Shown: piece by piece, positions 1 to 64,000 of the stretch
Numbering within the stretch: the first letter of the stretch is position 1
Layout of the letters: every line of letters starts with the position of its first letter
Source of the DNA: Proteiniborus sp. DW1
GTDB taxonomy: Bacteria; Bacillota; Clostridia; Tissierellales; Proteiniboraceae
Assembly (NCBI RefSeq): GCF_900095305.1
Contig: NZ_FMDO01000007.1
Location: 124,001 to 188,000, forward strand
DNA length: 64,000 nucleotides
Reading direction: 5' to 3'
Made by a program: the position numbers and the translations under genes
The notes under the pieces: generated by a model
Seen by the model: the letters and a program-made list of their open reading frames with translations, nothing else
The model's database searches: none
What the model was told of the DNA's origin: nothing

Positions 1-1
1 T

Positions 2-217
2 GGTGCTCCTGTATTTATTCTTCCTGGAGGAGGAATAAACTTTATGGTAGATGTGGCAAAGATGATTCCAGAGGCTACAACTTGGGTTCCAACTCCTGCT
101 ACTGTAGCCCCAGTTGAGTACACTATGACTAGGGACAAATATGAAGCTCTTGGAGGTCATACAGAGCACATAATCACTAAAGATGAGCTATTAAAAATGC
201 TAGGAAAAGGGGAATAA
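2..217 (+). CDS. C-terminal end of a probable 6-hydroxynicotinate reductase-like protein (partial)
   Basis: The reading frame is open from the window edge to the TAA at 215-217 and gives the last 71 residues of a protein that begins outside the window. It contains a glycine-rich PGGGINFMVD stretch and a VPTPATVAPVEYTMT stretch. From memory these resemble the C-terminus of 6-hydroxynicotinate reductases, flavo-iron-sulfur enzymes of anaerobic nicotinate breakdown; this was not checked by search. The stop lies two bases before the next ATG, so the genes are almost certainly co-transcribed. Assignment to the family is tentative and the substrate is unknown. Confidence 0.5.
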   Translation, partial: GAPVFILPGGGINFMVDVAKMIPEATTWVPTPATVAPVEYTMTRDKYEALGGHTEHIITKDELLKMLGKGE

Positions 218-219
218 TT

Positions 220-1059
220 ATGCTCAAAAAGCTTCAAGATGAAAGGATATTTATACACCATGGGCCTATACAAATGGTAATAGACGTATCAATAAAAGGA
301 CAAAGAAATTCAGAAATAGGTGCTGAAGTAGGTAAGCATGTATTAGAACAATTTGATAAGCTAATACAATACATCCCCCAACTAAAAAAAATGCGAACCT
401 ATAGAAGAACCAGTAACGAATTTCCTGAAGTCCTAAATAAAATGATCGTTGCTGTTGAAAAGAGTGGATATGAAGAACTTAATACTCTTGGAGCTGTGGC
501 AGGTTCCTTTTCTGATATAGCTCTTCAAAAAGCGATGGAGCTAGGTGGAACTAGAATTATTATAAATAATGGTGGAGATATAGCATTAAAGGATTTAGAA
601 GGAAAACCAATTAAGGTTGGGATTCCATATACAAATGATAAAGAAAGGGCTCAACTAATTTTAACAATTACTGAAAAACAAGATATTCACGGTATTTGTA
701 CTAGTGGTATTGGCGGAAGAAGTTTTACGAAAGGTATAGCTACTGCTGCAGTTGCTTTAGCATCTGATGCAGCTACAGCAGATGCTTGTGCCACCTATTT
801 AGGTAACATGACTAATATAGAAGACGATAATATCATTCGATGTCTCGCTGAAGAAATAGATTCAGAGACTGATATCAAAGGGCAAATGATTACGCTAAAA
901 GTAGGCGAGATTAGTGAAGAAAAAAAGTATAGGGCACTATTAAATGGACTTAACGTAGCAGAGGATTTGCATAATAAAAAAGTAATAAAAGGTGCCATAA
1001 TCTTGATAGGAAATACAATAGTAAAATACCCAGATAGCTTAACTGTTGAATCTATTTAA
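220..1059 (+). CDS. UPF0280 family protein (ApbE-like fold)
   Basis: This 279-residue protein matches the UPF0280 family in length and in its conserved parts: an N-terminal HHGPIQM segment near residue 13, a central GAVAGSFSDIAL segment near residue 91, INNGGDIAL near residue 115, and a CTSGIGGRSFTKG segment near residue 160. The family is related to ApbE, the FAD:protein FMN transferase, but its own reaction is not established. The start codon follows the preceding gene by two bases, with a GGAAAAGGGG ribosome binding region just upstream. The neighbours suggest it helps a flavoenzyme or a ring-compound pathway; that is inference. Confidence 0.75.
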   Translation: MLKKLQDERIFIHHGPIQMVIDVSIKGQRNSEIGAEVGKHVLEQFDKLIQYIPQLKKMRTYRRTSNEFPEVLNKMIVAVEKSGYEELNTLGAVAGSFSDIALQKAMELGGTRIIINNGGDIALKDLEGKPIKVGIPYTNDKERAQLILTITEKQDIHGICTSGIGGRSFTKGIATAAVALASDAATADACATYLGNMTNIEDDNIIRCLAEEIDSETDIKGQMITLKVGEISEEKKYRALLNGLNVAEDLHNKKVIKGAIILIGNTIVKYPDSLTVESI

Positions 1060-1094
1060 ATATAATATTTGTGAGAATTAAGGAGGCTTTACAA

Positions 1095-1679
1095 ATGGAT
1101 ATTAAAATCAGAAAATACTATACTTTTGTAGAAGAAATTAAAGCTGATGGCGGAAAAGAAGTAGAGGGAAGCCATAAAAGAGTATCAATAGCAGTAGTGT
1201 TTGAGAATCCATATGCTGGTAAATATGTAGAGGATCTCTCTCCCTTATCTGATTGGGCTGCTTCAGTAACACCAGATTTAGTAGATAGAGCACTAAAAGC
1301 AGCAGGTATTGAAGTAAATGAAGCTGAAAGCTACGGGAAAGCTGCTATAGTAGGTGGAAATGGAGAGCTTGAGCATGCGGCAGCACTACTCCATCCAACA
1401 TTAGGAAAACCATTTAGAGATGGATTAGGTGGAGGAAAGGCAATAATCCCTTCAGCAAAAAAAATGGGTTATCCAGGCTGTGCAATAGATGTTCCACTAC
1501 ATTTTAAAGATGCAGCATTCGTAAGAACACACTTTGATGCAATGGAAGTAAGAGTACCTGATGCTCCAAGAGACAATGAACTAGTGTTGATATTATCAGT
1601 AACAAATTGTGGAAGACCTCATCCAAGAGTTGGTGGACTACAAAAAGAAGAAGCTAAATGTGAAGATGGTTTAAGATAA
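1095..1679 (+). CDS. Amino acid synthesis (AA_synth, DUF1185) family protein
   Basis: The 194-residue protein fits the AA_synth/DUF1185 family. It has a basic N-terminus followed by an EEI segment, an ENPYAGKYVEDLSPL stretch, a GKAAIVGGNGELEHAAALLHP stretch (residues quoted here run on directly) and a GGGKAIIPSAKK stretch. The family is named for a proposed amino acid synthesis role, but no reaction is proven. I chose ATG 1095 over GTG 1071 because a full AAGGAGG at 1080-1086 sits eight bases before it. It is the last gene of the three-gene set at the left edge and is followed by a strong terminator at 1751. Similar genes often sit with catabolic dehydrogenases, which would agree with the nicotinate-type neighbour. 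Confidence 0.75.
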   Translation: MDIKIRKYYTFVEEIKADGGKEVEGSHKRVSIAVVFENPYAGKYVEDLSPLSDWAASVTPDLVDRALKAAGIEVNEAESYGKAAIVGGNGELEHAAALLHPTLGKPFRDGLGGGKAIIPSAKKMGYPGCAIDVPLHFKDAAFVRTHFDAMEVRVPDAPRDNELVLILSVTNCGRPHPRVGGLQKEEAKCEDGLR

Positions 1680-1750
1680 CGATTTTATAGTGAAATAAAA
1701 ATCATAAGATAACATAAAAAAATAATAAAAACTGTATACAACATTCCCTT

Positions 1751-1784
1751 AATGGTCACGGAGGTATCCGTGACCATTTTAAAT
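1751..1784 (+). terminator. Rho-independent terminator after the AA_synth gene
   Basis: A perfect 12-bp stem (AATGGTCACGGA pairing with TCCGTGACCATT) closes a four-base loop GGTA and runs into a short T/A tract. It lies 70 bases after the stop at 1679 and ends the left-edge operon. Confidence 0.85.
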
Positions 1785-1934
1785 AGTACAAATGCACAAA
1801 GCCCATTTACTTTTAGCTAAAAGTATGAAATAATAAAAAATTGAAATAGTATTTGCATTAAAATACTTTTATGATAATTTTAGCACTTATGATTAAAATA
1901 AATTTGATAGAAAATGTAGGGTGAGGTGTTAAAT

Positions 1935-3443
1935 GTGAAAATAGGGTTTGATAATAAGAAGTACTTAGAGGAACAGTCGAAGTATATCTTAGAAAGGGTA
2001 AATAATTACGATAAATTGTATCTTGAATTTGGTGGAAAGTTGATGTTTGACTTACATGCCAAAAGAGTCTTACCCGGATATGATGAAAATGTCAAAATAG
2101 AACTCCTTCGAGAGTTAAAGGAAAAGGTTGAAGTAATTGTATGTGTTTATGCAGGAGCTATTGAAAGAAACAAGATAAGAGGGGATTTTGGCATTACTTA
2201 CGATATGGATGCTTTAAGGCTTATAGACGACCTAAGAGCAAATGGATTAGACGTAAATAGTGTAGTGATTACTAGATATGAAGGTCAACCAGCTGCTACT
2301 GTGTTCATAAACAAGCTACAGAATAGAGGAATAAAAGTATATAGACATGGACCTACTAAAGGCTACCCTATAGATGTAGATACAATCGTAAGCGATGAAG
2401 GTTACGGAAAAAATCCTTATATAGAGACAACAAAGCCAATTGTAGTAGTCACAGGACCTGGGCCAGGAAGTGGTAAATTAGCAACATGCTTAAATCAGCT
2501 TTATCATGAGTACAAGCGTGGCAAAGTGGCAGGTTATTCTAAATTTGAAACATTTCCTGTATGGAATGTGCCTTTGAAGCACCCTCTAAATATTGCCTAT
2601 GAGGCTGCAACAGTAGATTTAAAAGATGTTAACTTAATAGATTCATTCCATTTCGATGCATATAATGAGATTGCAGTAAACTATAATCGTGATATAGAGT
2701 CATTCCCATTACTAAAAAGAATAATCGAAAAAATCACCAAAGAAGAATCAATATACAAGTCACCAACAGATATGGGAGTTAATAGAGTAGGCTTTGGGAT
2801 AGTAGATGATGAGGTGGTTCAAGAAGCTTCTAAACAAGAAGTAATAAGAAGATATTTTAAAACAAAGTGTGAATATAAAAAGGGATACGTAGACGAGGAG
2901 ACTCTCCAACGTGCAAAACTCATTATGGAGGAATTAGAGCTAAAGGAAGAAGACAGAAGAGTAGTAACTCCTGCTAGAGAGTATTCAGCTAAACTAAAGA
3001 AAGAGTCTGGTAGAAATGAAATTTATCCAGTTGTTGCCATAGAGCTTAAAGATGGCACGGTATTAACTGGCAGAAGCTCAGAACTAATGGATTCAACAGC
3101 GGCGGTAATTCTAAATGCAATTAAATATTATGCAAATATATCAGATGAAATTCATCTCATTTCTCCAGTTATACTTGAGCCTATTTTAAACTTACAGAAA
3201 AATGTATTCCATAACAAGAGAGCAGCTTTAAGCTGTGAAGTGGTATTAATAGCCCTTAGTATATGTGCTGCCACAAATCCAATTGCACAAGTAGCACTTG
3301 ACAAGCTTTCTGAACTAAAAGGATGTCAGGCTCATTCAACTACTATTTTGACTAGAAGCGATGAACAGACCTTTGGAAAGCTAGGAATAGATATAACCTG
3401 TGATCCTGAATATCCTTCAGAAAGTCTTTACTATAATATATAA
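1935..3443 (+). CDS. DUF1846 domain-containing protein
   Basis: The 502-residue protein matches the DUF1846 family of Firmicutes over its whole length. It begins [14 protein letters not shown] and carries [16 protein letters not shown] near residue 30. A glycine-rich [12 protein letters not shown] loop near residue 180 resembles a nucleotide-binding P-loop. The family's biochemical role is unknown. The GTG at 1935 is preferred over GTG 1926 because a GGGTGAGGTG ribosome binding region ends six bases before it and because family members start at this point. It stands alone, between the terminator at 1751 and the one at 3517. Confidence 0.85.
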
Positions 3444-3464
3444 ATATATAAATGAAAAATTTGT

Positions 3465-3567
3465 GGATATAGTAGGTACTACTTATAATATAAGAACTTT
3501 TCGTTAATAAGTTTAAAGAAAAGCTTCCTTAATTGCTATATTATAATGGAAGCTTTTCTTTTTTATA
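3465..3567 (+). repeat. Dispersed terminator-bearing repeat, copy 1
   Basis: This stretch shares an ordered set of motifs with 3561-3665 and 16612-16730: an ACTTATA segment, AGAACTT, CGTTAATAAGTTT, and then a stem starting AAAGCTTCC. Similarity is partial and was judged by eye. Confidence 0.55.
3517..3566 (+). terminator. Terminator after DUF1846 gene
   Basis: The arms AGAAAAGCTTCC (3517-3528) and GGAAGCTTTTCT (3548-3559) are perfectly complementary over 12 bp. The 19-base loop is followed by a T run. It forms the 3' half of dispersed repeat copy 1. Confidence 0.8.
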
Positions 3568-3665
3568 ACGAATAAGAAAATTTTACTTTATAATTCTTAT
3601 AATCAAGAACTTACCTTATGAGTGTTAAGAAAAACTTCCTTGATTTTAATTTTCGATAGATTCTA
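3561..3665 (+). repeat. Dispersed repeat, copy 2
   Basis: This copy begins TTTTATAACGAATAAGAAAA and lines up with 16612 onwards for about 100 bases. It lacks a good 3' arm for the terminator hairpin, so it looks like a decayed copy placed directly after copy 1. Confidence 0.55.
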
Positions 3666-3764
3666 ATTGCGTAATTTCATTAGTATATAATTTACTATAA
3701 AAATAGCCATGAACTATAAAGCATTGAGAGAAAAATTTAGTGTGATTTTTTGACTAAATAATAG

Positions 3765-3770
3765 TATAAT
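3765..3770 (+). promoter_or_regulatory. Probable -10 box for the glycosylase gene
   Basis: A consensus TATAAT lies about 50 bases before ATG 3821. No convincing -35 element at the usual distance was seen. Confidence 0.4.
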
Positions 3771-3820
3771 GGATATATTTAGTTAAGAAGGAAACCGCAT
3801 TGAAAGGATGGTGAAATTAT

Positions 3821-4705
3821 ATGAGATATAGCATTACCGAGGGAGATAATAAAGTAATTATAAAAAATATTAAAGACTTCGAGCCTAAGCATATATTCGA
3901 ATGTGGGCAATGTTTTAGATGGGACAAAGAAGATGATGGCAGCTATACAGGCGTAGCTTATGGAAAGATATTAAATGTCAAGAAGGAAGGCGAAGACATT
4001 ATTTTTTCAAATACAAATCTGAGTGATTTTAAGTTAATATGGGAAGATTATTTTGATTTAAAAACAGACTATGATGAAATAAAAAATAAGCTGTCTAAGG
4101 AACCAATATTAAAGGAAGCAATTAATTTTGGGTATGGAATAAGAATATTAAATCAAGATGAGTGGGAAATGCTCATATCTTTTATACTATCAGCAAGAAA
4201 TAGTATTCCTATGATTAAGAAATCTATAAGCATGCTAAGCGAAAGATATGGAAAGTACATAGGAGAATATAATGGGAAAAAGTATTATAGTTTTCCTGAG
4301 GCTAATGCATTAGACAAATTATCTATTGAAGAGCTAAAGGATTGCAAAACCTCTTTTAGGGCTAAATACATAATAAGTGCTGCTACCATAGTTTCTAGGG
4401 GAGAGACAGATATATATAGAATCAAGAATCTCTCAACAGAGGATGCTAGAAAAGAGCTCATGAGATTTACAGGTGTAGGACCAAAGGTATCTGATTGTAT
4501 TATGCTATTTTCAATGAAAAAACACGATGCATTCCCTATAGATGTTTGGGTGAAAAGAGTTATGGAATATTTTTATTTAAAGAAAGACACTAGTTTAAAG
4601 GATATTCAAGAATATGGGCAGGGGAAGTTTGGAGAATATGCAGGATATGCCCAGCAATATTTGTTTTATTATGCAAGAGAACTAGGGATTGGGAAGGGTA
4701 AGTAA
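3821..4705 (+). CDS. ogg: 8-oxoguanine DNA glycosylase/AP lyase, OGG1-like
   Basis: This 294-residue protein is a base-excision repair glycosylase of the HhH-GPD superfamily that should remove 8-oxoguanine from DNA. The N-terminal OGG_N domain shows FECGQCFRW (residues 26-34). The helix-hairpin-helix TGVGPKVSDC near residue 217 carries the catalytic Lys222. The GPD loop FPIDVWVKR carries the catalytic Asp241. Both essential residues are present, so the enzyme should be active as a bifunctional glycosylase/lyase. Length fits the family. ATG 3821 follows AAAGGATGGTG at a normal distance. It appears to be a single-gene unit. Confidence 0.88.
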   Translation: MRYSITEGDNKVIIKNIKDFEPKHIFECGQCFRWDKEDDGSYTGVAYGKILNVKKEGEDIIFSNTNLSDFKLIWEDYFDLKTDYDEIKNKLSKEPILKEAINFGYGIRILNQDEWEMLISFILSARNSIPMIKKSISMLSERYGKYIGEYNGKKYYSFPEANALDKLSIEELKDCKTSFRAKYIISAATIVSRGETDIYRIKNLSTEDARKELMRFTGVGPKVSDCIMLFSMKKHDAFPIDVWVKRVMEYFYLKKDTSLKDIQEYGQGKFGEYAGYAQQYLFYYARELGIGKGK

Positions 4706-4930
4706 AATTTAAAATTAAAAAAGTATTCATGTTTAACGATAGTTTGACAGTAGTTTAGATGTAGTTTAACCATTGTTTAAGTATTGCCAACCATTATTTT
4801 ACTATTACGCTGACATTTTTAATATATTCTATGAAAAATGAAGATATTAAGAGATATCAAGTGAAACATAAACAAATATAAGCGTAACCTCAAATATTAG
4901 CGTAATAGAGCTAAATATCGATAAAATAGA
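4706..4930. other. AT-rich gap before groES
   Basis: No gene or strong terminator was recognised here. Between about 4738 and 4790 short TAGTTTA/TTGTTTAA-like words recur imperfectly. Nothing stronger can be supported. Confidence 0.5.
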
Positions 4931-4933
4931 CAT

Positions 4934-4962
4934 TTGATTATGTAAAATGCTTTAGATAACAT
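4934..4962 (+). promoter_or_regulatory. Sigma-A promoter of groESL
   Basis: TTGATT (4934-4939) and TAACAT (4957-4962) are separated by 17 bases, and the start of transcription would fall just before the CIRCE operator. The -10 match is moderate. Confidence 0.6.
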
Positions 4963-4976
4963 ATAAGTTGTAAGAA

Positions 4977-5003
4977 TTAGCACTCAACGATAGAGAGTGC
5001 TAA
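4977..5003 (+). promoter_or_regulatory. CIRCE operator (HrcA binding site)
   Basis: A perfect TTAGCACTC-N9-GAGTGCTAA inverted repeat, the classical CIRCE element, lies 48 bases before groES. The HrcA repressor is expected to bind here and link groESL expression to heat shock and chaperone load. hrcA itself is not in the window. Confidence 0.97.
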
Positions 5004-5051
5004 TAATTAAAAAAGAAAAGACAAAATTAAAATAAACAGGGAGGGTAAAAC

Positions 5052-5333
5052 ATGAATATTAAGCCATTAGGAGACAGAGTTGTTATTAAAAAGGTAGAGG
5101 TTGAAGAAAAAACTAAAAGCGGTATAGTACTTCCAGGTTCAGCTAAAGAGCAACCACAAATCGCTGAAGTTATTGCAGTAGGTGCTGGAATAACAGGAGA
5201 TGAAAAGAAAAAAGATGAAATAAAAGTTGGAGACAGAGTAATATTCTCTAAATATTCAGGAACTGAAGTTAAAGTAGATGATGTAGAGTATACTATAGTT
5301 AAATTAGCTGATATATTAGCTGTAGTTGAGTAG
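5052..5333 (+). CDS. groES: Co-chaperonin GroES
   Basis: This 93-residue protein is the 10-kDa co-chaperonin that caps the GroEL chamber. It shows the family start [14 protein letters not shown], the mobile loop around [14 protein letters not shown] (residues 18-31) and the C-terminal [17 protein letters not shown]. Length is typical. A GGGAGGG ribosome binding site precedes the ATG. It sits directly downstream of the CIRCE operator and 96 bases before groEL, forming the usual two-gene heat-shock operon. Confidence 0.98.
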
Positions 5334-5399
5334 ATTGGCCTAAGGATTCTAACATGTTTTACAAATGTTCACTAGTTTTTGAATTGATTTAATTGTTGA

Positions 5400-7064
<1,665 letters not shown>

Positions 7065-7151
7065 TATCTGTCCAGCAAAATTGAAAGGATATAGATTTAG
7101 ACTAGTTGATATAAATAAATCTTAAACAATTTGTGAACAATAAGTAATTAA

Positions 7152-7195
7152 GGGACTTTTCATAAGTAGATTTAACTTATGGAAAGTCTCTTTTT
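7152..7195 (+). terminator. Terminator of groESL
   Basis: Arms GGGACTTTTCATAAG (7152-7166) and CTTATGGAAAGTCTC (7176-7190) pair over 15 bp, with two G-T wobbles, and are followed by TTTTT. Confidence 0.88.
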
Positions 7196-7244
7196 CAATT
7201 AATAACAAATCATAGTTAAAACCCCATTGTCTGTTGAGTAATTT

Positions 7245-7366
7245 TATAATATGAGGTATTGAATGACTGCTAATATTTTGCTGATCAATAATAGAGCTAA
7301 TGTTAATTAGAAGTCAAGAAGTCCTTAGGGGCAAAAATGATTTTAATACCTTTTCTCATATTATAT
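7245..7366. repeat. Long-range inverted repeat before the Wadjet operon
   Basis: The arm at 7245-7260 (ending ATGAGGTATT) is the complement of AATACC...CTCATATTATA at 7345-7366, apart from a few extra T residues. The arms enclose about 85 bases without a gene. It could be a transcript structure or a small element remnant; this is a visual observation only. Confidence 0.35.
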
Positions 7367-7382
7367 AAATACTTCTGAATTA

Positions 7383-7391
7383 TGGTATAAT
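7383..7391 (+). promoter_or_regulatory. Extended -10 promoter of the Wadjet operon
   Basis: TGGTATAAT is an extended -10 box (TG-N-TATAAT) 30 bases before the jetD start. No good -35 box is visible, which is common for extended -10 promoters. Confidence 0.55.
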
Positions 7392-7420
7392 GTATCTAAA
7401 TAATTGTAAAGGTGATATTT

Positions 7421-8446
7421 GTGAATAATAAAATCCTTTCATATCTAAAATTATATAAGAATAAAACAATATCCTTATTTGAGCTGGAAAGAATATTTGA
7501 AGGAAATACTAATTATGAAGATTTTGCAAAGGAAATTAAAATCCTTGAAGAAAAAGATATATTAAGGCCAGTTAAATCACATCATACAAATGGCAAAGCC
7601 ATACCTTTATATAATTCTTATCGAATTAATAAATCAGTTTTCAAAGAAGAACTATCAGACAGAATACAAAAATTCAAGCTAATATCAAATCCCGATATTG
7701 ACTTACAAAAATACTTTGAACTCAGTGAGAAGGAATGGGAGAAGGACTTTCCATATATAGAGATAGTAAATAATTATATAGAGAAACATGGATTTCCTAT
7801 TGACGAAGCTACTTCACCAGAACGTTCATATCAGATAATGGGCGATGAGAAATGGATTGATGAAAAGGGTGGAAGGAAGCTGCTAGAGAGATTAGATGTA
7901 TGGGAGAAATTTAAAATTTCATATAAAAATGACCCTTTGATGCTAGGAGTAAATCCTAAAGAGATGAATAAAGAGCTGCATTTTCATATGATAGTAGAAA
8001 ATAAAGCTACCTTTCACGTTATGTTAGATATTTTACATGATACAATATTTACTTCTTTAGTATATGGAGCAGGCTGGAAAATAGTATCCAATGTTGTAAT
8101 GCTAGAAAAGCAATTAGGTCTAGAGGGACATAATCATAAACTATTTTATTTTGGAGATATGGATTATGAAGGGATTTCAATTTGGAATGCTCTTAATAGC
8201 AAGAAACCTACTATTTTAGCTAGTAAGTTTTATAAAGTTTTGCTTAAAAAGCCTTACTCTAAAGGAAAAGACAATCAGAAAGCAAACCAAATAGCAATTA
8301 AGAACTTCTTAGAGAGCTTTAACGTAGAGGAGAGAAATCAAATATTAGAGATGTTCAATAATGGTGGATATTATCCTCAAGAAAGCTTAAAAAATGAAGA
8401 GATTAGCCACATATGGAGGAATATGCTTTATGGAGCCAATTATTAA
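7421..8446 (+). CDS. jetD: Wadjet protein JetD, Toprim-like nuclease (DUF2220)
   Basis: This 341-residue protein is the probable nuclease of the Wadjet system, which nicks or cuts circular plasmid DNA selected by the JetABC condensin. The N-terminal 100 residues look like winged-helix domains. The C-terminal part has a Toprim-like layout: an acidic residue in MIVENKATF (Glu193), a YGAGWK turn near residue 215, and the paired aspartates of YFGDMDYEG (Asp246 and Asp248). GTG 7421 is preferred to GTG 7412 because an AAAGGTGAT ribosome binding site lies just before it. It is the first gene of the operon; jetA begins inside its 3' end. Confidence 0.88.
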   Translation: MNNKILSYLKLYKNKTISLFELERIFEGNTNYEDFAKEIKILEEKDILRPVKSHHTNGKAIPLYNSYRINKSVFKEELSDRIQKFKLISNPDIDLQKYFELSEKEWEKDFPYIEIVNNYIEKHGFPIDEATSPERSYQIMGDEKWIDEKGGRKLLERLDVWEKFKISYKNDPLMLGVNPKEMNKELHFHMIVENKATFHVMLDILHDTIFTSLVYGAGWKIVSNVVMLEKQLGLEGHNHKLFYFGDMDYEGISIWNALNSKKPTILASKFYKVLLKKPYSKGKDNQKANQIAIKNFLESFNVEERNQILEMFNNGGYYPQESLKNEEISHIWRNMLYGANY

Positions 8447-9941
8447 AGGTATCACAGAAAATTATAAAGATAGGGTTCAAAAAATAGCCTTATTTGATGT
8501 GTTATATAACCTTGAAAATAAGAAGACTAAAGATAATAGTGGGAAATATATAGACTTTTTTAGTCTTGGTCTATTAACCCTGCTTTTTTTCTTTGAAAAT
8601 ATGCTCATAAGAAACAAAAAAACCGGAGTAAAAGAATTAACAGAGCTTCTAATTAAAATTAATAAAGAAGAAATAAACCTGGACTATAAAGGTTTTGAAA
8701 ATATTGCAAGAACCATAATCGAAACTTTCAGACCGCCAAGTGGGAAAAGGAATTTTAGAAAGTTTTATAACTGGGAGAGTAGAAGAGAGGAAGTTATAGA
8801 GTATTCAATACTCAAAGCATCTAAGTCTGATATTAAAGCAAATACTCAGTATTATACCTTAGATGAACAGGGCTTAGAGCTTATTTTTGCAACTAAAGAG
8901 TATTTTAGTGAATTTCAGTTGTCTATCAATCAGCTCTTGTTAAGAAAACAGCTTGAAAAAGGAGAATTTGTAGGTGCACTACGTCAGATAGATGAAATGA
9001 GAATAGACGTAGAAACTATTGAAGAAAGAATGAAAAAAATTAAATATGAGGTTCAGCGAAACATACTATCTGAAAAGACATATGAAAGATATAAGACTTT
9101 ACTAGAAGATATAAACCTAAGATTAACACGAGAAAATGAGGAGTTTGATGAACTGCAGAGCTTTGTAAATGAGACTAGGGAAAAGCTATCCTATGAAGTA
9201 AAAAATGAGAAGGATATTAAAGCCTATGAGTATATAATTAAAATCCATAAAGAATTAGGAGAAGTTCATAGAGAGCACAGACAGTTGTTAGAAAAAAGCA
9301 TAGAACTAAAAACCGCAACACTCCAATCTGCACAAGAATCTTTATATTATATAAGCATAGATTCTTTTAATTTTAAAAATGAAATTACTTCAAGATTGTT
9401 CTCTTCTCCATTGCCATTAGTTTCATCAAGACAGTTGCTTGAGCCTTTTTTATCCCTTGAAAAAAGAAAGGCCTGGTCTCCATTAACAGTTTTTTCTCCT
9501 CAAAGAATAGAAAATAAAGATTATAAAGAAACGACAAATGATTTTTTAGAAATGACATGTAATGAGAAAATAGGAAGAGACTTAGAAGTTCAGCAAAGAA
9601 ACTTTAAGTTTATAATGGAAATTATTTTAGCGGCTTTAGATAGTAACTTTGAGACTAACATACAAAATGTAGTTGATTATATGAAAAATAAGAATCTTGA
9701 TTATATATTAAACGATATTTTATTTTACCACTTTTTTATTATATTGCATCAAAAGTCACCCATTAAAATTAGTATGGAAAAGGATGATAAGGAACTGCTT
9801 TTACAAGATGTGATAGAGCTTTTATATGATAAATATTCAACATTATATGTTATAGAAAGCAATGGAATAGTAAAAGGCAATGATAAGTATAGTATCAGAA
9901 ATATGCTGATAAAATTGGAGGAGAAAAGCAATGTATTATGA
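8430..9941 (+). CDS. jetA: Wadjet protein JetA (kleisin-like subunit)
   Basis: This 503-residue protein is the kleisin-like (MukF-like) subunit that should bridge the SMC heads of JetC. The N-terminal half looks helical and winged-helix-like. The middle part has the JetA-type segment YTLDEQGLELIFATKEYF followed by QLLLRKQLEKGEF and LRQIDEMR. A long charged coiled coil runs from about residue 195 to 300. ATG 8430 is chosen over 8394 because GGAGGA at 8415-8420 precedes it and the longer frame would extend into jetD coding sequence. It overlaps jetD by 17 bases and jetB by 11 bases, so translation is probably coupled. Confidence 0.87.
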   Translation: MEPIIKGITENYKDRVQKIALFDVLYNLENKKTKDNSGKYIDFFSLGLLTLLFFFENMLIRNKKTGVKELTELLIKINKEEINLDYKGFENIARTIIETFRPPSGKRNFRKFYNWESRREEVIEYSILKASKSDIKANTQYYTLDEQGLELIFATKEYFSEFQLSINQLLLRKQLEKGEFVGALRQIDEMRIDVETIEERMKKIKYEVQRNILSEKTYERYKTLLEDINLRLTRENEEFDELQSFVNETREKLSYEVKNEKDIKAYEYIIKIHKELGEVHREHRQLLEKSIELKTATLQSAQESLYYISIDSFNFKNEITSRLFSSPLPLVSSRQLLEPFLSLEKRKAWSPLTVFSPQRIENKDYKETTNDFLEMTCNEKIGRDLEVQQRNFKFIMEIILAALDSNFETNIQNVVDYMKNKNLDYILNDILFYHFFIILHQKSPIKISMEKDDKELLLQDVIELLYDKYSTLYVIESNGIVKGNDKYSIRNMLIKLEEKSNVL

Positions 9942-10683
9942 GCGTGAGCAAGTTAAAAAAGCTTTTAAAATATATTCTAGACTATCAATTTTTGGATGTA
10001 TTGAGAAAGATGAATTAAGGCTATATCTTGCAGATGATGTAGTAAGAGGATTAGTAGATGACTTTGCAAATGATGTAGATTGTGTAATATTTGTAGCAGG
10101 TGATTATGTTTACATGGTTCCAAAATCTATGAACTCAGTATTCCATATATCTAACGAAAGTATAAAAAATGTATATCTTCCATCAAGAGCTGTAAATGCA
10201 GATATATATACTATGTATATTGCAATCATAATACTTTTTGGAGAGTTTTATGATAGCTATCAAAGTACAAATCCTACAAGAGATTTTTTGTCAATGGAAG
10301 AATGGTTGGAAAATGTCAATGACAGAATACTTTCCCTCAAGGACTATAATATTGATGAATTAAAAGAGCTAGAAAAAGAATATGAATACAATTGGATAGA
10401 TATTATTGAAAGATGGGAGCCTATAGATGATTTAAAGGAGAATGTCAAGAAGCAAGATGCTAGAACTGTAAGTCGCTTAAGTTTTTTAAATACAGTAAAG
10501 AAGTTTTTAGAAGACCAGGATTTAATTAATGATATTGGCAATGATGAAATAGAGCTAACAGAAAAAGCAAAAACAATTGTTCAGAGGTATTATATGGAAC
10601 ATGAGTTCAATAGGGGGATATTGGATTTTATGTACCAGTTAGATGAAAAGAGGGAGGGGGAAAAAGATGCCAGCCATATCTAA
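9931..10683 (+). CDS. jetB: Wadjet protein JetB (kite-like subunit, DUF6063-type)
   Basis: This 250-residue acidic protein occupies the position of the kite (MukE-like) subunit that binds the kleisin in the Wadjet condensin. It opens with a helix of YEREQVKKAFKIYSRL type, has a short hydrophobic strand DCVIFVAGDYVYMVPK near residue 50, and ends with a highly charged tail. No enzyme motif is visible, which agrees with a structural role. A GGAGGAG ribosome binding site lies inside the end of jetA. Its identity rests mainly on its place between jetA and jetC. Confidence 0.8.
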   Translation: MYYEREQVKKAFKIYSRLSIFGCIEKDELRLYLADDVVRGLVDDFANDVDCVIFVAGDYVYMVPKSMNSVFHISNESIKNVYLPSRAVNADIYTMYIAIIILFGEFYDSYQSTNPTRDFLSMEEWLENVNDRILSLKDYNIDELKELEKEYEYNWIDIIERWEPIDDLKENVKKQDARTVSRLSFLNTVKKFLEDQDLINDIGNDEIELTEKAKTIVQRYYMEHEFNRGILDFMYQLDEKREGEKDASHI

Positions 10684-13600
10684 GATACGCTTTACAAATG
10701 TAATATATGAAAATGGTTTAAAAAGATATAACGATGACATATTTGATTTTGACGGATATAATGGAGCTATTTTGTTAGAAAATGGTGGGGGAAAAACTGT
10801 GTTTATTCAAACAGCTATTCAAGCCATACTTCCTCATTCTGATATGGGTGAAAGAAAAATAAGAGAAACTCTATCCTTAGAAGGCTCACCATGCCATATA
10901 GCTATTGAATGGATACTAAATGATAGACCGAGAAGATATGCATTGACAGCAGTTACATTGTTTCTCAACAATAACAAGCTAGATTCATATAAATATGTCT
11001 ATGAATATATGTATAATGACGAACACAGGATCGAAAATCTTCCTTTTGTAAAGATAAGTGGAGATGGAAGAAAAAGGCCGTCAGATAAGGGAGAAATAAA
11101 TGAATACTATCAATATATGAAACAGAATTACATGATGGCAGAAACATTCAAAACAATAGCTGAATTTCACAAATATATTGAAGAAAATTTCAAGATTATA
11201 CCATCAGAATGGAAAAACATTGCATCTATAAATGCTACTGAAGGTGGAGTAGAGGGATTTTTTGAAGGATGCTCTACTACTAGGCAGTTAGTTGACAAGC
11301 TCTTGATTCCAGTAGTTGAGGAAGCTGTTTCTGAAAAGGGAACGCAGGATTTTGTAAATACTTTTGAAAAGCATAGGGAACATTTTAAAAAACATAAGCA
11401 ATTACGAGAAAGAATAGATGAGAGTAAACAAATAGAAGTTCAAATAAATAAGTATGTGAGCGAATATTATAAATACTACAATGCAAAAGAAGAATTTGCT
11501 AAAAAGAAATCTTATACAAAAGCATTGTATTTGCTAGCTAAAGATGAGGAAAAAAATATTTTAGAAAAGATAAATGAAAATAAAATAGAAAGGGAAGAAA
11601 TAACATCAGGATTATATGAGTTAGAAAAAAAGAAGGATTCCTATGACCTAGCTGTATTAAAGAAGAATTTAGATGAATCCAAGATAAAATATATAAATAC
11701 AAAGGAAGAATATGACAGCTTTCAAAATCAGTACAAGGATAGAGAAAGGAAGCTTGTTAATCTTAATATAGCTAAAGCAAAAAGTGAAATAAATGAAGTA
11801 GAAGGTAATATTAAAGTTAATGAAAAAGCGATTAAAAGGTTAATAGAAGAGCTAAATTTAGAAGAAGTAGAAGAAGAATTACAAAAAAACTCTTCAAAAA
11901 TAAGGGGATATTTTTTAAACGAAGAGAGTGCCATAGTTAAAGAGAAAGAGCTACTAGAAGGGCAAAAGGAGTCATTTGAAAAGCAACTGAAAGATAAAGA
12001 AACAGGTGAAAAAGAACTGTTTAGCAACAGAGATAAAATTAAAGCTGACATAAATACTAATAATGGGAAAATTGAAATGCTTGAAAAAGAGCTAAAGTCC
12101 ATTGGAAGTAAATTACCTGATAATAGGGATAAGGGAAATATAAGAGAAAGCAGGCTTAAATGGAGTGAAAGAATAGCTCAGCTGGAAAAAAACATAGTAA
12201 ATTATAGTAATGAAATAAACCTTCTAGAAAACGAAAGAATGACGATAAATGATAGTATAAAATCAAATAGAACAGAGTTAGATGAATTGAAAAATCAGCA
12301 AATAATAATATCTGAGCGATTAGCTGCTATAGATGACAAACAAAGTAACTTGCTAATGAGAGTAAAACCTATAAATGATAGTTGGGGATACATTAACTCT
12401 CTTTATATGAGACAAGATTCAATAATTAATTATATTGAAAGTACAATTGAGGGATTAGTTAGTGAAAAAGAAAAAATTCTTCTAAATGAACGTGTATCCA
12501 GAAGATTTGCAGATGATTATTATGAAAATAAGTATTTTACAGCTGAACCTTTGCTAGAAAATTGGATTGAGGAGTGGAAAAAAGATTTTTCATTTATAGA
12601 AGCAGGTACTAGATATATTCAGAGGGCAGCAGAAGTACTTGGAAAATCTGAGGATAGCTATTATAAGGACTATCCTTATTGGCCTATCTCACTAGTTGTA
12701 TCTGATAGTGAAATAGAAAAATTAAAGAAAAATTTTGATAGAGTCAGTGATAAAGTTACTTATCCTATAGTTATATTAGCTGATAGTGAGGCAAGAAGCA
12801 TATTAGATAATGGGAAGGCTATTGATCAATGTGTAATATTTCCGAAGTATTGGCAGGACAATCTTAAGGAAGCAAGCTTTGCTAAATGGAAAGAAGATTT
12901 GAAGGCCAAGTCTGAAGAAATAACTAAGCTTAGAAAATCAAAGGAGTCAGAGATAAATAATTTAAGTAGATTACTGTCTGATATAAGAGATTTTTTTAGC
13001 CAATATAGCTATGAATACTACCAACAATTAATATCGGGAAAAAGAGACTTAGAGGAGAAAATATATTCTAAAACCATGTTCATTAATAATATGGAGATGA
13101 GATTAAATGAAATCAATAATTCTATTTCACAACTAAACAAAAAAAGAGACGAAGCAAAAGATGAAAGCAATACTCTAAATAACTGGGTACAGTTAGCACA
13201 AGACTATTTGAATAAAGAGAAAGATAAAGAAGCTTTAGAAATTCATATATATCAGTTAAAAGAGCAATTGAACAATATGGACATAAAGATAGAAGCTTTG
13301 AGTAAAGAAATTAATAGAATTAAATCTATATGTCAAGAATTAGATAAAGATATTTTCGAGTTTGCTAATAGAGTACACTTATTAAAATCAGAAGAGCTAT
13401 ATACAGAGGTCATGTATTCAGAGCCTATATTTTCCCATGAGAGTAGAAGTACCTTGGAAACAGAAAGAAAAAGATTGAAGGAGTTATTAAATTCCCAACA
13501 GGGCGATATTAAAAAACTAAGAGATGATATTGATAGTTATAATGCTTCTTTAATTAAACTAAAGAATGACTTAGAGAGAAAAAGAAAGCAAAGTGATTAT

Positions 13601-15097
13601 ATTATTGATGAGGAAATGGTATTTCCATCCTACGGAGAAGAGGAAATAGAAAAACTAATTGAAGACTTAAATAGTTTAAAACCAAGTAAGAAGATTTTAG
13701 AAAAAAATCTAAAGAGGGATGAAGATAAATATAAAGAACTAGAAACGAAATATAATCTTCGGAAAAATGATTATTTTAAGAAGCATACTGACCTATTAGA
13801 GTTTAACAAGTCACTATATGAAGTAAAGATAAACATAGAACGTGAATATGAGGAACTAACTAAAAGACAAGATAAAAATAATGAAATAGAGATTTCACTG
13901 AATAAAGAGAAAGAAAGCATAGATGAGGTATTGAAGATTTTAAACACTAAGCATGAAAGATTTAGATATTTGGCTGAAGATATCAAAGCATGTGAGCTGA
14001 ATGCAGACATTATAAGAGATTTTCCTTATGTTCGTAGAAATCTAGTTCTTAATTCTATAGATACACTGGAAGACTTAGAGAATAAGTCAATTGAAGCAAC
14101 AAAAGATTTAGAGAATCAGAAAAATTGGTTTGAAAGATTTTGTAGTGACAATATTAAAGATATTAGATTAAAGCAAAGAACTATTGAAGGCATTAGATAC
14201 AAAGATAACTATGCTGATGTTTTAGAGTGGCAAAATAAAATGCAGGATAATTTGGCTAGAATAATTAAAGTAGCTGAAGATGATATGAGAGAACATGATA
14301 AACAGTTAGAGCATTTTATTGAGCATCTAAGTAAATATTTAGCTACCTTGACACAAGAACTAAAAGTAATTCCAAAGAATACTAGAATAAAAGTAGAAGA
14401 TAAATGGAAGGAAATATTTAAGTTTGATGTTCCGGAATGGAATGAACAAGAAGGAAAGCAGGAGCTAAGAAAACACGTTGACTGGATGATAAAGCAGCTT
14501 GAAAATCCTAGCTTTAAAAATGATGATGGAACTGATAAAGACACAGAAATAAGAAAAGAAATAGAGAAGTGGCTCGATTCAAAGCAGCTTTTAGGAATAG
14601 TTATGAAAAATAATGATATAAAAGTAAGCTGCAGAAAGGTTACAAATGATGGGAAGATAAGCAGTACTCCTACAACTTGGGAAAGCTCTAACAAATGGTC
14701 TGGAGGAGAAAAATGGAGTAAGAATATGACTTTGTTTTTAGGTATATCAAGATATCTAGCGGAAAAAAGACAGAGCATAGTAACAAGTCAAAAGACTAAT
14801 AGAACTGTAATTGTCGATAATCCATTTGGAAAGGCTTCAAGTGATCATGTACTGGATCCTGTATTTTTTATAGCAGATAAGCTAGGATTTCAGATAATAG
14901 CTTTAACTGCCCATGTTGAAGGTAAATTTGTTAGAAACTATTTTCCAGTAGTTTATAGCTGTAAATTAAGAGAAGCTGTTAATTCAAGTAATCAAATTAT
15001 TGATAAAGAAAAGGAAATAAATTATGCTTTTTTCAAAGATAATGATCCTAGAGCACTAATAAGATTAGGAGAAGAAAGGCAGTTAGATTTTTTTTAA
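10667..15097 (+). CDS. jetC: Wadjet protein JetC (SMC/MukB-like ATPase)
   Basis: This 1476-residue protein is the SMC-type motor of the Wadjet anti-plasmid complex, thought to extrude DNA loops and recognise small circles. The Walker A motif ENGGGKT lies at residues 38-44. Two very long charged coiled coils surround a hinge-like region near residues 560-760. The ABC signature SGGEKWSKNMTLFLG starts near residue 1345. The Walker B region VIVDNPFGKASS, with Asp1384, has the asparagine after the aspartate that is seen in this family. ATG 10667 is chosen because GGAGGGGG directly precedes it. It overlaps jetB by 17 bases and closes the operon. Confidence 0.9.
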   Translation: MPAISKIRFTNVIYENGLKRYNDDIFDFDGYNGAILLENGGGKTVFIQTAIQAILPHSDMGERKIRETLSLEGSPCHIAIEWILNDRPRRYALTAVTLFLNNNKLDSYKYVYEYMYNDEHRIENLPFVKISGDGRKRPSDKGEINEYYQYMKQNYMMAETFKTIAEFHKYIEENFKIIPSEWKNIASINATEGGVEGFFEGCSTTRQLVDKLLIPVVEEAVSEKGTQDFVNTFEKHREHFKKHKQLRERIDESKQIEVQINKYVSEYYKYYNAKEEFAKKKSYTKALYLLAKDEEKNILEKINENKIEREEITSGLYELEKKKDSYDLAVLKKNLDESKIKYINTKEEYDSFQNQYKDRERKLVNLNIAKAKSEINEVEGNIKVNEKAIKRLIEELNLEEVEEELQKNSSKIRGYFLNEESAIVKEKELLEGQKESFEKQLKDKETGEKELFSNRDKIKADINTNNGKIEMLEKELKSIGSKLPDNRDKGNIRESRLKWSERIAQLEKNIVNYSNEINLLENERMTINDSIKSNRTELDELKNQQIIISERLAAIDDKQSNLLMRVKPINDSWGYINSLYMRQDSIINYIESTIEGLVSEKEKILLNERVSRRFADDYYENKYFTAEPLLENWIEEWKKDFSFIEAGTRYIQRAAEVLGKSEDSYYKDYPYWPISLVVSDSEIEKLKKNFDRVSDKVTYPIVILADSEARSILDNGKAIDQCVIFPKYWQDNLKEASFAKWKEDLKAKSEEITKLRKSKESEINNLSRLLSDIRDFFSQYSYEYYQQLISGKRDLEEKIYSKTMFINNMEMRLNEINNSISQLNKKRDEAKDESNTLNNWVQLAQDYLNKEKDKEALEIHIYQLKEQLNNMDIKIEALSKEINRIKSICQELDKDIFEFANRVHLLKSEELYTEVMYSEPIFSHESRSTLETERKRLKELLNSQQGDIKKLRDDIDSYNASLIKLKNDLERKRKQSDYIIDEEMVFPSYGEEEIEKLIEDLNSLKPSKKILEKNLKRDEDKYKELETKYNLRKNDYFKKHTDLLEFNKSLYEVKINIEREYEELTKRQDKNNEIEISLNKEKESIDEVLKILNTKHERFRYLAEDIKACELNADIIRDFPYVRRNLVLNSIDTLEDLENKSIEATKDLENQKNWFERFCSDNIKDIRLKQRTIEGIRYKDNYADVLEWQNKMQDNLARIIKVAEDDMREHDKQLEHFIEHLSKYLATLTQELKVIPKNTRIKVEDKWKEIFKFDVPEWNEQEGKQELRKHVDWMIKQLENPSFKNDDGTDKDTEIRKEIEKWLDSKQLLGIVMKNNDIKVSCRKVTNDGKISSTPTTWESSNKWSGGEKWSKNMTLFLGISRYLAEKRQSIVTSQKTNRTVIVDNPFGKASSDHVLDPVFFIADKLGFQIIALTAHVEGKFVRNYFPVVYSCKLREAVNSSNQIIDKEKEINYAFFKDNDPRALIRLGEERQLDFF

Positions 15098-15174
15098 TTA
15101 ATTTATTTCCAATATTCATAATCTACTTATAAATGATATAATATATTCAAGAATGTTAACGGGAGTGATGGTTT

Positions 15175-15714
15175 ATGGAAAGCAAAGAATTGCTAGTAGC
15201 CATTAGGGAGATAGTGAGAGAAGAGCTAGGACCAGTGAAGCAAGATATCTCAATACTAAAGCAGGATGTTGCTGGATTAAAGCAAGATGTGACTGTACTA
15301 AAGCAGGATGTTGCTGTACTAAAGCAGGATGTTGCTGGATTAAAGCAAGATGTGACTGTACTAAAGCAGGATGTTGCTGGATTAAAGCAAGATGTGACTG
15401 GACTAAAGCAGGATGTTGCTGGATTAAAGCAAGATGTGACTGTACTAAAGCAGGATGTTGCTGAATTAAAGCAAGATGTGACTGGACTAAAACAAGATGT
15501 AGACGGTATAAAAGTAACATTAAAAGAGCAAGGCCAATTATTATCTGCTTTGGAACATAAGTTAGATATAGTGAAGGCTGAACAGGAAAACATGAAGTAT
15601 GATATTAATAAGATAACAGGTAAAATAGAATCTATGGAAAAAAACATGAATTTAGTAGAGGCTGCAACTGCACACAATTGGGGAGAAATAGTTAAGCTGA
15701 GATCTGGCATATAA
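15175..15714 (+). CDS. Coiled-coil protein with tandem LKQDV heptads
   Basis: This 179-residue protein has no recognised enzyme domain. Residues 28-111 consist of twelve consecutive seven-residue units LKQDVxx, where the last two positions alternate mainly among AG, TV, AV and TG. They predict one uninterrupted, highly charged coiled coil. The C-terminal 65 residues continue the coil (LEHKLDIVKAEQENMKYDI) and end in an ALTAHNWGEI-like helix. The gene follows jetC by 77 bases with its own GGGAGTG ribosome binding site and a TATAAT-like box, so membership in the Wadjet operon is doubtful. A terminator follows. Confidence 0.75.
   Translation: MESKELLVAIREIVREELGPVKQDISILKQDVAGLKQDVTVLKQDVAVLKQDVAGLKQDVTVLKQDVAGLKQDVTGLKQDVAGLKQDVTVLKQDVAELKQDVTGLKQDVDGIKVTLKEQGQLLSALEHKLDIVKAEQENMKYDINKITGKIESMEKNMNLVEAATAHNWGEIVKLRSGI
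15256..15507 (+). repeat. 21-bp coding tandem repeat, twelve units
   Basis: Twelve 21-bp units encode LKQDVxx. Two alternating unit types (AAGCAGGATGTTGCTGGA-like and AAGCAAGATGTGACTGTA-like) give a 42-bp higher-order period. The units are nearly identical at the DNA level, which points to recent expansion and likely length variation by slippage. Confidence 0.93.
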
Positions 15715-15725
15715 ATGGCGGTTAG

Positions 15726-15762
15726 AAACCGTACCTTTGGCTAGGTACGGTTTTATTTTTTC
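15726..15762. terminator. Bidirectional terminator between convergent genes
   Basis: AAACCGTACC (15726-15735) pairs perfectly with GGTACGGTTT (15744-15753), followed on the plus strand by a T-rich tract. The hairpin ends the coiled-coil gene; the lipoprotein gene on the other strand stops at 15771 and may use it as well. Confidence 0.88.
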
Positions 15763-15770
15763 AAAGGATA

Positions 15771-16148
15771 TTATTCCTCTACCTTTGGAGTAGGTATAAT
15801 GTCAACCATAAGCTTCCCCTCTTGTTCATAAGCTAGGATGGTAACTGCTTTGTTGTTTTTTTCAACTACTAAACCATTGGGCTTAAAATCTCTAGCAGTT
15901 GTCCAACCATTCTCATTTAAGTTTTTTTCGTATTCGAATAAGAATGAGTTTAGTGAGCCATTTTCTACTACATAAATAGAAACTTCAACGCTTGTATCCT
16001 CAACTGAACTTTCGTAATTTGATTCTAAAACCATATCCTCTCTTATAGGAAAATTTAAAGATTCCACAGATTGCATATTTGATGAACTACACCCAACTAA
16101 TATTATTATTAGAGAAAATAAGAAAAATAGAAGATAATATTTTTTCAA
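15771..16148 (-). CDS. Small secreted lipoprotein of unknown function
   Basis: The 125-residue protein starts with two lysines and a hydrophobic stretch that ends in the lipobox ILVGC. It should therefore be exported and lipid-anchored at that cysteine. The mature part (about 105 residues) is acidic and has no motif I recognise. I chose the TTG at 16146-16148 because GAGGTG lies six bases before it and this leaves a normal short signal peptide. An ATG at 16190 would add 14 residues without a ribosome binding site of its own. It is a single gene on the minus strand. Confidence 0.7.
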   Translation of the reverse strand: MKKYYLLFFLFSLIIILVGCSSSNMQSVESLNFPIREDMVLESNYESSVEDTSVEVSIYVVENGSLNSFLFEYEKNLNENGWTTARDFKPNGLVVEKNNKAVTILAYEQEGKLMVDIIPTPKVEE

Positions 16149-16284
16149 CAACAACACCTCATTATTATATTTTGGTAATATTATTTTCATTAGTGGGGAG
16201 ATTTATGTAGAAATAGGAATGATGTAATAAAACCATAAGCCCTTCGCAATCTACGAGTTTTAAAGGATTGACGGATAAAAGTAT

Positions 16285-16320
16285 CAGGAGAAATTCTTGT
16301 GTTAGAATTCTCCTGTCTTT
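16285..16320 (-). terminator. Hairpin terminator of the minus-strand coat gene
   Basis: CAGGAGAAATTCT and AGAATTCTCCTG form a 12-bp stem with one unpaired A. It lies just downstream of the stop of the minus-strand gene that ends at 16337. The T tract on that strand is weak. Confidence 0.6.
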
Positions 16321-16336
16321 AAAACTTCAACAAAAT

Positions 16337-16594
16337 TTATCTAAACTTGGTAGCTAAATGTTCTATTTCTTTTTCACTAATTAATTTACCATTGCTCCAA
16401 TTTCTGATTTCAGCTGCATCAAGGATAGTAGATTGTATTTGTCTGATATTTGACTGGCATTTTAATAGCATTTGTCTAAGTTCTAAACATGAAGATTCCA
16501 TTATAGTGTTATCATAGGAATGTGATATTTGCCTTTCAGAGTAAATAAGATCAGTCAATAAATCTTTTTCAGTAAGGTGCTTATCTATGTACAA
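16337..16594 (-). CDS. Small CotF-like spore coat protein
   Basis: This 85-residue protein resembles the small CotF-type coat proteins of clostridia. It has the LTEKDLLTDLIYSERQIS helix at the start, a Y-D-N-TIMESSCLELRQML segment in the middle and a tryptophan-containing C-terminal helix. Such proteins are part of the spore coat, so this gene is a sign that the organism sporulates. The start is a TTG preceded by AAGGAGAGG. It lies about 170 bases from another small gene of similar type on the same strand, with a dispersed repeat between them. Confidence 0.7.
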   Translation of the reverse strand: MYIDKHLTEKDLLTDLIYSERQISHSYDNTIMESSCLELRQMLLKCQSNIRQIQSTILDAAEIRNWSNGKLISEKEIEHLATKFR

Positions 16595-16611
16595 GATAAT
16601 CCTCTCCTTAT

Positions 16612-16730
16612 TTTTATAACGAATAGGAAAGTTCTGCTTTATAATACTTATAGTCTAGAACTTTCTGTTAATGAGTTTTAATAAAAGTTTCCTTAGCTGA
16701 TAATGTTTCGATGGAAACTTCTATTTTTTT
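16612..16730 (-). repeat. Dispersed terminator-bearing repeat, copy 3
   Basis: This is the clearest copy. It begins TATAACGAATAGGAAAGTTCT, where GAAAGTTCT forms an inverted repeat with AGAACTTTC 20 bases later, and ends with a stem AAGTTTCC...GGAAACTT and a T run. It matches 3561-3665 and in part 3465-3567. It separates the two small coat-type genes. The T run is on the plus strand, so it is not a terminator for these genes; the strand given is that of the neighbouring genes. Confidence 0.6.
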
Positions 16731-16762
16731 GCTAAATAATCTTGCATTTTAAGATGTTCTAG

Positions 16763-16969
16763 TCAAGAACTTAAATAAGATAGTAGCAACCTATAATTAT
16801 CTTCATGCATCTTTCCTGCATTGTAGCAAATATTTTTTAATTCACTATCAAATATTGTATTGCTGTAGGAAGAGCATTTTTTGGATAAAAGCAACTCTTG
16901 ATTTAAGAGCTCCTCTAAAAGATGAAGTGTTTTGCAATCAACATCCTTTCCTAATATATTTTTTTCCAA
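16763..16969 (-). CDS. Small four-helix-type protein, possible coat protein partner
   Basis: The 68-residue protein is helical throughout (LLEELLNQELLLSKKCS, then a NAGKMHEDNYRLLLSYL end) and looks like the short partner that often accompanies CotF-type coat proteins. This is a judgement from composition and neighbourhood, with no diagnostic motif. It starts with TTG after a strong GGAGGTG. It lies upstream of the CotF-like gene on the same strand and could be co-expressed during sporulation. Confidence 0.55.
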   Translation of the reverse strand: MEKNILGKDVDCKTLHLLEELLNQELLLSKKCSSYSNTIFDSELKNICYNAGKMHEDNYRLLLSYLSS

Positions 16970-17129
16970 TATAACACCTCCACACCTTGATAGCTTAAAT
17001 TATAGTATAATTATTATGTCAGTTTATTAAAAATATATAGCTTGTAAAATATGTGACTAAAAACAAAAAAATGACTATTGCCAAATATTATATTAAGAAA
17101 TGTTAATAATATTATGGTACAGATTTTTC

Positions 17130-17158
17130 TTGACAAGCATGTAATTTTTTGTTAAGTT
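17130..17158 (+). promoter_or_regulatory. Sigma-A promoter of guaB
   Basis: A consensus TTGACA (17130-17135) is followed after 17 bases by TAAGTT (17153-17158). Transcription would start about 15 bases before the purine aptamer. Confidence 0.6.
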
Positions 17159-17180
17159 AAAAGGAAAAACATATATGAAA

Positions 17181-17250
17181 ACTCATATATACCCTAGAAT
17201 ATGGCTAGGGAGTCTCTACCGGATTACCGTAAATTATCCGACTATGAGTG
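17181..17250 (+). promoter_or_regulatory. Guanine-type purine riboswitch aptamer (guaB leader)
   Basis: The P1 arms CTCATA (17182-17187) and TATGAG (17243-17248) enclose the conserved ATATGGCTAGGG-AGTCTCTACCGG and ACCGTAAAT loops of the purine riboswitch. The core reads CCGACTATGAG; the C in GACTATG marks guanine/hypoxanthine specificity, as opposed to the T of adenine switches. Its place before guaB fits feedback control of GMP synthesis. Confidence 0.95.
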
Positions 17251-17369
17251 GAATATAATAGCTAGAATAATAGCAAATTCTAGTGATTATTTGACTTTCA
17301 AAAAAATGACTGACATAAAATCATGAACTTTTGCTATTGGCTTGTGCTTTTAAGTACACATTTCCACTC
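17246..17369 (+). promoter_or_regulatory. Antiterminator pairing of the guaB riboswitch
   Basis: GAGTGGAA (17246-17253), which overlaps the 3' strand of P1, is exactly complementary to TTCCACTC (17362-17369) in the loop and upper stem region of the terminator. A second helix, AATAGCAAA (17269-17277) with TTTGCTATT (17330-17338), would bring the two together. Guanine binding would hold the P1 strand and free the terminator. Confidence 0.65.
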
Positions 17370-17397
17370 TTAAGGAACTGTGTACTTTTATTTTTAT
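17352..17397 (+). terminator. Riboswitch-controlled terminator before guaB
   Basis: AAGTACACA (17352-17360) pairs with TGTGTACTT (17379-17387) and is followed by a T-rich tract. It lies between the aptamer and guaB and is the output of the switch. Confidence 0.85.
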
Positions 17398-17467
17398 TTA
17401 ATTTTGGCTTTATTTCTTATTTTTTCATAACCTTGTCTCTAATTTTAAATTTTAATTACAATATTAA

Positions 17468-18940
<1,473 letters not shown>

Positions 18941-18963
18941 TAAATATAATTGGAGGAATAAAA

Positions 18964-19920
18964 ATGAATAATAGGATACCAGAAAATTTTGTAGAAGAGT
19001 CTATTCAAGAAATAAAGAAGCAAATAGGAGAAAAAAAAGCAATATGTGCATTATCAGGTGGAGTTGATTCATCAGTATGTGCTGTGCTAGTGCATAGGGC
19101 TATTGGGAAAAATCTTACCTGTATATTTGTAGATCATGGGCTATTAAGAAAAAATGAAGCAGATCAAGTAGAAGAATTATTTAGAAATAAATTCGATATG
19201 AATCTTATAAGAGTAAATGCTCAGGAACGATTTCTAAATAAGCTAAAGGGTGTAACAGATCCTGAGACAAAGAGGAAAATCATAGGAGAAGAATTTATAA
19301 GAGTGTTTGAAGAGGAGAAGCAAAAGCTAGGTCAAATTGATTTTCTTGTACAAGGCACTATATATCCGGATATAGTAGAAAGCGGTACTGAAGGAACAGC
19401 TGTAGTGAAAAGTCATCATAATGTTGGGGGGCTTCCAGAGGATGTTGACTTTGAGCTAGTAGAGCCTTTAAAAATGCTTTATAAAGAGGGAGTAAGAGAG
19501 GTAGGAAGACGCTTAGGCATCCCTGAGGAAGTAGTAAATAGACAACCATTCCCCGGACCTGGATTAGGAGTAAGAGTACTTGGAGAAATAACAGAGGAAA
19601 AGCTAAGAATTGTAAGAGAGGCGGACTGGATATTTAGAGAGGAAATCAAAAATGCAGGACTTGAAAATAAAATATGGCAGTATTTTGCAGCCCTACCTAA
19701 TATAAAAAGTGTAGGCGTAGTAAACGGAGGGAGAACATATTTCCATACAATTGCTTTAAGAGCTGTACATTCAACTGATGGAATGACTTCTGACTGGGCA
19801 AGAATACCTTATGAAGTACTTGAAAAGGTATCTAGAAGAATAACTAGCGAAGTGGAAGGAGTAAATAGAGTAGTATATGATATCACTAGCAAACCACCTG
19901 CTACGATTGAGTGGGAATAG
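18964..19920 (+). CDS. guaA: GMP synthase ATP-pyrophosphatase subunit without glutaminase domain
   Basis: The 318-residue protein converts XMP to GMP. It has the ATP-pyrophosphatase loop [14 protein letters not shown] near residue 29 and the dimerisation domain with [15 protein letters not shown] near residue 194. It ends with the near-universal PPATIEWE. The usual N-terminal class I glutamine amidotransferase domain of about 190 residues is absent. The gene has its own clean GGAGGAAT ribosome binding site and ATG right after guaB, so this is not a truncated reading. The enzyme must use free ammonia or a separately encoded glutaminase; no such gene is in the window. Confidence 0.93.
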
Positions 19921-19921
19921 A
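19903..19921 (+). repeat. attL-like site at the guaA 3' end
   Basis: These 19 bases encode the final T-I-E-W-E-stop of GuaA. They match 21980-21998 at 15 of 19 positions, and all four differences are in third codon positions. Confidence 0.6.
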
Positions 19922-19930
19922 CGTCAAAAT

Positions 19931-19970
19931 GCCTCTGAACCCAGTAAAATAAAGGGTTTCAGAGGCTTGA
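19931..19970. terminator. Terminator between guaA and fic
   Basis: GCCTCTGAACCC (19931-19942) pairs with GGGTTTCAGAGGC (19954-19966) with one bulged base. It lies between convergent genes and can serve both; the T tracts are modest. Confidence 0.65.
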
Positions 19971-19972
19971 TT

Positions 19973-20722
19973 TTATGGCAGTTTAGAAAGTGGGATATGC
20001 AGTAGGCGCATGATCTCCTTCTCCGACTCAAGAACTCGTTCTGCAATAAAGTCCATAAAAGGTTGATCATCTTCATGAGCCCGCTCCAGCAAGCTAATAT
20101 ACTCATGTCGCAAGACTGGTGGAATTATGGCCAGCATATAACCGTCCTGAATAAGCGCTGTATTCATAAGCAACCTGGCAACTCTCCCGTTCCCATCTAT
20201 GAAAGGATGAATAAATACAAACCGCTTATGCAGCTGGGCGGCAAATTCAACCGGATGGTACTTATTACGCTCAGAGCATGCCCACTGGAATAACTTTGTC
20301 ATTTCCTCTTCTATCTGCTCTACTGAGCATACTTCATATTTTGAGCCGGTTATAAAGACCGGGCGATCGCGGTATTTTCCCGCTGCCCCGACATCAATAC
20401 CTGTATAAAACATTCGGTGCATTGTAAGGGCGTCTTCTTCGGTTATTTGGTAGCTATTAAGCAATGAAAACATGAAATCATAAGCCTTTGCATGCCCCAG
20501 GGCTTCGAATGTATCTCGAAGAGGCTTTCCTCCGACAGTCAGTCCGTCTTCCAGGAGGATCTTTGTTTCACTTAATGTGAGGGTGTTCCCTTCAAGAGCA
20601 TTGCTGGACCATGTAAGGCCTATCCGGTAGTAGTTTTTAATTTCATGAAGTAAATGGCCTTCAAAGGGACGCTTTTCATCAATGGCCAGCTTGTAGAGGT
20701 CGATTTTTTCATATAAAGTCAT
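19973..20722 (-). CDS. Fic family protein (probable AMP transferase)
   Basis: This 249-residue protein has the complete Fic core IHPFIDGNGRVARLL, with the catalytic histidine near residue 172, and should transfer AMP or a related group to a target protein. The sequence SNALEGN at residues 40-46 fits the [S/T]xxxE[G/N] inhibitory helix. This places the protein among Fic enzymes that hold their own inhibitor at the N-terminus. It overlaps the zinc-ribbon gene by four bases and is the last of three minus-strand genes. Its GC-rich codon use differs from the flanking chromosome and points to transfer. Confidence 0.88.
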   Translation of the reverse strand: MTLYEKIDLYKLAIDEKRPFEGHLLHEIKNYYRIGLTWSSNALEGNTLTLSETKILLEDGLTVGGKPLRDTFEALGHAKAYDFMFSLLNSYQITEEDALTMHRMFYTGIDVGAAGKYRDRPVFITGSKYEVCSVEQIEEEMTKLFQWACSERNKYHPVEFAAQLHKRFVFIHPFIDGNGRVARLLMNTALIQDGYMLAIIPPVLRHEYISLLERAHEDDQPFMDFIAERVLESEKEIMRLLHIPLSKLP

Positions 20723-20916
20723 TGATTAACACCGTCCTCCGTAATTACTTTCCGTGTAGTAATAATGCCGCTTGTTACCTTGCTGCCATTTTCAGCACCA
20801 CACCAGGGACAATTTATGCTTTCTCGATCTTTTACGCCGGGATATCCTGCGTTTGATATGGTTACAGAGAAGCTTTTTCCACAGGCTGTGCACTTGAATA
20901 TATCATTATTTGACAA
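20719..20916 (-). CDS. Small zinc-ribbon-like protein
   Basis: The 65-residue protein carries two CxxC knuckles, FKCTACGKSF near residue 8 and INCPWCGAEN near residue 34, and should bind one zinc ion. No catalytic motif is present. It starts with TTG after GGAGG and its stop overlaps the fic start (ATGA type), so the two are translated together. It may be an accessory or antidote-like partner of the Fic protein; that is only inference from the operon. Confidence 0.65.
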   Translation of the reverse strand: MSNNDIFKCTACGKSFSVTISNAGYPGVKDRESINCPWCGAENGSKVTSGIITTRKVITEDGVNQ

Positions 20917-20933
20917 TTTGAGAACCTCCTTTT

Positions 20934-21149
20934 TTAGTATGTGACCTTCTCGCCAGATGGCAGTATAAAAGAGCCTTCGTATTTACAACTGGCAGCTTCG
21001 GCAATTTTCTTTAATTCGTCTACAGTGAAAGTTTCCCGCTTCATCTTTTGATTAAATGCCTGTGGACTCCTACCGGACATCCTTCCGAGTTCGGAGACAC
21101 TTATTCCAAGCTTCACACATAGAATTTTCAGCTGTTCAGACACTGACAT
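20934..21149 (-). CDS. Small helix-turn-helix (XRE/Cro-type) protein
   Basis: The 71-residue protein has a lambda-repressor-type helix-turn-helix: EQLKILCVKLGISVSELGR followed by SGRSPQAFNQKM as the recognition region. It is the first gene of the fic operon and follows an AAAGGAG ribosome binding site. Small proteins of this kind usually repress their own operon, and the promoter just upstream contains short inverted repeats that could be its operator. Confidence 0.75.
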   Translation of the reverse strand: MSVSEQLKILCVKLGISVSELGRMSGRSPQAFNQKMKRETFTVDELKKIAEAASCKYEGSFILPSGEKVTY

Positions 21150-21173
21150 ATAACCACTCCTTTCAATATTCTC

Positions 21174-21229
21174 ATTATAAACGAATTTATTTAATAAATC
21201 AACGATAATATTTCTCTTTTATCGAGAAA
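21174..21229 (-). promoter_or_regulatory. Promoter and operator-like repeats of the fic operon
   Basis: On the minus strand TTGATT (21197-21202) and TATAAT (21174-21179) are 17 bases apart. Immediately upstream lie CGATAA/TTATCG and TTTCTC/GAGAAA inverted repeats (21203-21229), suitable for the small HTH protein. Confidence 0.6.
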
Positions 21230-21289
21230 CGTTAAATAAATTATTGACGCCATAAACAATATCATTTATATTATAAACATAAACGATTA

Positions 21290-21600
21290 ACTCAAAGCCT
21301 GCAGCCAGGAGAAAGAGAACTGGCTCAGTAAGGCGATCCAACCACAAACGGCACCTTAACAGGGTGCCATGCCCGCAGAGCCTGCACAATAGACGCTTTA
21401 TCGTGCGATACAGCGTAAACGGTAGCAATTACATTCAGGTAAACAACTTTAAGAAATACGGGAACCTGCAGCTTTACAGAAGATGCAGTCAAATCCCAGC
21501 GCCAGAGTTTCAATAGGTATTTTAATCAGATGTCTGATGTAGTATAATAGCAGAATACAGGGCACTAAGAGAGCACCAGAAATGCACCGGAAAAGCACAG
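21290..21600 (+). pseudogene. Decayed coding remnants in the guaA island
   Basis: The DNA is rich in GC compared with its surroundings. Short protein-like stretches appear in different plus frames, for example one reading RFIVRYSVNGSNYIQVNN followed by FKKYGNL, interrupted by stops. No start or intact gene can be drawn. Such debris is typical of a degenerate mobile element; the original product is unknown. Confidence 0.35.
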
Positions 21601-21611
21601 TAATAGCATAG

Positions 21612-21845
21612 TGCCGGCACGGTGCAAAGTGCTTATTTTCAGGAAAGATTAAAGAGGAGACCGAGAAGGGATTTGCCTTCATATCTGAAGGATACATGCC
21701 GGGAGAATGGAAGTTCAAGGTGCTAACAATCGAAGAGTTCAAGCGCAAATATTACAAGCTGGTCGAAGGTGGTCAGGCGCTGGCGAACAAGATAAAAACC
21801 ACAGAGGACCTCTACCAATGGTATCGGAGGGAGTTCATTATTTAA
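21612..21845 (+). pseudogene. C-terminal gene fragment in the guaA island
   Basis: A 77-codon open stretch ends at TAA 21843-21845. It reads like a real protein C-terminus: CRHGAKCLFSGKI, then GFAFISEGYMPGEWKFKV and EDLYQWYRREFII. A stop codon directly precedes it and there is no start or ribosome binding site. I do not recognise the family. Confidence 0.45.
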
Positions 21846-21979
21846 ACTGTAACTAGGCATAAATCGTGGTAGCAAAATGGCAGCAAAAAAATTATAAACT
21901 ATAAAAATGGCAATAATTTTGATAATATGAATAATAGGAATAACAGAAAACAATAGGAATAACGACGAATAAAACTTTA

Positions 21980-21998
21980 ACAATCGAATGGGAGTAGA
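21980..21998 (+). repeat. attR-like second copy of the guaA 3' end
   Basis: In one frame this reads T-I-E-W-E-stop, the same as the end of guaA, with only synonymous differences. It marks the right border of the GC-rich island. Confidence 0.6.
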
Positions 21999-22083
21999 GA
22001 TATAAATTTAAAAGTATTCATATAGCTCATAGAAGCATTATCTCACTTTGACCCCTTAAGAGATTTGCTTCTGTGATGCTAGG

Positions 22084-22128
22084 GTTAGGCTGTTGATATT
22101 AGCTTTGTCAGCAGCCTAACTTTGTATT
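22084..22128 (+). terminator. Terminator-like hairpin downstream of the island
   Basis: GTTAGGCTGTTGA (22084-22096) pairs with TCAGCAGCCTAAC (22108-22120) over 13 bp with one wobble, followed by a weak T tract. It may be the original terminator of guaBA, now separated from it by the island. Confidence 0.65.
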
Positions 22129-22166
22129 AAGAATGTATCCTATGTTCAGAATTTAAATAGATTATA

Positions 22167-22195
22167 TTGACATAACACAAAAGTTAATATATTAT
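22167..22195 (+). promoter_or_regulatory. Sigma-A promoter of the amino-sugar operon
   Basis: A perfect TTGACA (22167-22172) and TATTAT (22190-22195) are 17 bases apart, 51 bases before the gntR start codon. Confidence 0.8.
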
Positions 22196-22204
22196 TAAAA
22201 TAGG

Positions 22205-22216
22205 TGGTACGTACCA
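22205..22216 (+). promoter_or_regulatory. Probable GntR operator
   Basis: A perfect 12-bp palindrome TGGTACGTACCA lies just downstream of the expected transcription start. Its place suits repression by the GntR protein encoded next. Confidence 0.6.
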
Positions 22217-22245
22217 GTTATAAAATATCTTCGAAGGTGATGGTC

Positions 22246-22974
22246 ATGAAAGTCATAAATAAAGAAAGTAGAATACCATTATATTATCAGCTAATGGATA
22301 TAATTATCGAAATGATAGAAGAAGGATATTTATCTGAAAATGATCAGTTGCCTTCAGAAAGAGAGCTATGTGAAACTTATAGTGTTAGTAGATCTACAGT
22401 GAGACAAGCTATACAAGAACTAGAAAAAGAAGGATATATATACAGGGAGCATGGGAAGGGAACCTTTGTTTCTCCTGAAAAATTTAAGCAAGACTTACTA
22501 AGCTTTTATAGCTTTACTGATGAGATGAAAAAGATTGGAAAAACACCTTCTTCTCAGGTTCTTGACTTCAAGGTAATAAAGTGTAGTGACGAACTAGCAA
22601 AAAAAATGAACCTAGCTTCAGGTGACGAAGTATACATGTTTACAAGGCTAAGGCTTGCTGATAATGAACCAATGATGCTTGAAACAAGTTATGTGCCTTG
22701 TGACAGATTTCCAGGCTTGACAAAGGAACAATTAGAACAAAATGCCATGTATGAAATATTTACTAAAAAATACAATGCAGTCTTTACCTGTGCAGAAGAA
22801 ATATTTCAATCAGTATTGACTAGAGAAGATGAAGCTGTACTACTTTTATATCGTACTGGATTACCTGCAATGATGATAGAAAGAATAACACATGAAAATG
22901 ACATGATAATCGAATATACAAAGGGAATTGCAAGAGGAGATAGGTTCAAATATCATGTATTACTAAAGAAATAA
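22246..22974 (+). CDS. GntR family regulator with UTRA domain
   Basis: The 242-residue protein has an N-terminal winged helix (ESRIPLYYQLMDIIIEMIEEG, then LPSERELCETYSVSRSTVRQ; each part quoted separately) and a C-terminal UTRA ligand-binding domain of HutC type. In the UTRA domain LRLADNEPMMLETSYVP and the end FKYHVLLKK are typical. UTRA regulators commonly sense sugar phosphates. ATG 22246 is chosen because an AAGGTGATG ribosome binding site precedes it. It is the first gene of a long catabolic operon, and the palindrome at 22205 is its likely site, so it probably represses its own operon until an amino-sugar phosphate accumulates. Confidence 0.88.
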   Translation: MKVINKESRIPLYYQLMDIIIEMIEEGYLSENDQLPSERELCETYSVSRSTVRQAIQELEKEGYIYREHGKGTFVSPEKFKQDLLSFYSFTDEMKKIGKTPSSQVLDFKVIKCSDELAKKMNLASGDEVYMFTRLRLADNEPMMLETSYVPCDRFPGLTKEQLEQNAMYEIFTKKYNAVFTCAEEIFQSVLTREDEAVLLLYRTGLPAMMIERITHENDMIIEYTKGIARGDRFKYHVLLKK

Positions 22975-23043
22975 TTTTTTAACATAACTGGTAATGACAA
23001 CATGACAACTGTATATCATAATGAGTTGAAGAAGGGTGATTAT

Positions 23044-24216
23044 ATGTTTGGACTAAGTGAAGAAAAATGGAAAGCTTTAAATGGGCTAAATACTGCTAGT
23101 GAAATATACCAGCAGCCTAAGCTTTGGTTAGAAACCTTGAAAATAATTGAAAGTAATAAGGACAATATAAGCAGATTTATTAATGAAAGATTAGAAAAAG
23201 AAAAGATTAGGGTTATATTTACAGGTGCTGGTACATCGGCATATGTAGGAGAAATAGTGGTTCCTTACTTAAATAAAAAAGAAGGTAATACATATGAGTC
23301 TATTCCTACGACAGATATAGTTACTAATCCTAAGTCATATTTTAAAAAAGATATTCCCACATTACTAATATCATTTGCTCGCTCTGGAAACAGTCCTGAA
23401 AGCGTTGCAGCATATGAATTAGCAAACAAGCTAGTTGACGATATAAGTCATATATTTATTACATGCAATGCAGATGGTAAATTAGCTCAAATATCTAGAG
23501 AAAAAGAAAACGTATTCTTACTGCTAATGCCAGATAAATCTAATGATTTAGGATTTGCAATGACTAGTAGTTTTTCTTGTATGACTTTAGCCGCTTCATT
23601 AATTTTTGACATGGAGAACTTTGAAGCGAATAAAAAGCAAGTATTAGAAATAGGGTCAATAGCTGAATACATACTAGATAATAAGTATGAAGATTTGAAT
23701 AAGATACTAGACTATGACAATAAAAGGGTTGTATATCTAGGTTCAGGTAGCTTTTATGGAATAGCAAAAGAAAGTGCATTGAAGTTATTAGAACTAACAA
23801 GGGGACAGATTGTTTCACATAATGAAAGTGTTCTAGGTTTTAGACATGGTCCTAAGTCAATAGTAGATGATAATACCTTAATACTGTTATATTGCTCCTT
23901 AGATGAATACGCAAAAAAATATGATATAGACTTACTAAATGAAATCTATAATGATGTGGGAGACCACAAGATAATATCAATTTCAAGGGATTATGACGAA
24001 AAGATTAAAGAAATATCAGATTACCAGCTATATCTAAGCAAAGATTCTATAGAAATAAACAATGAAGTTTTTATATCATTACTTTATGTATTATATGCGC
24101 AGGTTTTTGCTTTACTATACTCAGTAAAAACAGGAGTAGAGCCTGATAATCCTAATCCAAGTGGATTGGTTAATAGGGTTGTAAAGGGCGTAACAATCTA
24201 TGATTATATAATGTAA
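23044..24216 (+). CDS. agaS: AgaS-type SIS domain sugar isomerase/deaminase
   Basis: This 390-residue protein has two SIS (sugar isomerase) domains. The first contains VIFTGAGTSAYVGE near residue 57 and FARSGNSPESVAA near residue 113. The second contains VVYLGSGSFYGIAKESALK near residue 228 and LGFRHGPKSIV near residue 262. It fits AgaS, which converts galactosamine-6-phosphate to tagatose-6-phosphate and ammonia. ATG 23044 is chosen for its GAAGGGTGAT ribosome binding site. Together with the kinase and aldolase genes downstream it defines a galactosamine or N-acetylgalactosamine-like pathway. A ketose/aldose isomerase role is an alternative. Confidence 0.8.
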   Translation: MFGLSEEKWKALNGLNTASEIYQQPKLWLETLKIIESNKDNISRFINERLEKEKIRVIFTGAGTSAYVGEIVVPYLNKKEGNTYESIPTTDIVTNPKSYFKKDIPTLLISFARSGNSPESVAAYELANKLVDDISHIFITCNADGKLAQISREKENVFLLLMPDKSNDLGFAMTSSFSCMTLAASLIFDMENFEANKKQVLEIGSIAEYILDNKYEDLNKILDYDNKRVVYLGSGSFYGIAKESALKLLELTRGQIVSHNESVLGFRHGPKSIVDDNTLILLYCSLDEYAKKYDIDLLNEIYNDVGDHKIISISRDYDEKIKEISDYQLYLSKDSIEINNEVFISLLYVLYAQVFALLYSVKTGVEPDNPNPSGLVNRVVKGVTIYDYIM

Positions 24217-24260
24217 AATCAAACAAAAAAACTAAAATTATCTATTAAGGAGGATGTTTT

Positions 24261-26018
24261 ATGAAAAGTAAAAAAATGCTAAGTATTTTCCTATGTGCGA
24301 TTATGTTAAGCATAACACTTGTTGGATGCGGTAGTGGAACAAGTGACAAAACATCAGCTAATAGTGACAATGTGACTTTAACTTTTGGATTGTGGGACAA
24401 GAATCAAGAACCGGTATTAAGACAAATAGCTGACACATTTGAAGCACAAAGCCCAAATATTAAAATTGACATTCAATTAACACCATATGGGCAATATTGG
24501 ACAAAGTTAGAAGCAGCTGCTACTGGTGAGGTTCTCCCAGATATTTTCTGGATAAATGGACCAAACATAGTTAAGTATGCATCTAATGGCATATTGATGC
24601 CTATTGATGACAAGGTAAAAGAAGATAATATAGACTTAAGTCTATATCCTCAAGGATTGATTGATCTCTATACAGTAGATGGAAAACTATATGGGATACC
24701 AAAAGACTGGGATTTAACAGCACTTTGGTATAATAAAAAGATATTTGATGAAAAAGGTGTAGAATATCCAAATGAGAGTTGGACATTTGATGATATGGTA
24801 GAAGCTGCAAGAAAACTAACTGATAAAGAAAAAGGAATATACGGTATCGCTGCAAGACCTGATACACAGGAAGGACTGTACAATACTATACCACAAGCAG
24901 GTGGATTTATAATTTCAGATGATAGGACAAAATCAGGATATGATTCTCCTGAAGCAGTAGCGGGAACACAAATCTGGGTAGACCTTATTAAAGAAGGTGT
25001 ATCACCTACTCTAGAAGAAATGGCAGATACATATGAAATTGACATGTTTTGTGCTGAAAGATTAGCTATGGTTTATGCAGCTTCATGGAATGTACCTACA
25101 TTTATGAGTAATGAAACAATAAAAGACCACGTTGATTTAACAGTTATGCCTTTGATTAAAGAACGAGCTGCAATAATACACGGATTAACTAATGCCATCT
25201 CTGCCAATACAAAACATCCTAAAGAAGCTTGGGAATTTGTAAAGTATCTTGCTGGTAAAGAAGCAAATGAAATATGGGCTAAGTCAGGAGTTGTTATACC
25301 AGCACGTACGGATGTTTTAGATACATGGAAAGAAGCTTATCCTAACCTAAATCTACAAGCTTATATTGATGAATTAGATTATTCAATAATGTATCCGGTA
25401 TCAAAGAATACACCAAAATGGAATGATGTTGAGATTAAATATATTAAGCAAATATTGTTTTTTTTGCCAGCTATAACTATGCCAGCTGCAATTGCTACTA
25501 TGTGGAAATGGCTCTATAACGGACAATACGGTCTAATTAATCAGCTTTTAAACAAACTTGGTCTAGAAGGACATGCTTGGATAGCAGATCCCAAATATGC
25601 AATGGCAGCATTGATAATAGTTGGTATATGGAGTTCTCTTGGTATGAAAATTATCTACTTTTTAGCGGGTCTTCAAGGTATTTCAAAGTCCTATTATGAA
25701 GCTTCTACTATTGATGGTGCTGGCCCTATTAGGCAGTTTTTTACAATAACTTTACCACTATTATCACCAACAATATTTTTTGTTTCAATTACTTCACTAA
25801 TTAGTGCTTTTCAAATGTTTGATATTATATTCATGATGATTAGTAAGACAGGGCTTGCAATAAATAGTACTATGTCCATTGTATATCTATTTTATAAGAA
25901 TGCATTTGAATACCTAGATAAAGGCTATGCATCAGCCATATCCATATTGTTATTTGTAATAATACTCATTATTACAATAATTCAACTTAAATTACAGAAG
26001 AAGTTTACTGATTATTAA
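24261..26018 (+). CDS. Chimera: sugar-binding lipoprotein fused to a truncated ABC permease
   Basis: The 585-residue frame joins two proteins. Residues 1-392 are a lipid-anchored extracellular sugar-binding protein: signal peptide, lipobox ITLVGC near residue 18-23, then TLTFGLWDKNQEP and the family segments up to SKNTPKWNDVE. It stops about 40 residues short of a normal C-terminus. From about residue 397 the sequence becomes a MalF-type permease, starting at LFFLPAITMPAAIATMWKW, which is normally the third membrane helix. The EAA loop YYEASTIDGAGPIRQFF is intact. About 100 residues with two helices are missing. The join is in frame and has no start site of its own. The transporter is probably impaired, or this is an assembly error. 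Confidence 0.8.
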   Translation: MKSKKMLSIFLCAIMLSITLVGCGSGTSDKTSANSDNVTLTFGLWDKNQEPVLRQIADTFEAQSPNIKIDIQLTPYGQYWTKLEAAATGEVLPDIFWINGPNIVKYASNGILMPIDDKVKEDNIDLSLYPQGLIDLYTVDGKLYGIPKDWDLTALWYNKKIFDEKGVEYPNESWTFDDMVEAARKLTDKEKGIYGIAARPDTQEGLYNTIPQAGGFIISDDRTKSGYDSPEAVAGTQIWVDLIKEGVSPTLEEMADTYEIDMFCAERLAMVYAASWNVPTFMSNETIKDHVDLTVMPLIKERAAIIHGLTNAISANTKHPKEAWEFVKYLAGKEANEIWAKSGVVIPARTDVLDTWKEAYPNLNLQAYIDELDYSIMYPVSKNTPKWNDVEIKYIKQILFFLPAITMPAAIATMWKWLYNGQYGLINQLLNKLGLEGHAWIADPKYAMAALIIVGIWSSLGMKIIYFLAGLQGISKSYYEASTIDGAGPIRQFFTITLPLLSPTIFFVSITSLISAFQMFDIIFMMISKTGLAINSTMSIVYLFYKNAFEYLDKGYASAISILLFVIILIITIIQLKLQKKFTDY

Positions 26019-26041
26019 TGGACAGGTTAGGAGAGTTGAAA

Positions 26042-26875
26042 ATGAATGAATTAGGTTTAAAAAAAGACAAAAAAATACTAATCCATTTAGTTTTAATAAT
26101 AGGAGTAATTACAACTGTGATTCCATTTATTTGGATGATACTCACATCACTTAAAACATTAGGAGAATCAACACAGATTCCTCCTGAAATTTTTCCATCT
26201 GTACCTCAGTGGGGTAATTACAAAGAAGCAATAGATACGTTACCCTATGCTAAATTCTATTATAACACTATAGTATATACTCTAGTCACTACTATAGGAC
26301 AACTAGTATTTTGCTCTATGGCAGGATATGCCTTTGCCAGAATAGATTTTCCAGGGAAAAACTTTATATTTGTTCTTATTCTATCTGTACTTATGGTACC
26401 AGGTCAAATATTTATTATTCCTCAATTTATGATAATTAAAAAACTTGGATTACTAAATACAATATCTGCCCTGATACTTCCTAGTTTATTTAGTGCTTTT
26501 GGTACTTATTTAATGAGGCAGTTTTTCATAAGTATTCCAAAAGAACTAGAAGAAGCAGCAGTATTAGATGGATATAATCGTTTTCAAATATTGTGGAAGG
26601 TAATGATTCCCCTAGTTAAACCTGCTTTAACTGCATTGGCAATAAGCACAATTTTATACTGTTGGAATTCATTAATGTGGCCTTTAATTGTAAACACATC
26701 TATAGATAAGATGACCCTATCAGCAGGTCTTGCTTCATTACAGGGGCAGCACTCTACAAATTATCCTGTAATGATGGCTGGAACAGTACTAGCTATATGG
26801 CCAATGATAGTTGTATTCTTAATATTCCAAAAACAGTTCGTAGAAGGAATGGCCTTTACTGGAACAAAGGGTTAA
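26042..26875 (+). CDS. Sugar ABC transporter permease, MalG type
   Basis: This 277-residue inner-membrane protein is the second permease of a CUT1-type sugar importer. It has six expected membrane helices, beginning with ILIHLVLIIGVITTVIPFIW, and the conserved EAA loop ELEEAAVLDGYNRFQILWK near residue 181, which contacts the ATPase. Length is normal. ATG 26042 is chosen because TTAGGAGAG lies before it. It should work with the permease fused to the binding protein upstream and the ATPase encoded at 28821. Confidence 0.9.
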   Translation: MNELGLKKDKKILIHLVLIIGVITTVIPFIWMILTSLKTLGESTQIPPEIFPSVPQWGNYKEAIDTLPYAKFYYNTIVYTLVTTIGQLVFCSMAGYAFARIDFPGKNFIFVLILSVLMVPGQIFIIPQFMIIKKLGLLNTISALILPSLFSAFGTYLMRQFFISIPKELEEAAVLDGYNRFQILWKVMIPLVKPALTALAISTILYCWNSLMWPLIVNTSIDKMTLSAGLASLQGQHSTNYPVMMAGTVLAIWPMIVVFLIFQKQFVEGMAFTGTKG

Positions 26876-26905
26876 TATATTTTTATTGATTTAGGAGGAT
26901 GAAAA

Positions 26906-28762
26906 ATGTCAAAAATAAAAGTTGGATTAATCGGAGCTGGACAGCGTGGTAAAGATGTATATGGTAACTATGCACTTATTCACCCTGAACATATAGAATT
27001 TGTAGCAGTAGCAGAACCAAATGAAATAAAGAGAAAAGAGTTTTCAGAAAAACATAATATAAAACCAGAATATCAATTTGAATCATGGGAAGAATTTTTT
27101 GAAAAAGAAAAGTTCTGTGATGCAGTAATCATAGCTACTCCAGATAGAGTTCACTTCGAACCTGCCAAGCTTGCATTAGAAAAAAATTATCACATTCTTT
27201 TAGAAAAACCTATGTCAAATGATCCAAAAGAGGTAATGGAACTAGGAAAGCTAGCAGAAAAGAATGATAAAGTCTTTATGATATGCCATGTACTTAGATA
27301 TACGCCTTTCTTTAGTACTATTAAGTCTATAATTGATAGTGGAGAAATTGGAGATATAATGTCTATACAACATAATGAAAACATAGGATACTTCCACTTT
27401 GGTCATAGTTTTGTAAGAGGGAATTGGAGAAATTCAGATTTATCAAGTCCCCTAATGCTACAAAAATCCTGTCATGATATGGATATACTATTATGGTTAG
27501 TAGGTGCTGACTGCACCAAAATTGCTTCATTTGGCGAACTAAGCTATTTCAAAAAAGAAAGTAAGCCTGAAAATGCTGGAGATAGGTGTGTAAACTGTCA
27601 AATAGAAAACCAATGTCCTTACTCAGCAGTTCAATTATATTATAACAATGTTGGGAGATGGCCAACTACTGCAATATGTGAGATACAAACTATTGAAGAA
27701 GTGAAAAAAGCAGTAGCAGAAGGACCTTACGGTAGATGTGTCTATGAATGTGATAATAATGTAGTAGACCATCAAAGCACTATTTTAGAATTTGCTAACA
27801 ATGTAACAGCTACTTTTAACTTATCTGCATTTACAAATAAGGTTATGGGAAAACTTCTTGGACATGCTGTAAAGCCTACCTGCCATTACAAACAAACATC
27901 TTTAGACAAATTTGAACAAGTAATAAGTGAAGGAATAGAAGAAGTCTGTAGGCAGTCAAGGATATCAATATCTGAAATAGACTTTTCTGTTATAGGAATT
28001 CCAGGATATGGAGAGATAGAAAAGGATGTTCATATTATCGATGAGACGGTTAAAAGGATTTTAGGAAAGAACACATTTAGATGTGTAAATGATGCTGTAG
28101 TAGCCTGGGCTGGGTCTCTAGGATGTAAAGCTGGAATAAATATTGTGGCTGGTACAGGTGCTATAGGATATGGGATTGATCCTAAGGGAAATATGGCTAG
28201 GTCAAGTGGATGGGGTCCCTTCTGTGGTGATGAGGGTTCTGCATACTGGTTAGGAAAAAAAGTAATAGAGACATTTTCTAAACAATCCGATGGAAGGTTA
28301 AAGAAAACACCCTTATATGACATTGTCTCATCAGAATTCAATATAAAAAGTGATTTTGACCTATTAGATATTGTTGTCAATAAAATGGAAATGAAAAGAG
28401 ATAAGGTTGCACAGCTTGCCAAGTTATTATATAGGGCAGCCAAAGTTAATGATGAATTTGCATTAGAGGCTTATATACAAGCAGCTTATGAACATTATTC
28501 GACTATACACTCCTTAATTGAAAAGCTAGATTTTAAAAATGAAGAAAGGATACTAGTGTCCTACTCTGGAGGAGTGTTCAATGCGGGAAAATATATATTA
28601 GATTCATTAAAAATTTTACTGAAAAAAGAAAGCAAACCCATTGAGTTAATCACTCCTATATTGAAGCCAGTGTTTGGAGCTGCATTATATGCCTTAACTA
28701 TAAAATTAGGAAAACAAAATGCTGATATCATTGAAAATCTCATAACAGAACAAGCAAAATAA
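26906..28762 (+). CDS. Chimera: Gfo/Idh/MocA oxidoreductase fused to a truncated BadF/NagK-type sugar kinase
   Basis: The 618-residue frame joins two families. Residues 1-312 are a Gfo/Idh/MocA dehydrogenase with the Rossmann motif GLIGAGQRGKD at the start, LLEKPMS near residue 100, and a cysteine-rich CVNCQIENQCPY insert near residue 228. It breaks off after ATFNLSAFTNK, about 100 residues early. From MGKLLGHAVK (near 313) the sequence is a BadF/BadG-type N-acetylhexosamine kinase with INIVAGTGAIGYG and GDEGSAYWLGK. It lacks the first 20 or so residues, including the DGGGTKT phosphate-binding loop. The kinase is therefore probably inactive. The join is in frame with no good internal ribosome binding site. 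Confidence 0.8.
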   Translation: MSKIKVGLIGAGQRGKDVYGNYALIHPEHIEFVAVAEPNEIKRKEFSEKHNIKPEYQFESWEEFFEKEKFCDAVIIATPDRVHFEPAKLALEKNYHILLEKPMSNDPKEVMELGKLAEKNDKVFMICHVLRYTPFFSTIKSIIDSGEIGDIMSIQHNENIGYFHFGHSFVRGNWRNSDLSSPLMLQKSCHDMDILLWLVGADCTKIASFGELSYFKKESKPENAGDRCVNCQIENQCPYSAVQLYYNNVGRWPTTAICEIQTIEEVKKAVAEGPYGRCVYECDNNVVDHQSTILEFANNVTATFNLSAFTNKVMGKLLGHAVKPTCHYKQTSLDKFEQVISEGIEEVCRQSRISISEIDFSVIGIPGYGEIEKDVHIIDETVKRILGKNTFRCVNDAVVAWAGSLGCKAGINIVAGTGAIGYGIDPKGNMARSSGWGPFCGDEGSAYWLGKKVIETFSKQSDGRLKKTPLYDIVSSEFNIKSDFDLLDIVVNKMEMKRDKVAQLAKLLYRAAKVNDEFALEAYIQAAYEHYSTIHSLIEKLDFKNEERILVSYSGGVFNAGKYILDSLKILLKKESKPIELITPILKPVFGAALYALTIKLGKQNADIIENLITEQAK

Positions 28763-28820
28763 GGAATCAACTAATCATTGAATGAGTTAAAATAAACTCA
28801 TATATGAAGGGAGAATCTTG

Positions 28821-29915
28821 ATGGCTGGTTTAGTATTTAAGAATATATATAAGATATATCAAGGTGACGTTATTGCTGTAAAGGATTTTAATTTAGAAAT
28901 TAAGGATAAGGAATTTATAGTTCTAGTAGGCCCCTCTGGCTGTGGGAAATCAACTACACTAAGGATGGTAGCAGGTTTAGAGGATATTTCAAAAGGTGAG
29001 CTATATATAGATGATGAGCTAGTAAATGATGTACATCCTAAGGATAGGGATATAGCTATGGTTTTTCAGAACTATGCCCTTTACCCTCATATGACTGTAT
29101 ATGACAATATGGCTTTTGGACTTAAAGTTAGAAAGTACAAAAAGGAAGAAATAGATGTAAAGGTTAAGGAAGCAGCAAAAATATTAGGACTAGAAGAATT
29201 TCTTCATAGAAAACCAAAAGCTCTTTCTGGAGGTCAAAAACAAAGAGTTGCTCTAGGTAGAGCTATAGTAAGAAATCCAAAGGTATTCCTAATGGATGAG
29301 CCATTATCAAATCTAGATGCCAAGCTAAGAGTGCAGACTAGAGCAGAAATAACTAAACTACATAAGAAGCTACAAACTACCTTTATTTATGTTACCCATG
29401 ACCAGACTGAAGCCATGACTATGGGCGATAGAATTGTAATTATGAAGGACGGTGTAGTTCAGCAGGTAGATACGCCACAAAATGTCTACTCAAAACCTGC
29501 AAATGTCTTTGTAGCTGGATTTATAGGAAGCCCAAAGATGAACTTTTTAGATGCTTTAGTCATTAAGGGAGGAGAAGAAGTTTTACTAAAGCTATCAAAT
29601 GGGACAATTAAATTATCAAAGGAGAAAGCTGATAGGTTGCTAGAGGGCGGATATTTAGGTAAAGAAATCTTGTTGGGAATTAGACCAGAACATATGTATT
29701 ATAAGGAAAATATAACTGATATTCACCTAGATGGTGTAGTAGACTTTTTAGAAATGCTTGGTTCAGAAAAATATTTATACCTTGCTACAGAAGGTGAGCC
29801 TATAATAGCTAGAATAAATTCAGACCACCATGTGGAAAAAGGGGACAAGGTGAGACTATATCTAAGTGATGAAAAATTGTACCTATTTGATAAAGATAGT
29901 GAATTAGCTATATAA
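28821..29915 (+). CDS. Sugar ABC transporter ATPase, MsmK/UgpC type
   Basis: This 364-residue protein powers the CUT1 importer. Walker [11 protein letters not shown] is near residue 37, the Q-loop [12 protein letters not shown] near 81, the signature [14 protein letters not shown] near 134 and Walker [13 protein letters not shown] near 154. The C-terminal 130 residues form the TOBE/regulatory domain found in MalK-like ATPases (GIRPEHMYY near residue 280). ATG 28821 follows GAAGGGAG; the TTG at 28818 is less likely. ATPases of this type are often shared among several sugar importers. Confidence 0.93.
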
Positions 29916-29934
29916 TGTTTCAAAGGAGAAATAA

Positions 29935-30612
29935 ATGATTAATATAAAAGATTTAGGCAAAATTGCTGTTCTAGTGGATTTTGACGGAACTATTACAAGA
30001 CAGGATACTAACGATTTATTAATTGAGAGATATGGCAATGAAAAAACCAGAAGCATAGAAAAAAAGTACGAAAATAGAAAACTGAACTCTCTAGACTTTT
30101 TTAAAAAGATTTTCTTTGAAATAAACATGACTGAAAAAGAATATCTTGATTTCATACTAAATAACTTCGAAATAACAGAAGGATTTATAGAGTTTTACAA
30201 TAGCTTAAGGTCTAATAATATACCTATTTCAATAATAAGTGGAGGAATAGAAAATGGAATACTTCCATTTCTAAGAAATCATGGAATCAATGAAATAGAA
30301 GTATATGCAAACCGAATTGTGTTTAGTGAAAATCAAATGAACGTCGAATTTTATGACGGAGATAACCCATATATAGATTGTTCTAAATCTGATCCTTGCG
30401 GGAATTGTAAGGCTAGACATTATAGAAGATACAAAGAAATGTACGATACAGTAGTATTTATAGGAGATGGGACTACAGATAGGTGTGTAGCTGAGGTAGC
30501 AGATATTGTATTTGCCAAAAACTCTCTACTAGAGTATTGTAAAGTAAATAATATAGAGCATATACCATGGACGGATTTTAATGATATTAGTAATTTAATA
30601 TTAGTGAGGTAG
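29935..30612 (+). CDS. HAD-IB phosphatase, MtnX/SerB-like
   Basis: The 225-residue protein is a haloacid dehalogenase-type hydrolase. Motif I is VLVDFDGTITRQDTND (nucleophile Asp16), motif II is ISIISGGIENG near residue 98, and motif IV is VVFIGDGTTDRCVAE near residue 178. A CGNCKARH segment near residue 155 could bind a metal. It resembles the MtnX-like phosphatase group. Within this operon it more likely removes phosphate from a sugar phosphate intermediate or a side product. The substrate is unknown. Confidence 0.78.
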   Translation: MINIKDLGKIAVLVDFDGTITRQDTNDLLIERYGNEKTRSIEKKYENRKLNSLDFFKKIFFEINMTEKEYLDFILNNFEITEGFIEFYNSLRSNNIPISIISGGIENGILPFLRNHGINEIEVYANRIVFSENQMNVEFYDGDNPYIDCSKSDPCGNCKARHYRRYKEMYDTVVFIGDGTTDRCVAEVADIVFAKNSLLEYCKVNNIEHIPWTDFNDISNLILVR

Positions 30613-30617
30613 ATAAA

Positions 30618-31472
30618 ATGGATATTGTTTCAACAAAAGAAATGCTATCAGATGCAAAAAAAAGAAGATATGCTGTTCCTGCCTTTAATATTCATAATTT
30701 AGAGACTATGCAGGGAGTATTGGAAGTAGCCAATGAATTAAAATCACCAGTCATAATAGCTACTACACCAGGAACTGTTAGCTATGCTGGGGCGGATTAT
30801 CTAGTTGCTATGGCTAAAGTAGGAGCTAAAAGATACAATATACCAATTTCACTCCATTTAGATCATTGTTCAGATGTTGATATATTAAAAAAATGCATAG
30901 AAGCAGGATATAAGTCAGTGATGATAGATGCTTCATTAAAGGACTATGAGGAAAATCTTCTGATAACAAGGGAGGTCGTAGGATTTGCTCATAATTACAG
31001 TGTAAGTGTAGAAGCTGAACTTGGTCTAGTGTCTGGACAAGAAGATGAAAGAGATATCAAAGAAAGCGATAGTGTGCTTACAGACCCTTATACTGCTTTA
31101 GACTTTGTGGAAAAAACCAAAATTGATTCATTAGCAGTTGCCATAGGAACTTCTCATGGAGTCTATAAAGCTGAGCCAAAACTAGATTTTGAAAGGTTAA
31201 AAAAAATAAATAGCCTAGTTAATGTACCCCTAGTATTACATGGAGCTTCAGGAGTTCCAGCAGAGAGTGTAATTAAGGCAATCGAATGCGGAATTTGTAA
31301 GGTTAACATTGCAACAGAACTAAAAATGCCTTTTGCTGATGCCATTAAGGAGTTTTTTGAAAAAAATCCTAATGCAAGTGACCCTAGGCATTACTTAATA
31401 CCTGCAAAAGAAGCACTAAAAAAGGTTGTAATAGAAAAAATACGAGTTTGTAATAGCATGAACAGGGGGTAG
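30618..31472 (+). CDS. Class II tagatose-bisphosphate (or fructose-bisphosphate) aldolase
   Basis: This 284-residue zinc enzyme cleaves tagatose-1,6-bisphosphate to dihydroxyacetone phosphate and glyceraldehyde-3-phosphate. It has YAVPAFNIHNLETMQ near residue 16, the zinc-binding and active-site HLDHCSD near residue 80, and VEAELGLVSGQED near residue 132. GTSHGVYK near residue 175 and LVLHGASGVP near residue 203 complete the set. The sequence fits the GatY/KbaY group. Its neighbours, a Tag6P kinase and an AgaS-type deaminase, favour tagatose over fructose. The start lies five bases after the previous stop. Confidence 0.85.
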   Translation: MDIVSTKEMLSDAKKRRYAVPAFNIHNLETMQGVLEVANELKSPVIIATTPGTVSYAGADYLVAMAKVGAKRYNIPISLHLDHCSDVDILKKCIEAGYKSVMIDASLKDYEENLLITREVVGFAHNYSVSVEAELGLVSGQEDERDIKESDSVLTDPYTALDFVEKTKIDSLAVAIGTSHGVYKAEPKLDFERLKKINSLVNVPLVLHGASGVPAESVIKAIECGICKVNIATELKMPFADAIKEFFEKNPNASDPRHYLIPAKEALKKVVIEKIRVCNSMNRG

Positions 31473-31478
31473 GAGGTT

Positions 31479-32411
31479 ATGCTTCTTACTATCACTTTAA
31501 ACCCTTCTATTGACAGAAGATATAGTACTAAGGGGTTTGAAAAGGGAAAGATTTTTAGAACCGATGATTTTCAATATACTCCTGGAGGTAAGGGAATAAA
31601 TGTATCAAAGGTAATAAAGGCTCTTGATGAACCAGTAGTTGCTACAGGTTTTTTAGGAGGGAGAGCAGGTAGCTTCATAAAAGAAAAGCTAGATGAAATG
31701 AACATAACTAGTGATTTTATTTCTATTAAGGGAGAAACAAGAAGCTGTATAGCCATACTATCAGATGATGGTAGTCAAACAGAAATATTGGAACCAGGAC
31801 CATTGATATTGCAGGAAGATATGGAAAGATTTGTATGTTTATATGAAAAGCTCATTGTAGATACTGACCTTGTATGTGCTTCAGGAAGCTTACCAAGAGG
31901 ACTAAGTTTAGATACCTATAAAGTTCTAATCCAGTTAGCTAATAAACAGGGAAAAAAGTTTATATTAGATACCAGTGGAGAAGCCTTGAAACAAGGTATA
32001 GAAGCTAAGCCCTACTTAATAAAGCCTAATAGGGAAGAATTAGAGAGCCTTATAGGGAAATCTATTTGCTCAGAAAATGATATAATCAAAGCTGCAAAGT
32101 CTATAATAAATAAAGGTATCAGTATAGTCGCTGTATCCCTAGGCGAAGAAGGTTCTCTAGTATTTAATGACAACTATATGTATAGAGTCAAAACTCCTAA
32201 GATTAATGCAATAAATCCAGTAGGTTCAGGAGATTCAATGATAGGAGGATTTGCAGTATCTATTAAGAGAAATTATGATTTTGAAGACATGCTAAGACTA
32301 GCAGCAGCCTGTGGTACAGCTAATGCCATGGAAGAAGAAACAGGAAAAGTAGATATAAATAAAGTTAATAAACTTATGAACGAGATAATTATTGAAAAGG
32401 TTATCCTATAA
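31479..32411 (+). CDS. PfkB family kinase, tagatose-6-phosphate or 1-phosphofructokinase type
   Basis: This 310-residue kinase phosphorylates a ketose phosphate to give the bisphosphate used by the aldolase encoded just before. It starts LLTITLNPSIDRRY, has FQYTPGGKGINVSKVIKAL near residue 31, and ends with the PfkB signature INPVGSGDSMIGGFA near residue 246, where the conserved aspartate acts as base. LacC (tagatose-6-phosphate kinase) and FruK are the closest types; the pathway context favours tagatose-6-phosphate. An AGGGGGTAGGAGG-like ribosome binding region overlaps the end of the aldolase gene. It is the last gene of the operon. Confidence 0.85.
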   Translation: MLLTITLNPSIDRRYSTKGFEKGKIFRTDDFQYTPGGKGINVSKVIKALDEPVVATGFLGGRAGSFIKEKLDEMNITSDFISIKGETRSCIAILSDDGSQTEILEPGPLILQEDMERFVCLYEKLIVDTDLVCASGSLPRGLSLDTYKVLIQLANKQGKKFILDTSGEALKQGIEAKPYLIKPNREELESLIGKSICSENDIIKAAKSIINKGISIVAVSLGEEGSLVFNDNYMYRVKTPKINAINPVGSGDSMIGGFAVSIKRNYDFEDMLRLAAACGTANAMEEETGKVDINKVNKLMNEIIIEKVIL

Positions 32412-32447
32412 CTTTGGAGGAAGGCTTCACATTAGAAACAAGATTGA

Positions 32448-32484
32448 ACATATGAGGATGGTTTAAAACCATCCTTTCATATGT
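32448..32484. terminator. Bidirectional terminator between the sugar and molybdenum operons
   Basis: ACATATGAGGATGGTTT pairs with AAACCATCC...TCATATGT over 17 bp with two extra T residues. It lies between convergent genes and overlaps the last codons of the minus-strand gene. Confidence 0.75.
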
Positions 32485-33151
32485 CAATAACCTGTTTTCT
32501 TGTCACAGTAATCTTTTGATTTAAGTTCTCAAATCTCTCACATATATTTAAATAATCCTCATAAGTATCAATATCTAAAAGTATTCCTTCATCATCTACA
32601 TCGACATAATAAGCCTGCTCCTCATATTTTCTCAACAAAGCTTTAAGTCCTCCTGTGCCATCATAATTAATGATTTCTGGGATTAAGGAAGAAGCTATAA
32701 GGGGAGGATGGCCGCGTCTTTTTGAGAAAGACGGATAGACAATTCTCTTTCTGCTATGGTTATAGCCTTCTATAAGTATGTCAATAGTTTCTTTCCTTAT
32801 TAATGGCATATCAGCAGGTAATAAAAAAAAGCCCTTTACATGTGGAGGAATTGAACTTACACCTTCCACGACTGATGAATACATACCTTCAGAAAACTTC
32901 TCATTAAATACCCATTTTACACCTTTATTTTCTAATGCAGGAATTAGTTTATTTGCCTGAAATCCAACTACCACAATAACATTTTCAATGCCAGCATTTA
33001 AAAAGCTATCTATAGAATTTTCTATAACTGTAGAATTTCCTAAAGGCAATAATGGCTTGAAGTTCTTTATTCTTGATGAATAACCAGCTGCTAATAGTAT
33101 GGCTGCTAAGTCCTTTTTTAAGGCTTTACTTTCCAATAGAGTTTCATTCAT
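32477..33151 (-). CDS. MocA-like nucleotidyltransferase for molybdenum cofactor
   Basis: The 224-residue protein is an NTP transferase of the MocA/MobA group. It has the nucleotide-binding LAAILLAAGYSSRI near residue 15 and the acidic metal-binding FFLLPADMPLIRKE near residue 108. MocA transfers CMP to molybdopterin to form the dinucleotide cofactor of xanthine dehydrogenase-type enzymes. The hydroxylase genes directly upstream on the same strand make this role likely. A GGAGGTAATTT ribosome binding site precedes the ATG. A hairpin lies between it and the large subunit gene, so its expression may be adjusted separately. Confidence 0.82.
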   Translation of the reverse strand: MNETLLESKALKKDLAAILLAAGYSSRIKNFKPLLPLGNSTVIENSIDSFLNAGIENVIVVVGFQANKLIPALENKGVKWVFNEKFSEGMYSSVVEGVSSIPPHVKGFFLLPADMPLIRKETIDILIEGYNHSRKRIVYPSFSKRRGHPPLIASSLIPEIINYDGTGGLKALLRKYEEQAYYVDVDDEGILLDIDTYEDYLNICERFENLNQKITVTRKQVIDI

Positions 33152-33190
33152 TTAAATTACCTCCAACTTAAACTTAGCTGAGGAATTATA

Positions 33191-33229
33191 CAAGACCTCA
33201 GGCAGAATTATATCTACCTGAGGTACTTG
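33191..33229 (-). terminator. Hairpin between the large hydroxylase subunit and the mocA-like gene
   Basis: ACCTCAGG and CCTGAGGT, extended by CAAG/CTTG, form a stem of about 12 bp with one bulge. The minus strand lacks a clear T run, so this may be a partial terminator or an RNA-stabilising structure. Confidence 0.45.
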
Positions 33230-33250
33230 AAGCTCTTTTAATTTAATTAT

Positions 33251-35614
33251 CTATTTATTTGCTATAGCTAATGCCACATTTTCAGGAGATAATGGTAGTC
33301 TACGGAAGTCAATTCCAAGAGCATCATAAAGAGCATTTCCTATTGCTGACGGTATAGAAATCATAGGATGTTCACCAATACCACGTGCACCATAAGGTCC
33401 ATCTGCCTGAGCTGACTTAGGGTCTTCTATATAGATCGGAACAATTTCATCTGGAATATCTTTAGCTGTAGGTATTTTATTATCTGTGAATGAAGGATTT
33501 AATAGTCTCCCATCTGGGCTGAATTTATATCCTTCAATTATTGCAGAACCTATTCCTTGAACAACTCCTCCTAACACTTGACCATCAACTAATTTTTTAT
33601 TGATACATTTTCCAATGTCAAATGCAGAAGCAACTTTTAATATGTGAATTTCTCCTGTTTCAATATCTACTTCTAGCTCAACCCCATGTGCTCCGAATGT
33701 CCATACAAGACCTGGTCTACCTTGACCTGTTTCAGGATGTGGATTTGTTAATCCGCTTGCCATGTAAACTCCATGTGATATTAATGGTCCGCCTATACCA
33801 TTACCATTTTCATAAACATACCCCATTGATAAATCTGTATAAGCAACACGTCTGTGAGTATGATGTACATGATATATATATCCATCCCCATGTTCAAGTT
33901 CATCTGGGTGACATCTCAATGCTTGAGCGGCTATTTCTTTCATTTGAGTAACCATATTTCTTGCAGCTTTTCTAACAGCATTGCCACCCATTACTGTGTA
34001 TTTAGAAGCAACTGTATTCCAGTCATAAGGATGTTTATCAGTATCAACATTCCACACAACCTCAACGTTTTCTATAGGTATACGTAGTTCTTCAGCAGCT
34101 ACTTGAGCCATAATAGTATTAGCTCCTTGACCCATATCCACAGCACCTATCATAACCTTAACATGGGCATCCTCGTCCATTTGCATAATAGCAGCAGTAG
34201 ATGTATAGCTAGGCATAGCTGGTGCTTTAGCAAGCATTGCAAATCCTTTGCCACGAACCTTACCAGTTTTCATTTGGGCTTGACGTTCTTCTTCTGTTTT
34301 ACGTCCTGTCCAGCCTATTTCCTTAATAACCGCATCTAAGCAAGCTTGTGGACTTCCAGTAGTGTCATACATTAATTCTCCACTTATAGTAGTTTCACCA
34401 GTGCGGAGTAAATTCTTTGCTCTAAATTCATATGGATCCATCCCTATTTCTTCTGCTATCATGTCCATATGTCTTTCTATTGCCCAATGGGTTTCTAAGT
34501 GACCAAAACCACGATATGCTGTACTAAATACCTTGTTTGTATATAATGTACGAGAATGTAGCTCTACGTTAGGAATTGCGTAAGGACCTGCACCAGAGTA
34601 AACAGCTGTTTTCCCGACATTTACTGCGTAGTCTGCATAAGCGCCACTATCCCAATCATGATAAACTTCAATAGCAGTGATTTTACCATCTTTCTTAACA
34701 CCAGTTTTAACTCTAGTTCTCATGCCTGCACGAGTAGGCAATAGGTTAAACTCTTCTTCACGAGTAGCTTTTAGTTTAACTGGACGACCATTAGCTGCCC
34801 TAGATAATACAGTAACTAGTGGTTCAAGATGGATACCAGCTTTCCCACCAAAGCCTCCACCTATATATGGAACAATTACTTGAACATCACTCTTTTTAAT
34901 TCCTAGAGATTTAGCTAATAATTGACGGCAGGCAAAAGGAGATTGTGCTGAGGACCAAATCTTAACCTTATCTGAATACGGGTCTGCTTGAGCTATAACC
35001 ACGTGTGTTTCCATTGGAACGTGAGCCACTGCGGGTACAGAAAGCTCATTTTCTATTATATGATCTGCTTCTTCGAAGCCTTTTTTTACATCACCTTTTA
35101 GGGTCCTATTCCAGCTTGCTATATTAGTATGAGCTTGTGGGAAGAAAACACCCTTCATATGTTCGTAGGTGTGAAGGTCTTCGTGAACTAACACCTTACC
35201 TTCCAAGGCATCGTCTATAGTGTGTACAGCTGGTAATTCCTTATATTCAACCTTAATAAGTCCAACTGCTTCTTCTGCTGTTCTTTCATCAACAGCTACT
35301 ACAGCTGCAACAATTTCACCTTGATATCTTACTTTTTTTCTAGCAATTATGTCTTTGTCTACCATATAAATACCTACTGAATATGGAGCTTCTTCCCCTG
35401 TAACAACTGCTTTAACTCCTGGAAGAGCCTTTGCAGCAGATGTATCTATGGAAAGGATTTCCGCATGAGCATAAGGAGAATGTAAACATTTTGCATAGAG
35501 CATTCCTGGTAGTTCCATATCATGTACATATGTAGCTTGACCCGTTACTTTTTCCTTAGCTTCTTTTCTATCATAACGTTCACCGATATGTGTAAATTGC
35601 TTATTACTCATCAT
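33251..35614 (-). CDS. Molybdenum hydroxylase, large molybdopterin-binding subunit
   Basis: This 787-residue protein is the catalytic subunit of a xanthine dehydrogenase-family hydroxylase. It starts with the family segment KEKVTGQATYVHDMELPG and has the cofactor-binding IGGGFGGKAG near residue 250. AYRGFGHLETHW near residue 360 lies in the substrate pocket, and GARGIGEHPM near residue 750 carries the catalytic glutamate. The pocket segment differs from classical xanthine dehydrogenase, so the substrate may be another purine, nicotinate or a related N-heterocycle. The ATG overlaps the stop of the iron-sulfur gene (ATGATGA arrangement; a second ATG follows at 35611). Confidence 0.88.
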   Translation of the reverse strand: MMSNKQFTHIGERYDRKEAKEKVTGQATYVHDMELPGMLYAKCLHSPYAHAEILSIDTSAAKALPGVKAVVTGEEAPYSVGIYMVDKDIIARKKVRYQGEIVAAVVAVDERTAEEAVGLIKVEYKELPAVHTIDDALEGKVLVHEDLHTYEHMKGVFFPQAHTNIASWNRTLKGDVKKGFEEADHIIENELSVPAVAHVPMETHVVIAQADPYSDKVKIWSSAQSPFACRQLLAKSLGIKKSDVQVIVPYIGGGFGGKAGIHLEPLVTVLSRAANGRPVKLKATREEEFNLLPTRAGMRTRVKTGVKKDGKITAIEVYHDWDSGAYADYAVNVGKTAVYSGAGPYAIPNVELHSRTLYTNKVFSTAYRGFGHLETHWAIERHMDMIAEEIGMDPYEFRAKNLLRTGETTISGELMYDTTGSPQACLDAVIKEIGWTGRKTEEERQAQMKTGKVRGKGFAMLAKAPAMPSYTSTAAIMQMDEDAHVKVMIGAVDMGQGANTIMAQVAAEELRIPIENVEVVWNVDTDKHPYDWNTVASKYTVMGGNAVRKAARNMVTQMKEIAAQALRCHPDELEHGDGYIYHVHHTHRRVAYTDLSMGYVYENGNGIGGPLISHGVYMASGLTNPHPETGQGRPGLVWTFGAHGVELEVDIETGEIHILKVASAFDIGKCINKKLVDGQVLGGVVQGIGSAIIEGYKFSPDGRLLNPSFTDNKIPTAKDIPDEIVPIYIEDPKSAQADGPYGARGIGEHPMISIPSAIGNALYDALGIDFRRLPLSPENVALAIANK

Positions 35615-36141
35615 TTCAACTCCTCTCTTTCCCTTTTAGCAGCTGCTTTAACTGCTTCAATAATTGGAAAATATCCAGTACAACGACAGAAGTTACCTGC
35701 AAGAGCTTCCTTGATTTCTTCTTCACTTGGATCTGGGTTTCTATCAAGTAGCTCACGAGCTGACATTAACATACCAGGTGTACAGAAGCCACATTGTAGT
35801 GCGTCATGACGAATAAATTCTTGTTGGAGAATAGAAAGTTCATTGCCTTTGCCAAGACCTTCTACTGTAAGTATATCAGCACCTTCTGCTTCTACTGCCA
35901 AAACTATGCAGGAGTTTACTGTTTTACCATTCATTATAATGGTACATGCTCCACACTCACCTTCTCCGCAACCTTCTTTAGTACCGAAGAGTTTAAGTCC
36001 AGTAGTTAAAAACTGCAATAAGGTCATTGTAGGGTCTACAGTAGTGTTGATTTTTTCACCATTTACTATACAACTTAATGGTACACGTGGCATACCTGAA
36101 TCCACATATTCAAAGCAATTTCCATTATGCTTATCACACAT
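35611..36141 (-). CDS. Molybdenum hydroxylase, iron-sulfur subunit
   Basis: This 176-residue electron-transfer subunit carries two [2Fe-2S] clusters. The plant-ferredoxin-type site uses Cys58, Cys63, Cys66 and Cys78 (GCGEGECGACT region). The second site uses Cys117, Cys120, Cys152 and Cys154 (QCGFCTPG and FCRCTGY). All eight ligands are present. ATG 36141 is chosen over an upstream start at 36234 because AAAAGGGGG precedes it and the longer frame would run into the FAD-subunit gene. It passes electrons from the molybdenum centre to the FAD subunit. Confidence 0.93.
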   Translation of the reverse strand: MCDKHNGNCFEYVDSGMPRVPLSCIVNGEKINTTVDPTMTLLQFLTTGLKLFGTKEGCGEGECGACTIIMNGKTVNSCIVLAVEAEGADILTVEGLGKGNELSILQQEFIRHDALQCGFCTPGMLMSARELLDRNPDPSEEEIKEALAGNFCRCTGYFPIIEAVKAAAKREREELK

Positions 36142-36142
36142 A

Positions 36143-36997
36143 TTAATTAACCCCCTTTTCAATAAGTTGTAAAAGTCCTTTTTTAGCAAGGATACCAGAT
36201 ATGTGTAGGCGGTATTCTGCTGAAGAACGAACATCTGAAATTGGGCGTATATGATTTCTTACTTCTTTACTTAGCCAATTAGCTGTTTCAGGAGTTAAAT
36301 CTTTTGTTGCAAGAGCTTCTTCAAGTTTAGTAAGTCTTATAGGAGTAGGTGCTACTGCTGACATAGCAATATAAACTTCCTTATTAGAAGTGATGCGAAC
36401 TGATACTCCGGCTATTCCTAAATCATGACCTTTGATTCGAGCTTGTTTATTGTAGACACTCTTATCTTCAGGTTCAACATCTGGAAGAGATACTCCTGTT
36501 ACTATTTCATTACTTTGAAGAATCGTTTTCTTTACACCTGTAAAGAACTTGTCAATATCTACAATACGCTCTCCATCAGGTCCTGCAATATGTACTTTGG
36601 CGTTATATACTAGAAGTGGAGAGGATAAATCTGCACCAGGAGAAGCATTACAGATATTGCCTACAAGTGTGGCACGGTTTCTTAACTGATAAGAAGCAAC
36701 GGTATCAGCTGCTTGTCCTAGGGCTGGATACTTTTCACGGATTATATCTGAGAAGCAAACCTCGTTAACAGTAACAGCTGCACCGATGAAAAGACCCTTA
36801 CCTGCTTCATAGCTAATATGTTTTAGTTCAGGTATACCCTTAATATCTAGGATGTGTTCAATCATTTCCATATTACGACGTAGAACTATCATTAAATCTG
36901 TGCCACCTGCAAAAATCCTAGTACCTGGATTACTTTCTAAGTAAGCCAAAGCTTCATCTAGAGTTTGTGGTTTAAAGTAATCAAATTTACTTAGCAT
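36143..36997 (-). CDS. Molybdenum hydroxylase, FAD-binding subunit
   Basis: This 284-residue subunit binds FAD and hands electrons to NAD+ or another acceptor. It opens FDYFKPQTLDEALAYL, has the FAD pyrophosphate-binding IFAGGTDLMI near residue 32 and the second conserved stretch LRNRATLVGNICNASPGADL near residue 107. These are typical of CoxM/XdhB-type subunits. AAGGAGG precedes the ATG. It is the first gene of the operon (FAD, FeS, Mo, then a mocA-like gene), and the stop is separated from the next ATG by one base. Confidence 0.93.
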   Translation of the reverse strand: MLSKFDYFKPQTLDEALAYLESNPGTRIFAGGTDLMIVLRRNMEMIEHILDIKGIPELKHISYEAGKGLFIGAAVTVNEVCFSDIIREKYPALGQAADTVASYQLRNRATLVGNICNASPGADLSSPLLVYNAKVHIAGPDGERIVDIDKFFTGVKKTILQSNEIVTGVSLPDVEPEDKSVYNKQARIKGHDLGIAGVSVRITSNKEVYIAMSAVAPTPIRLTKLEEALATKDLTPETANWLSKEVRNHIRPISDVRSSAEYRLHISGILAKKGLLQLIEKGVN

Positions 36998-37039
36998 AGC
37001 TAACCTCCTTATTTTATATATTCATTGCAAATGAATGAA

Positions 37040-37051
37040 TTTGTATACAAA
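37040..37051 (-). promoter_or_regulatory. Palindromic operator-like site upstream of the hydroxylase operon
   Basis: TTTGTATACAAA is a perfect 12-bp palindrome about 45 bases before the FAD-subunit gene; a second symmetrical word TTCATT-GCA-AATGAA lies next to it at 37021-37035. It resembles sites bound by GntR/FCD-type regulators, but the regulator is not known. Confidence 0.45.
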
Positions 37052-37470
37052 ATTGATTGAAACAAAATAAGGCTTTACTTATTATGATGGTTGATAATGA
37101 GATAAAGAAAATAAGTAAGATAAGAAAATGATAGATTGATAGCTCTGATTATTTTGATATAAATTGACTTCAATTAAATTTTGAAACACCTGTAGAACTC
37201 TTGATATAAAAATTATCTATTATGAAAAGTTTAAATATAGAATTTACCTATACAAATTTTGGCATTAACCTTTATTAAATTATATTAAATTAACTGAAAA
37301 TCTAACATGTGAATACTTGACAAAATAAAGCTAATACTTGTGTAGTATTTTACTAAAAGGATATGAAATAAGCAAAAATAGAGTATATATCCACCTATTT
37401 TAAAAAGTCAAGAAATTAGAAACAATTACTCCTAACCATTTAAGAGATAATGAAAATTGATTTGAATAAA
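37052..37470. other. AT-rich intergenic region between divergent operons
   Basis: No gene on either strand and no RNA family was recognised in this stretch. It should contain the promoters of both flanking operons. Confidence 0.5.
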
Positions 37471-37475
37471 AGCTG

Positions 37476-37515
37476 AAAGGCAAATCTTCGTATCTAAAAG
37501 ATTCGTCTTTTTTTC
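37476..37515 (+). terminator. Orphan terminator/attenuator hairpin before the ABC operon
   Basis: AAAGGCAAATCTT (37476-37488) pairs with AAGATTCGTCTTT (37498-37510), with one wobble and one mismatch, followed by a T run. No gene ends upstream on this strand, so it may attenuate the ABC operon that begins 55 bases later. TTTGAATAAAAG just before it and CTTTTATTCGAA just after it are also complementary. Confidence 0.6.
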
Positions 37516-37569
37516 ATTTTATTTGTAACTTTTTCTTCTTTTATTCGAATAACTATGGGAGGAGATAAA

Positions 37570-38463
37570 ATGGAAATAAAAATTCAAAACCTAAGTAAGA
37601 ATTATAAAAATATAAAGGCTTTAGATAATATTAACTTAACCATTAGTACACCAGCCATGATAGGACTTGTAGGCCCAAATGGGGCTGGTAAAAGTACGCT
37701 TATGAAAATTTTAGTGGGCCAGCTTATGGCTACAGAAGGAGATGTAATCGTAGATGGAGTTTCACTGAGTAAAAGAGAAAAGTATTTAAAAGAAAGGCTA
37801 GGATATTTACCTCAGGATTTTGGTTTATATGAAGAATTAAAAGTAGAAGAGTATTTAGAGTATATAGCTGCCCTGAAAGGAATAAAGCAAAATAAGAAGG
37901 ATGAAATAGAAAGAGTATTAGGAATGGCTAATTTAAAAGGAATGAGAAAGCTTAAGATAAAAACACTTTCAGGAGGACAAAAGCAAAGAGTTGGAATTGC
38001 TCAAGCAATGCTTAATAATCCTGAATTGCTTATAGTTGATGAACCAACTGTAGGGCTTGACCCTGAGGAGAGAATTAAATTTAGAAACCTTTTTTCTGAA
38101 GACTCAATTAATAAAATAGTTATATTATCTACTCATATTATCGAAGATGTAGAGTCTATATGCAACTTAATTATTGTTATAAATAAAGGAAGAATACTCT
38201 TCACAGGAGAGCCTAGTGAATTAGTTAGAAAAGCTATAGGTCATGTGGGAGCTATAGAGATAGGGAATGCTGATAAGGAAAAGTTTCTTGAAAAAGAACT
38301 ACAGGGAGAGTTTAAGATTACATCTACAGTTATAACTCCTAATGGTACTAAATATAGAGTTGTATCAGAAAACCTGTCTCCATACTTTGAAGAAGTAGTT
38401 CCAACACTGGAGGATGCATATATTTACTGTATGTTGGAGGCTGATGAATATGTCCTTGCTTAA
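37570..38463 (+). CDS. ABC transporter ATPase of a drug/peptide exporter type
   Basis: The 297-residue ATPase belongs to the CcmA-like group that works with ABC-2 permeases. Walker A is GPNGAGKST near residue 38, the signature [13 protein letters not shown] near 135 and Walker B LLIVDEPTVGLDPEE near 154. The C-terminal extension of about 80 residues is typical of this group. ATG 37570 follows GGGAGGAG. Its end overlaps the next gene by 14 bases, so it almost certainly energises the peptidase-fused permease and the permease that follow. Confidence 0.92.
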   Translation: MEIKIQNLSKNYKNIKALDNINLTISTPAMIGLVGPNGAGKSTLMKILVGQLMATEGDVIVDGVSLSKREKYLKERLGYLPQDFGLYEELKVEEYLEYIAALKGIKQNKKDEIERVLGMANLKGMRKLKIKTLSGGQKQRVGIAQAMLNNPELLIVDEPTVGLDPEERIKFRNLFSEDSINKIVILSTHIIEDVESICNLIIVINKGRILFTGEPSELVRKAIGHVGAIEIGNADKEKFLEKELQGEFKITSTVITPNGTKYRVVSENLSPYFEEVVPTLEDAYIYCMLEADEYVLA

Positions 38464-40609
38464 AAATGAAATTAAATTTATGCTTAAATCTAAATCGACC
38501 ATGCTTTTGATTATTGTAGCTTGCATTGCTATGACTATAGGCATCAACTCAGTAAATATGTCTAATGACTTTGATTTGTTCTATATAAGAAGAGCATCTT
38601 CAACTGTTTCTTTTGGTTCTGCTAAGTTTGGAGCTTCAATATGCTCTATGCTTTTTGGCTTGTTTACTGTAATGACCTTAGACAAAGATAAAAGAAAAAG
38701 AAGTAAAGCTATCGTAGAGTCCAGTCAAAGCTATTATAAATTAGTAATAATTCGTATTTTATCTATAGTCTCTTGTGAGCTGTTAGTTACATTACTTGGA
38801 ATGGTAGTTGTTATGACTATACAAATATTTTTGTTTGAATTATCTATTGATATTTCATGTTATTTATTTAATTATTTTGCATTATTTTTTCCATCACTTT
38901 TGATTTCTACACTACTAATAACTGGTCTATATCTTTTGACAGATAGCTTAGACATTAGTTTTATAACCTTAGGAATAATTTTCATTAAGAGCCTAACCTC
39001 AAATAACTATCTATTTACTTGGGTGCAGTCCAATATTGATATTATTTCTGACTTTGTAGGCATCCAGCCTGTAGGAAATACAATTCTTTATAATAGGCTA
39101 CTATGGCTCTTAATTTGCATATCAATATTCTGTCTAGGGTTACTATTTAAAAGAAGGTATGAGCTTAATTTACTAGACTCATTTTCAATAAATATGAAAA
39201 ACAAAGGCCTAATACTAGTATTAGTTGTTGCATTGTTAGGAAGTGGTTTTGCTTATGTGAAAGAGCCTTATACTATGGATTTATCTAGAAGTTTTGAGGT
39301 TGTCATTGATGAAGATATTTTTCTAGCTAGTCTTAGCCCTAGGGTTATTTTCAATAATGAAAAAGGGGAAATGAAGGGTGAAGTTACATATGGTTTCGCA
39401 AATAAAGGGGCTACTCACATTAAGTTCAATACTAATGAAGGACTGAAAATTAATTCCATAAATGTAAACGGAAATGAAATAGAGTATACAGTTAAGAAAG
39501 GAAATATCATTGAGATACCTATACCAAATGAAAAAATAATAGAAATAACAATTTCTTATGAAGGAAAAATTAAAACCCATAAAAATAGTGTAGGCAGAGG
39601 TATGCCAGGATATATTTCTAAAGACAGCATTTATTTGCTTGAAAACTCTAATTGGATTTTTAGACCTTTAGTCAAAAATGAGGATTCTATAAGAATTTCA
39701 GGATACTATATTGCACCAGAATATTTGACAATGGTGGTGCCAGGTGTACTCACTGGTACTGAAACAAAAGAGAAAATGAAAAAGTGGATGTTCGAGTATG
39801 AATCTCACACAGCAGATATTGGAGCATTTGCAGGAAAATATAATAAAGCCCAGATAGACTTTGGAAACATGGATGTAGAATTTTACTATTCCCCTAGACA
39901 TGAAAAGTATGTGAAAGCTATGAGGATAGAGGAGTATATAAAGGATATCATGAAATATTATACTGAAAACATTGGGGAGTATTATTCTGAGGTATACCCC
40001 CTAAAGATTGTAGAGGTTGCCTTATATAAACGAGGAGGGCATTCTTCAGAGAATGTTATAACTATTTCTGAAAACATGCTAAATCGTGATGAAAGCATGT
40101 ATTCAATAATAGATGATGATGGCACTCAATATATTAAGAAAGATACTTTTATACAAGATATAAGTGTTATAGCCCATGAGATGGCACATCAATGGTGGGG
40201 TACAGGGGTCAATGTAGTAGAGAGTAGTCCATGGTCTAGCGAGGGGCTAGCCCAATATACTTCATACAAGTATATACAGGATGAATTTGGAGATATGGAA
40301 TCTCAGCTGTTCTTAAGCAGGTGGGAGAGTCGTGTAAGAGAGTTGAAAAATTACTACTATATAAATAACACTGAAATGCTAGATAAGGTGAATGAGAAAT
40401 ATCGAGAATCATTAGAGATGGAAAAGCTCCAGAGTGAGCTATACTATTTAATGCCTATAAAGCTATTAAGGGGAGAAGAAGCTATAGGGGAAGAAGAATT
40501 TTTAAAGAGATTAAGAAGTGTATATAGAAATCATTTGTTGAAGGATTTAACATATGATGAATTCTTAAAAGAGATGAGTCTTTCAGAGGAGGTTTTGAAA
40601 GTTGACTAA
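38450..40609 (+). CDS. ABC-2 type permease fused to an M1-family metallopeptidase domain
   Basis: This 719-residue protein combines a membrane domain and a peptidase. The first 280 residues hold about six to seven membrane helices of the ABC-2 permease type. After a beta-rich linker the C-terminal half carries the zinc site IAHEMAHQWWG (His576, Glu577, His580) and the third ligand in SSEGLAQY (Glu598), as in M1 aminopeptidases. The spacing after HExxH is 17 residues, while classical M1 enzymes have 18. The peptidase should lie on one face of the membrane next to the transport channel. ATG 38450 has a TTGGAGG ribosome binding site. Confidence 0.88.
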   Translation: MSLLKNEIKFMLKSKSTMLLIIVACIAMTIGINSVNMSNDFDLFYIRRASSTVSFGSAKFGASICSMLFGLFTVMTLDKDKRKRSKAIVESSQSYYKLVIIRILSIVSCELLVTLLGMVVVMTIQIFLFELSIDISCYLFNYFALFFPSLLISTLLITGLYLLTDSLDISFITLGIIFIKSLTSNNYLFTWVQSNIDIISDFVGIQPVGNTILYNRLLWLLICISIFCLGLLFKRRYELNLLDSFSINMKNKGLILVLVVALLGSGFAYVKEPYTMDLSRSFEVVIDEDIFLASLSPRVIFNNEKGEMKGEVTYGFANKGATHIKFNTNEGLKINSINVNGNEIEYTVKKGNIIEIPIPNEKIIEITISYEGKIKTHKNSVGRGMPGYISKDSIYLLENSNWIFRPLVKNEDSIRISGYYIAPEYLTMVVPGVLTGTETKEKMKKWMFEYESHTADIGAFAGKYNKAQIDFGNMDVEFYYSPRHEKYVKAMRIEEYIKDIMKYYTENIGEYYSEVYPLKIVEVALYKRGGHSSENVITISENMLNRDESMYSIIDDDGTQYIKKDTFIQDISVIAHEMAHQWWGTGVNVVESSPWSSEGLAQYTSYKYIQDEFGDMESQLFLSRWESRVRELKNYYYINNTEMLDKVNEKYRESLEMEKLQSELYYLMPIKLLRGEEAIGEEEFLKRLRSVYRNHLLKDLTYDEFLKEMSLSEEVLKVD

Positions 40610-41345
40610 TATTACCTTGCTTAGATATGAAATTAGGAGGATTATTTTATCGAAAAAGTACTTTTACATGATTCTTCTAACTATAGGCTTAACCTATGAT
40701 TCACTAACTAGATTAGTGACAGGAGGATACTATGGCACTGCTCCATTTTCAGAATGGACCTATACATTTTTTATTCAATTAGTTTCACCCTTAGTAATAA
40801 GTGTTATTATATTTATGATGACTAATATATTTAACGAAAAGGAGCTAAGAGCTAGAAAGATAATATTCTCTACACCAATTTCTCAAGCTAGATATTACAT
40901 GCTGAAAATTTTTACTATAGTCATTGCCTTTGTATTGATAGGACTAGTACCTATAATTATGAGTTTTATATACTATAAAGTCTTATTTAATTATGTTGGC
41001 TTTACTAGTTATGTAAAGCTTATATTATGGTTTCTTATTCCTAGTTTTGTATTTATCTTGGGACTTAGTATGGCTTTAGGAAAAATCAATATAAAATTCT
41101 TATATGGCTTGATTCCTATTACATTTTTATTAGGTACTATAGATACACTAGATATTCTTCCAAGGTGGCTAGATATTTTTGGTGCACATTATTTCAAAAT
41201 ACGTACCTATGCAGAGCTCCTAGGAAGAGAAAGTCAGGTTGTACCATTTGAGTTATCAAGTGTCTTTATATGTTCTAGACTTATATTCATGCTTATAGGG
41301 CTTATTCTATTAGGATTTACATGTATGAAGACTGTAAAAGAATAG
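40602..41345 (+). CDS. ABC transporter permease subunit
   Basis: The 247-residue protein is hydrophobic with about six predicted membrane helices and a loop reading FNEKELRARKIIFSTPIS near residue 72, which suits an ABC-2 permease. It starts with TTG inside the end of the peptidase-permease gene (8-base overlap) after a GAGGAGG ribosome binding site. It probably pairs with the fused permease and the ATPase upstream to form a three-gene exporter. Confidence 0.78.
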   Translation: MTNITLLRYEIRRIILSKKYFYMILLTIGLTYDSLTRLVTGGYYGTAPFSEWTYTFFIQLVSPLVISVIIFMMTNIFNEKELRARKIIFSTPISQARYYMLKIFTIVIAFVLIGLVPIIMSFIYYKVLFNYVGFTSYVKLILWFLIPSFVFILGLSMALGKINIKFLYGLIPITFLLGTIDTLDILPRWLDIFGAHYFKIRTYAELLGRESQVVPFELSSVFICSRLIFMLIGLILLGFTCMKTVKE

Positions 41346-41397
41346 GCAGTTTGATTTCTATACTATTAGAACATATAAAGGTACAGGGGGTGAAAGA

Positions 41398-41910
41398 GTG
41401 GATGAACAGCTACAACTATTAAGAGATGGGGATGAAAGTACATTTGAAGAGTTTGTGGTAAAGTACAGAAAAGAAGCTGTTAATTTTGCATGGAATATAC
41501 TTAAGGATTATTATATAGCAGAAGATATTGTGCAGGATAGCTTCGCTACATTTTATGTATACAGAGATAGGTTGAAAAGCTATAGTACTTTAAAGTCTTA
41601 TCTGTTTTCAATTATACATAATAAATCTGTTGATTATATTAGAAAGAACAATAAAAGAGCTTTTAAGGATTATGAAGCTGCTTCCACTATTTCTCCGGAA
41701 GAAATTATTATAGACAGAGAAAAGAAACAGAAATTCATAAGAAGCTTTAACAAATTAGATGAAAATCAAAAAAATGTACTTTATTTGTATGCATTTCAGC
41801 AAATGACATATAAAGAGATTGCAGAGGTACTGGATATGAGTTTAGCAAAGGTGAAGATTACTATTTTTAGAGCAAGAAAAGAATTAAAAGCCTCATATGC
41901 TGAAAAATAA
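41398..41910 (+). CDS. ECF-type RNA polymerase sigma factor
   Basis: This 170-residue protein has the two regions of extracytoplasmic-function sigma factors. Region 2 contains AEDIVQDSFATFYVYRDRL near residue 41 and SYLFSIIHNKSVDYIRK near residue 62. Region 4 contains LYAFQQMTYKEIAEVLDMS and then VKITIFRARKELK near residue 140. It starts with GTG after GGGGGTG. It sits between two ABC exporter modules and upstream of a small membrane protein, so it probably controls these transporter genes in response to an envelope signal. Confidence 0.9.
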   Translation: MDEQLQLLRDGDESTFEEFVVKYRKEAVNFAWNILKDYYIAEDIVQDSFATFYVYRDRLKSYSTLKSYLFSIIHNKSVDYIRKNNKRAFKDYEAASTISPEEIIIDREKKQKFIRSFNKLDENQKNVLYLYAFQQMTYKEIAEVLDMSLAKVKITIFRARKELKASYAEK

Positions 41911-41929
41911 ATTGATTGGAGGTTAATCT

Positions 41930-42235
41930 ATGGAATCTGGTGAGAATACTCGTCAATATCTAGATGAAATATGGAAAAAGGTTAGGGTACAGGAATATGA
42001 CAGATACCAGCTAGAAAAGGCAGAGGAAAACAAGAAGATTTTAAGAAAAATGGAGATAAAGTTATCCTGCTTGGTGTTTGGATGCTTGGGCTTTATGAGT
42101 TTAATACTATATTTTATACTTGGATTCAGTATGGAATGGCTAGTTATGTGTATACCAGCATTTTTAATTGGAGTTCAGTTTTTTGAGTATCTGAGCTTTA
42201 TTTTAGCTAAAAGGAGGATTTATTTTGAAAATTGA
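41930..42235 (+). CDS. Small membrane protein, possible anti-sigma factor
   Basis: This 101-residue protein has a charged N-terminal half of about 50 residues (cytoplasmic by charge) and two membrane helices, LSCLVFGCLGFMSLILYFIL and MEWLVMCIPAFLIGVQFF. It has no zinc-finger anti-sigma motif. Its place directly after the ECF sigma gene and its layout suggest a membrane-bound partner that holds the sigma factor inactive. This is inferred from context only. It overlaps the next gene by 11 bases. Confidence 0.6.
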   Translation: MESGENTRQYLDEIWKKVRVQEYDRYQLEKAEENKKILRKMEIKLSCLVFGCLGFMSLILYFILGFSMEWLVMCIPAFLIGVQFFEYLSFILAKRRIYFEN

Positions 42236-43103
42236 GGTTAGAGAATTGACAAAAGACTATGGTTCTTTTAGAGCTTTAGATAAAATAAATCTTACATTTG
42301 AAGAAGGAATGCATGGTCTTTTGGGACCTAATGGGGCGGGTAAGACAACCTTTATTAGGATACTATCTACACTGTTACCTAAAACATCTGGGGAAGTTTG
42401 CTACGATGGAATAAGTGTAGAAGACAAAAGAGAAATAAGAAAAATAATAGGATATCTTCCTCAAGAATTTTCATTTTACCCAGGTTTTACAGTTTATGAA
42501 ACTTTAGATTACTTTGCTTCTCTTTCAAATATAAAATTAAGCAAGAAAGAAATATTAGATAGGTTAGAAATGGTAAATCTGCAGGAGTTATGGAAGGTAA
42601 AGACAAAGACCCTTTCTGGAGGAATGAAAAGAAGGCTTGGAATTGCAGTAGCTATGGTAGGAGAACCAGAGGTATTAATAGTAGATGAGCCTACGGCAGG
42701 TCTTGACCCAGAGGAAAGAATTAGAGTAAGAAATATGCTGTCTCAGCTTGGAAAGACAAAAACTGTGCTACTGTCTACCCATATTGTTGAAGATATTGCT
42801 TTAAGTTGTAAAAGTCTATCTGTTCTTAACAAAGGAAAGCTTGTATATAACGGTACAGTAAAAGATGTAGTAAAGAATGCAGAAGGATATGTATGGAGCT
42901 TAACTGTAGGTTTTGGAGAGCATGAAGAATATATGGATAAATATAACGTTATCTCAACCGTAGTAGATGGAGATAAAGTTTATTTGAGATTGTTGTCAAA
43001 GGAAAAGCCTTCTATAAATGCATCAGGCGTTTATCCTACTCTAGAAGATGCTTATATGATCCTTATAAAGGAGGCGCAGACAGGATGTTTACCAGAATTC
43101 TAA
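42225..43103 (+). CDS. ABC transporter ATPase, second exporter
   Basis: The 292-residue ATPase is closely similar in layout to the one at 37570. Walker A is GPNGAGKTT near residue 33, the signature LSGGMKRRLGIAVAM near 129 and Walker B VLIVDEPTAGLDPEE near 149. It starts with TTG after a perfect AAGGAGG and overlaps the permease gene downstream by 19 bases. It should energise the two membrane proteins that follow. The two ATPases probably arose by duplication of an exporter module. Confidence 0.92.
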   Translation: MKIEVRELTKDYGSFRALDKINLTFEEGMHGLLGPNGAGKTTFIRILSTLLPKTSGEVCYDGISVEDKREIRKIIGYLPQEFSFYPGFTVYETLDYFASLSNIKLSKKEILDRLEMVNLQELWKVKTKTLSGGMKRRLGIAVAMVGEPEVLIVDEPTAGLDPEERIRVRNMLSQLGKTKTVLLSTHIVEDIALSCKSLSVLNKGKLVYNGTVKDVVKNAEGYVWSLTVGFGEHEEYMDKYNVISTVVDGDKVYLRLLSKEKPSINASGVYPTLEDAYMILIKEAQTGCLPEF

Positions 43104-44251
43104 GAAATGAAATAAAAGAAAAGTTCAAAAGCTTAAGTATATTGATTTTGTTAATATCTTTATTTCTATTCTACTACACTCAGTTTATAGGAGACATCAA
43201 TAGAGATGGTATCAAGCCTATTCCTCCTAGAGCTGATTTCAGTACCGATGATTCTGGTGAAGGATACGAATACACTCCAGGAGTTACCTTAGAAGATTTT
43301 ATAAAATTTACGTATGAGACTATGAAATCTGATTATGCCTCAGGAGAGACCTTGAAGATTAAAGGAATAAATAGGTCTTATGAAAAGTTAAATGAAGAGC
43401 AAAGGCAGTTTTTAGCTTCAGCAATAATAGAGATGGAAAATACAATATTTGAATATAGTTACCAATACGAAGCTTTTGTAGAAAAAATAGATAAAGCTCT
43501 AGGTGGAAACACAGTGTATAACGAAGAAAGTGGCTTTTACCATATTATCCGTAATAGAACCTATAATGATGATATGAAAAAATATAATTCAATACTAGAG
43601 GAAGATAAGATAACTAATGCTTATGCAAGGCTTTTTGCAGACTATATAGGAATTAGTATAGGATTTTTTACTGTATTTGTGACTGCTTTTACTCTCGTTA
43701 AGGATAAAAGATACAGTGTAAGTGAACTCATATATACAACTGAGATCTCATCATATAAGTACATATTGGGCAAATATTTGGGAGATATACTAGTAACAGC
43801 CTTTATAGTCCTTTTAACAGCAGGCCATGCAACATGGGTATTTCATCACTTTTCAAAGATAACAGGAGATTCTATTTCCTATTTAGCATTTTTTAAATAT
43901 TCAATATTATGGATTTTTCCTACTATTATGTTTGTAACATCTCTAAGCTATGTGCTTCAGCTTATATTTAATAATGGAATAGTACCTATTATAGTTCAGT
44001 TTTTCTATTGGAGGTATAGCATGACTCCATTAGTTTCTACAGAGGTTCAGCCTTTAAAATATTATATAAGGTTTAATAGAATCGTCCCTTACTCAGAGCT
44101 TAAGCCCTTCATTGCCAATATAAACTTAAATAGAATATTGATTACTGTGTTTTCCGTAGGGTTATTGCTTTTAGCTATTAAACTATGGGATAGAAAGAGA
44201 GGGGACATAAATAATGGATTTAGCTTTAGAAAAAAAGGTGTTTTACAATAA
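43085..44251 (+). CDS. ABC-2 type permease
   Basis: The 388-residue protein starts with a membrane helix (SILILLISLFLFYYTQF), continues with an external domain of about 150 residues that contains no recognised motif, and then has five to six helices from about residue 190 on. This layout (helix, large outside loop, five helices) is typical of ABC-2 permeases of the NatB/YhaP kind. It overlaps the ATPase gene by 19 bases and the next membrane gene by 38 bases, so the three are translated together. Confidence 0.82.
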   Translation: MFTRILRNEIKEKFKSLSILILLISLFLFYYTQFIGDINRDGIKPIPPRADFSTDDSGEGYEYTPGVTLEDFIKFTYETMKSDYASGETLKIKGINRSYEKLNEEQRQFLASAIIEMENTIFEYSYQYEAFVEKIDKALGGNTVYNEESGFYHIIRNRTYNDDMKKYNSILEEDKITNAYARLFADYIGISIGFFTVFVTAFTLVKDKRYSVSELIYTTEISSYKYILGKYLGDILVTAFIVLLTAGHATWVFHHFSKITGDSISYLAFFKYSILWIFPTIMFVTSLSYVLQLIFNNGIVPIIVQFFYWRYSMTPLVSTEVQPLKYYIRFNRIVPYSELKPFIANINLNRILITVFSVGLLLLAIKLWDRKRGDINNGFSFRKKGVLQ

Positions 44252-44840
44252 TATAAAAATAGTGTCGTTTAAGGTTATGGTTTTAGCTTTAGTGTATATA
44301 GGAGCTATCTATTTGATGATTAATAAAAGCAGGTTATCGGAAGATACATTGACTTTTATTGGAGACCAACTTTTTTCTCCTCTTGGAATAATTATGTTTG
44401 TTAGGGCATCATTGTATGAACGAGAATATAGGGTCAGTGAAATGGTTTATTCAAGAGTATATCCATATTGGAGGAATATTTTATATAGGATAATAATTAT
44501 TTCAGTTCAGTTATTTGTGATATTATCCATAGCATTTGTTCCATTGAAGATTTTTCGAGTGGATTTTAACTTAGTCAATATTCTGTTAGGAAGCTTTGTC
44601 ACCTCTTTCTTTCTAGGCATGATTGGAATGGTTTCAGGATATATAACTAATGAAGTATCTGTTGGAACCTTGACACCGTTTTTATACTATTTTTTCGAAA
44701 TGTTTTCAAAAGGTAAATATACAAAAGACTACTATCTATTTGGAATGACTATAGGAAACTATGTGAGTAAAATAAGGCTATTTTTTATAGCCATAGTCCT
44801 TGTGCTATTGGTCTTGATAGTGATAAAAAGACGGGTATAG
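44214..44840 (+). CDS. Small ABC transporter membrane protein
   Basis: This 208-residue protein has about six membrane helices and a cytoplasmic-type loop RASLYEREYRVSEMVYSR near residue 63. That loop resembles the one in the permease at 40602. It is probably the second permease half of this exporter. It starts within the previous gene behind AGAGGGGAC. It is the last gene of the cluster and is followed by a terminator at 44956. Confidence 0.72.
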   Translation: MDLALEKKVFYNNIKIVSFKVMVLALVYIGAIYLMINKSRLSEDTLTFIGDQLFSPLGIIMFVRASLYEREYRVSEMVYSRVYPYWRNILYRIIIISVQLFVILSIAFVPLKIFRVDFNLVNILLGSFVTSFFLGMIGMVSGYITNEVSVGTLTPFLYYFFEMFSKGKYTKDYYLFGMTIGNYVSKIRLFFIAIVLVLLVLIVIKRRV

Positions 44841-44955
44841 ATGGATTTAAGTCAGGCTTGAATCATTTACCACGTTTTATGATAATATTTTATAAGTTTT
44901 TTTGATGTAACAGTGGTTGAATGTATAATAGAATAGTGTGAGGATTAAGAGCCGA

Positions 44956-44997
44956 GCCAGTTTGGGTAAAAAGTTATTAGCCTGACTGGCCTTTTTC
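44956..44997 (+). terminator. Terminator of the ABC exporter cluster
   Basis: GCCAGT...GG and CC...ACTGGC form an imperfect stem with a loop of about 15 bases, followed by CTTTTTC. Confidence 0.6.
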
Positions 44998-45067
44998 GAT
45001 TTGACAAACAAATAAGTTATGCAAATCTTATGTCGAATTCTGTTGCAAAGTTGGATAATTACAAAAG

Positions 45068-45096
45068 TTGACAAGGTTTCTCAGGTGAAGTATAAT
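45068..45096 (+). promoter_or_regulatory. Full-consensus sigma-A promoter in front of gene debris
   Basis: TTGACA (45068-45073) and TATAAT (45091-45096) are exactly 17 bases apart. It now reads into broken coding sequence and then the patatin gene. Confidence 0.75.
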
Positions 45097-45165
45097 AACA
45101 AATAGTTAGCTAAATGGAAAAGTTAACCATAATTTTTATTAAGTCTTCTATTTACGTTGGTATGA

Positions 45166-45387
45166 AATCTACATGAACATATAAAGGAAAGGACATACCT
45201 TTTATATCAGATTTTAAAAATTATTAAAAGAACACAAGGAGCGACAGGTTTAAACTTAAGTAATGAAAGGCAGCAGATAAAGGTGTTCACCACAAATCAG
45301 CTAATATTTATAAATACCATAGTAGTAATGCTATTTGTCATAAGCTTCTTAAATATAATCAATACTGTAGATTACAGTAAACGCTGA
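45166..45387 (+). pseudogene. Decayed membrane-protein fragment
   Basis: An open stretch without a start codon reads NLHEHIKERTYLLYQ and later TNQLIFINTIVVMLFVISFL followed by NIINTV, then a stop at 45385. The hydrophobic segment with NIINTV is similar to a helix of FtsX-type permeases, or it may be the membrane anchor of the fragment that follows in another frame. It is a remnant in either case. Confidence 0.4.
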
Positions 45388-45823
45388 CTTTTTCAGTCTA
45401 TATGATAACGGTGAAACCTATAGTCATGATGAACATAGTCATAGTGATAATTATTTTGCAGAAGACGATAAAGTTCTAGAAGTTTTTGAAAACTTGAAAA
45501 AAGAACTAAATTTTAACGAATATAAATTTGTCAAAGTAGATAATGGGGTGATTTTTGTTTATAACAATGAGAAAGAATTCAATGATTATGCTAATTTTAA
45601 AGAAGTCTTACCTGAATTAAATGCTGTTCCAGAAGAGATCCAGGGCTACAAGTTTAACCATGCTTTAGTAGTGTTACAGCCCACAATATCCCACGATGAT
45701 AGTGAAGTAAATATAGATAAAGTATATTATTATGATAATTTGTCTATTTTAAGAATATTTGTGTGGAGGTGGATGTATGCTTGGACTTGTCTTAGAAGGT
45801 GGCGGAGCCAAGGGTTCTTATGA
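45388..45823 (+). pseudogene. Frame-shifted remnant of an exported acidic protein
   Basis: A second frame is open from about 45380 and reads DFFSLYDNGETYSHDEHSHS, then LEVFENLKKELNFNEYKFVK. It has no start codon at its natural beginning; the first ATG-type codon comes late. Its 3' end runs out of protein-like sequence into the patatin ribosome binding site. Joined to the helix in the previous fragment by one frameshift it would make an anchored extracytoplasmic protein. Function unknown. Confidence 0.4.
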
Positions 45824-46973
45824 AATAGGAGCCTGTATGGCTTTAAGGGAATTAGGCATAGAGATAGATGGAGTAGTAGGCACTTCTATTGGAGCCATAA
45901 ATGGAGCTATGATTGTGCAGGGAGATCTAGAAAAAGCTTATGAGATGTGGCATAACATTTCTCCCTCAGATGTTCTTGATGTAAACGATAGCGACTTTAA
46001 AAAATTAATGAACATGGATATTAGAACAAGGGATATACCTAGATATGTAAGAGAATTAATAAATATTATAAAAAATAAAGGATTTGACACACAAAATATA
46101 AGAAATCTCTTAGAAGCCAATATAGACGAAAAAAAAATTAGAGAATCTAAAATGGACTATGGAATAGTGACTGTATCTCTAACAGATAAAAAACCAATGG
46201 AACTTTTTAAGGAAGATATTCCTGAGGGGAAGTTAACAGACTATATAATGGCTAGTGCATACCATCCTACCTTTAAACGTGAAAAGGTAGATGGAAAGCT
46301 TTTTTTAGACGGAGCTTTTCATGATAATTTACCTATTAGACTTTTATACGAAAAGGGCTATAGAAATATTATTGCAATCAGGCTTTATGCCATAGGCAGA
46401 GTAAGAAAGGTAAAGGAAAAGGATTTAGAAATAACCTACATAGAGCCTTCAGAAAAGCTTTGCCATACATTAGACTTTACTAATAGGGGTGCAAGAAGAA
46501 ATTTAAAGCTTGGATACTACGACACCTTAAAGATATTTAAAAATTTAAAAGGAAAAAAATATTACATAGAGCCAAAAAATAATGAAGAGTTTTTCTTAAA
46601 TTATCTCTTGAATATAGATGAAAAAAAGGTATTAAAGATAGGGAATATACTAGGGATAGAAAATATTCCATACAGAAGGATGCTATTGGAGTTTATCATT
46701 CCTAGGCTAATAGAGCTTTTAAAGCTAGACAAAGACGTAGGATATGAAGAGCTGGTAATTGCATTAGTTGAGGAAATAGCTAAAAAATGCGAGCTTGAGA
46801 AGTTTGAAATTTACAGCTATGACGAATTTTATGCTAAGGTAATGGAGAACTATGAAAAATATAAGAGAAGACCTAAGAATAGGATTCCAAGGTTTATAAA
46901 ACAAAATGAGATTTTGTCAAAGGTCGCCAAAGAACCTATAATTGATGAAATAGTTTTTGAAATATTTAGATGA
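45777..46973 (+). CDS. Patatin-like phospholipase
   Basis: This 398-residue protein belongs to the bacterial patatin group of lipid acyl hydrolases. The oxyanion-hole loop LEGGGAKGSYEIG is at residues 6-18, the nucleophile elbow GTSIGA has Ser37, and the acidic partner is in the DGAFHDNLP segment near residue 180. Both dyad residues are present. ATG 45777 is chosen for its GTGGAGGTG ribosome binding site; the ATG-like start at 45759 lies upstream of it. The C-terminal half is charged and helical, without a recognised domain. A terminator follows. Confidence 0.9.
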   Translation: MLGLVLEGGGAKGSYEIGACMALRELGIEIDGVVGTSIGAINGAMIVQGDLEKAYEMWHNISPSDVLDVNDSDFKKLMNMDIRTRDIPRYVRELINIIKNKGFDTQNIRNLLEANIDEKKIRESKMDYGIVTVSLTDKKPMELFKEDIPEGKLTDYIMASAYHPTFKREKVDGKLFLDGAFHDNLPIRLLYEKGYRNIIAIRLYAIGRVRKVKEKDLEITYIEPSEKLCHTLDFTNRGARRNLKLGYYDTLKIFKNLKGKKYYIEPKNNEEFFLNYLLNIDEKKVLKIGNILGIENIPYRRMLLEFIIPRLIELLKLDKDVGYEELVIALVEEIAKKCELEKFEIYSYDEFYAKVMENYEKYKRRPKNRIPRFIKQNEILSKVAKEPIIDEIVFEIFR

Positions 46974-46981
46974 TTATTTTT

Positions 46982-47009
46982 AAAACTCAGTCATTATGAC
47001 TGAGTTTTT
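46982..47009 (+). terminator. Terminator of the patatin gene
   Basis: AAAACTCAGTCA and TGACTGAGTTTT pair perfectly around a three-base loop and run into T residues. Confidence 0.88.
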
Positions 47010-47100
47010 GTATAAGAGGATTGAAAAAGAATAATGAACCATAGAAGGAAATTTTAGGATTTTGTTGAATATAAGAATTAGAAGTGGAAGGAGTGATTAT

Positions 47101-47928
47101 ATGTGTATATATGGTGTTATAAATATAGATATGATTAATTCAAGAAAATTATCCAATAGGTCAAATATTCAATCTGATCTTAAAAATTATATTCGATTAG
47201 TTAATTCTAATTATCAAAAATATCTTTTGGCTCCAATAACAATTACTTTAGGTGATGAATGGCAAATTGTAGTAAAGGATCTTTCTAAGAGCTATAAATT
47301 TGTTGAATTATTTCAAAAATTTCTTGAAAAATATGAAGTTGATATTTATGCAGGAATTGGAGTAGGAACTTTGAGTACTGAAATTTATGAAGACACAAGA
47401 CTTATGGATGGAGAGTGCTTTATTAAAGCTAGAGAGGCCTTGGACATTGTCAAAGATAATAATAGATTTTATCAAAAGTTATTACATAGTAATGTGAATA
47501 ATGTGTTTTTTAAAGGTAGTGAGATTTTTATTCATAAGTTAGATACAGTTACAGATGACTCAAGGAAAGAGTACGCTTTTGATGAAGTAGCAGCTTCAAT
47601 GGTCATAGCTGATTCACTTGATTGTTTTGGAGACTCAAATAATTATAGTGACGATGTATCTTTAAATATGATTATTAATGCCCTAATTGAAAATACAGAA
47701 GTACTAAAAAGGAGAATCACTAAAAAGCAATTTGAAATAATAGAACTTTACAAAAAAGAGGGGTCATACAACAATATTATTAAAAAGAATCCAAATATTT
47801 CAAAAGCTAGTATAAGTCAAAAGTTACATGCATCAAACTATTTTCTTATAGAAAATAATAGGTTAATAATAGATAAGCTTTTTAAGGTATATCATGAAAT
47901 AAGGAAAGGTAATAAAAATGAGATTTAG
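47101..47928 (+). CDS. satD: SatD family protein with C-terminal helix-turn-helix
   Basis: This 275-residue protein matches the SatD family. It opens IYGVINIDMINSRKLSNR, has the conserved ITLGDEWQ near residue 60 and DGECFIKAREALDI near residue 118. The last 80 residues look like a winged helix (TKKQFEIIELYKKEGSYNNI, then SKASISQKL), so it may bind DNA. SatD was named for secretion and acid tolerance in streptococci; its biochemical role is unsettled. ATG 47101 follows GGAAGGAG. A broken DUF3307 membrane gene, the usual partner of satD, overlaps its end. Confidence 0.8.
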   Translation: MCIYGVINIDMINSRKLSNRSNIQSDLKNYIRLVNSNYQKYLLAPITITLGDEWQIVVKDLSKSYKFVELFQKFLEKYEVDIYAGIGVGTLSTEIYEDTRLMDGECFIKAREALDIVKDNNRFYQKLLHSNVNNVFFKGSEIFIHKLDTVTDDSRKEYAFDEVAASMVIADSLDCFGDSNNYSDDVSLNMIINALIENTEVLKRRITKKQFEIIELYKKEGSYNNIIKKNPNISKASISQKLHASNYFLIENNRLIIDKLFKVYHEIRKGNKNEI

Positions 47929-48151
47929 AATTTTATTATTATTGATCCTTGGACATCTATTAGGGGACTTTATATTTCAATCTAAATATATTCTTCAGAG
48001 AAGATTTAGCAAAATCAATAGCTAGATTTAAGAAATTAGATAATGATGAATTTGTAGAATATTTCATAATAGGGACTTTTCTTAGCTTTATCTCTGCTAT
48101 AATTGGAGGAATGATTATATATTCTTTAGATGTCATCCCAGTCATCAAATA
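47918..48151 (+). pseudogene. DUF3307 membrane protein gene with internal deletion and frameshift
   Basis: An ATG at 47918, overlapping satD by 11 bases, starts LLLLILGHLLGDFIFQSKYI, the recognisable beginning of DUF3307 proteins. After about 27 residues the frame is lost and a stop follows. The C-terminal end continues in another frame (EDLAKSIARFKKLDNDEF, then FLSFISAIIGGMIIYSLD) to TAA 48149-48151. Around 150 residues from the middle of the protein are missing. The gene cannot make its normal product. Confidence 0.7.
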
Positions 48152-48524
48152 AGATAATCATAGGGGAATTTATTGATTTAGCTAGTTTTATTGCTTCTCG
48201 TGCTCTATAGAATGATGGACCGTCTAGTTGATTAACTGTTAACTCAAAGTTATGAATACTAACATCTCCTATTCCAATACCTACATAGAATTTTATATCT
48301 GGAATATATTTTTTAAAGAAGTTGATTATGTTCAAATAATCACATGGATATCTCAGCAAACCTTGCCACTCGTCCCCCAAAGTAACGATAAATGGAGATA
48401 GTATTATATCATTGTATTTCTTGTTTACTTCTTTTAGCATGTCTATAATTTTGTATTGTATTTCTTCTCTATTTTTGATTTTTCTAGATGAACAAATGTC
48501 ACATATCATAGTGCAATAAGTCAT
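48126..48524 (-). CDS. Truncated second SatD-like protein
   Basis: This 132-residue protein is a second SatD N-terminal domain, diverged from the one at 47101. It has DICSSRKIKNREEIQ, VTLGDEWQGLLR and DGPSFYRAREAIKLAK. The C-terminal half with the helix-turn-helix is missing, and the frame ends inside the remnant of the DUF3307 gene on the other strand. A strong TAGGAGG precedes the ATG, so the N-terminal domain may still be produced. The convergent, broken arrangement implies an inversion or deletion between two satD loci. Confidence 0.7.
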   Translation of the reverse strand: MTYCTMICDICSSRKIKNREEIQYKIIDMLKEVNKKYNDIILSPFIVTLGDEWQGLLRYPCDYLNIINFFKKYIPDIKFYVGIGIGDVSIHNFELTVNQLDGPSFYRAREAIKLAKSINSPMIILFDDWDDI

Positions 48525-48544
48525 AGTATCCTCCTAATATACAT

Positions 48545-48624
48545 GGTTAAGCATATCAACTTAACCAGCAACAGGTTAAGGTTTTAGACTTAACCTGTTG
48601 CTGGTTAAAGTTTTAAGCTTAACC
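48545..48624 (-). promoter_or_regulatory. Operator-like array: six TTAACC/GGTTAA half-sites
   Basis: GGTTAAG or GGTTAAA occurs at 48545, 48574 and 48603 and CTTAACC at 48560, 48589 and 48618, alternating with steps of 15 and 14 bases. This makes three 29-bp units and a 20-bp perfect inverted repeat (48561-48580 with 48589-48608). It lies just upstream of the truncated satD copy on the minus strand. Multiple regulator dimers are expected to bind side by side. Confidence 0.75.
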
Positions 48625-48900
48625 TTTACATACATAACAAAATCCAATAATATTATTTCCAAATAAAACCCTTTTAGACAAAATTATAGGAAATCAAAGT
48701 AGATAATTATTGTAGATAAGCAAAATAAATGCTGAATAACATTAAATGTTCTGAACCTATCCATTATTATTGGGGTTTAATTTTTGAACTTTTTATCCAT
48801 AATATGAAAACAATAGATATGTTGTGAATACAAGGTGGTCAATAAAGGAGAAAGGTTTTATGTGAGATGAGGAATATTTGCTGGAAGATTTATAAAATTA
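48625..48900. other. AT-rich intergenic region
   Basis: No gene, RNA family or strong hairpin was recognised between the satD operator array and the purL promoter. Confidence 0.5.
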
Positions 48901-48910
48901 CTAATATGTA

Positions 48911-48939
48911 TTGACTTATAGTAATTTTGTTGTTACTAT
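48911..48939 (+). promoter_or_regulatory. Sigma-A promoter of the pur operon
   Basis: TTGACT (48911-48916) and TACTAT (48934-48939) are 17 bases apart. Transcription would start about 25 bases before the guanine aptamer. Confidence 0.65.
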
Positions 48940-48969
48940 TTAGTTGTGGTATTTAAAAATAATATTGTG

Positions 48970-49037
48970 CCCATATAAATCTCAGGATATGGCTGAGAAG
49001 TTTCTACCAAGTGACCGTAAATCACTTGACTATGGAT
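48970..49037 (+). promoter_or_regulatory. Guanine-type purine riboswitch aptamer (pur operon leader)
   Basis: CCATA and TATGG form P1. In between are the conserved ATATGGCTGAGAAG-TTTCTACC and GACCGTAAATCAC elements. The core TTGACTATGG has the C that specifies guanine. The aptamer is followed eight bases later by a second aptamer of a different class. Confidence 0.95.
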
Positions 49038-49043
49038 GAAAGT

Positions 49044-49158
49044 GTACCTAGGGTTCCGAGGTGCTTATTAGCATTTGTCTGGTCCGAGCGGTACAGATAT
49101 TACTATGCTTATTTTAAAGTAATATTACACCTTGGGGATAAAAGCCCGGACGGGTAGG
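49044..49158 (+). promoter_or_regulatory. ykkC-family riboswitch, probably the PRPP-sensing subtype
   Basis: The ykkC core is present: CTAGGGTTCCGAGG at the 5' side, CTGGTCCGAGCGGTAC in the middle and CCTTGGGGATAAAAGCCCGG at the 3' side. Members of this family sense guanidine, ppGpp, PRPP or nucleotides. Placement directly after a guanine aptamer and before purine genes matches the known tandem guanine-PRPP arrangement. PRPP is therefore the best assignment. Confidence 0.85.
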
Positions 49159-49197
49159 TTTCACATATAGTGAAACTTACTCTGTCCGGGCTTTTTT
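49141..49197 (+). terminator. Shared terminator of the tandem riboswitch
   Basis: AAAGCCCGGAC (49141-49151) pairs with GTCCGGGCTTT (49184-49194), extended inwards by GTAGGTTTCAC with GTGAAACTTAC. The stem is about 24 bp long and ends in T residues. Its 5' arm is the same AAAGCCCGG that belongs to the ykkC aptamer, so ligand binding and termination exclude each other. Confidence 0.9.
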
Positions 49198-49199
49198 GC

Positions 49200-49346
49200 A
49201 TTGTAACTTAAATCAAATATAGGCATAAAGGAATTGAAATAAGTAAGAATAGTTAACAGGTATGATATTAAAGGAATATCTAGTATAGTCTATGAAAAAA
49301 CTTTAAGAAGTATATTTTAGAGCCTAATAAGGATTTGTATGTGAGG
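49200..49346 (+). pseudogene. Relic of a second purL 5' end
   Basis: This stretch aligns with 49427-49577 inside purL. One frame reads GIKEL-K-stop-VRIVNRYDIKGIS and SIVYEKTLRSIF, where PurL has GIRELEEVRVLSRYDIQGIS and DAVYEKAIKNIF. It contains an in-frame stop and a one-base deletion. Amino acids are conserved better than bases, so it was once translated. The ribosome binding site of the present purL lies at its 3' end. Confidence 0.8.
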
Positions 49347-49356
49347 AGTGATGTTT

Positions 49357-52300
49357 TTGGATAAGCAAGTAAGAAGAATTTTTGTTGAGAAGAAAAAAGG
49401 ATTTGATGTAGGAGCAGAACAGCTATTTAATGACTTAAACCAAAATCTTGGCATAAGAGAATTGGAGGAAGTGAGAGTTTTAAGTAGGTATGATATTCAG
49501 GGAATATCTGATGCAGTATATGAAAAAGCTATAAAAAACATATTTTCAGAGCCTAATATTGATTTAGTACATGAGGAAGAATTGCCTATAGGCCAAGACT
49601 ACAGGGTTTTTGGAGTTGAGTACCTTCCTGGACAATACGACCAGAGGGCAGATTCTGCTGCTCAATGTATAGAAATACTCGGTACAGGAGAGAGACCTAC
49701 TGTTAGAACTGCTAAAATAATCATGCTTAAAGGAAATATAACAGATGAAGAGTTAATAAAGATAAAAGACCATTGTATAAACTCTGTAGACAGCAGAGAA
49801 TCAATCCTTACAAAGCCAGAAACATTAGAAGATAATAGTATACCTCCAAATGATGTAGATATAATCAAAGATTTTATCCAAAAATCTACAGAAGAACTAA
49901 TGAGTTTTAAGGAAAAAACAGGGCTTGCTATGAGTCTTGATGACATAAAGTTTTGTCAAGATTATTTTAAAAACACAGAAAAGAGAAACCCTACAATAAC
50001 TGAAATAAAAGTCATAGACACATACTGGTCAGACCATTGTAGACATACTACCTTTATGACTGAAATAGATGACATAAAATTTGAAGAAGGTGTCTTTAGT
50101 AGACCCATAAAAAAGGCATATGAAGAATACCTAGCTTCTAGAAACTATGTCTATGAAGAAAATAGAGCTATTTGCTTAATGGATATTGCAACTATAGGAA
50201 TGAAGGAGCTTAGAAAAAGAGGATTATTAGATGACTTAGATGTTTCTGATGAAATAAATGCATGTAGTATTAATATAGATGTGGAAGTTGATGGAGAAAT
50301 CGAAAAATGGCTTCTTATGTTTAAAAATGAAACACATAATCATCCTACTGAAATAGAACCTTTTGGAGGAGCATCTACATGCTTAGGAGGAGCCATAAGA
50401 GACCCCTTATCAGGAAGAGCCTATGTCTATCAAGCAATGCGTATTACAGGTAGTGGAGATCCAAGAAGGAAAATAGAGGATACTATTCCAGGTAAGCTAT
50501 CTCAAAGGAAAATCACTACAGAGGCGGCAAGAGGCTATAGCTCTTATGGAAATCAGATAGGTATAGCTACAGGACATGTATCTGAAATATATCATGAAGG
50601 CTATGTAGCGAAGAGAATGGAGCTGGGAGCTGTTATAGGAGCTACACCAAAGGAAAATGTAGTTAGAAAAGCACCAAAAGAAGGAGACTTAATTGTCTTA
50701 ATAGGAGGAAGAACAGGAAGAGATGGCTGTGGGGGAGCCACAGGTTCATCAAAGTCTCATACTGATGAGTCAATCCGAACAAGCGGTGCGGAGGTCCAGA
50801 AAGGAAACCCCTTAATCGAAAGAAATCTTTTAAGATTATTTAGAAAACCTGAATTTAGCAAGATAATAAAAAAATGCAACGATTTTGGAGCTGGTGGAGT
50901 ATCAGTTGCCATTGGGGAGTTGGCTGATAGCATAGAAATTAACCTAGATAATGTACTAAAAAAATATGAGGGCTTAGATGGAACAGAACTAGCTATATCA
51001 GAATCACAGGAAAGAATGGCTGTAGTTATAGACAAAGAACATCTTCACATACTGGAAGAACATGTTGCAGATGAAAATTTAGAGGCTGCAGTAATAGCTA
51101 AGGTAACTTCAAATAATAGGTTAATTATGAAATGGAGAAATAAAACAATATTAGACTTAGATAGGGATTTTTTAAATACTAACGGAATTAGACAAAAAAC
51201 TAAAGTCTATGTGAAGGAGCCTACTTCTAGAAGTTATTTCAACACAACATATTGTGGTGGATCTAATGAAAGTAAACTTAATCTTAAGACTGCTTGGTTA
51301 AATAATCTAAAGGCTTTAAATGTAGCTAGTCAAAGGGGATTAGTAGAGGAATTTGATAGTACGGTAGGGGCAGGTACAGTGTTAATGCCTTTTGGGGGCA
51401 AATACAATCTAACACCATCACTAGGAATGGCAGCGAAGATTCCAGTATTAAATGGAGAGACGAATACTTGTAGCCTTATGACTTATGGATTCAATCCAGA
51501 GCTTTCTACTTGGAGCCCATTCCACGGTGGATTATATGCAGTAGTTGATTCAGTTGTAAAGATAGTGGCGATGGGGGGAGACCCTAAAAAAATAAGACTT
51601 ACATTCCAAGAATACTTTGAAAAGCTAGGGGACCATGAGGAAAAATGGGGCAAACCCTTTGCAGCCTTACTTGGTGCATTTAAGGCTCAAAAAGGATTTA
51701 TGGTACCTTCCATTGGTGGTAAGGACAGTATGTCAGGAAGCTTTAATGAGCTTAATGTTCCACCTACATTAGTAAGCTTTGCAGTATGTATAGGAGATGC
51801 AAGCCATATTATTTCACCAGAATTTAAGAAAACAGACAGCCAAGTAATATTACTTAGTTCACCTAGAATGGAAGACGAGACTCCTGATTTTGAGACTCTT
51901 AATAAAAACTTACTTTGTATCCATGACCTCATCAAAAAAGGAAAAGTATTATCAGCTCATAATATAGGAATAGGTGGTATTGCAGCAGCCATAAGCAAAA
52001 TGAGCTTCGGAAACAAAATAGGAATGAAGTTTTTAGAAGGATATAAAACCGAAAAGCTATTTTCTCCTGATTATGGTGCATTAGTGCTAGAAATTAATAA
52101 TACTGAAAATCTAAATGACTTATTCAAGGGACTAGAATATGAAATAATAGGACACACCACAAAAAATCCAACTATAACTATTGGAGATGTGCATATTGAC
52201 ATAGAGCTAGCTATAAACGAATGGGAAGAGCCCTTAAAAGACGTATTTCCTATAAAAAAAGATACAGAAGGAACACCTAAGAAGATTAGCTATAGTAAAG

Positions 52301-53130
52301 GAAATATTATTAAACCTAAATACGCTATTGCAAAACCAAAGGTGTTTATGCCAATTTTCCCAGGTACTAATTGCGAATATGATATGGAAAAAGCCTTTGT
52401 AAAAGCAGGAGGACAAGTTGAGACATTAGTATTTAAGAATTTGACTAGAGAGGCAATAGAGGAGTCCATTCACGAAATGGCTAGAAGAATAAGTGAGAGT
52501 CAAATAATAGCTTTACCAGGTGGTTTTAGTGCAGGTGATGAGCCAGATGGTTCAGGAAAATTCATAGCAACAGTATTCAGAAATCCATATATTCAGGAAC
52601 AGGTCATGAATTTAATTAAAAATAGGGATGGTTTAATCCTTGGAATATGTAACGGATTTCAAGCTCTCATAAAGCTTGGACTTGTGCCATATGGGGAAAT
52701 AAGAGAGATAGATGAAAATTCACCAACTCTTGTATTTAACAAACTAGGAAGACATGTTGCCCGTATGGTCCAGACAAAGGTAGTGTCTAATCTATCACCA
52801 TGGTTAAACAATGTGAATGTAGGAGATGTGTTTACGATACCTGTATCACATGGAGAAGGCAGACTAGTATCTGATGAAAAGATTCTTAATGAAATGATAG
52901 AAAAAGGACAAATAGCTGCTCAGTACGTTGACTTTAATGGAAATCCTAGCTACGACGGGGACTTTAACCCAAATGGTTCACTCCACAGCATAGAAGCAAT
53001 CACAAGTCCAGATGGAAGAGTGCTAGGAAAGATGGGACATTCAGAGAGAATAGGGAAGAATCTTTATAAAAATGTCTATGGAGAAATGGATCAGAAGATA
53101 TTTGAAGCGGGAGTTAGGTATTTTAGATAA
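49357..53130 (+). CDS. purL: Phosphoribosylformylglycinamidine synthase, single-chain type
   Basis: This 1257-residue enzyme makes FGAM from FGAR, glutamine and ATP, the fourth step of purine synthesis. The synthase part includes TYWSDHCRHTTF near residue 226, NETHNHPTEIEPFGGAST near residue 325 and GGRTGRDGCGGATGSSKS near residue 450. The C-terminal glutaminase domain has MPIFPGTNCEYDME near residue 998 and the nucleophile in ILGICNGFQAL near residue 1094. TTG 49357 is chosen because GGAG lies eight bases before it; ATG 49351 is too close to that site. The gene is under the tandem riboswitch. Confidence 0.96.
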   Translation: MDKQVRRIFVEKKKGFDVGAEQLFNDLNQNLGIRELEEVRVLSRYDIQGISDAVYEKAIKNIFSEPNIDLVHEEELPIGQDYRVFGVEYLPGQYDQRADSAAQCIEILGTGERPTVRTAKIIMLKGNITDEELIKIKDHCINSVDSRESILTKPETLEDNSIPPNDVDIIKDFIQKSTEELMSFKEKTGLAMSLDDIKFCQDYFKNTEKRNPTITEIKVIDTYWSDHCRHTTFMTEIDDIKFEEGVFSRPIKKAYEEYLASRNYVYEENRAICLMDIATIGMKELRKRGLLDDLDVSDEINACSINIDVEVDGEIEKWLLMFKNETHNHPTEIEPFGGASTCLGGAIRDPLSGRAYVYQAMRITGSGDPRRKIEDTIPGKLSQRKITTEAARGYSSYGNQIGIATGHVSEIYHEGYVAKRMELGAVIGATPKENVVRKAPKEGDLIVLIGGRTGRDGCGGATGSSKSHTDESIRTSGAEVQKGNPLIERNLLRLFRKPEFSKIIKKCNDFGAGGVSVAIGELADSIEINLDNVLKKYEGLDGTELAISESQERMAVVIDKEHLHILEEHVADENLEAAVIAKVTSNNRLIMKWRNKTILDLDRDFLNTNGIRQKTKVYVKEPTSRSYFNTTYCGGSNESKLNLKTAWLNNLKALNVASQRGLVEEFDSTVGAGTVLMPFGGKYNLTPSLGMAAKIPVLNGETNTCSLMTYGFNPELSTWSPFHGGLYAVVDSVVKIVAMGGDPKKIRLTFQEYFEKLGDHEEKWGKPFAALLGAFKAQKGFMVPSIGGKDSMSGSFNELNVPPTLVSFAVCIGDASHIISPEFKKTDSQVILLSSPRMEDETPDFETLNKNLLCIHDLIKKGKVLSAHNIGIGGIAAAISKMSFGNKIGMKFLEGYKTEKLFSPDYGALVLEINNTENLNDLFKGLEYEIIGHTTKNPTITIGDVHIDIELAINEWEEPLKDVFPIKKDTEGTPKKISYSKGNIIKPKYAIAKPKVFMPIFPGTNCEYDMEKAFVKAGGQVETLVFKNLTREAIEESIHEMARRISESQIIALPGGFSAGDEPDGSGKFIATVFRNPYIQEQVMNLIKNRDGLILGICNGFQALIKLGLVPYGEIREIDENSPTLVFNKLGRHVARMVQTKVVSNLSPWLNNVNVGDVFTIPVSHGEGRLVSDEKILNEMIEKGQIAAQYVDFNGNPSYDGDFNPNGSLHSIEAITSPDGRVLGKMGHSERIGKNLYKNVYGEMDQKIFEAGVRYFR

Positions 53131-53145
53131 TTTTAGACTAAGAAA

Positions 53146-53341
53146 GGGAAATACAATAAAAATACACGCTCACGGTTTCGGTCGCGAATAATTCTATAGC
53201 TCATTCCGGCAAAAAATCCTACAGCTTGCAAACTCGCTTCGCTCAGACAGTGCAAGCTGCTTAACGGATTTTTCACCTCCATTCGCTAAGAATTATAGTC
53301 GCGTCCTGCAAATGTTCGCTAAATATTTTTATTGATTTCCC
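53146..53341. mobile_element. MITE-like palindromic element
   Basis: The ends GGGAAATACAATAAAAATA (53146-53164) and the complement of ATATTTTTATTGATTTCCC (53323-53341) form terminal inverted repeats with one extra base. Inside, CAGCTTGCA/TGCAAGCTG, AAAAATCC/GGATTTTT and a GCGA...ATTCT/AGAATTAT...CGC pair fold the 196 bp into one long nested hairpin. The interior is rich in GC (GGTTTCGGTCGCG, CTCGCTTCGCTCAG), unlike the surroundings. It has no coding capacity. It lies between purL and purE and would be transcribed with them. Confidence 0.7.
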
Positions 53342-53409
53342 ATACTGAATGGTGAAAAGCAACTTCTTGACTAAAATTTGCAAAACATTCTAAGTGGGGA
53401 GGTAGTAAC

Positions 53410-53895
53410 ATGAAAGTTGCAATTGTAATGGGAAGTGAATCTGATTTTCCAGTGGTGGAGAGAGGAATAAGGATTTTACGAGAGTTTGGAGTAGATACGG
53501 AAATTAGGGTTATATCAGCCCATAGAACTCCAGACAAAGCAGTAGAATTCGGAAAAAGTGCAGAAGAAGAAGGCATAGAGGTTATAATCGCAGCAGCAGG
53601 AAAGGCAGCACATCTTGGAGGAGTATTAGCAGCAGTCAGTATAGTTCCAGTTATAGGACTACCTATAAAATCATCGACACTAGACGGATTAGACTCTCTA
53701 TTATCTATAGTCCAAATGCCAAAGGGAATACCAGTAGCCACAGTGGCAATAGATGGAGCAGAAAATGCAGCATTATTAGCTATTCAAATTTTGTCAGTAA
53801 AATATGAAAGCTTAAGAGAAAAATTAAAAGAGTATAGAAAGAAAATGGCTAAGGAAGTTGAGGAGAAGGATAAAGAAATTAATAAAAGGTTGTAA
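53410..53895 (+). CDS. purE: N5-carboxyaminoimidazole ribonucleotide mutase
   Basis: This 161-residue class I PurE moves the carboxyl group of N5-CAIR to carbon 4, giving CAIR. It has the family motifs VAIVMGSESDFPVV at residue 2, VISAHRTPDKAVEF near residue 37 and AAAGKAAHLGGVLAA near residue 67. GLPIKSSTLDGLDSLLS follows near residue 84. Class I enzymes normally need PurK to make N5-CAIR, yet no purK follows, which is unusual. GGGGAGGT precedes the ATG. Confidence 0.97.
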   Translation: MKVAIVMGSESDFPVVERGIRILREFGVDTEIRVISAHRTPDKAVEFGKSAEEEGIEVIIAAAGKAAHLGGVLAAVSIVPVIGLPIKSSTLDGLDSLLSIVQMPKGIPVATVAIDGAENAALLAIQILSVKYESLREKLKEYRKKMAKEVEEKDKEINKRL

Positions 53896-53956
53896 AAAAT
53901 AATAAAATAAACACCATTTTATTATTTTTATAACAATAAGGAATAGAGGTGATGAA

Positions 53957-55333
53957 ATGGATGACAAATTAAAAGAAGAATGTGGAGTTATTGGGGTTTA
54001 TTCAAAGGAACAAGATGTTGCACGTATGATTTATTTTGGTCTCTATGCCCTTCAACATAGAGGTCAGGAAAGCGCAGGTATAGCAGTGAATAAAGAAGGA
54101 ACTATAAATTACTATAAAGAACCCGGACTAGTCTCAGAAGTTTTCAATAATACTAAGCTAGATAAGTTAGAGGGCAATCTAGGTATTGGTCATGTTAGAT
54201 ATTCATCAGAGAATGAAAATTTATCAGTAAATGCTCAGCCCTTAGTTGTTAAGTATAAAAAAGGTTCCATTGCCATCGCACATAATGGCAGTATAGTGAA
54301 TGCAGATAGTCTAAGAGAAATACTTGAAGATGATGGAGTAGTATTTCAAACCTCTAATGATAGCGAAGTAATGGCAAATATCCTGGCTAGATACCATAAG
54401 GACGATATTGAGAAGGCAGTAAATAGATTGATGGAACTAATAAAGGGTTCATATGCCCTTGTATTGTTGAGCAAAGACAAGCTTATAGGAGTTAGAGATA
54501 ACTTAGGAATAAGACCTCTTTGTCTAGGAAAAATAGAAGATGGGTATATTTTAGCTTCAGAAAGCTGTGCTTTAGATACTATAGGAGCTGAATATATAAG
54601 GGATATTGAACCTGGAGAAATGGTCATCATAGACGAAAACGGTGTAAAAAGCATATTCAATGACAAATGGCGCAAGAAAAAGCTTTGTATATTTGAATAT
54701 ATTTATCTTGCAAGACCAGACAGTAAAGTTGATGGAGTTAGTGTTTATTTAGCGAGAAAAGAGGCAGGTAAATTGCTGGCAAAAGAACATCCAGTTGATG
54801 CAGATATAGTTGTTCCAGTACCAGACTCAGGCACATCTGCTGCTATTGGTTATGCAGAGGAGTCAGGAATACCTTATAGCATAGGCTTAATAAAAAACAG
54901 ATACGTGGGAAGAACTTTTATTAACCCTAATCAGAGCGATAGAGAACAGGGAGTAAAAATTAAATTAAATGTTCTAAAGGAAAACATAGAAGGGAAAAGA
55001 GTTATTCTAGTAGATGATTCAATAGTAAGAGGGACCACAAGTAAAAAGATAGTGGGCATGTTAAAAAAGGCTGGTGCAAAAGAAGTCCATCTAAGAATAA
55101 GCTCACCGCCTGTAATATACCCTTGTTACTTTGGTATAGATACGCCATATAGAGAGGAATTGGTTGGAGCAAACAAAACAGTAGAAGAAATTCGTGAAAT
55201 GATTGGAGCAGATAGCTTAGGTTTTTTATCAAAGGATGGACTCATAAACTCAACAGGTCAAACAGGAGGATTTTGTTTAGCCTGCTTAGATGGAGACTAT
55301 CCAATGGAGATTCCTAGAGGGGAGATAGATTAA
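53957..55333 (+). CDS. purF: Amidophosphoribosyltransferase
   Basis: This 458-residue enzyme makes phosphoribosylamine from PRPP and glutamine, the first committed step. The nucleophile Cys9 in EECGVIGVY follows a short propeptide, as in Bacillus-type enzymes. The PRPP-binding loop VILVDDSIVRGTTSK is near residue 350. Cysteines in KLCIFEYIYL and the C-terminal GGFCLACLDG suggest the [4Fe-4S] cluster of the B. subtilis type. The stop is directly followed by the purM ATG. Confidence 0.97.
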   Translation: MDDKLKEECGVIGVYSKEQDVARMIYFGLYALQHRGQESAGIAVNKEGTINYYKEPGLVSEVFNNTKLDKLEGNLGIGHVRYSSENENLSVNAQPLVVKYKKGSIAIAHNGSIVNADSLREILEDDGVVFQTSNDSEVMANILARYHKDDIEKAVNRLMELIKGSYALVLLSKDKLIGVRDNLGIRPLCLGKIEDGYILASESCALDTIGAEYIRDIEPGEMVIIDENGVKSIFNDKWRKKKLCIFEYIYLARPDSKVDGVSVYLARKEAGKLLAKEHPVDADIVVPVPDSGTSAAIGYAEESGIPYSIGLIKNRYVGRTFINPNQSDREQGVKIKLNVLKENIEGKRVILVDDSIVRGTTSKKIVGMLKKAGAKEVHLRISSPPVIYPCYFGIDTPYREELVGANKTVEEIREMIGADSLGFLSKDGLINSTGQTGGFCLACLDGDYPMEIPRGEID

Positions 55334-56377
55334 ATGAATAATGAAGGATTAACATACAAAAACTCAGGAGTAAATGTGACATCAGGATATGAAGCAGTCA
55401 AGCTTATGAAATCACATGTGCAGAATACTTTCACAAAAGGTGTTTTATCAGATATAGGTGGCTTTAGCGGAATGTTTGCATTAGATAAAAATCAATATGA
55501 TGAACCAGTATTAGTATCTGGAACTGATGGTGTAGGCACTAAGCTTATGATTGCATTTATTATGGATAAGCATGACACCATCGGAGAAGACTGTGTTGCC
55601 ATGTGTGTAAATGACATACTCTGCCAAGGAGCAAAGCCTCTTTTCTTCTTAGACTATATAGCTACAGGGAAGCTGAATCCTACAAAAATAGCAAGTATTG
55701 TAGAAGGAGTATCTAGGGGCTGTATAAAATCTGGATGCGCCCTTATTGGAGGAGAAACTGCAGAGATGCCAGGATTATACAAAGAGAACGAGTACGACTT
55801 AGCTGGATTTGCAGTAGGAATAGTAGATAAAAAGAAGATTATATCAGGAGATAGTATAAAAGAAGGAGATGTACTAATTGGTTTACCTTCCAGTGGATTA
55901 CACAGCAATGGTTTCTCATTAGTTAGAAAGCTATTCTTTAACGTTTATAAGTACGATATAGATCATTATTTTGATGAATTAGGCAGTACCCTAGGAGAAG
56001 AACTAATAAAACCCACCAAGATATATTCCAACGCATTAATAGAATTAAATCAAAAATTCAATATAAAAGGTATTAGCCACATAACTGGCGGAGGATTTTA
56101 TGAAAACATCCCAAGGATGCTTCCAGATGGACTTAGGGCTATTGTGGATAGAAAACATGTGGAGGTACCGCCTATTTTCAATGTCATTCAAAAGCTTGGA
56201 CATATTGAAACACATGAGATGTATTCAACCTTTAACATGGGAATAGGCATTGTCATGGCAGTAGACTCTAAGGATGCTGATAGTATAGTTGAATTCTTAA
56301 AAACTAAGGATGAAAGAGCGTATATAATAGGTGAAATAATTAAGGGAGAAAAGGAAGTATATCTATGTCATCAGTAA
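55334..56377 (+). CDS. purM: Phosphoribosylformylglycinamidine cyclo-ligase (AIR synthase)
   Basis: This 347-residue ATP-dependent enzyme closes FGAM to aminoimidazole ribonucleotide. It has [20 protein letters not shown] at residue 8, [11 protein letters not shown] near residue 62, [14 protein letters not shown] near residue 82 and [12 protein letters not shown] near residue 137. [13 protein letters not shown] follows near residue 190. Its ATG abuts the purF stop, behind AGGGGAG. It shares its fold with the synthase half of PurL. The end overlaps purN by 13 bases. Confidence 0.97.
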
Positions 56378-56988
56378 GGATTGGAGTGCTCATATCTGGA
56401 AATGGCACTAATCTTCAAGCTTTAATTGACAGTATTGAATCAGGGGAGATAAATGGAAGGATATGTGTAGTTATATCAGATAGAGAGGATGCCTATGGGC
56501 TTATACGAGCAAGGAAGCATGGTATTGAGGCTTTATTTATCAATAAAAAGGACTTTATAAACAACTCAGATTTCAATAAAAAAATCCTAGAGGAGCTGAA
56601 AAAAAGAGGTATTCAATTACTAGTATTAGCAGGATATTTAAGAATTTTAAGTCCTGAAATCATAAAAGAATATAGAAATAGAATAATCAACATCCATCCG
56701 GCCTTAATCCCAAGCTTCTGTGGAAAAGGCTATTATGGAGAAAGAGTCCATAAAGCAGTTTTAGAGTATGGAGTAAAGGTCACTGGAGCAACGGTACATT
56801 TTGTAGATGAAGGAACTGATACAGGGCCTATAATATTTCAAAAATCAATAGAAGTTCATAATAACGATACAGTAGAGTCTCTTCAGAAAAAGGTTTTAGA
56901 AGTAGAGCATACATTGTTAGTTAAAGCTGTTAAAATGTTCTGTCAAGGAAGATTGAAGGTTATAGACCGAAAGGTTTTGGAGGTGTAA
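56365..56988 (+). CDS. purN: Phosphoribosylglycinamide formyltransferase
   Basis: This 207-residue folate-dependent enzyme formylates GAR with 10-formyltetrahydrofolate. The start [17 protein letters not shown], the catalytic [11 protein letters not shown] segment near residue 109 (Asn and His) and [19 protein letters not shown] near residue 137 with the catalytic Asp are all present. The gene begins inside the end of purM, so translation is probably coupled. Two bases separate its stop from purH. Confidence 0.97.
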
Positions 56989-56990
56989 TA

Positions 56991-58523
56991 ATGAAAAGAG
57001 CATTGATTAGCGTATACGACAAGACTGGTATAGTAGAGTTTTCAAGAAAGCTTGTTGAGATGGGGTGGGAGATTATCTCAACAGGAGGTACAAAACAGGT
57101 ACTTATTGAAGCTGGAATTAAAGCTATTGATATCTCTAACTTAACTAGTTTTCCGGAATGCTTTGATGGAAGGGTAAAGACACTGCATCCAAGAATACAT
57201 GGTGGATTATTAGCTTTAAGAGATAATGAAGAGCACTTGAAAACTATGGAAGAATTGGAAATACAGCCAATAGATATGGTAGTGAACAATTTGTATCCAT
57301 TTAAGCAGACTATTCTAAAAGAAGGAGTCAGTCATGAAGAAATAATTGAAAATATTGACATTGGTGGTCCTTCTATGCTAAGGGCAGCTGCAAAAAACTA
57401 TAGATTTGTAACTGTACTAGTAGATCCGAAAGACTATGATTTAGTCATAGAAGAGCTCAAGAATAAGGGACAGACTTCAGATAGCACTAGGGAATACCTA
57501 GCTGCAAAGGTGTTTCAGCATACCAGTGGCTATGATGCACTTATTTCAGGCTATTTCAATAGAAAAGCAAATATTAAATTTCCTGACATAATAACTCTAA
57601 CCTTTGATAAAAAGCAGGACTTAAGATATGGAGAAAATCCTCATCAAAATGCAGGGTTTTATACTGAAGTATTAGAAACTAAAGGAACGCTGTCAGATGC
57701 AATCCAGCTTCATGGAAAAGAATTATCATATAACAATATCAGTGATGGCAATGGAGCTTTAGAGATACTAAAAGAGTTTGATGAACCAACAGTAGTAGCA
57801 GTGAAGCACGGAAATCCTTGTGGTGTAGGCAGTGGAAAAACCATAGAGGAAGCCTTTATAAAGGCATATGAAGCAGATAAGCAATCTATATTTGGAGGAA
57901 TAATTGCAGCTAATAGAGAGATAGACGAAAAGACAGCTAGAATGATAAATGAAATTTTCATAGAGATTGTCATAACACCTTCTTATTCTGAATCAGCATT
58001 AGAGATATTAAAATCTAAGAAAAATATAAGACTATTATCATTAGCTGGTATAACTAAGAATGAATACTCAACTTATGATATGAAAAAGGTTCTTGGAGGG
58101 ATATTGATTCAAGATAGAGACCAAAACTGTCTATATGAAAAGCTAGAAGTAGTAACTGACAGAAAACCATCTGACAAGGAATTAGAAGATATGCTATTTG
58201 CATGGAAGGTAGTGAAAAATACTAAATCAAATGCCATAGTTCTGGCAAAAGATAATGGCACTGTAGCAGTAGGCCCCGGACAAGTTAGTAGAATATGGGC
58301 ATTAGAAAATGCTATAAGACAATGTGGGGAAAACTCTAAGGGTAGTGTAATGGCATCTGATGCGTTTTTTCCATTTCCTGATTGCGTAGAGACAGCAGCT
58401 AAGGCAGGAATAACTGCTATTATACAACCTGGTGGCTCAATAAATGACAGTGATTCAATAGAAACTGCAAATAGGCATGGGATAACTATGATATTTACTG
58501 GAGCAAGACATTTTAAACATTAG
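56991..58523 (+). CDS. purH: Bifunctional AICAR formyltransferase/IMP cyclohydrolase
   Basis: The 510-residue protein performs the last two steps to IMP. The N-terminal MGS-like cyclohydrolase domain has [16 protein letters not shown] at residue 6, [11 protein letters not shown] near residue 28 and [16 protein letters not shown] near residue 60. The transformylase domain has [14 protein letters not shown] near residue 206 and [16 protein letters not shown] near residue 265 (catalytic Lys-His), ending ADAFFPF-type and [14 protein letters not shown] segments. GGAGG precedes the ATG. Confidence 0.98.
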
Positions 58524-58585
58524 TTTCGACATATTTCCCGGGTAATGACATGAGATTACAAAAACTAAATTTAAGGGGTGGAATT

Positions 58586-59833
58586 ATGAGAGTACTCGTA
58601 GTTGGTAGTGGTGCAAGGGAGCACGCTATTGTTTGGAAACTAGCACAAAGTCCAAAAGTAACCAAAATATATTCAGCACCTGGCAATGGAGGGATATCAG
58701 AGCTTGCACAATGTGTAGATATTCATGCTGAGGATATTGATTCTCTACTTACTTTTGCATTAAAAGAGAATATTGATTTGACTGTTGTAGGACCGGATGC
58801 AGCTGTAGTAGATGGAATAGTGGATAAATTTGAAGAAAAAGATCTAAAGATTTTTGGTCCTTGCAAAAGAGGGGCAATGCTTGAAGGAAGCAAAGAATAT
58901 GCAAAGAATTTTATGATGAAATATGAAATACCTACTGCAAGATATGCTGTATATAGGAAATCACAGGAAGCAATTGAAGGGCTGAAAAACTTTACTTATC
59001 CATTAGTTATTAAAGCTGATGGACTTGCTGCAGGTAAGGGAGTACTTATTTGTGCCAACAAAGATGAGGCTATCAGTGCTATTATAAGCATAATGGAAGA
59101 CAAAAAGTTTGGAGAGGCAGGCAATAAAATAATCATTGAAGAGTTTCTTGAAGGTACAGAAGCTTCCTTATTGTGCATAGTAGATGGTAATAAAATAATC
59201 CCACTAGAAAGTGCAAGAGATTATAAAAGAATTTTTGACAATGATGAAGGTCTTAATACAGGTGGCATGGGCTGTATTTCTCCAAATAGTGCCCTTAATA
59301 AACATATGATGAAAGAAGTTGAAGAGCGAATATTAAATAATGTTATAAAAGGAATAAAGGAAGAGAATTTAGGTTATAAAGGAATTTTGTTTATAGGTCT
59401 TATGATCACTTCAAATGGACCAAAGGTGTTAGAGTTTAATGCCAGATTTGGCGACCCAGAGGCAGAAGTAGTGATTCCTAGGCTAGAGAACGATATTATG
59501 GATATTTTTTTAAAGACTTTAGATGGAACTATAAGAAAAGAGGATTTAAAGTGGAGCACTAAAACATGTATTACCGTTTTCTTAGCATCAGCTGGATACC
59601 CAGAATCATATGAAAAGGACAAAGTAATATCTGGACTAGATGAAATTGATAAGGATATAATAGTGTTTCATGCTGGAACAAAAATGAAGAACAAATTAGT
59701 CACAAACGGAGGCAGGGTTCTTGCCATAACTACATTAGCAGATAGTATACACGAAGGACGAAAAAAGGTATATGAGAATATAAGTAAGATACATTTTGAT
59801 GGAATGCAGTATCGAAAGGATATCGGTAACTAA
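58586..59833 (+). CDS. purD: Phosphoribosylamine-glycine ligase
   Basis: This 415-residue ATP-grasp enzyme joins phosphoribosylamine and glycine. It starts MRVLVVGSGAREHAIVWKLA and has VVGPDAAVVDGIVD near residue 66, YPLVIKADGLAAGKGV near residue 138 (ATP-grasp), TGGMGCISPN near residue 225 and EFNARFGDPEAEV near residue 283. ATG 58586 is chosen over 58550 because AAGGGGTGG lies just before it and family members begin MRVLVVG. Confidence 0.97.
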   Translation: MRVLVVGSGAREHAIVWKLAQSPKVTKIYSAPGNGGISELAQCVDIHAEDIDSLLTFALKENIDLTVVGPDAAVVDGIVDKFEEKDLKIFGPCKRGAMLEGSKEYAKNFMMKYEIPTARYAVYRKSQEAIEGLKNFTYPLVIKADGLAAGKGVLICANKDEAISAIISIMEDKKFGEAGNKIIIEEFLEGTEASLLCIVDGNKIIPLESARDYKRIFDNDEGLNTGGMGCISPNSALNKHMMKEVEERILNNVIKGIKEENLGYKGILFIGLMITSNGPKVLEFNARFGDPEAEVVIPRLENDIMDIFLKTLDGTIRKEDLKWSTKTCITVFLASAGYPESYEKDKVISGLDEIDKDIIVFHAGTKMKNKLVTNGGRVLAITTLADSIHEGRKKVYENISKIHFDGMQYRKDIGN

Positions 59834-59950
59834 TCATAAAGGCTAGCATAGCAAAATTATCTTTTAGTAAACTTCTATACAAAAATTAGTGTCAAATGGG
59901 TAGACGGAAGCATTGTGAAAAGAATTATTAAAAGTGAAAGGGTTGATGCT

Positions 59951-60634
59951 ATGAATATAGTTTATAGAGGAAAAACAAAGGATGTATATTTATTAGATAA
60001 TGGAGACTACTTACTAAAGTTTAAGGATGATGTAACTGGAGAAAACGGAGTCTTTGATCCAGGCGCTAACACTGTAGGCTTATCTATAGAAGGTTCAGGA
60101 AAATCTAACCTTAGAATGACGAGGCTTTTCTTTGAGATTTTAAAGGAAAAAGGAATCCCTACTCATTATGTAGATTCAAACCTAGAAGAAGGTACTATGA
60201 CAGTAAGGCCTGCAAAGCTATTTGGTAATGGACTTGAAGTAATCTGCCGTTATAGGGCAGTTGGAAGCTTCATACGAAGATATGGAATGTATGCTGAGGA
60301 AGGCCAACAATTAGACGCTTTTGTTGAATTTACACTTAAAGATGATAAACGTCAAGATCCTCCTATCACTGAGGATGCTCTTGTTATGTTAGGAATTTTG
60401 TCATCAGATGAATATAGAACTTTAAAAGATTTGACAAAAAAGATTTCACATATAGTAAAAGAGGAGCTTGCAAAAAAAGATATAGAGTTATATGATATAA
60501 AGCTTGAATTTGGCAGAATAGGAGAGAACAAAGAAATAGCATTAATTGATGAAATCTCCGGAGGAAACATGAGAGCATATAAAGAAGGAAAATATATTGA
60601 ACCATTAGAATTGGAAAAGTTAATATTAAGATAG
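59951..60634 (+). CDS. purC: SAICAR synthetase
   Basis: This 227-residue enzyme couples CAIR with aspartate. It starts YRGKTKDVYLLDNGDYLLKF, has GVFDPGANTVGLSIEGSGKS near residue 33 and GLEVICRYRAVGSFIRRYG near residue 95. DEISGGNMRAY follows near residue 202. ATG 59951 follows AAAGGGTTGATG. It is placed last, after purD, although purC usually follows purE. The 117 bases before it, longer than other gaps in the operon, may hold a separate promoter or mark a later insertion. Confidence 0.93.
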   Translation: MNIVYRGKTKDVYLLDNGDYLLKFKDDVTGENGVFDPGANTVGLSIEGSGKSNLRMTRLFFEILKEKGIPTHYVDSNLEEGTMTVRPAKLFGNGLEVICRYRAVGSFIRRYGMYAEEGQQLDAFVEFTLKDDKRQDPPITEDALVMLGILSSDEYRTLKDLTKKISHIVKEELAKKDIELYDIKLEFGRIGENKEIALIDEISGGNMRAYKEGKYIEPLELEKLILR

Positions 60635-60637
60635 AAT

Positions 60638-60660
60638 AAGGGAGCTAGGCTCCCTTTAAT
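60638..60660. terminator. Terminator of the pur operon
   Basis: AAGGGAGC and GCTCCCTT form a perfect 8-bp stem with a three-base loop, between convergent genes. The T tract is short on the plus strand. Confidence 0.7.
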
Positions 60661-60661
60661 T

Positions 60662-60871
60662 CTATTTAGAATCACCATAATTTACTGCATCTGTACCTTC
60701 ATAGAACTTTGCTGTGTCAATAGCATCTACATCCCTTAACATACTCCAAGGGAAAAAAGTTGCATTAGTTTGATTTTCAATAATGGGATGTTTCCGTGAA
60801 TTATATGTTTGAAGGAGATATTCATATCCATTTATACCTATAGGACTATTTCTTTCACTCCTATTTTCCAT
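60662..60871 (-). CDS. Small protein of unknown function
   Basis: This 69-residue protein begins MENRSERNSPIGINGYEYL and has no motif or membrane helix. It is rich in asparagine and aromatic residues, with PWSMLRD in the centre. I do not recognise the family. An AAGGAGTGG at the correct distance before the ATG and the absence of any overlapping gene support a real gene. It faces the pur operon and shares the terminator region with it. Confidence 0.6.
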   Translation of the reverse strand: MENRSERNSPIGINGYEYLLQTYNSRKHPIIENQTNATFFPWSMLRDVDAIDTAKFYEGTDAVNYGDSK

Positions 60872-61180
60872 AAATCCACTCCTTTACTATGAAATATTAT
60901 TTTTACCTCTATGAAGGTATATTTTGTAGATTCATTAAAGATTTGTAGTAAAGCTATACTAGCAAAGGTATATTATAGTTAAGCCTTGTAGAACTAACAA
61001 ATCTTATAATTATTATTTCTTTATTTTTAAATAAAATAGATAAATCTCTTTGGTACTATATGCTATTATTATGTTATAGATTTTTGTTGACGAAAAATAA
61101 AAATTTTTAAAAGCCTAACCCAAAAAAAGGTGATTTAAAAATACATCAGAAATACTATTAGTACTTTACTAATCTATCAA
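60872..61180. other. AT-rich intergenic region
   Basis: Divergent promoters are expected here. AAGGTATATT occurs twice, near 60914 and 60965. Nothing else was recognised. Confidence 0.45.
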
Positions 61181-61199
61181 AGGATGATATATTATTAAC

Positions 61200-61218
61200 A
61201 TAGGCATATAATGCCTAT
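61200..61218 (+). promoter_or_regulatory. Operator-like palindrome before the FCD regulator
   Basis: ATAGGCAT-ATA-ATGCCTAT is a perfect inverted repeat with 8-bp arms. It lies just downstream of a TATTAT-like -10 box and 47 bases before the regulator's start, so autoregulation is likely. Confidence 0.6.
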
Positions 61219-61264
61219 ATTAGAATATTTCTTTATAAAATTAATGATAAGGAGTTATGATAAA

Positions 61265-61903
61265 GTGACTAAGAAAATTGATTCTGATGAAATTTACAAA
61301 TTGCTTAAAAGAAGAATTATCGAATTAGAGTATAGACCGGGTGAGGTCTTAAATGAAGTTGACGTTGCTGATGAGTTTGAAATAAGTAGAACACCAATAC
61401 GTAAAGTGTTCCAACAATTAAGTGATGATAAGCTACTTAATATTATCCCTAGATTTGGTGCACAAGTAACACCTATAGATTTTAGATATATGAAATCTGT
61501 TTTTGAAGTAACTAGAGAGATAGATCCTTTTGCAACAAGGCTAGCTGTTGAGAGAATCAGTAATGAAAACTTGAAAAGACTTGAGGCCATAGTAGATAGG
61601 CTAAATCAATACGACATAGAAAGTGATTATCAAAAGGCAATAGATGATGATGAAGAGTTCCATAGGATAATATCAGAAAGCTGTGGAAATCCTTGTTTAT
61701 CTGAAATATTAGAAAGACTTCATATACATACTGAGAGACTATGGCATTATTCAGAGCAATTTTTTAATTCAATGGATCTTTTTACAAACACATTAAGCAA
61801 GGTAGTGAAGGCAATAAAGGAAAAAGACACAGCTAATGCGGAAAAGTATGCAAGAGAGCATATTGATGAATTTGTAGAGAAAATAAAGCAAGAGCTGTTG
61901 TAG
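61265..61903 (+). CDS. GntR family regulator, FadR/FCD type
   Basis: The 212-residue protein has an N-terminal winged helix (YKLLKRRIIELEYRPGEVLN, then EFEISRTPIRKVFQQL) and an all-helical FCD ligand domain with EFHRIISESCGN near residue 134 and REHIDEFVEKI at the end. FCD regulators usually sense small organic or amino acids. GTG 61265 is chosen because AAGGAG lies ten bases upstream; in-frame starts further upstream lack a site. It precedes the Grd genes on the same strand and may control them. Confidence 0.85.
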   Translation: MTKKIDSDEIYKLLKRRIIELEYRPGEVLNEVDVADEFEISRTPIRKVFQQLSDDKLLNIIPRFGAQVTPIDFRYMKSVFEVTREIDPFATRLAVERISNENLKRLEAIVDRLNQYDIESDYQKAIDDDEEFHRIISESCGNPCLSEILERLHIHTERLWHYSEQFFNSMDLFTNTLSKVVKAIKEKDTANAEKYAREHIDEFVEKIKQELL

Positions 61904-61925
61904 AAAACATACTTGTTTAGGATAG

Positions 61926-61980
61926 AACCTTAATATTGGCTTAATTTCAATGATTATTAAGCCAATATTAAGGTTTTTTT
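61926..61980 (+). terminator. Strong terminator between the regulator and the Grd genes
   Basis: A perfect 20-bp stem (arms 61926-61945 and 61956-61975, beginning AACCTTAATATTGG) with a 10-base loop is followed by seven T residues. Coding sequence of the Grd proprotein begins right at the end of the T run. Confidence 0.93.
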
Positions 61981-62089
61981 AAAACTAGAACTTAGGAGAA
62001 TTCATATTAAGGACATTCAATTTGGAAATGAAACAGCTGTAAAAGATGGTGTTTTAACAGTAAGAAAAGAAGATATAATTGAAAAGTTA
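61979..62089 (+). other. N-terminal coding sequence of the Grd proprotein without a start codon
   Basis: In frame with the gene at 62090, these 37 codons read LKLELRRIHIKDIQFGNETA and continue TVRKEDIIEKL, the usual beginning of this family. The codon at the family start position is TTA, and there is no ATG, GTG or TTG before 62090. The only AAGG lies inside the terminator stem. Confidence 0.75.
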
Positions 62090-63265
62090 ATGGAAGATAC
62101 AAGAATTAAAGAGATTAAACTGGACATTGCAAGACCTGGAGAAAAGGTTAGAATAATTCCAGTAAAGGACGTTATCGAGCCAAGAGTTAAGATAGAAGGC
62201 GATGGAAATGGCTTTCCTGGTGTAACAACTAAAATGGCACAATTAGGAGAAGGAAAAGTAAATATCTTATACGGAGCAGCTATTGTTACTATTGGAGATA
62301 TTGTAGGCTTCCAAGAAGGTGTAATAGATATGTGGGATGAAGGAGCTAAGTGGACTCCATTTTCCAAAACTTATAACTTAGTTGTAGATATTACACCAAT
62401 TGAAGGGCTTGACCCACATACACATGAAACTGTAGTTAGATCAGCTGGACTAAGAGCTGCTGAGCTTGTAGGAGAAGCAGGAAGAGAAGTAGAGCCAGAT
62501 GAAGTACTAACATATGAAATTGGAAGTATGGCAGAAGAAATTGCTAAGTATCCAAATCTACCAAAGGTGCTATATGTTGAAATGCTAATTTCTCAAGGAT
62601 TACTTCATGATGGATATATATATGGAGTAAACAGCCAAAAGATACTACCAACATTGTTACATCCAAATGAGGAATTAGATGGTGCAGTAATAAGTGGTAA
62701 CTGTGTTGCAGCATGTGACAAGATAACTACTTACCAACACCAAAATAATTCAGTTATTTTAGACTTATATGCACAACATGGGAAAACGTTAAATTTCTTA
62801 GGAGTTATATTAACTCCAGAGCTTACTACATTAGAAGGTAAGTTTAGAACTTGTGACTATACAGCTAAGCTATGTAAGATGCTAGGTGCAGACGGAGTTA
62901 TAGTATCAGAAGAAGGCTACGGAAATCCGGACTCAGACCTATTGATGATTTGTAAGAGATTAGAAAATGCAGGTATAAAAACTGTTCTAATTACTGATGA
63001 ATGTTCTGGCTGGGATGGAATGTCTCAACCATTAGCAGATACAGCTAAAGAAGCAGTAGCAGTAGTATCTGGAGGAAATGTTAGCCATGTGGTTACTCTT
63101 CCACCTGCTGATAGAGTTATCGGAAATGCTGAGGCAATAGCAACTTTAGCAGGAGGCTGGGATGGCGCTTTATTAGAAGATGGAACATTAATGTGTGAAT
63201 TAAATGCAGTTATTGGTTCTACCTCAGAAATAGGCTATCACAACTGTACAGCAAAATTATACTAA
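62090..63265 (+). CDS. Glycine/sarcosine/betaine reductase component B proprotein (GrdE/GrdG/GrdI type)
   Basis: The 391-residue frame is the proprotein that splits at an Asn-Cys bond to form the pyruvoyl subunit of Grd component B. That site is ISGNCVAACDK, with Cys205 here. Counting from 61979 it would be Cys242, which agrees with my recollection of the cleavage site in C. sticklandii GrdE. Other family parts are ARPGEKVRIIPVKDVIEPR near residue 14 and GLDPHTHETVVRSAG near residue 106. The first ATG removes 37 conserved residues and has no good ribosome binding site. The exact substrate (glycine, sarcosine or betaine) cannot be told from sequence. Confidence 0.85.
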   Translation: MEDTRIKEIKLDIARPGEKVRIIPVKDVIEPRVKIEGDGNGFPGVTTKMAQLGEGKVNILYGAAIVTIGDIVGFQEGVIDMWDEGAKWTPFSKTYNLVVDITPIEGLDPHTHETVVRSAGLRAAELVGEAGREVEPDEVLTYEIGSMAEEIAKYPNLPKVLYVEMLISQGLLHDGYIYGVNSQKILPTLLHPNEELDGAVISGNCVAACDKITTYQHQNNSVILDLYAQHGKTLNFLGVILTPELTTLEGKFRTCDYTAKLCKMLGADGVIVSEEGYGNPDSDLLMICKRLENAGIKTVLITDECSGWDGMSQPLADTAKEAVAVVSGGNVSHVVTLPPADRVIGNAEAIATLAGGWDGALLEDGTLMCELNAVIGSTSEIGYHNCTAKLY

Positions 63266-63289
63266 TCGTATTCGAAAGGAGGATGAAAC

Positions 63290-64000
63290 ATGACAGATAA
63301 ATATAGAGTTTTATACTATGTAAATCAGTTCTTTGGACAGGTGGGCGGAGAAGATAAGGCAGGTATGGCACCTGAATATGTAGAGAAAACAGTAGGACCA
63401 GCAATGGGTCTTAATGGATTGTTAAATGGTGTAGGAGAAGTAGTAGGTACTATCATATGCGGTGATAACTATTTCAATGAAAATAAGGAAGAAGCACTAG
63501 AGTATATATTTAATGTAGTTAAAAAGGTTAATCCAGATATACTGGTTGCAGGACCAGCTTTTAATGCAGGTAGATATGGTATGGCTTGTGGAGAAATAGC
63601 AAAAGAAGTTGTAGAAAAGCTAAATATACCTGTAGTAACTGGTATGTATATTGAAAACCCAGGAGTAGATGTTTGTAAAGACAAGGCAATAGTAGTAAGT
63701 GTATCTGATTCTGCAGCAGGTATGCGTAAAGCATTAGATACTATAGCTAAGATAGTTAAGAAAATACTTAATAAAGAAGAACTAGGTCTTCCACAGGAAG
63801 AAGGCTATATCCCTCAAGGAAAGCGATTAACAGTATTTGCAGAGAAGAGAGGTTCTCAAAGAGCTGTAGAAATGCTATTAGCAAGATTGAATAATGAAGA
63901 ATTTGAAACAGAGCTTCCTATGCCTGTATTTGATATGGTTGACCCAGCACCAGCTATAAAAGATTTAAGCAAAGCAACTATAGCTTTAGTCACTAGTGGT
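63290..64000 (+). CDS. Glycine/sarcosine/betaine reductase selenoprotein B subunit, 5' part (GrdB/GrdF/GrdH type)
   Basis: The frame is open from ATG 63290 to the window edge (237 residues). It begins with RVLYYVNQFFGQVGGEDKAG and has GPAMGLNGLLNG, CGDNYFNENKEEALEY and VAGPAFNAGRYGMACG, all typical of the substrate-binding selenoprotein of component B. The selenocysteine (UGA codon) of this family lies beyond the window, at about residue 350. AAAGGAGGATG precedes the start. It follows the proprotein gene by 24 bases, the usual order in Grd operons. Confidence 0.93.
   Translation, partial: MTDKYRVLYYVNQFFGQVGGEDKAGMAPEYVEKTVGPAMGLNGLLNGVGEVVGTIICGDNYFNENKEEALEYIFNVVKKVNPDILVAGPAFNAGRYGMACGEIAKEVVEKLNIPVVTGMYIENPGVDVCKDKAIVVSVSDSAAGMRKALDTIAKIVKKILNKEELGLPQEEGYIPQGKRLTVFAEKRGSQRAVEMLLARLNNEEFETELPMPVFDMVDPAPAIKDLSKATIALVTSG

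Follow-up and report, generated by a model that had tools for sequence, protein, structure and literature searches.

The purine operon of Proteiniborus sp. DW1 carries, between the terminator of its riboswitch leader and its first gene, purL, a decayed copy of part of purL itself. On balance, we take this relic to be the untranslated, decaying 5' remnant of a second, once-functional purL of the same genus, the body of which would have been lost across a short AGGA joint.

Results

The window, that is, the whole 64,000-nucleotide stretch analysed (NZ_FMDO01000007.1, 124,001-188,000), holds the operon purL-purE-purF-purM-purN-purH-purD-purC; the gene names from purE to purD and purC are our own reading of the sequences and of synteny, the family-library check covering purL only. 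The 5' end of the operon consists of a guanine aptamer, then a ykkC-family aptamer and then a strong terminator. The features discussed here, in window coordinates, are:

48951-49052, + strand: guanine-type purine riboswitch aptamer (Rfam RF00167, 87.2 bits)
49037-49154, + strand: ykkC-family aptamer (Rfam RF00442, 67.1 bits)
49143-49197, + strand: intrinsic terminator (expression platform) with T6 at its end (fold -40.4 kcal/mol, z -10.4)
49205-49347, + strand: purL relic, codons 26-74
49344-49347, + strand: AGGA, likely joint, common to relic codons 73-74 and the Shine-Dalgarno region (compared with 49574-49577 and with the leader of congener G002)
49345-49348, + strand: Shine-Dalgarno of purL (GGAG), in the position it has in congeners
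49357-53130, + strand: functional purL, 1257 aa, TTG start (TIGR01857, 1878 bits)

The guanine type is assigned by the C at the specificity position of GACTATGG, a base read by eye. The ykkC-family aptamer is predicted from its context, in tandem with the guanine aptamer and before purL, to be of the PRPP type; the subtype is thus one of gene context, the Rfam model itself carrying the name Guanidine-I. The guanine aptamer lies immediately upstream of the ykkC aptamer (subtype 2b by context) and the two have one common terminator, the tandem guanine-PRPP arrangement. A second purine riboswitch is found at 17163-17264, upstream of an ORF that resembles guaB (IMP dehydrogenase). The purL of DW1 is 82% identical to that of G002, 77% to that of G001 (both congeners) and 71% to that of G016, and its start is probably the TTG at 49357, which aligns with ATGGATAAG of the congeners, rather than the GTG at 49348.

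The relic is a pseudogene fragment of purL

The ~150 bases that separate the terminator from purL resemble the 5' part of that gene. The counterpart of the relic inside purL is window 49432-49577, and the DNA identity between the two is 74% in the multiple alignment and 77% by BLASTN, in which 49206-49347 of the leader matches 49433-49577 with an E value of 2.6e-21. Local alignment of 49200-49356 with purL gives a score of 71, against a mean of 15.5 (sd 1.8) and a maximum of 24 for 1000 dinucleotide shuffles, a score that rules out chance similarity. The 792 other 157-base stretches of the window score 23 at most and the reverse complement of the relic stretch scores 14. A translated search with the first 99 PurL residues also detects the relic in the DW1 genome (E 5.2e-9). 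The relic thus combines the two properties of a pseudogene fragment, significant similarity to purL and a broken frame without a start, codons 1-25 being absent.

An initial annotation of this DNA had matched 49200-49346 to 49427-49577 and had called for an alignment against shuffled sequence; the match is borne out by that alignment, with its borders at 49205-49347 and 49432-49577. It had also described an in-frame stop and a one-base deletion, and these are indeed present as a TAA at 49240-49242 and a deletion near 49318, along with two further one-base gaps near 49217 and 49334. The further claim, that amino acids are better preserved than bases in the relic, holds weakly: the residue is unchanged in 27 of 45 codons, where 22.2 (sd 2.1) would be expected from randomly placed changes (P 0.017), and part of this excess is due to constraint on the living gene.

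The relic is confined to DW1 and the Shine-Dalgarno site is older

In G001 and G002 the guanine-PRPP leader is ~88-90% identical to that of DW1 and is conserved up to the terminator, which is followed within ~30 bases by the Shine-Dalgarno sequence and ATGGATAAG, with no relic between. A search of 249 genomes of the order gave no match at that place outside DW1, a translated search of 99 relatives with the first 99 PurL residues gave no upstream purL fragment of this kind, and the purL search of relatives found no genome in which this locus holds two copies of purL. Because the congeners are without the relic and no match exists elsewhere in the 249 genomes, it appears, in the data at hand, to be specific to the DW1 lineage. 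Other purL debris does occur in the order. A 3'-end fragment (G083:C1:1049170-1049331, residues 1204-1257, 50% identical) lies ~1.6 kb downstream of an intact purL in a genome of another family, and in a further genome (G035:C37:14070-17530) purL is in pieces with several stops and is apparently a pseudogene.

From Shine-Dalgarno to start, the sequence reads GAGGAGTGATGTTT-TTGGATAAG in the window, AAAGGAGTGTAACT-ATGGATAAG in G002 and AAAGGGGTGGCTTT-ATGGATAAG in G001. The GGAGTG before the purL start is common to DW1 and G002, and G001 has GGGGTG; by this comparison the Shine-Dalgarno site of purL is the ancestral one. The proposal of the initial annotation that this site was recruited from the HEEE codons of the relic therefore fails, a Shine-Dalgarno made of old coding sequence being ruled out by the congeners. 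Codons 73-74 of the relic would read GAGGAA, and they overlap the Shine-Dalgarno region only in the four bases AGGA. The functional congeners have GAGGAA codons, so the base that turns this into GAGGAG comes from the leader side of the joint. The four-base overlap is likely to be the signature of an illegitimate recombination event.

Comparison with the congeners shows that the sequence upstream of the leader is remodelled in the DW1 species. Two SatD-family ORFs, one full and one of N-terminal length, lie at 47062-48524 in inverse orientation and are 35% identical to each other; SatD has no match in G001 or G002, and at its position G001 has an apparent MATE-type transporter gene, as does G002 judging by the sequence just upstream of the leader. 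A 36-base inverted repeat with an 8-base loop (48545-48624), also upstream of the leader, is absent from the congeners. It is single-copy in the genome, which rules it out as a repeated element tied to the relic event.

Phylogeny and coding history of the relic

Placed on a backbone of the full purL of nine species, the relic fits five branches in and around the genus about equally well, families beyond are rejected (AU p<0.01) and G016 is borderline. Since the relic groups inside the genus, the tree indicates a within-genus origin with no outside gene involved. A fragment of foreign purL inserted upstream of an untouched native operon would be allowed by the structure alone, but the tree rejects placements outside the genus and its nearest family and, with them, a donor from beyond the genus; we regard this origin as very improbable. 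Site-pattern counts (8 own-like, 9 congener-like) gave no clear branching order.

The distances of the present purL to the congeners are those of purE, purF, purM and purH, with no phylogenetic conflict between them, and they stay constant along the gene, with no mosaic breakpoint in purL. There is thus no evidence of purL import, and the operon distances hold no sign of import of the whole gene. The initial annotation had supposed that the riboswitch once drove a different purL, later replaced, and had proposed trees for the relic and the full gene. The 5' end of a purL is indeed there, its tree position lies inside or around the genus, and a separate period of coding constraint is favoured (see below), but nothing in the present gene is evidence that it replaced another. 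Replacement may have taken place, but it is unproven.

Among first and second codon positions, differences between the relic and DW1's own purL fall on 3 of 43 sites that are invariant in nine functional genes and on 19 of 51 variable sites. A nucleotide model with a coding history beats neutral decay alone by 3.9-8 lnL (bootstrap P 0.005), and a codon model with equal mutation rates favours a coding history by 3.9 to 5 lnL; in a version of the codon model that allows stops, none of 200 null simulations was as extreme. Under equal mutation rates, the codon model puts the split ~30% down DW1's own branch; thereafter the relic was coding for most of its history, and a short dead phase takes up roughly 10-15% of the time elapsed. 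These figures rest on only 45 informative codons, gap-broken codons having been left out, which leans toward constraint. When the relic is given a free rate, slower than that of its neighbour's synonymous sites, neutral decay alone fits equally well (-647.54 versus -647.43), and in a simpler codon model the rejection of omega=1 reaches no more than about p 0.09. Under a clock, accordingly, the favoured course is coding constraint over most of the relic's separate history and brief decay at the end; pure decay fits as well once the clock is dropped.

Discussion

The same structure results from replacement by a congeneric homologue, from a tandem second copy later deleted or, if the clock is dropped, from partial duplication. 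The last is the simplest, a one-step route: ~235 bases of the present purL, from the Shine-Dalgarno to codon 74, would have been duplicated in tandem through AGGA microhomology, and the first copy, useless from birth, would have decayed neutrally and lost its start. The joint has the AGGA that this requires, at third positions the relic is nearest to the present purL (15 of 48 differ, against 23 and 19 for the congeners), and the unlinked and codon models both attach it best to DW1's own purL. Against it, the conserved first and second positions have changed too little for the third-position distance, given equal mutation rates. Coding constraint in the relic's separate history makes a second, once-functional purL more likely than a simple truncated duplication, a distinction that depends on the clock assumption. 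We therefore rank the second functional purL first, as the best explanation, and partial tandem duplication next, as a serious possibility that we would nevertheless not bet on.

If a second, full working purL was the source, its body would have been lost across the AGGA joint and the present purL, with its own Shine-Dalgarno, brought behind the remnant, either by one-sided (homology-facilitated illegitimate) recombination with DNA of a close relative or by deletion between two tandem purL copies. The remnant would then have lost its start and ~25 codons against the terminator and gained its stop and frameshifts, leaving today a ~140-base spacer in the 5' UTR, from terminator to ribosome binding site. 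A more specific version, in which sister species exchanged a core gene under riboswitch control through one-sided illegitimate recombination and the relic is a datable fossil of that event, the 5' end of the old gene having become new 5' UTR, seems to us doubtful.

Retention for a current function between riboswitch and purL, whether as spacer, as regulatory RNA element or as small peptide, might be suggested by the fact that the relic lies in the leader of an operon under tight regulation. However, the relic folds no more stably than expected (z 0.02), holds no structured RNA or new promoter above chance, is interrupted by frameshifts and a stop, and is absent from congeners with the same leader, so that such retention is improbable. 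As it has neither a special fold nor an intact frame, and a promoter signal no higher than chance, it is most likely a passive 5'-UTR spacer.

The relic is a real but ordinary scar of past DNA rearrangement, a minor instance of a gene turning over behind a regulatory RNA that is itself conserved, and it leaves views of riboswitches and PurL unchanged. It shows how 140 bases of dead coding sequence can enter a riboswitch leader while the controlled gene is retained. A literature search for earlier descriptions of such a case found nothing relevant. Bacterial gene-fragment relics from illegitimate or homology-facilitated illegitimate recombination have been discussed (PMC6382021), and the DW1 relic resembles them in being a truncated homologous copy beside an intact gene, with a joint of a few bases, frameshifts and a stop. 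It differs in lying between a riboswitch terminator and the controlled gene, and its recombination route is deduced rather than observed. The leader itself has the layout of the guanine-PRPP tandem riboswitch described for purine genes (Sherlock et al. 2018, PMC5912903), in that a ykkC-type aptamer comes directly after the guanine aptamer and a single terminator precedes purL; it is ordinary in this respect, and the relic downstream of it is the sole oddity.
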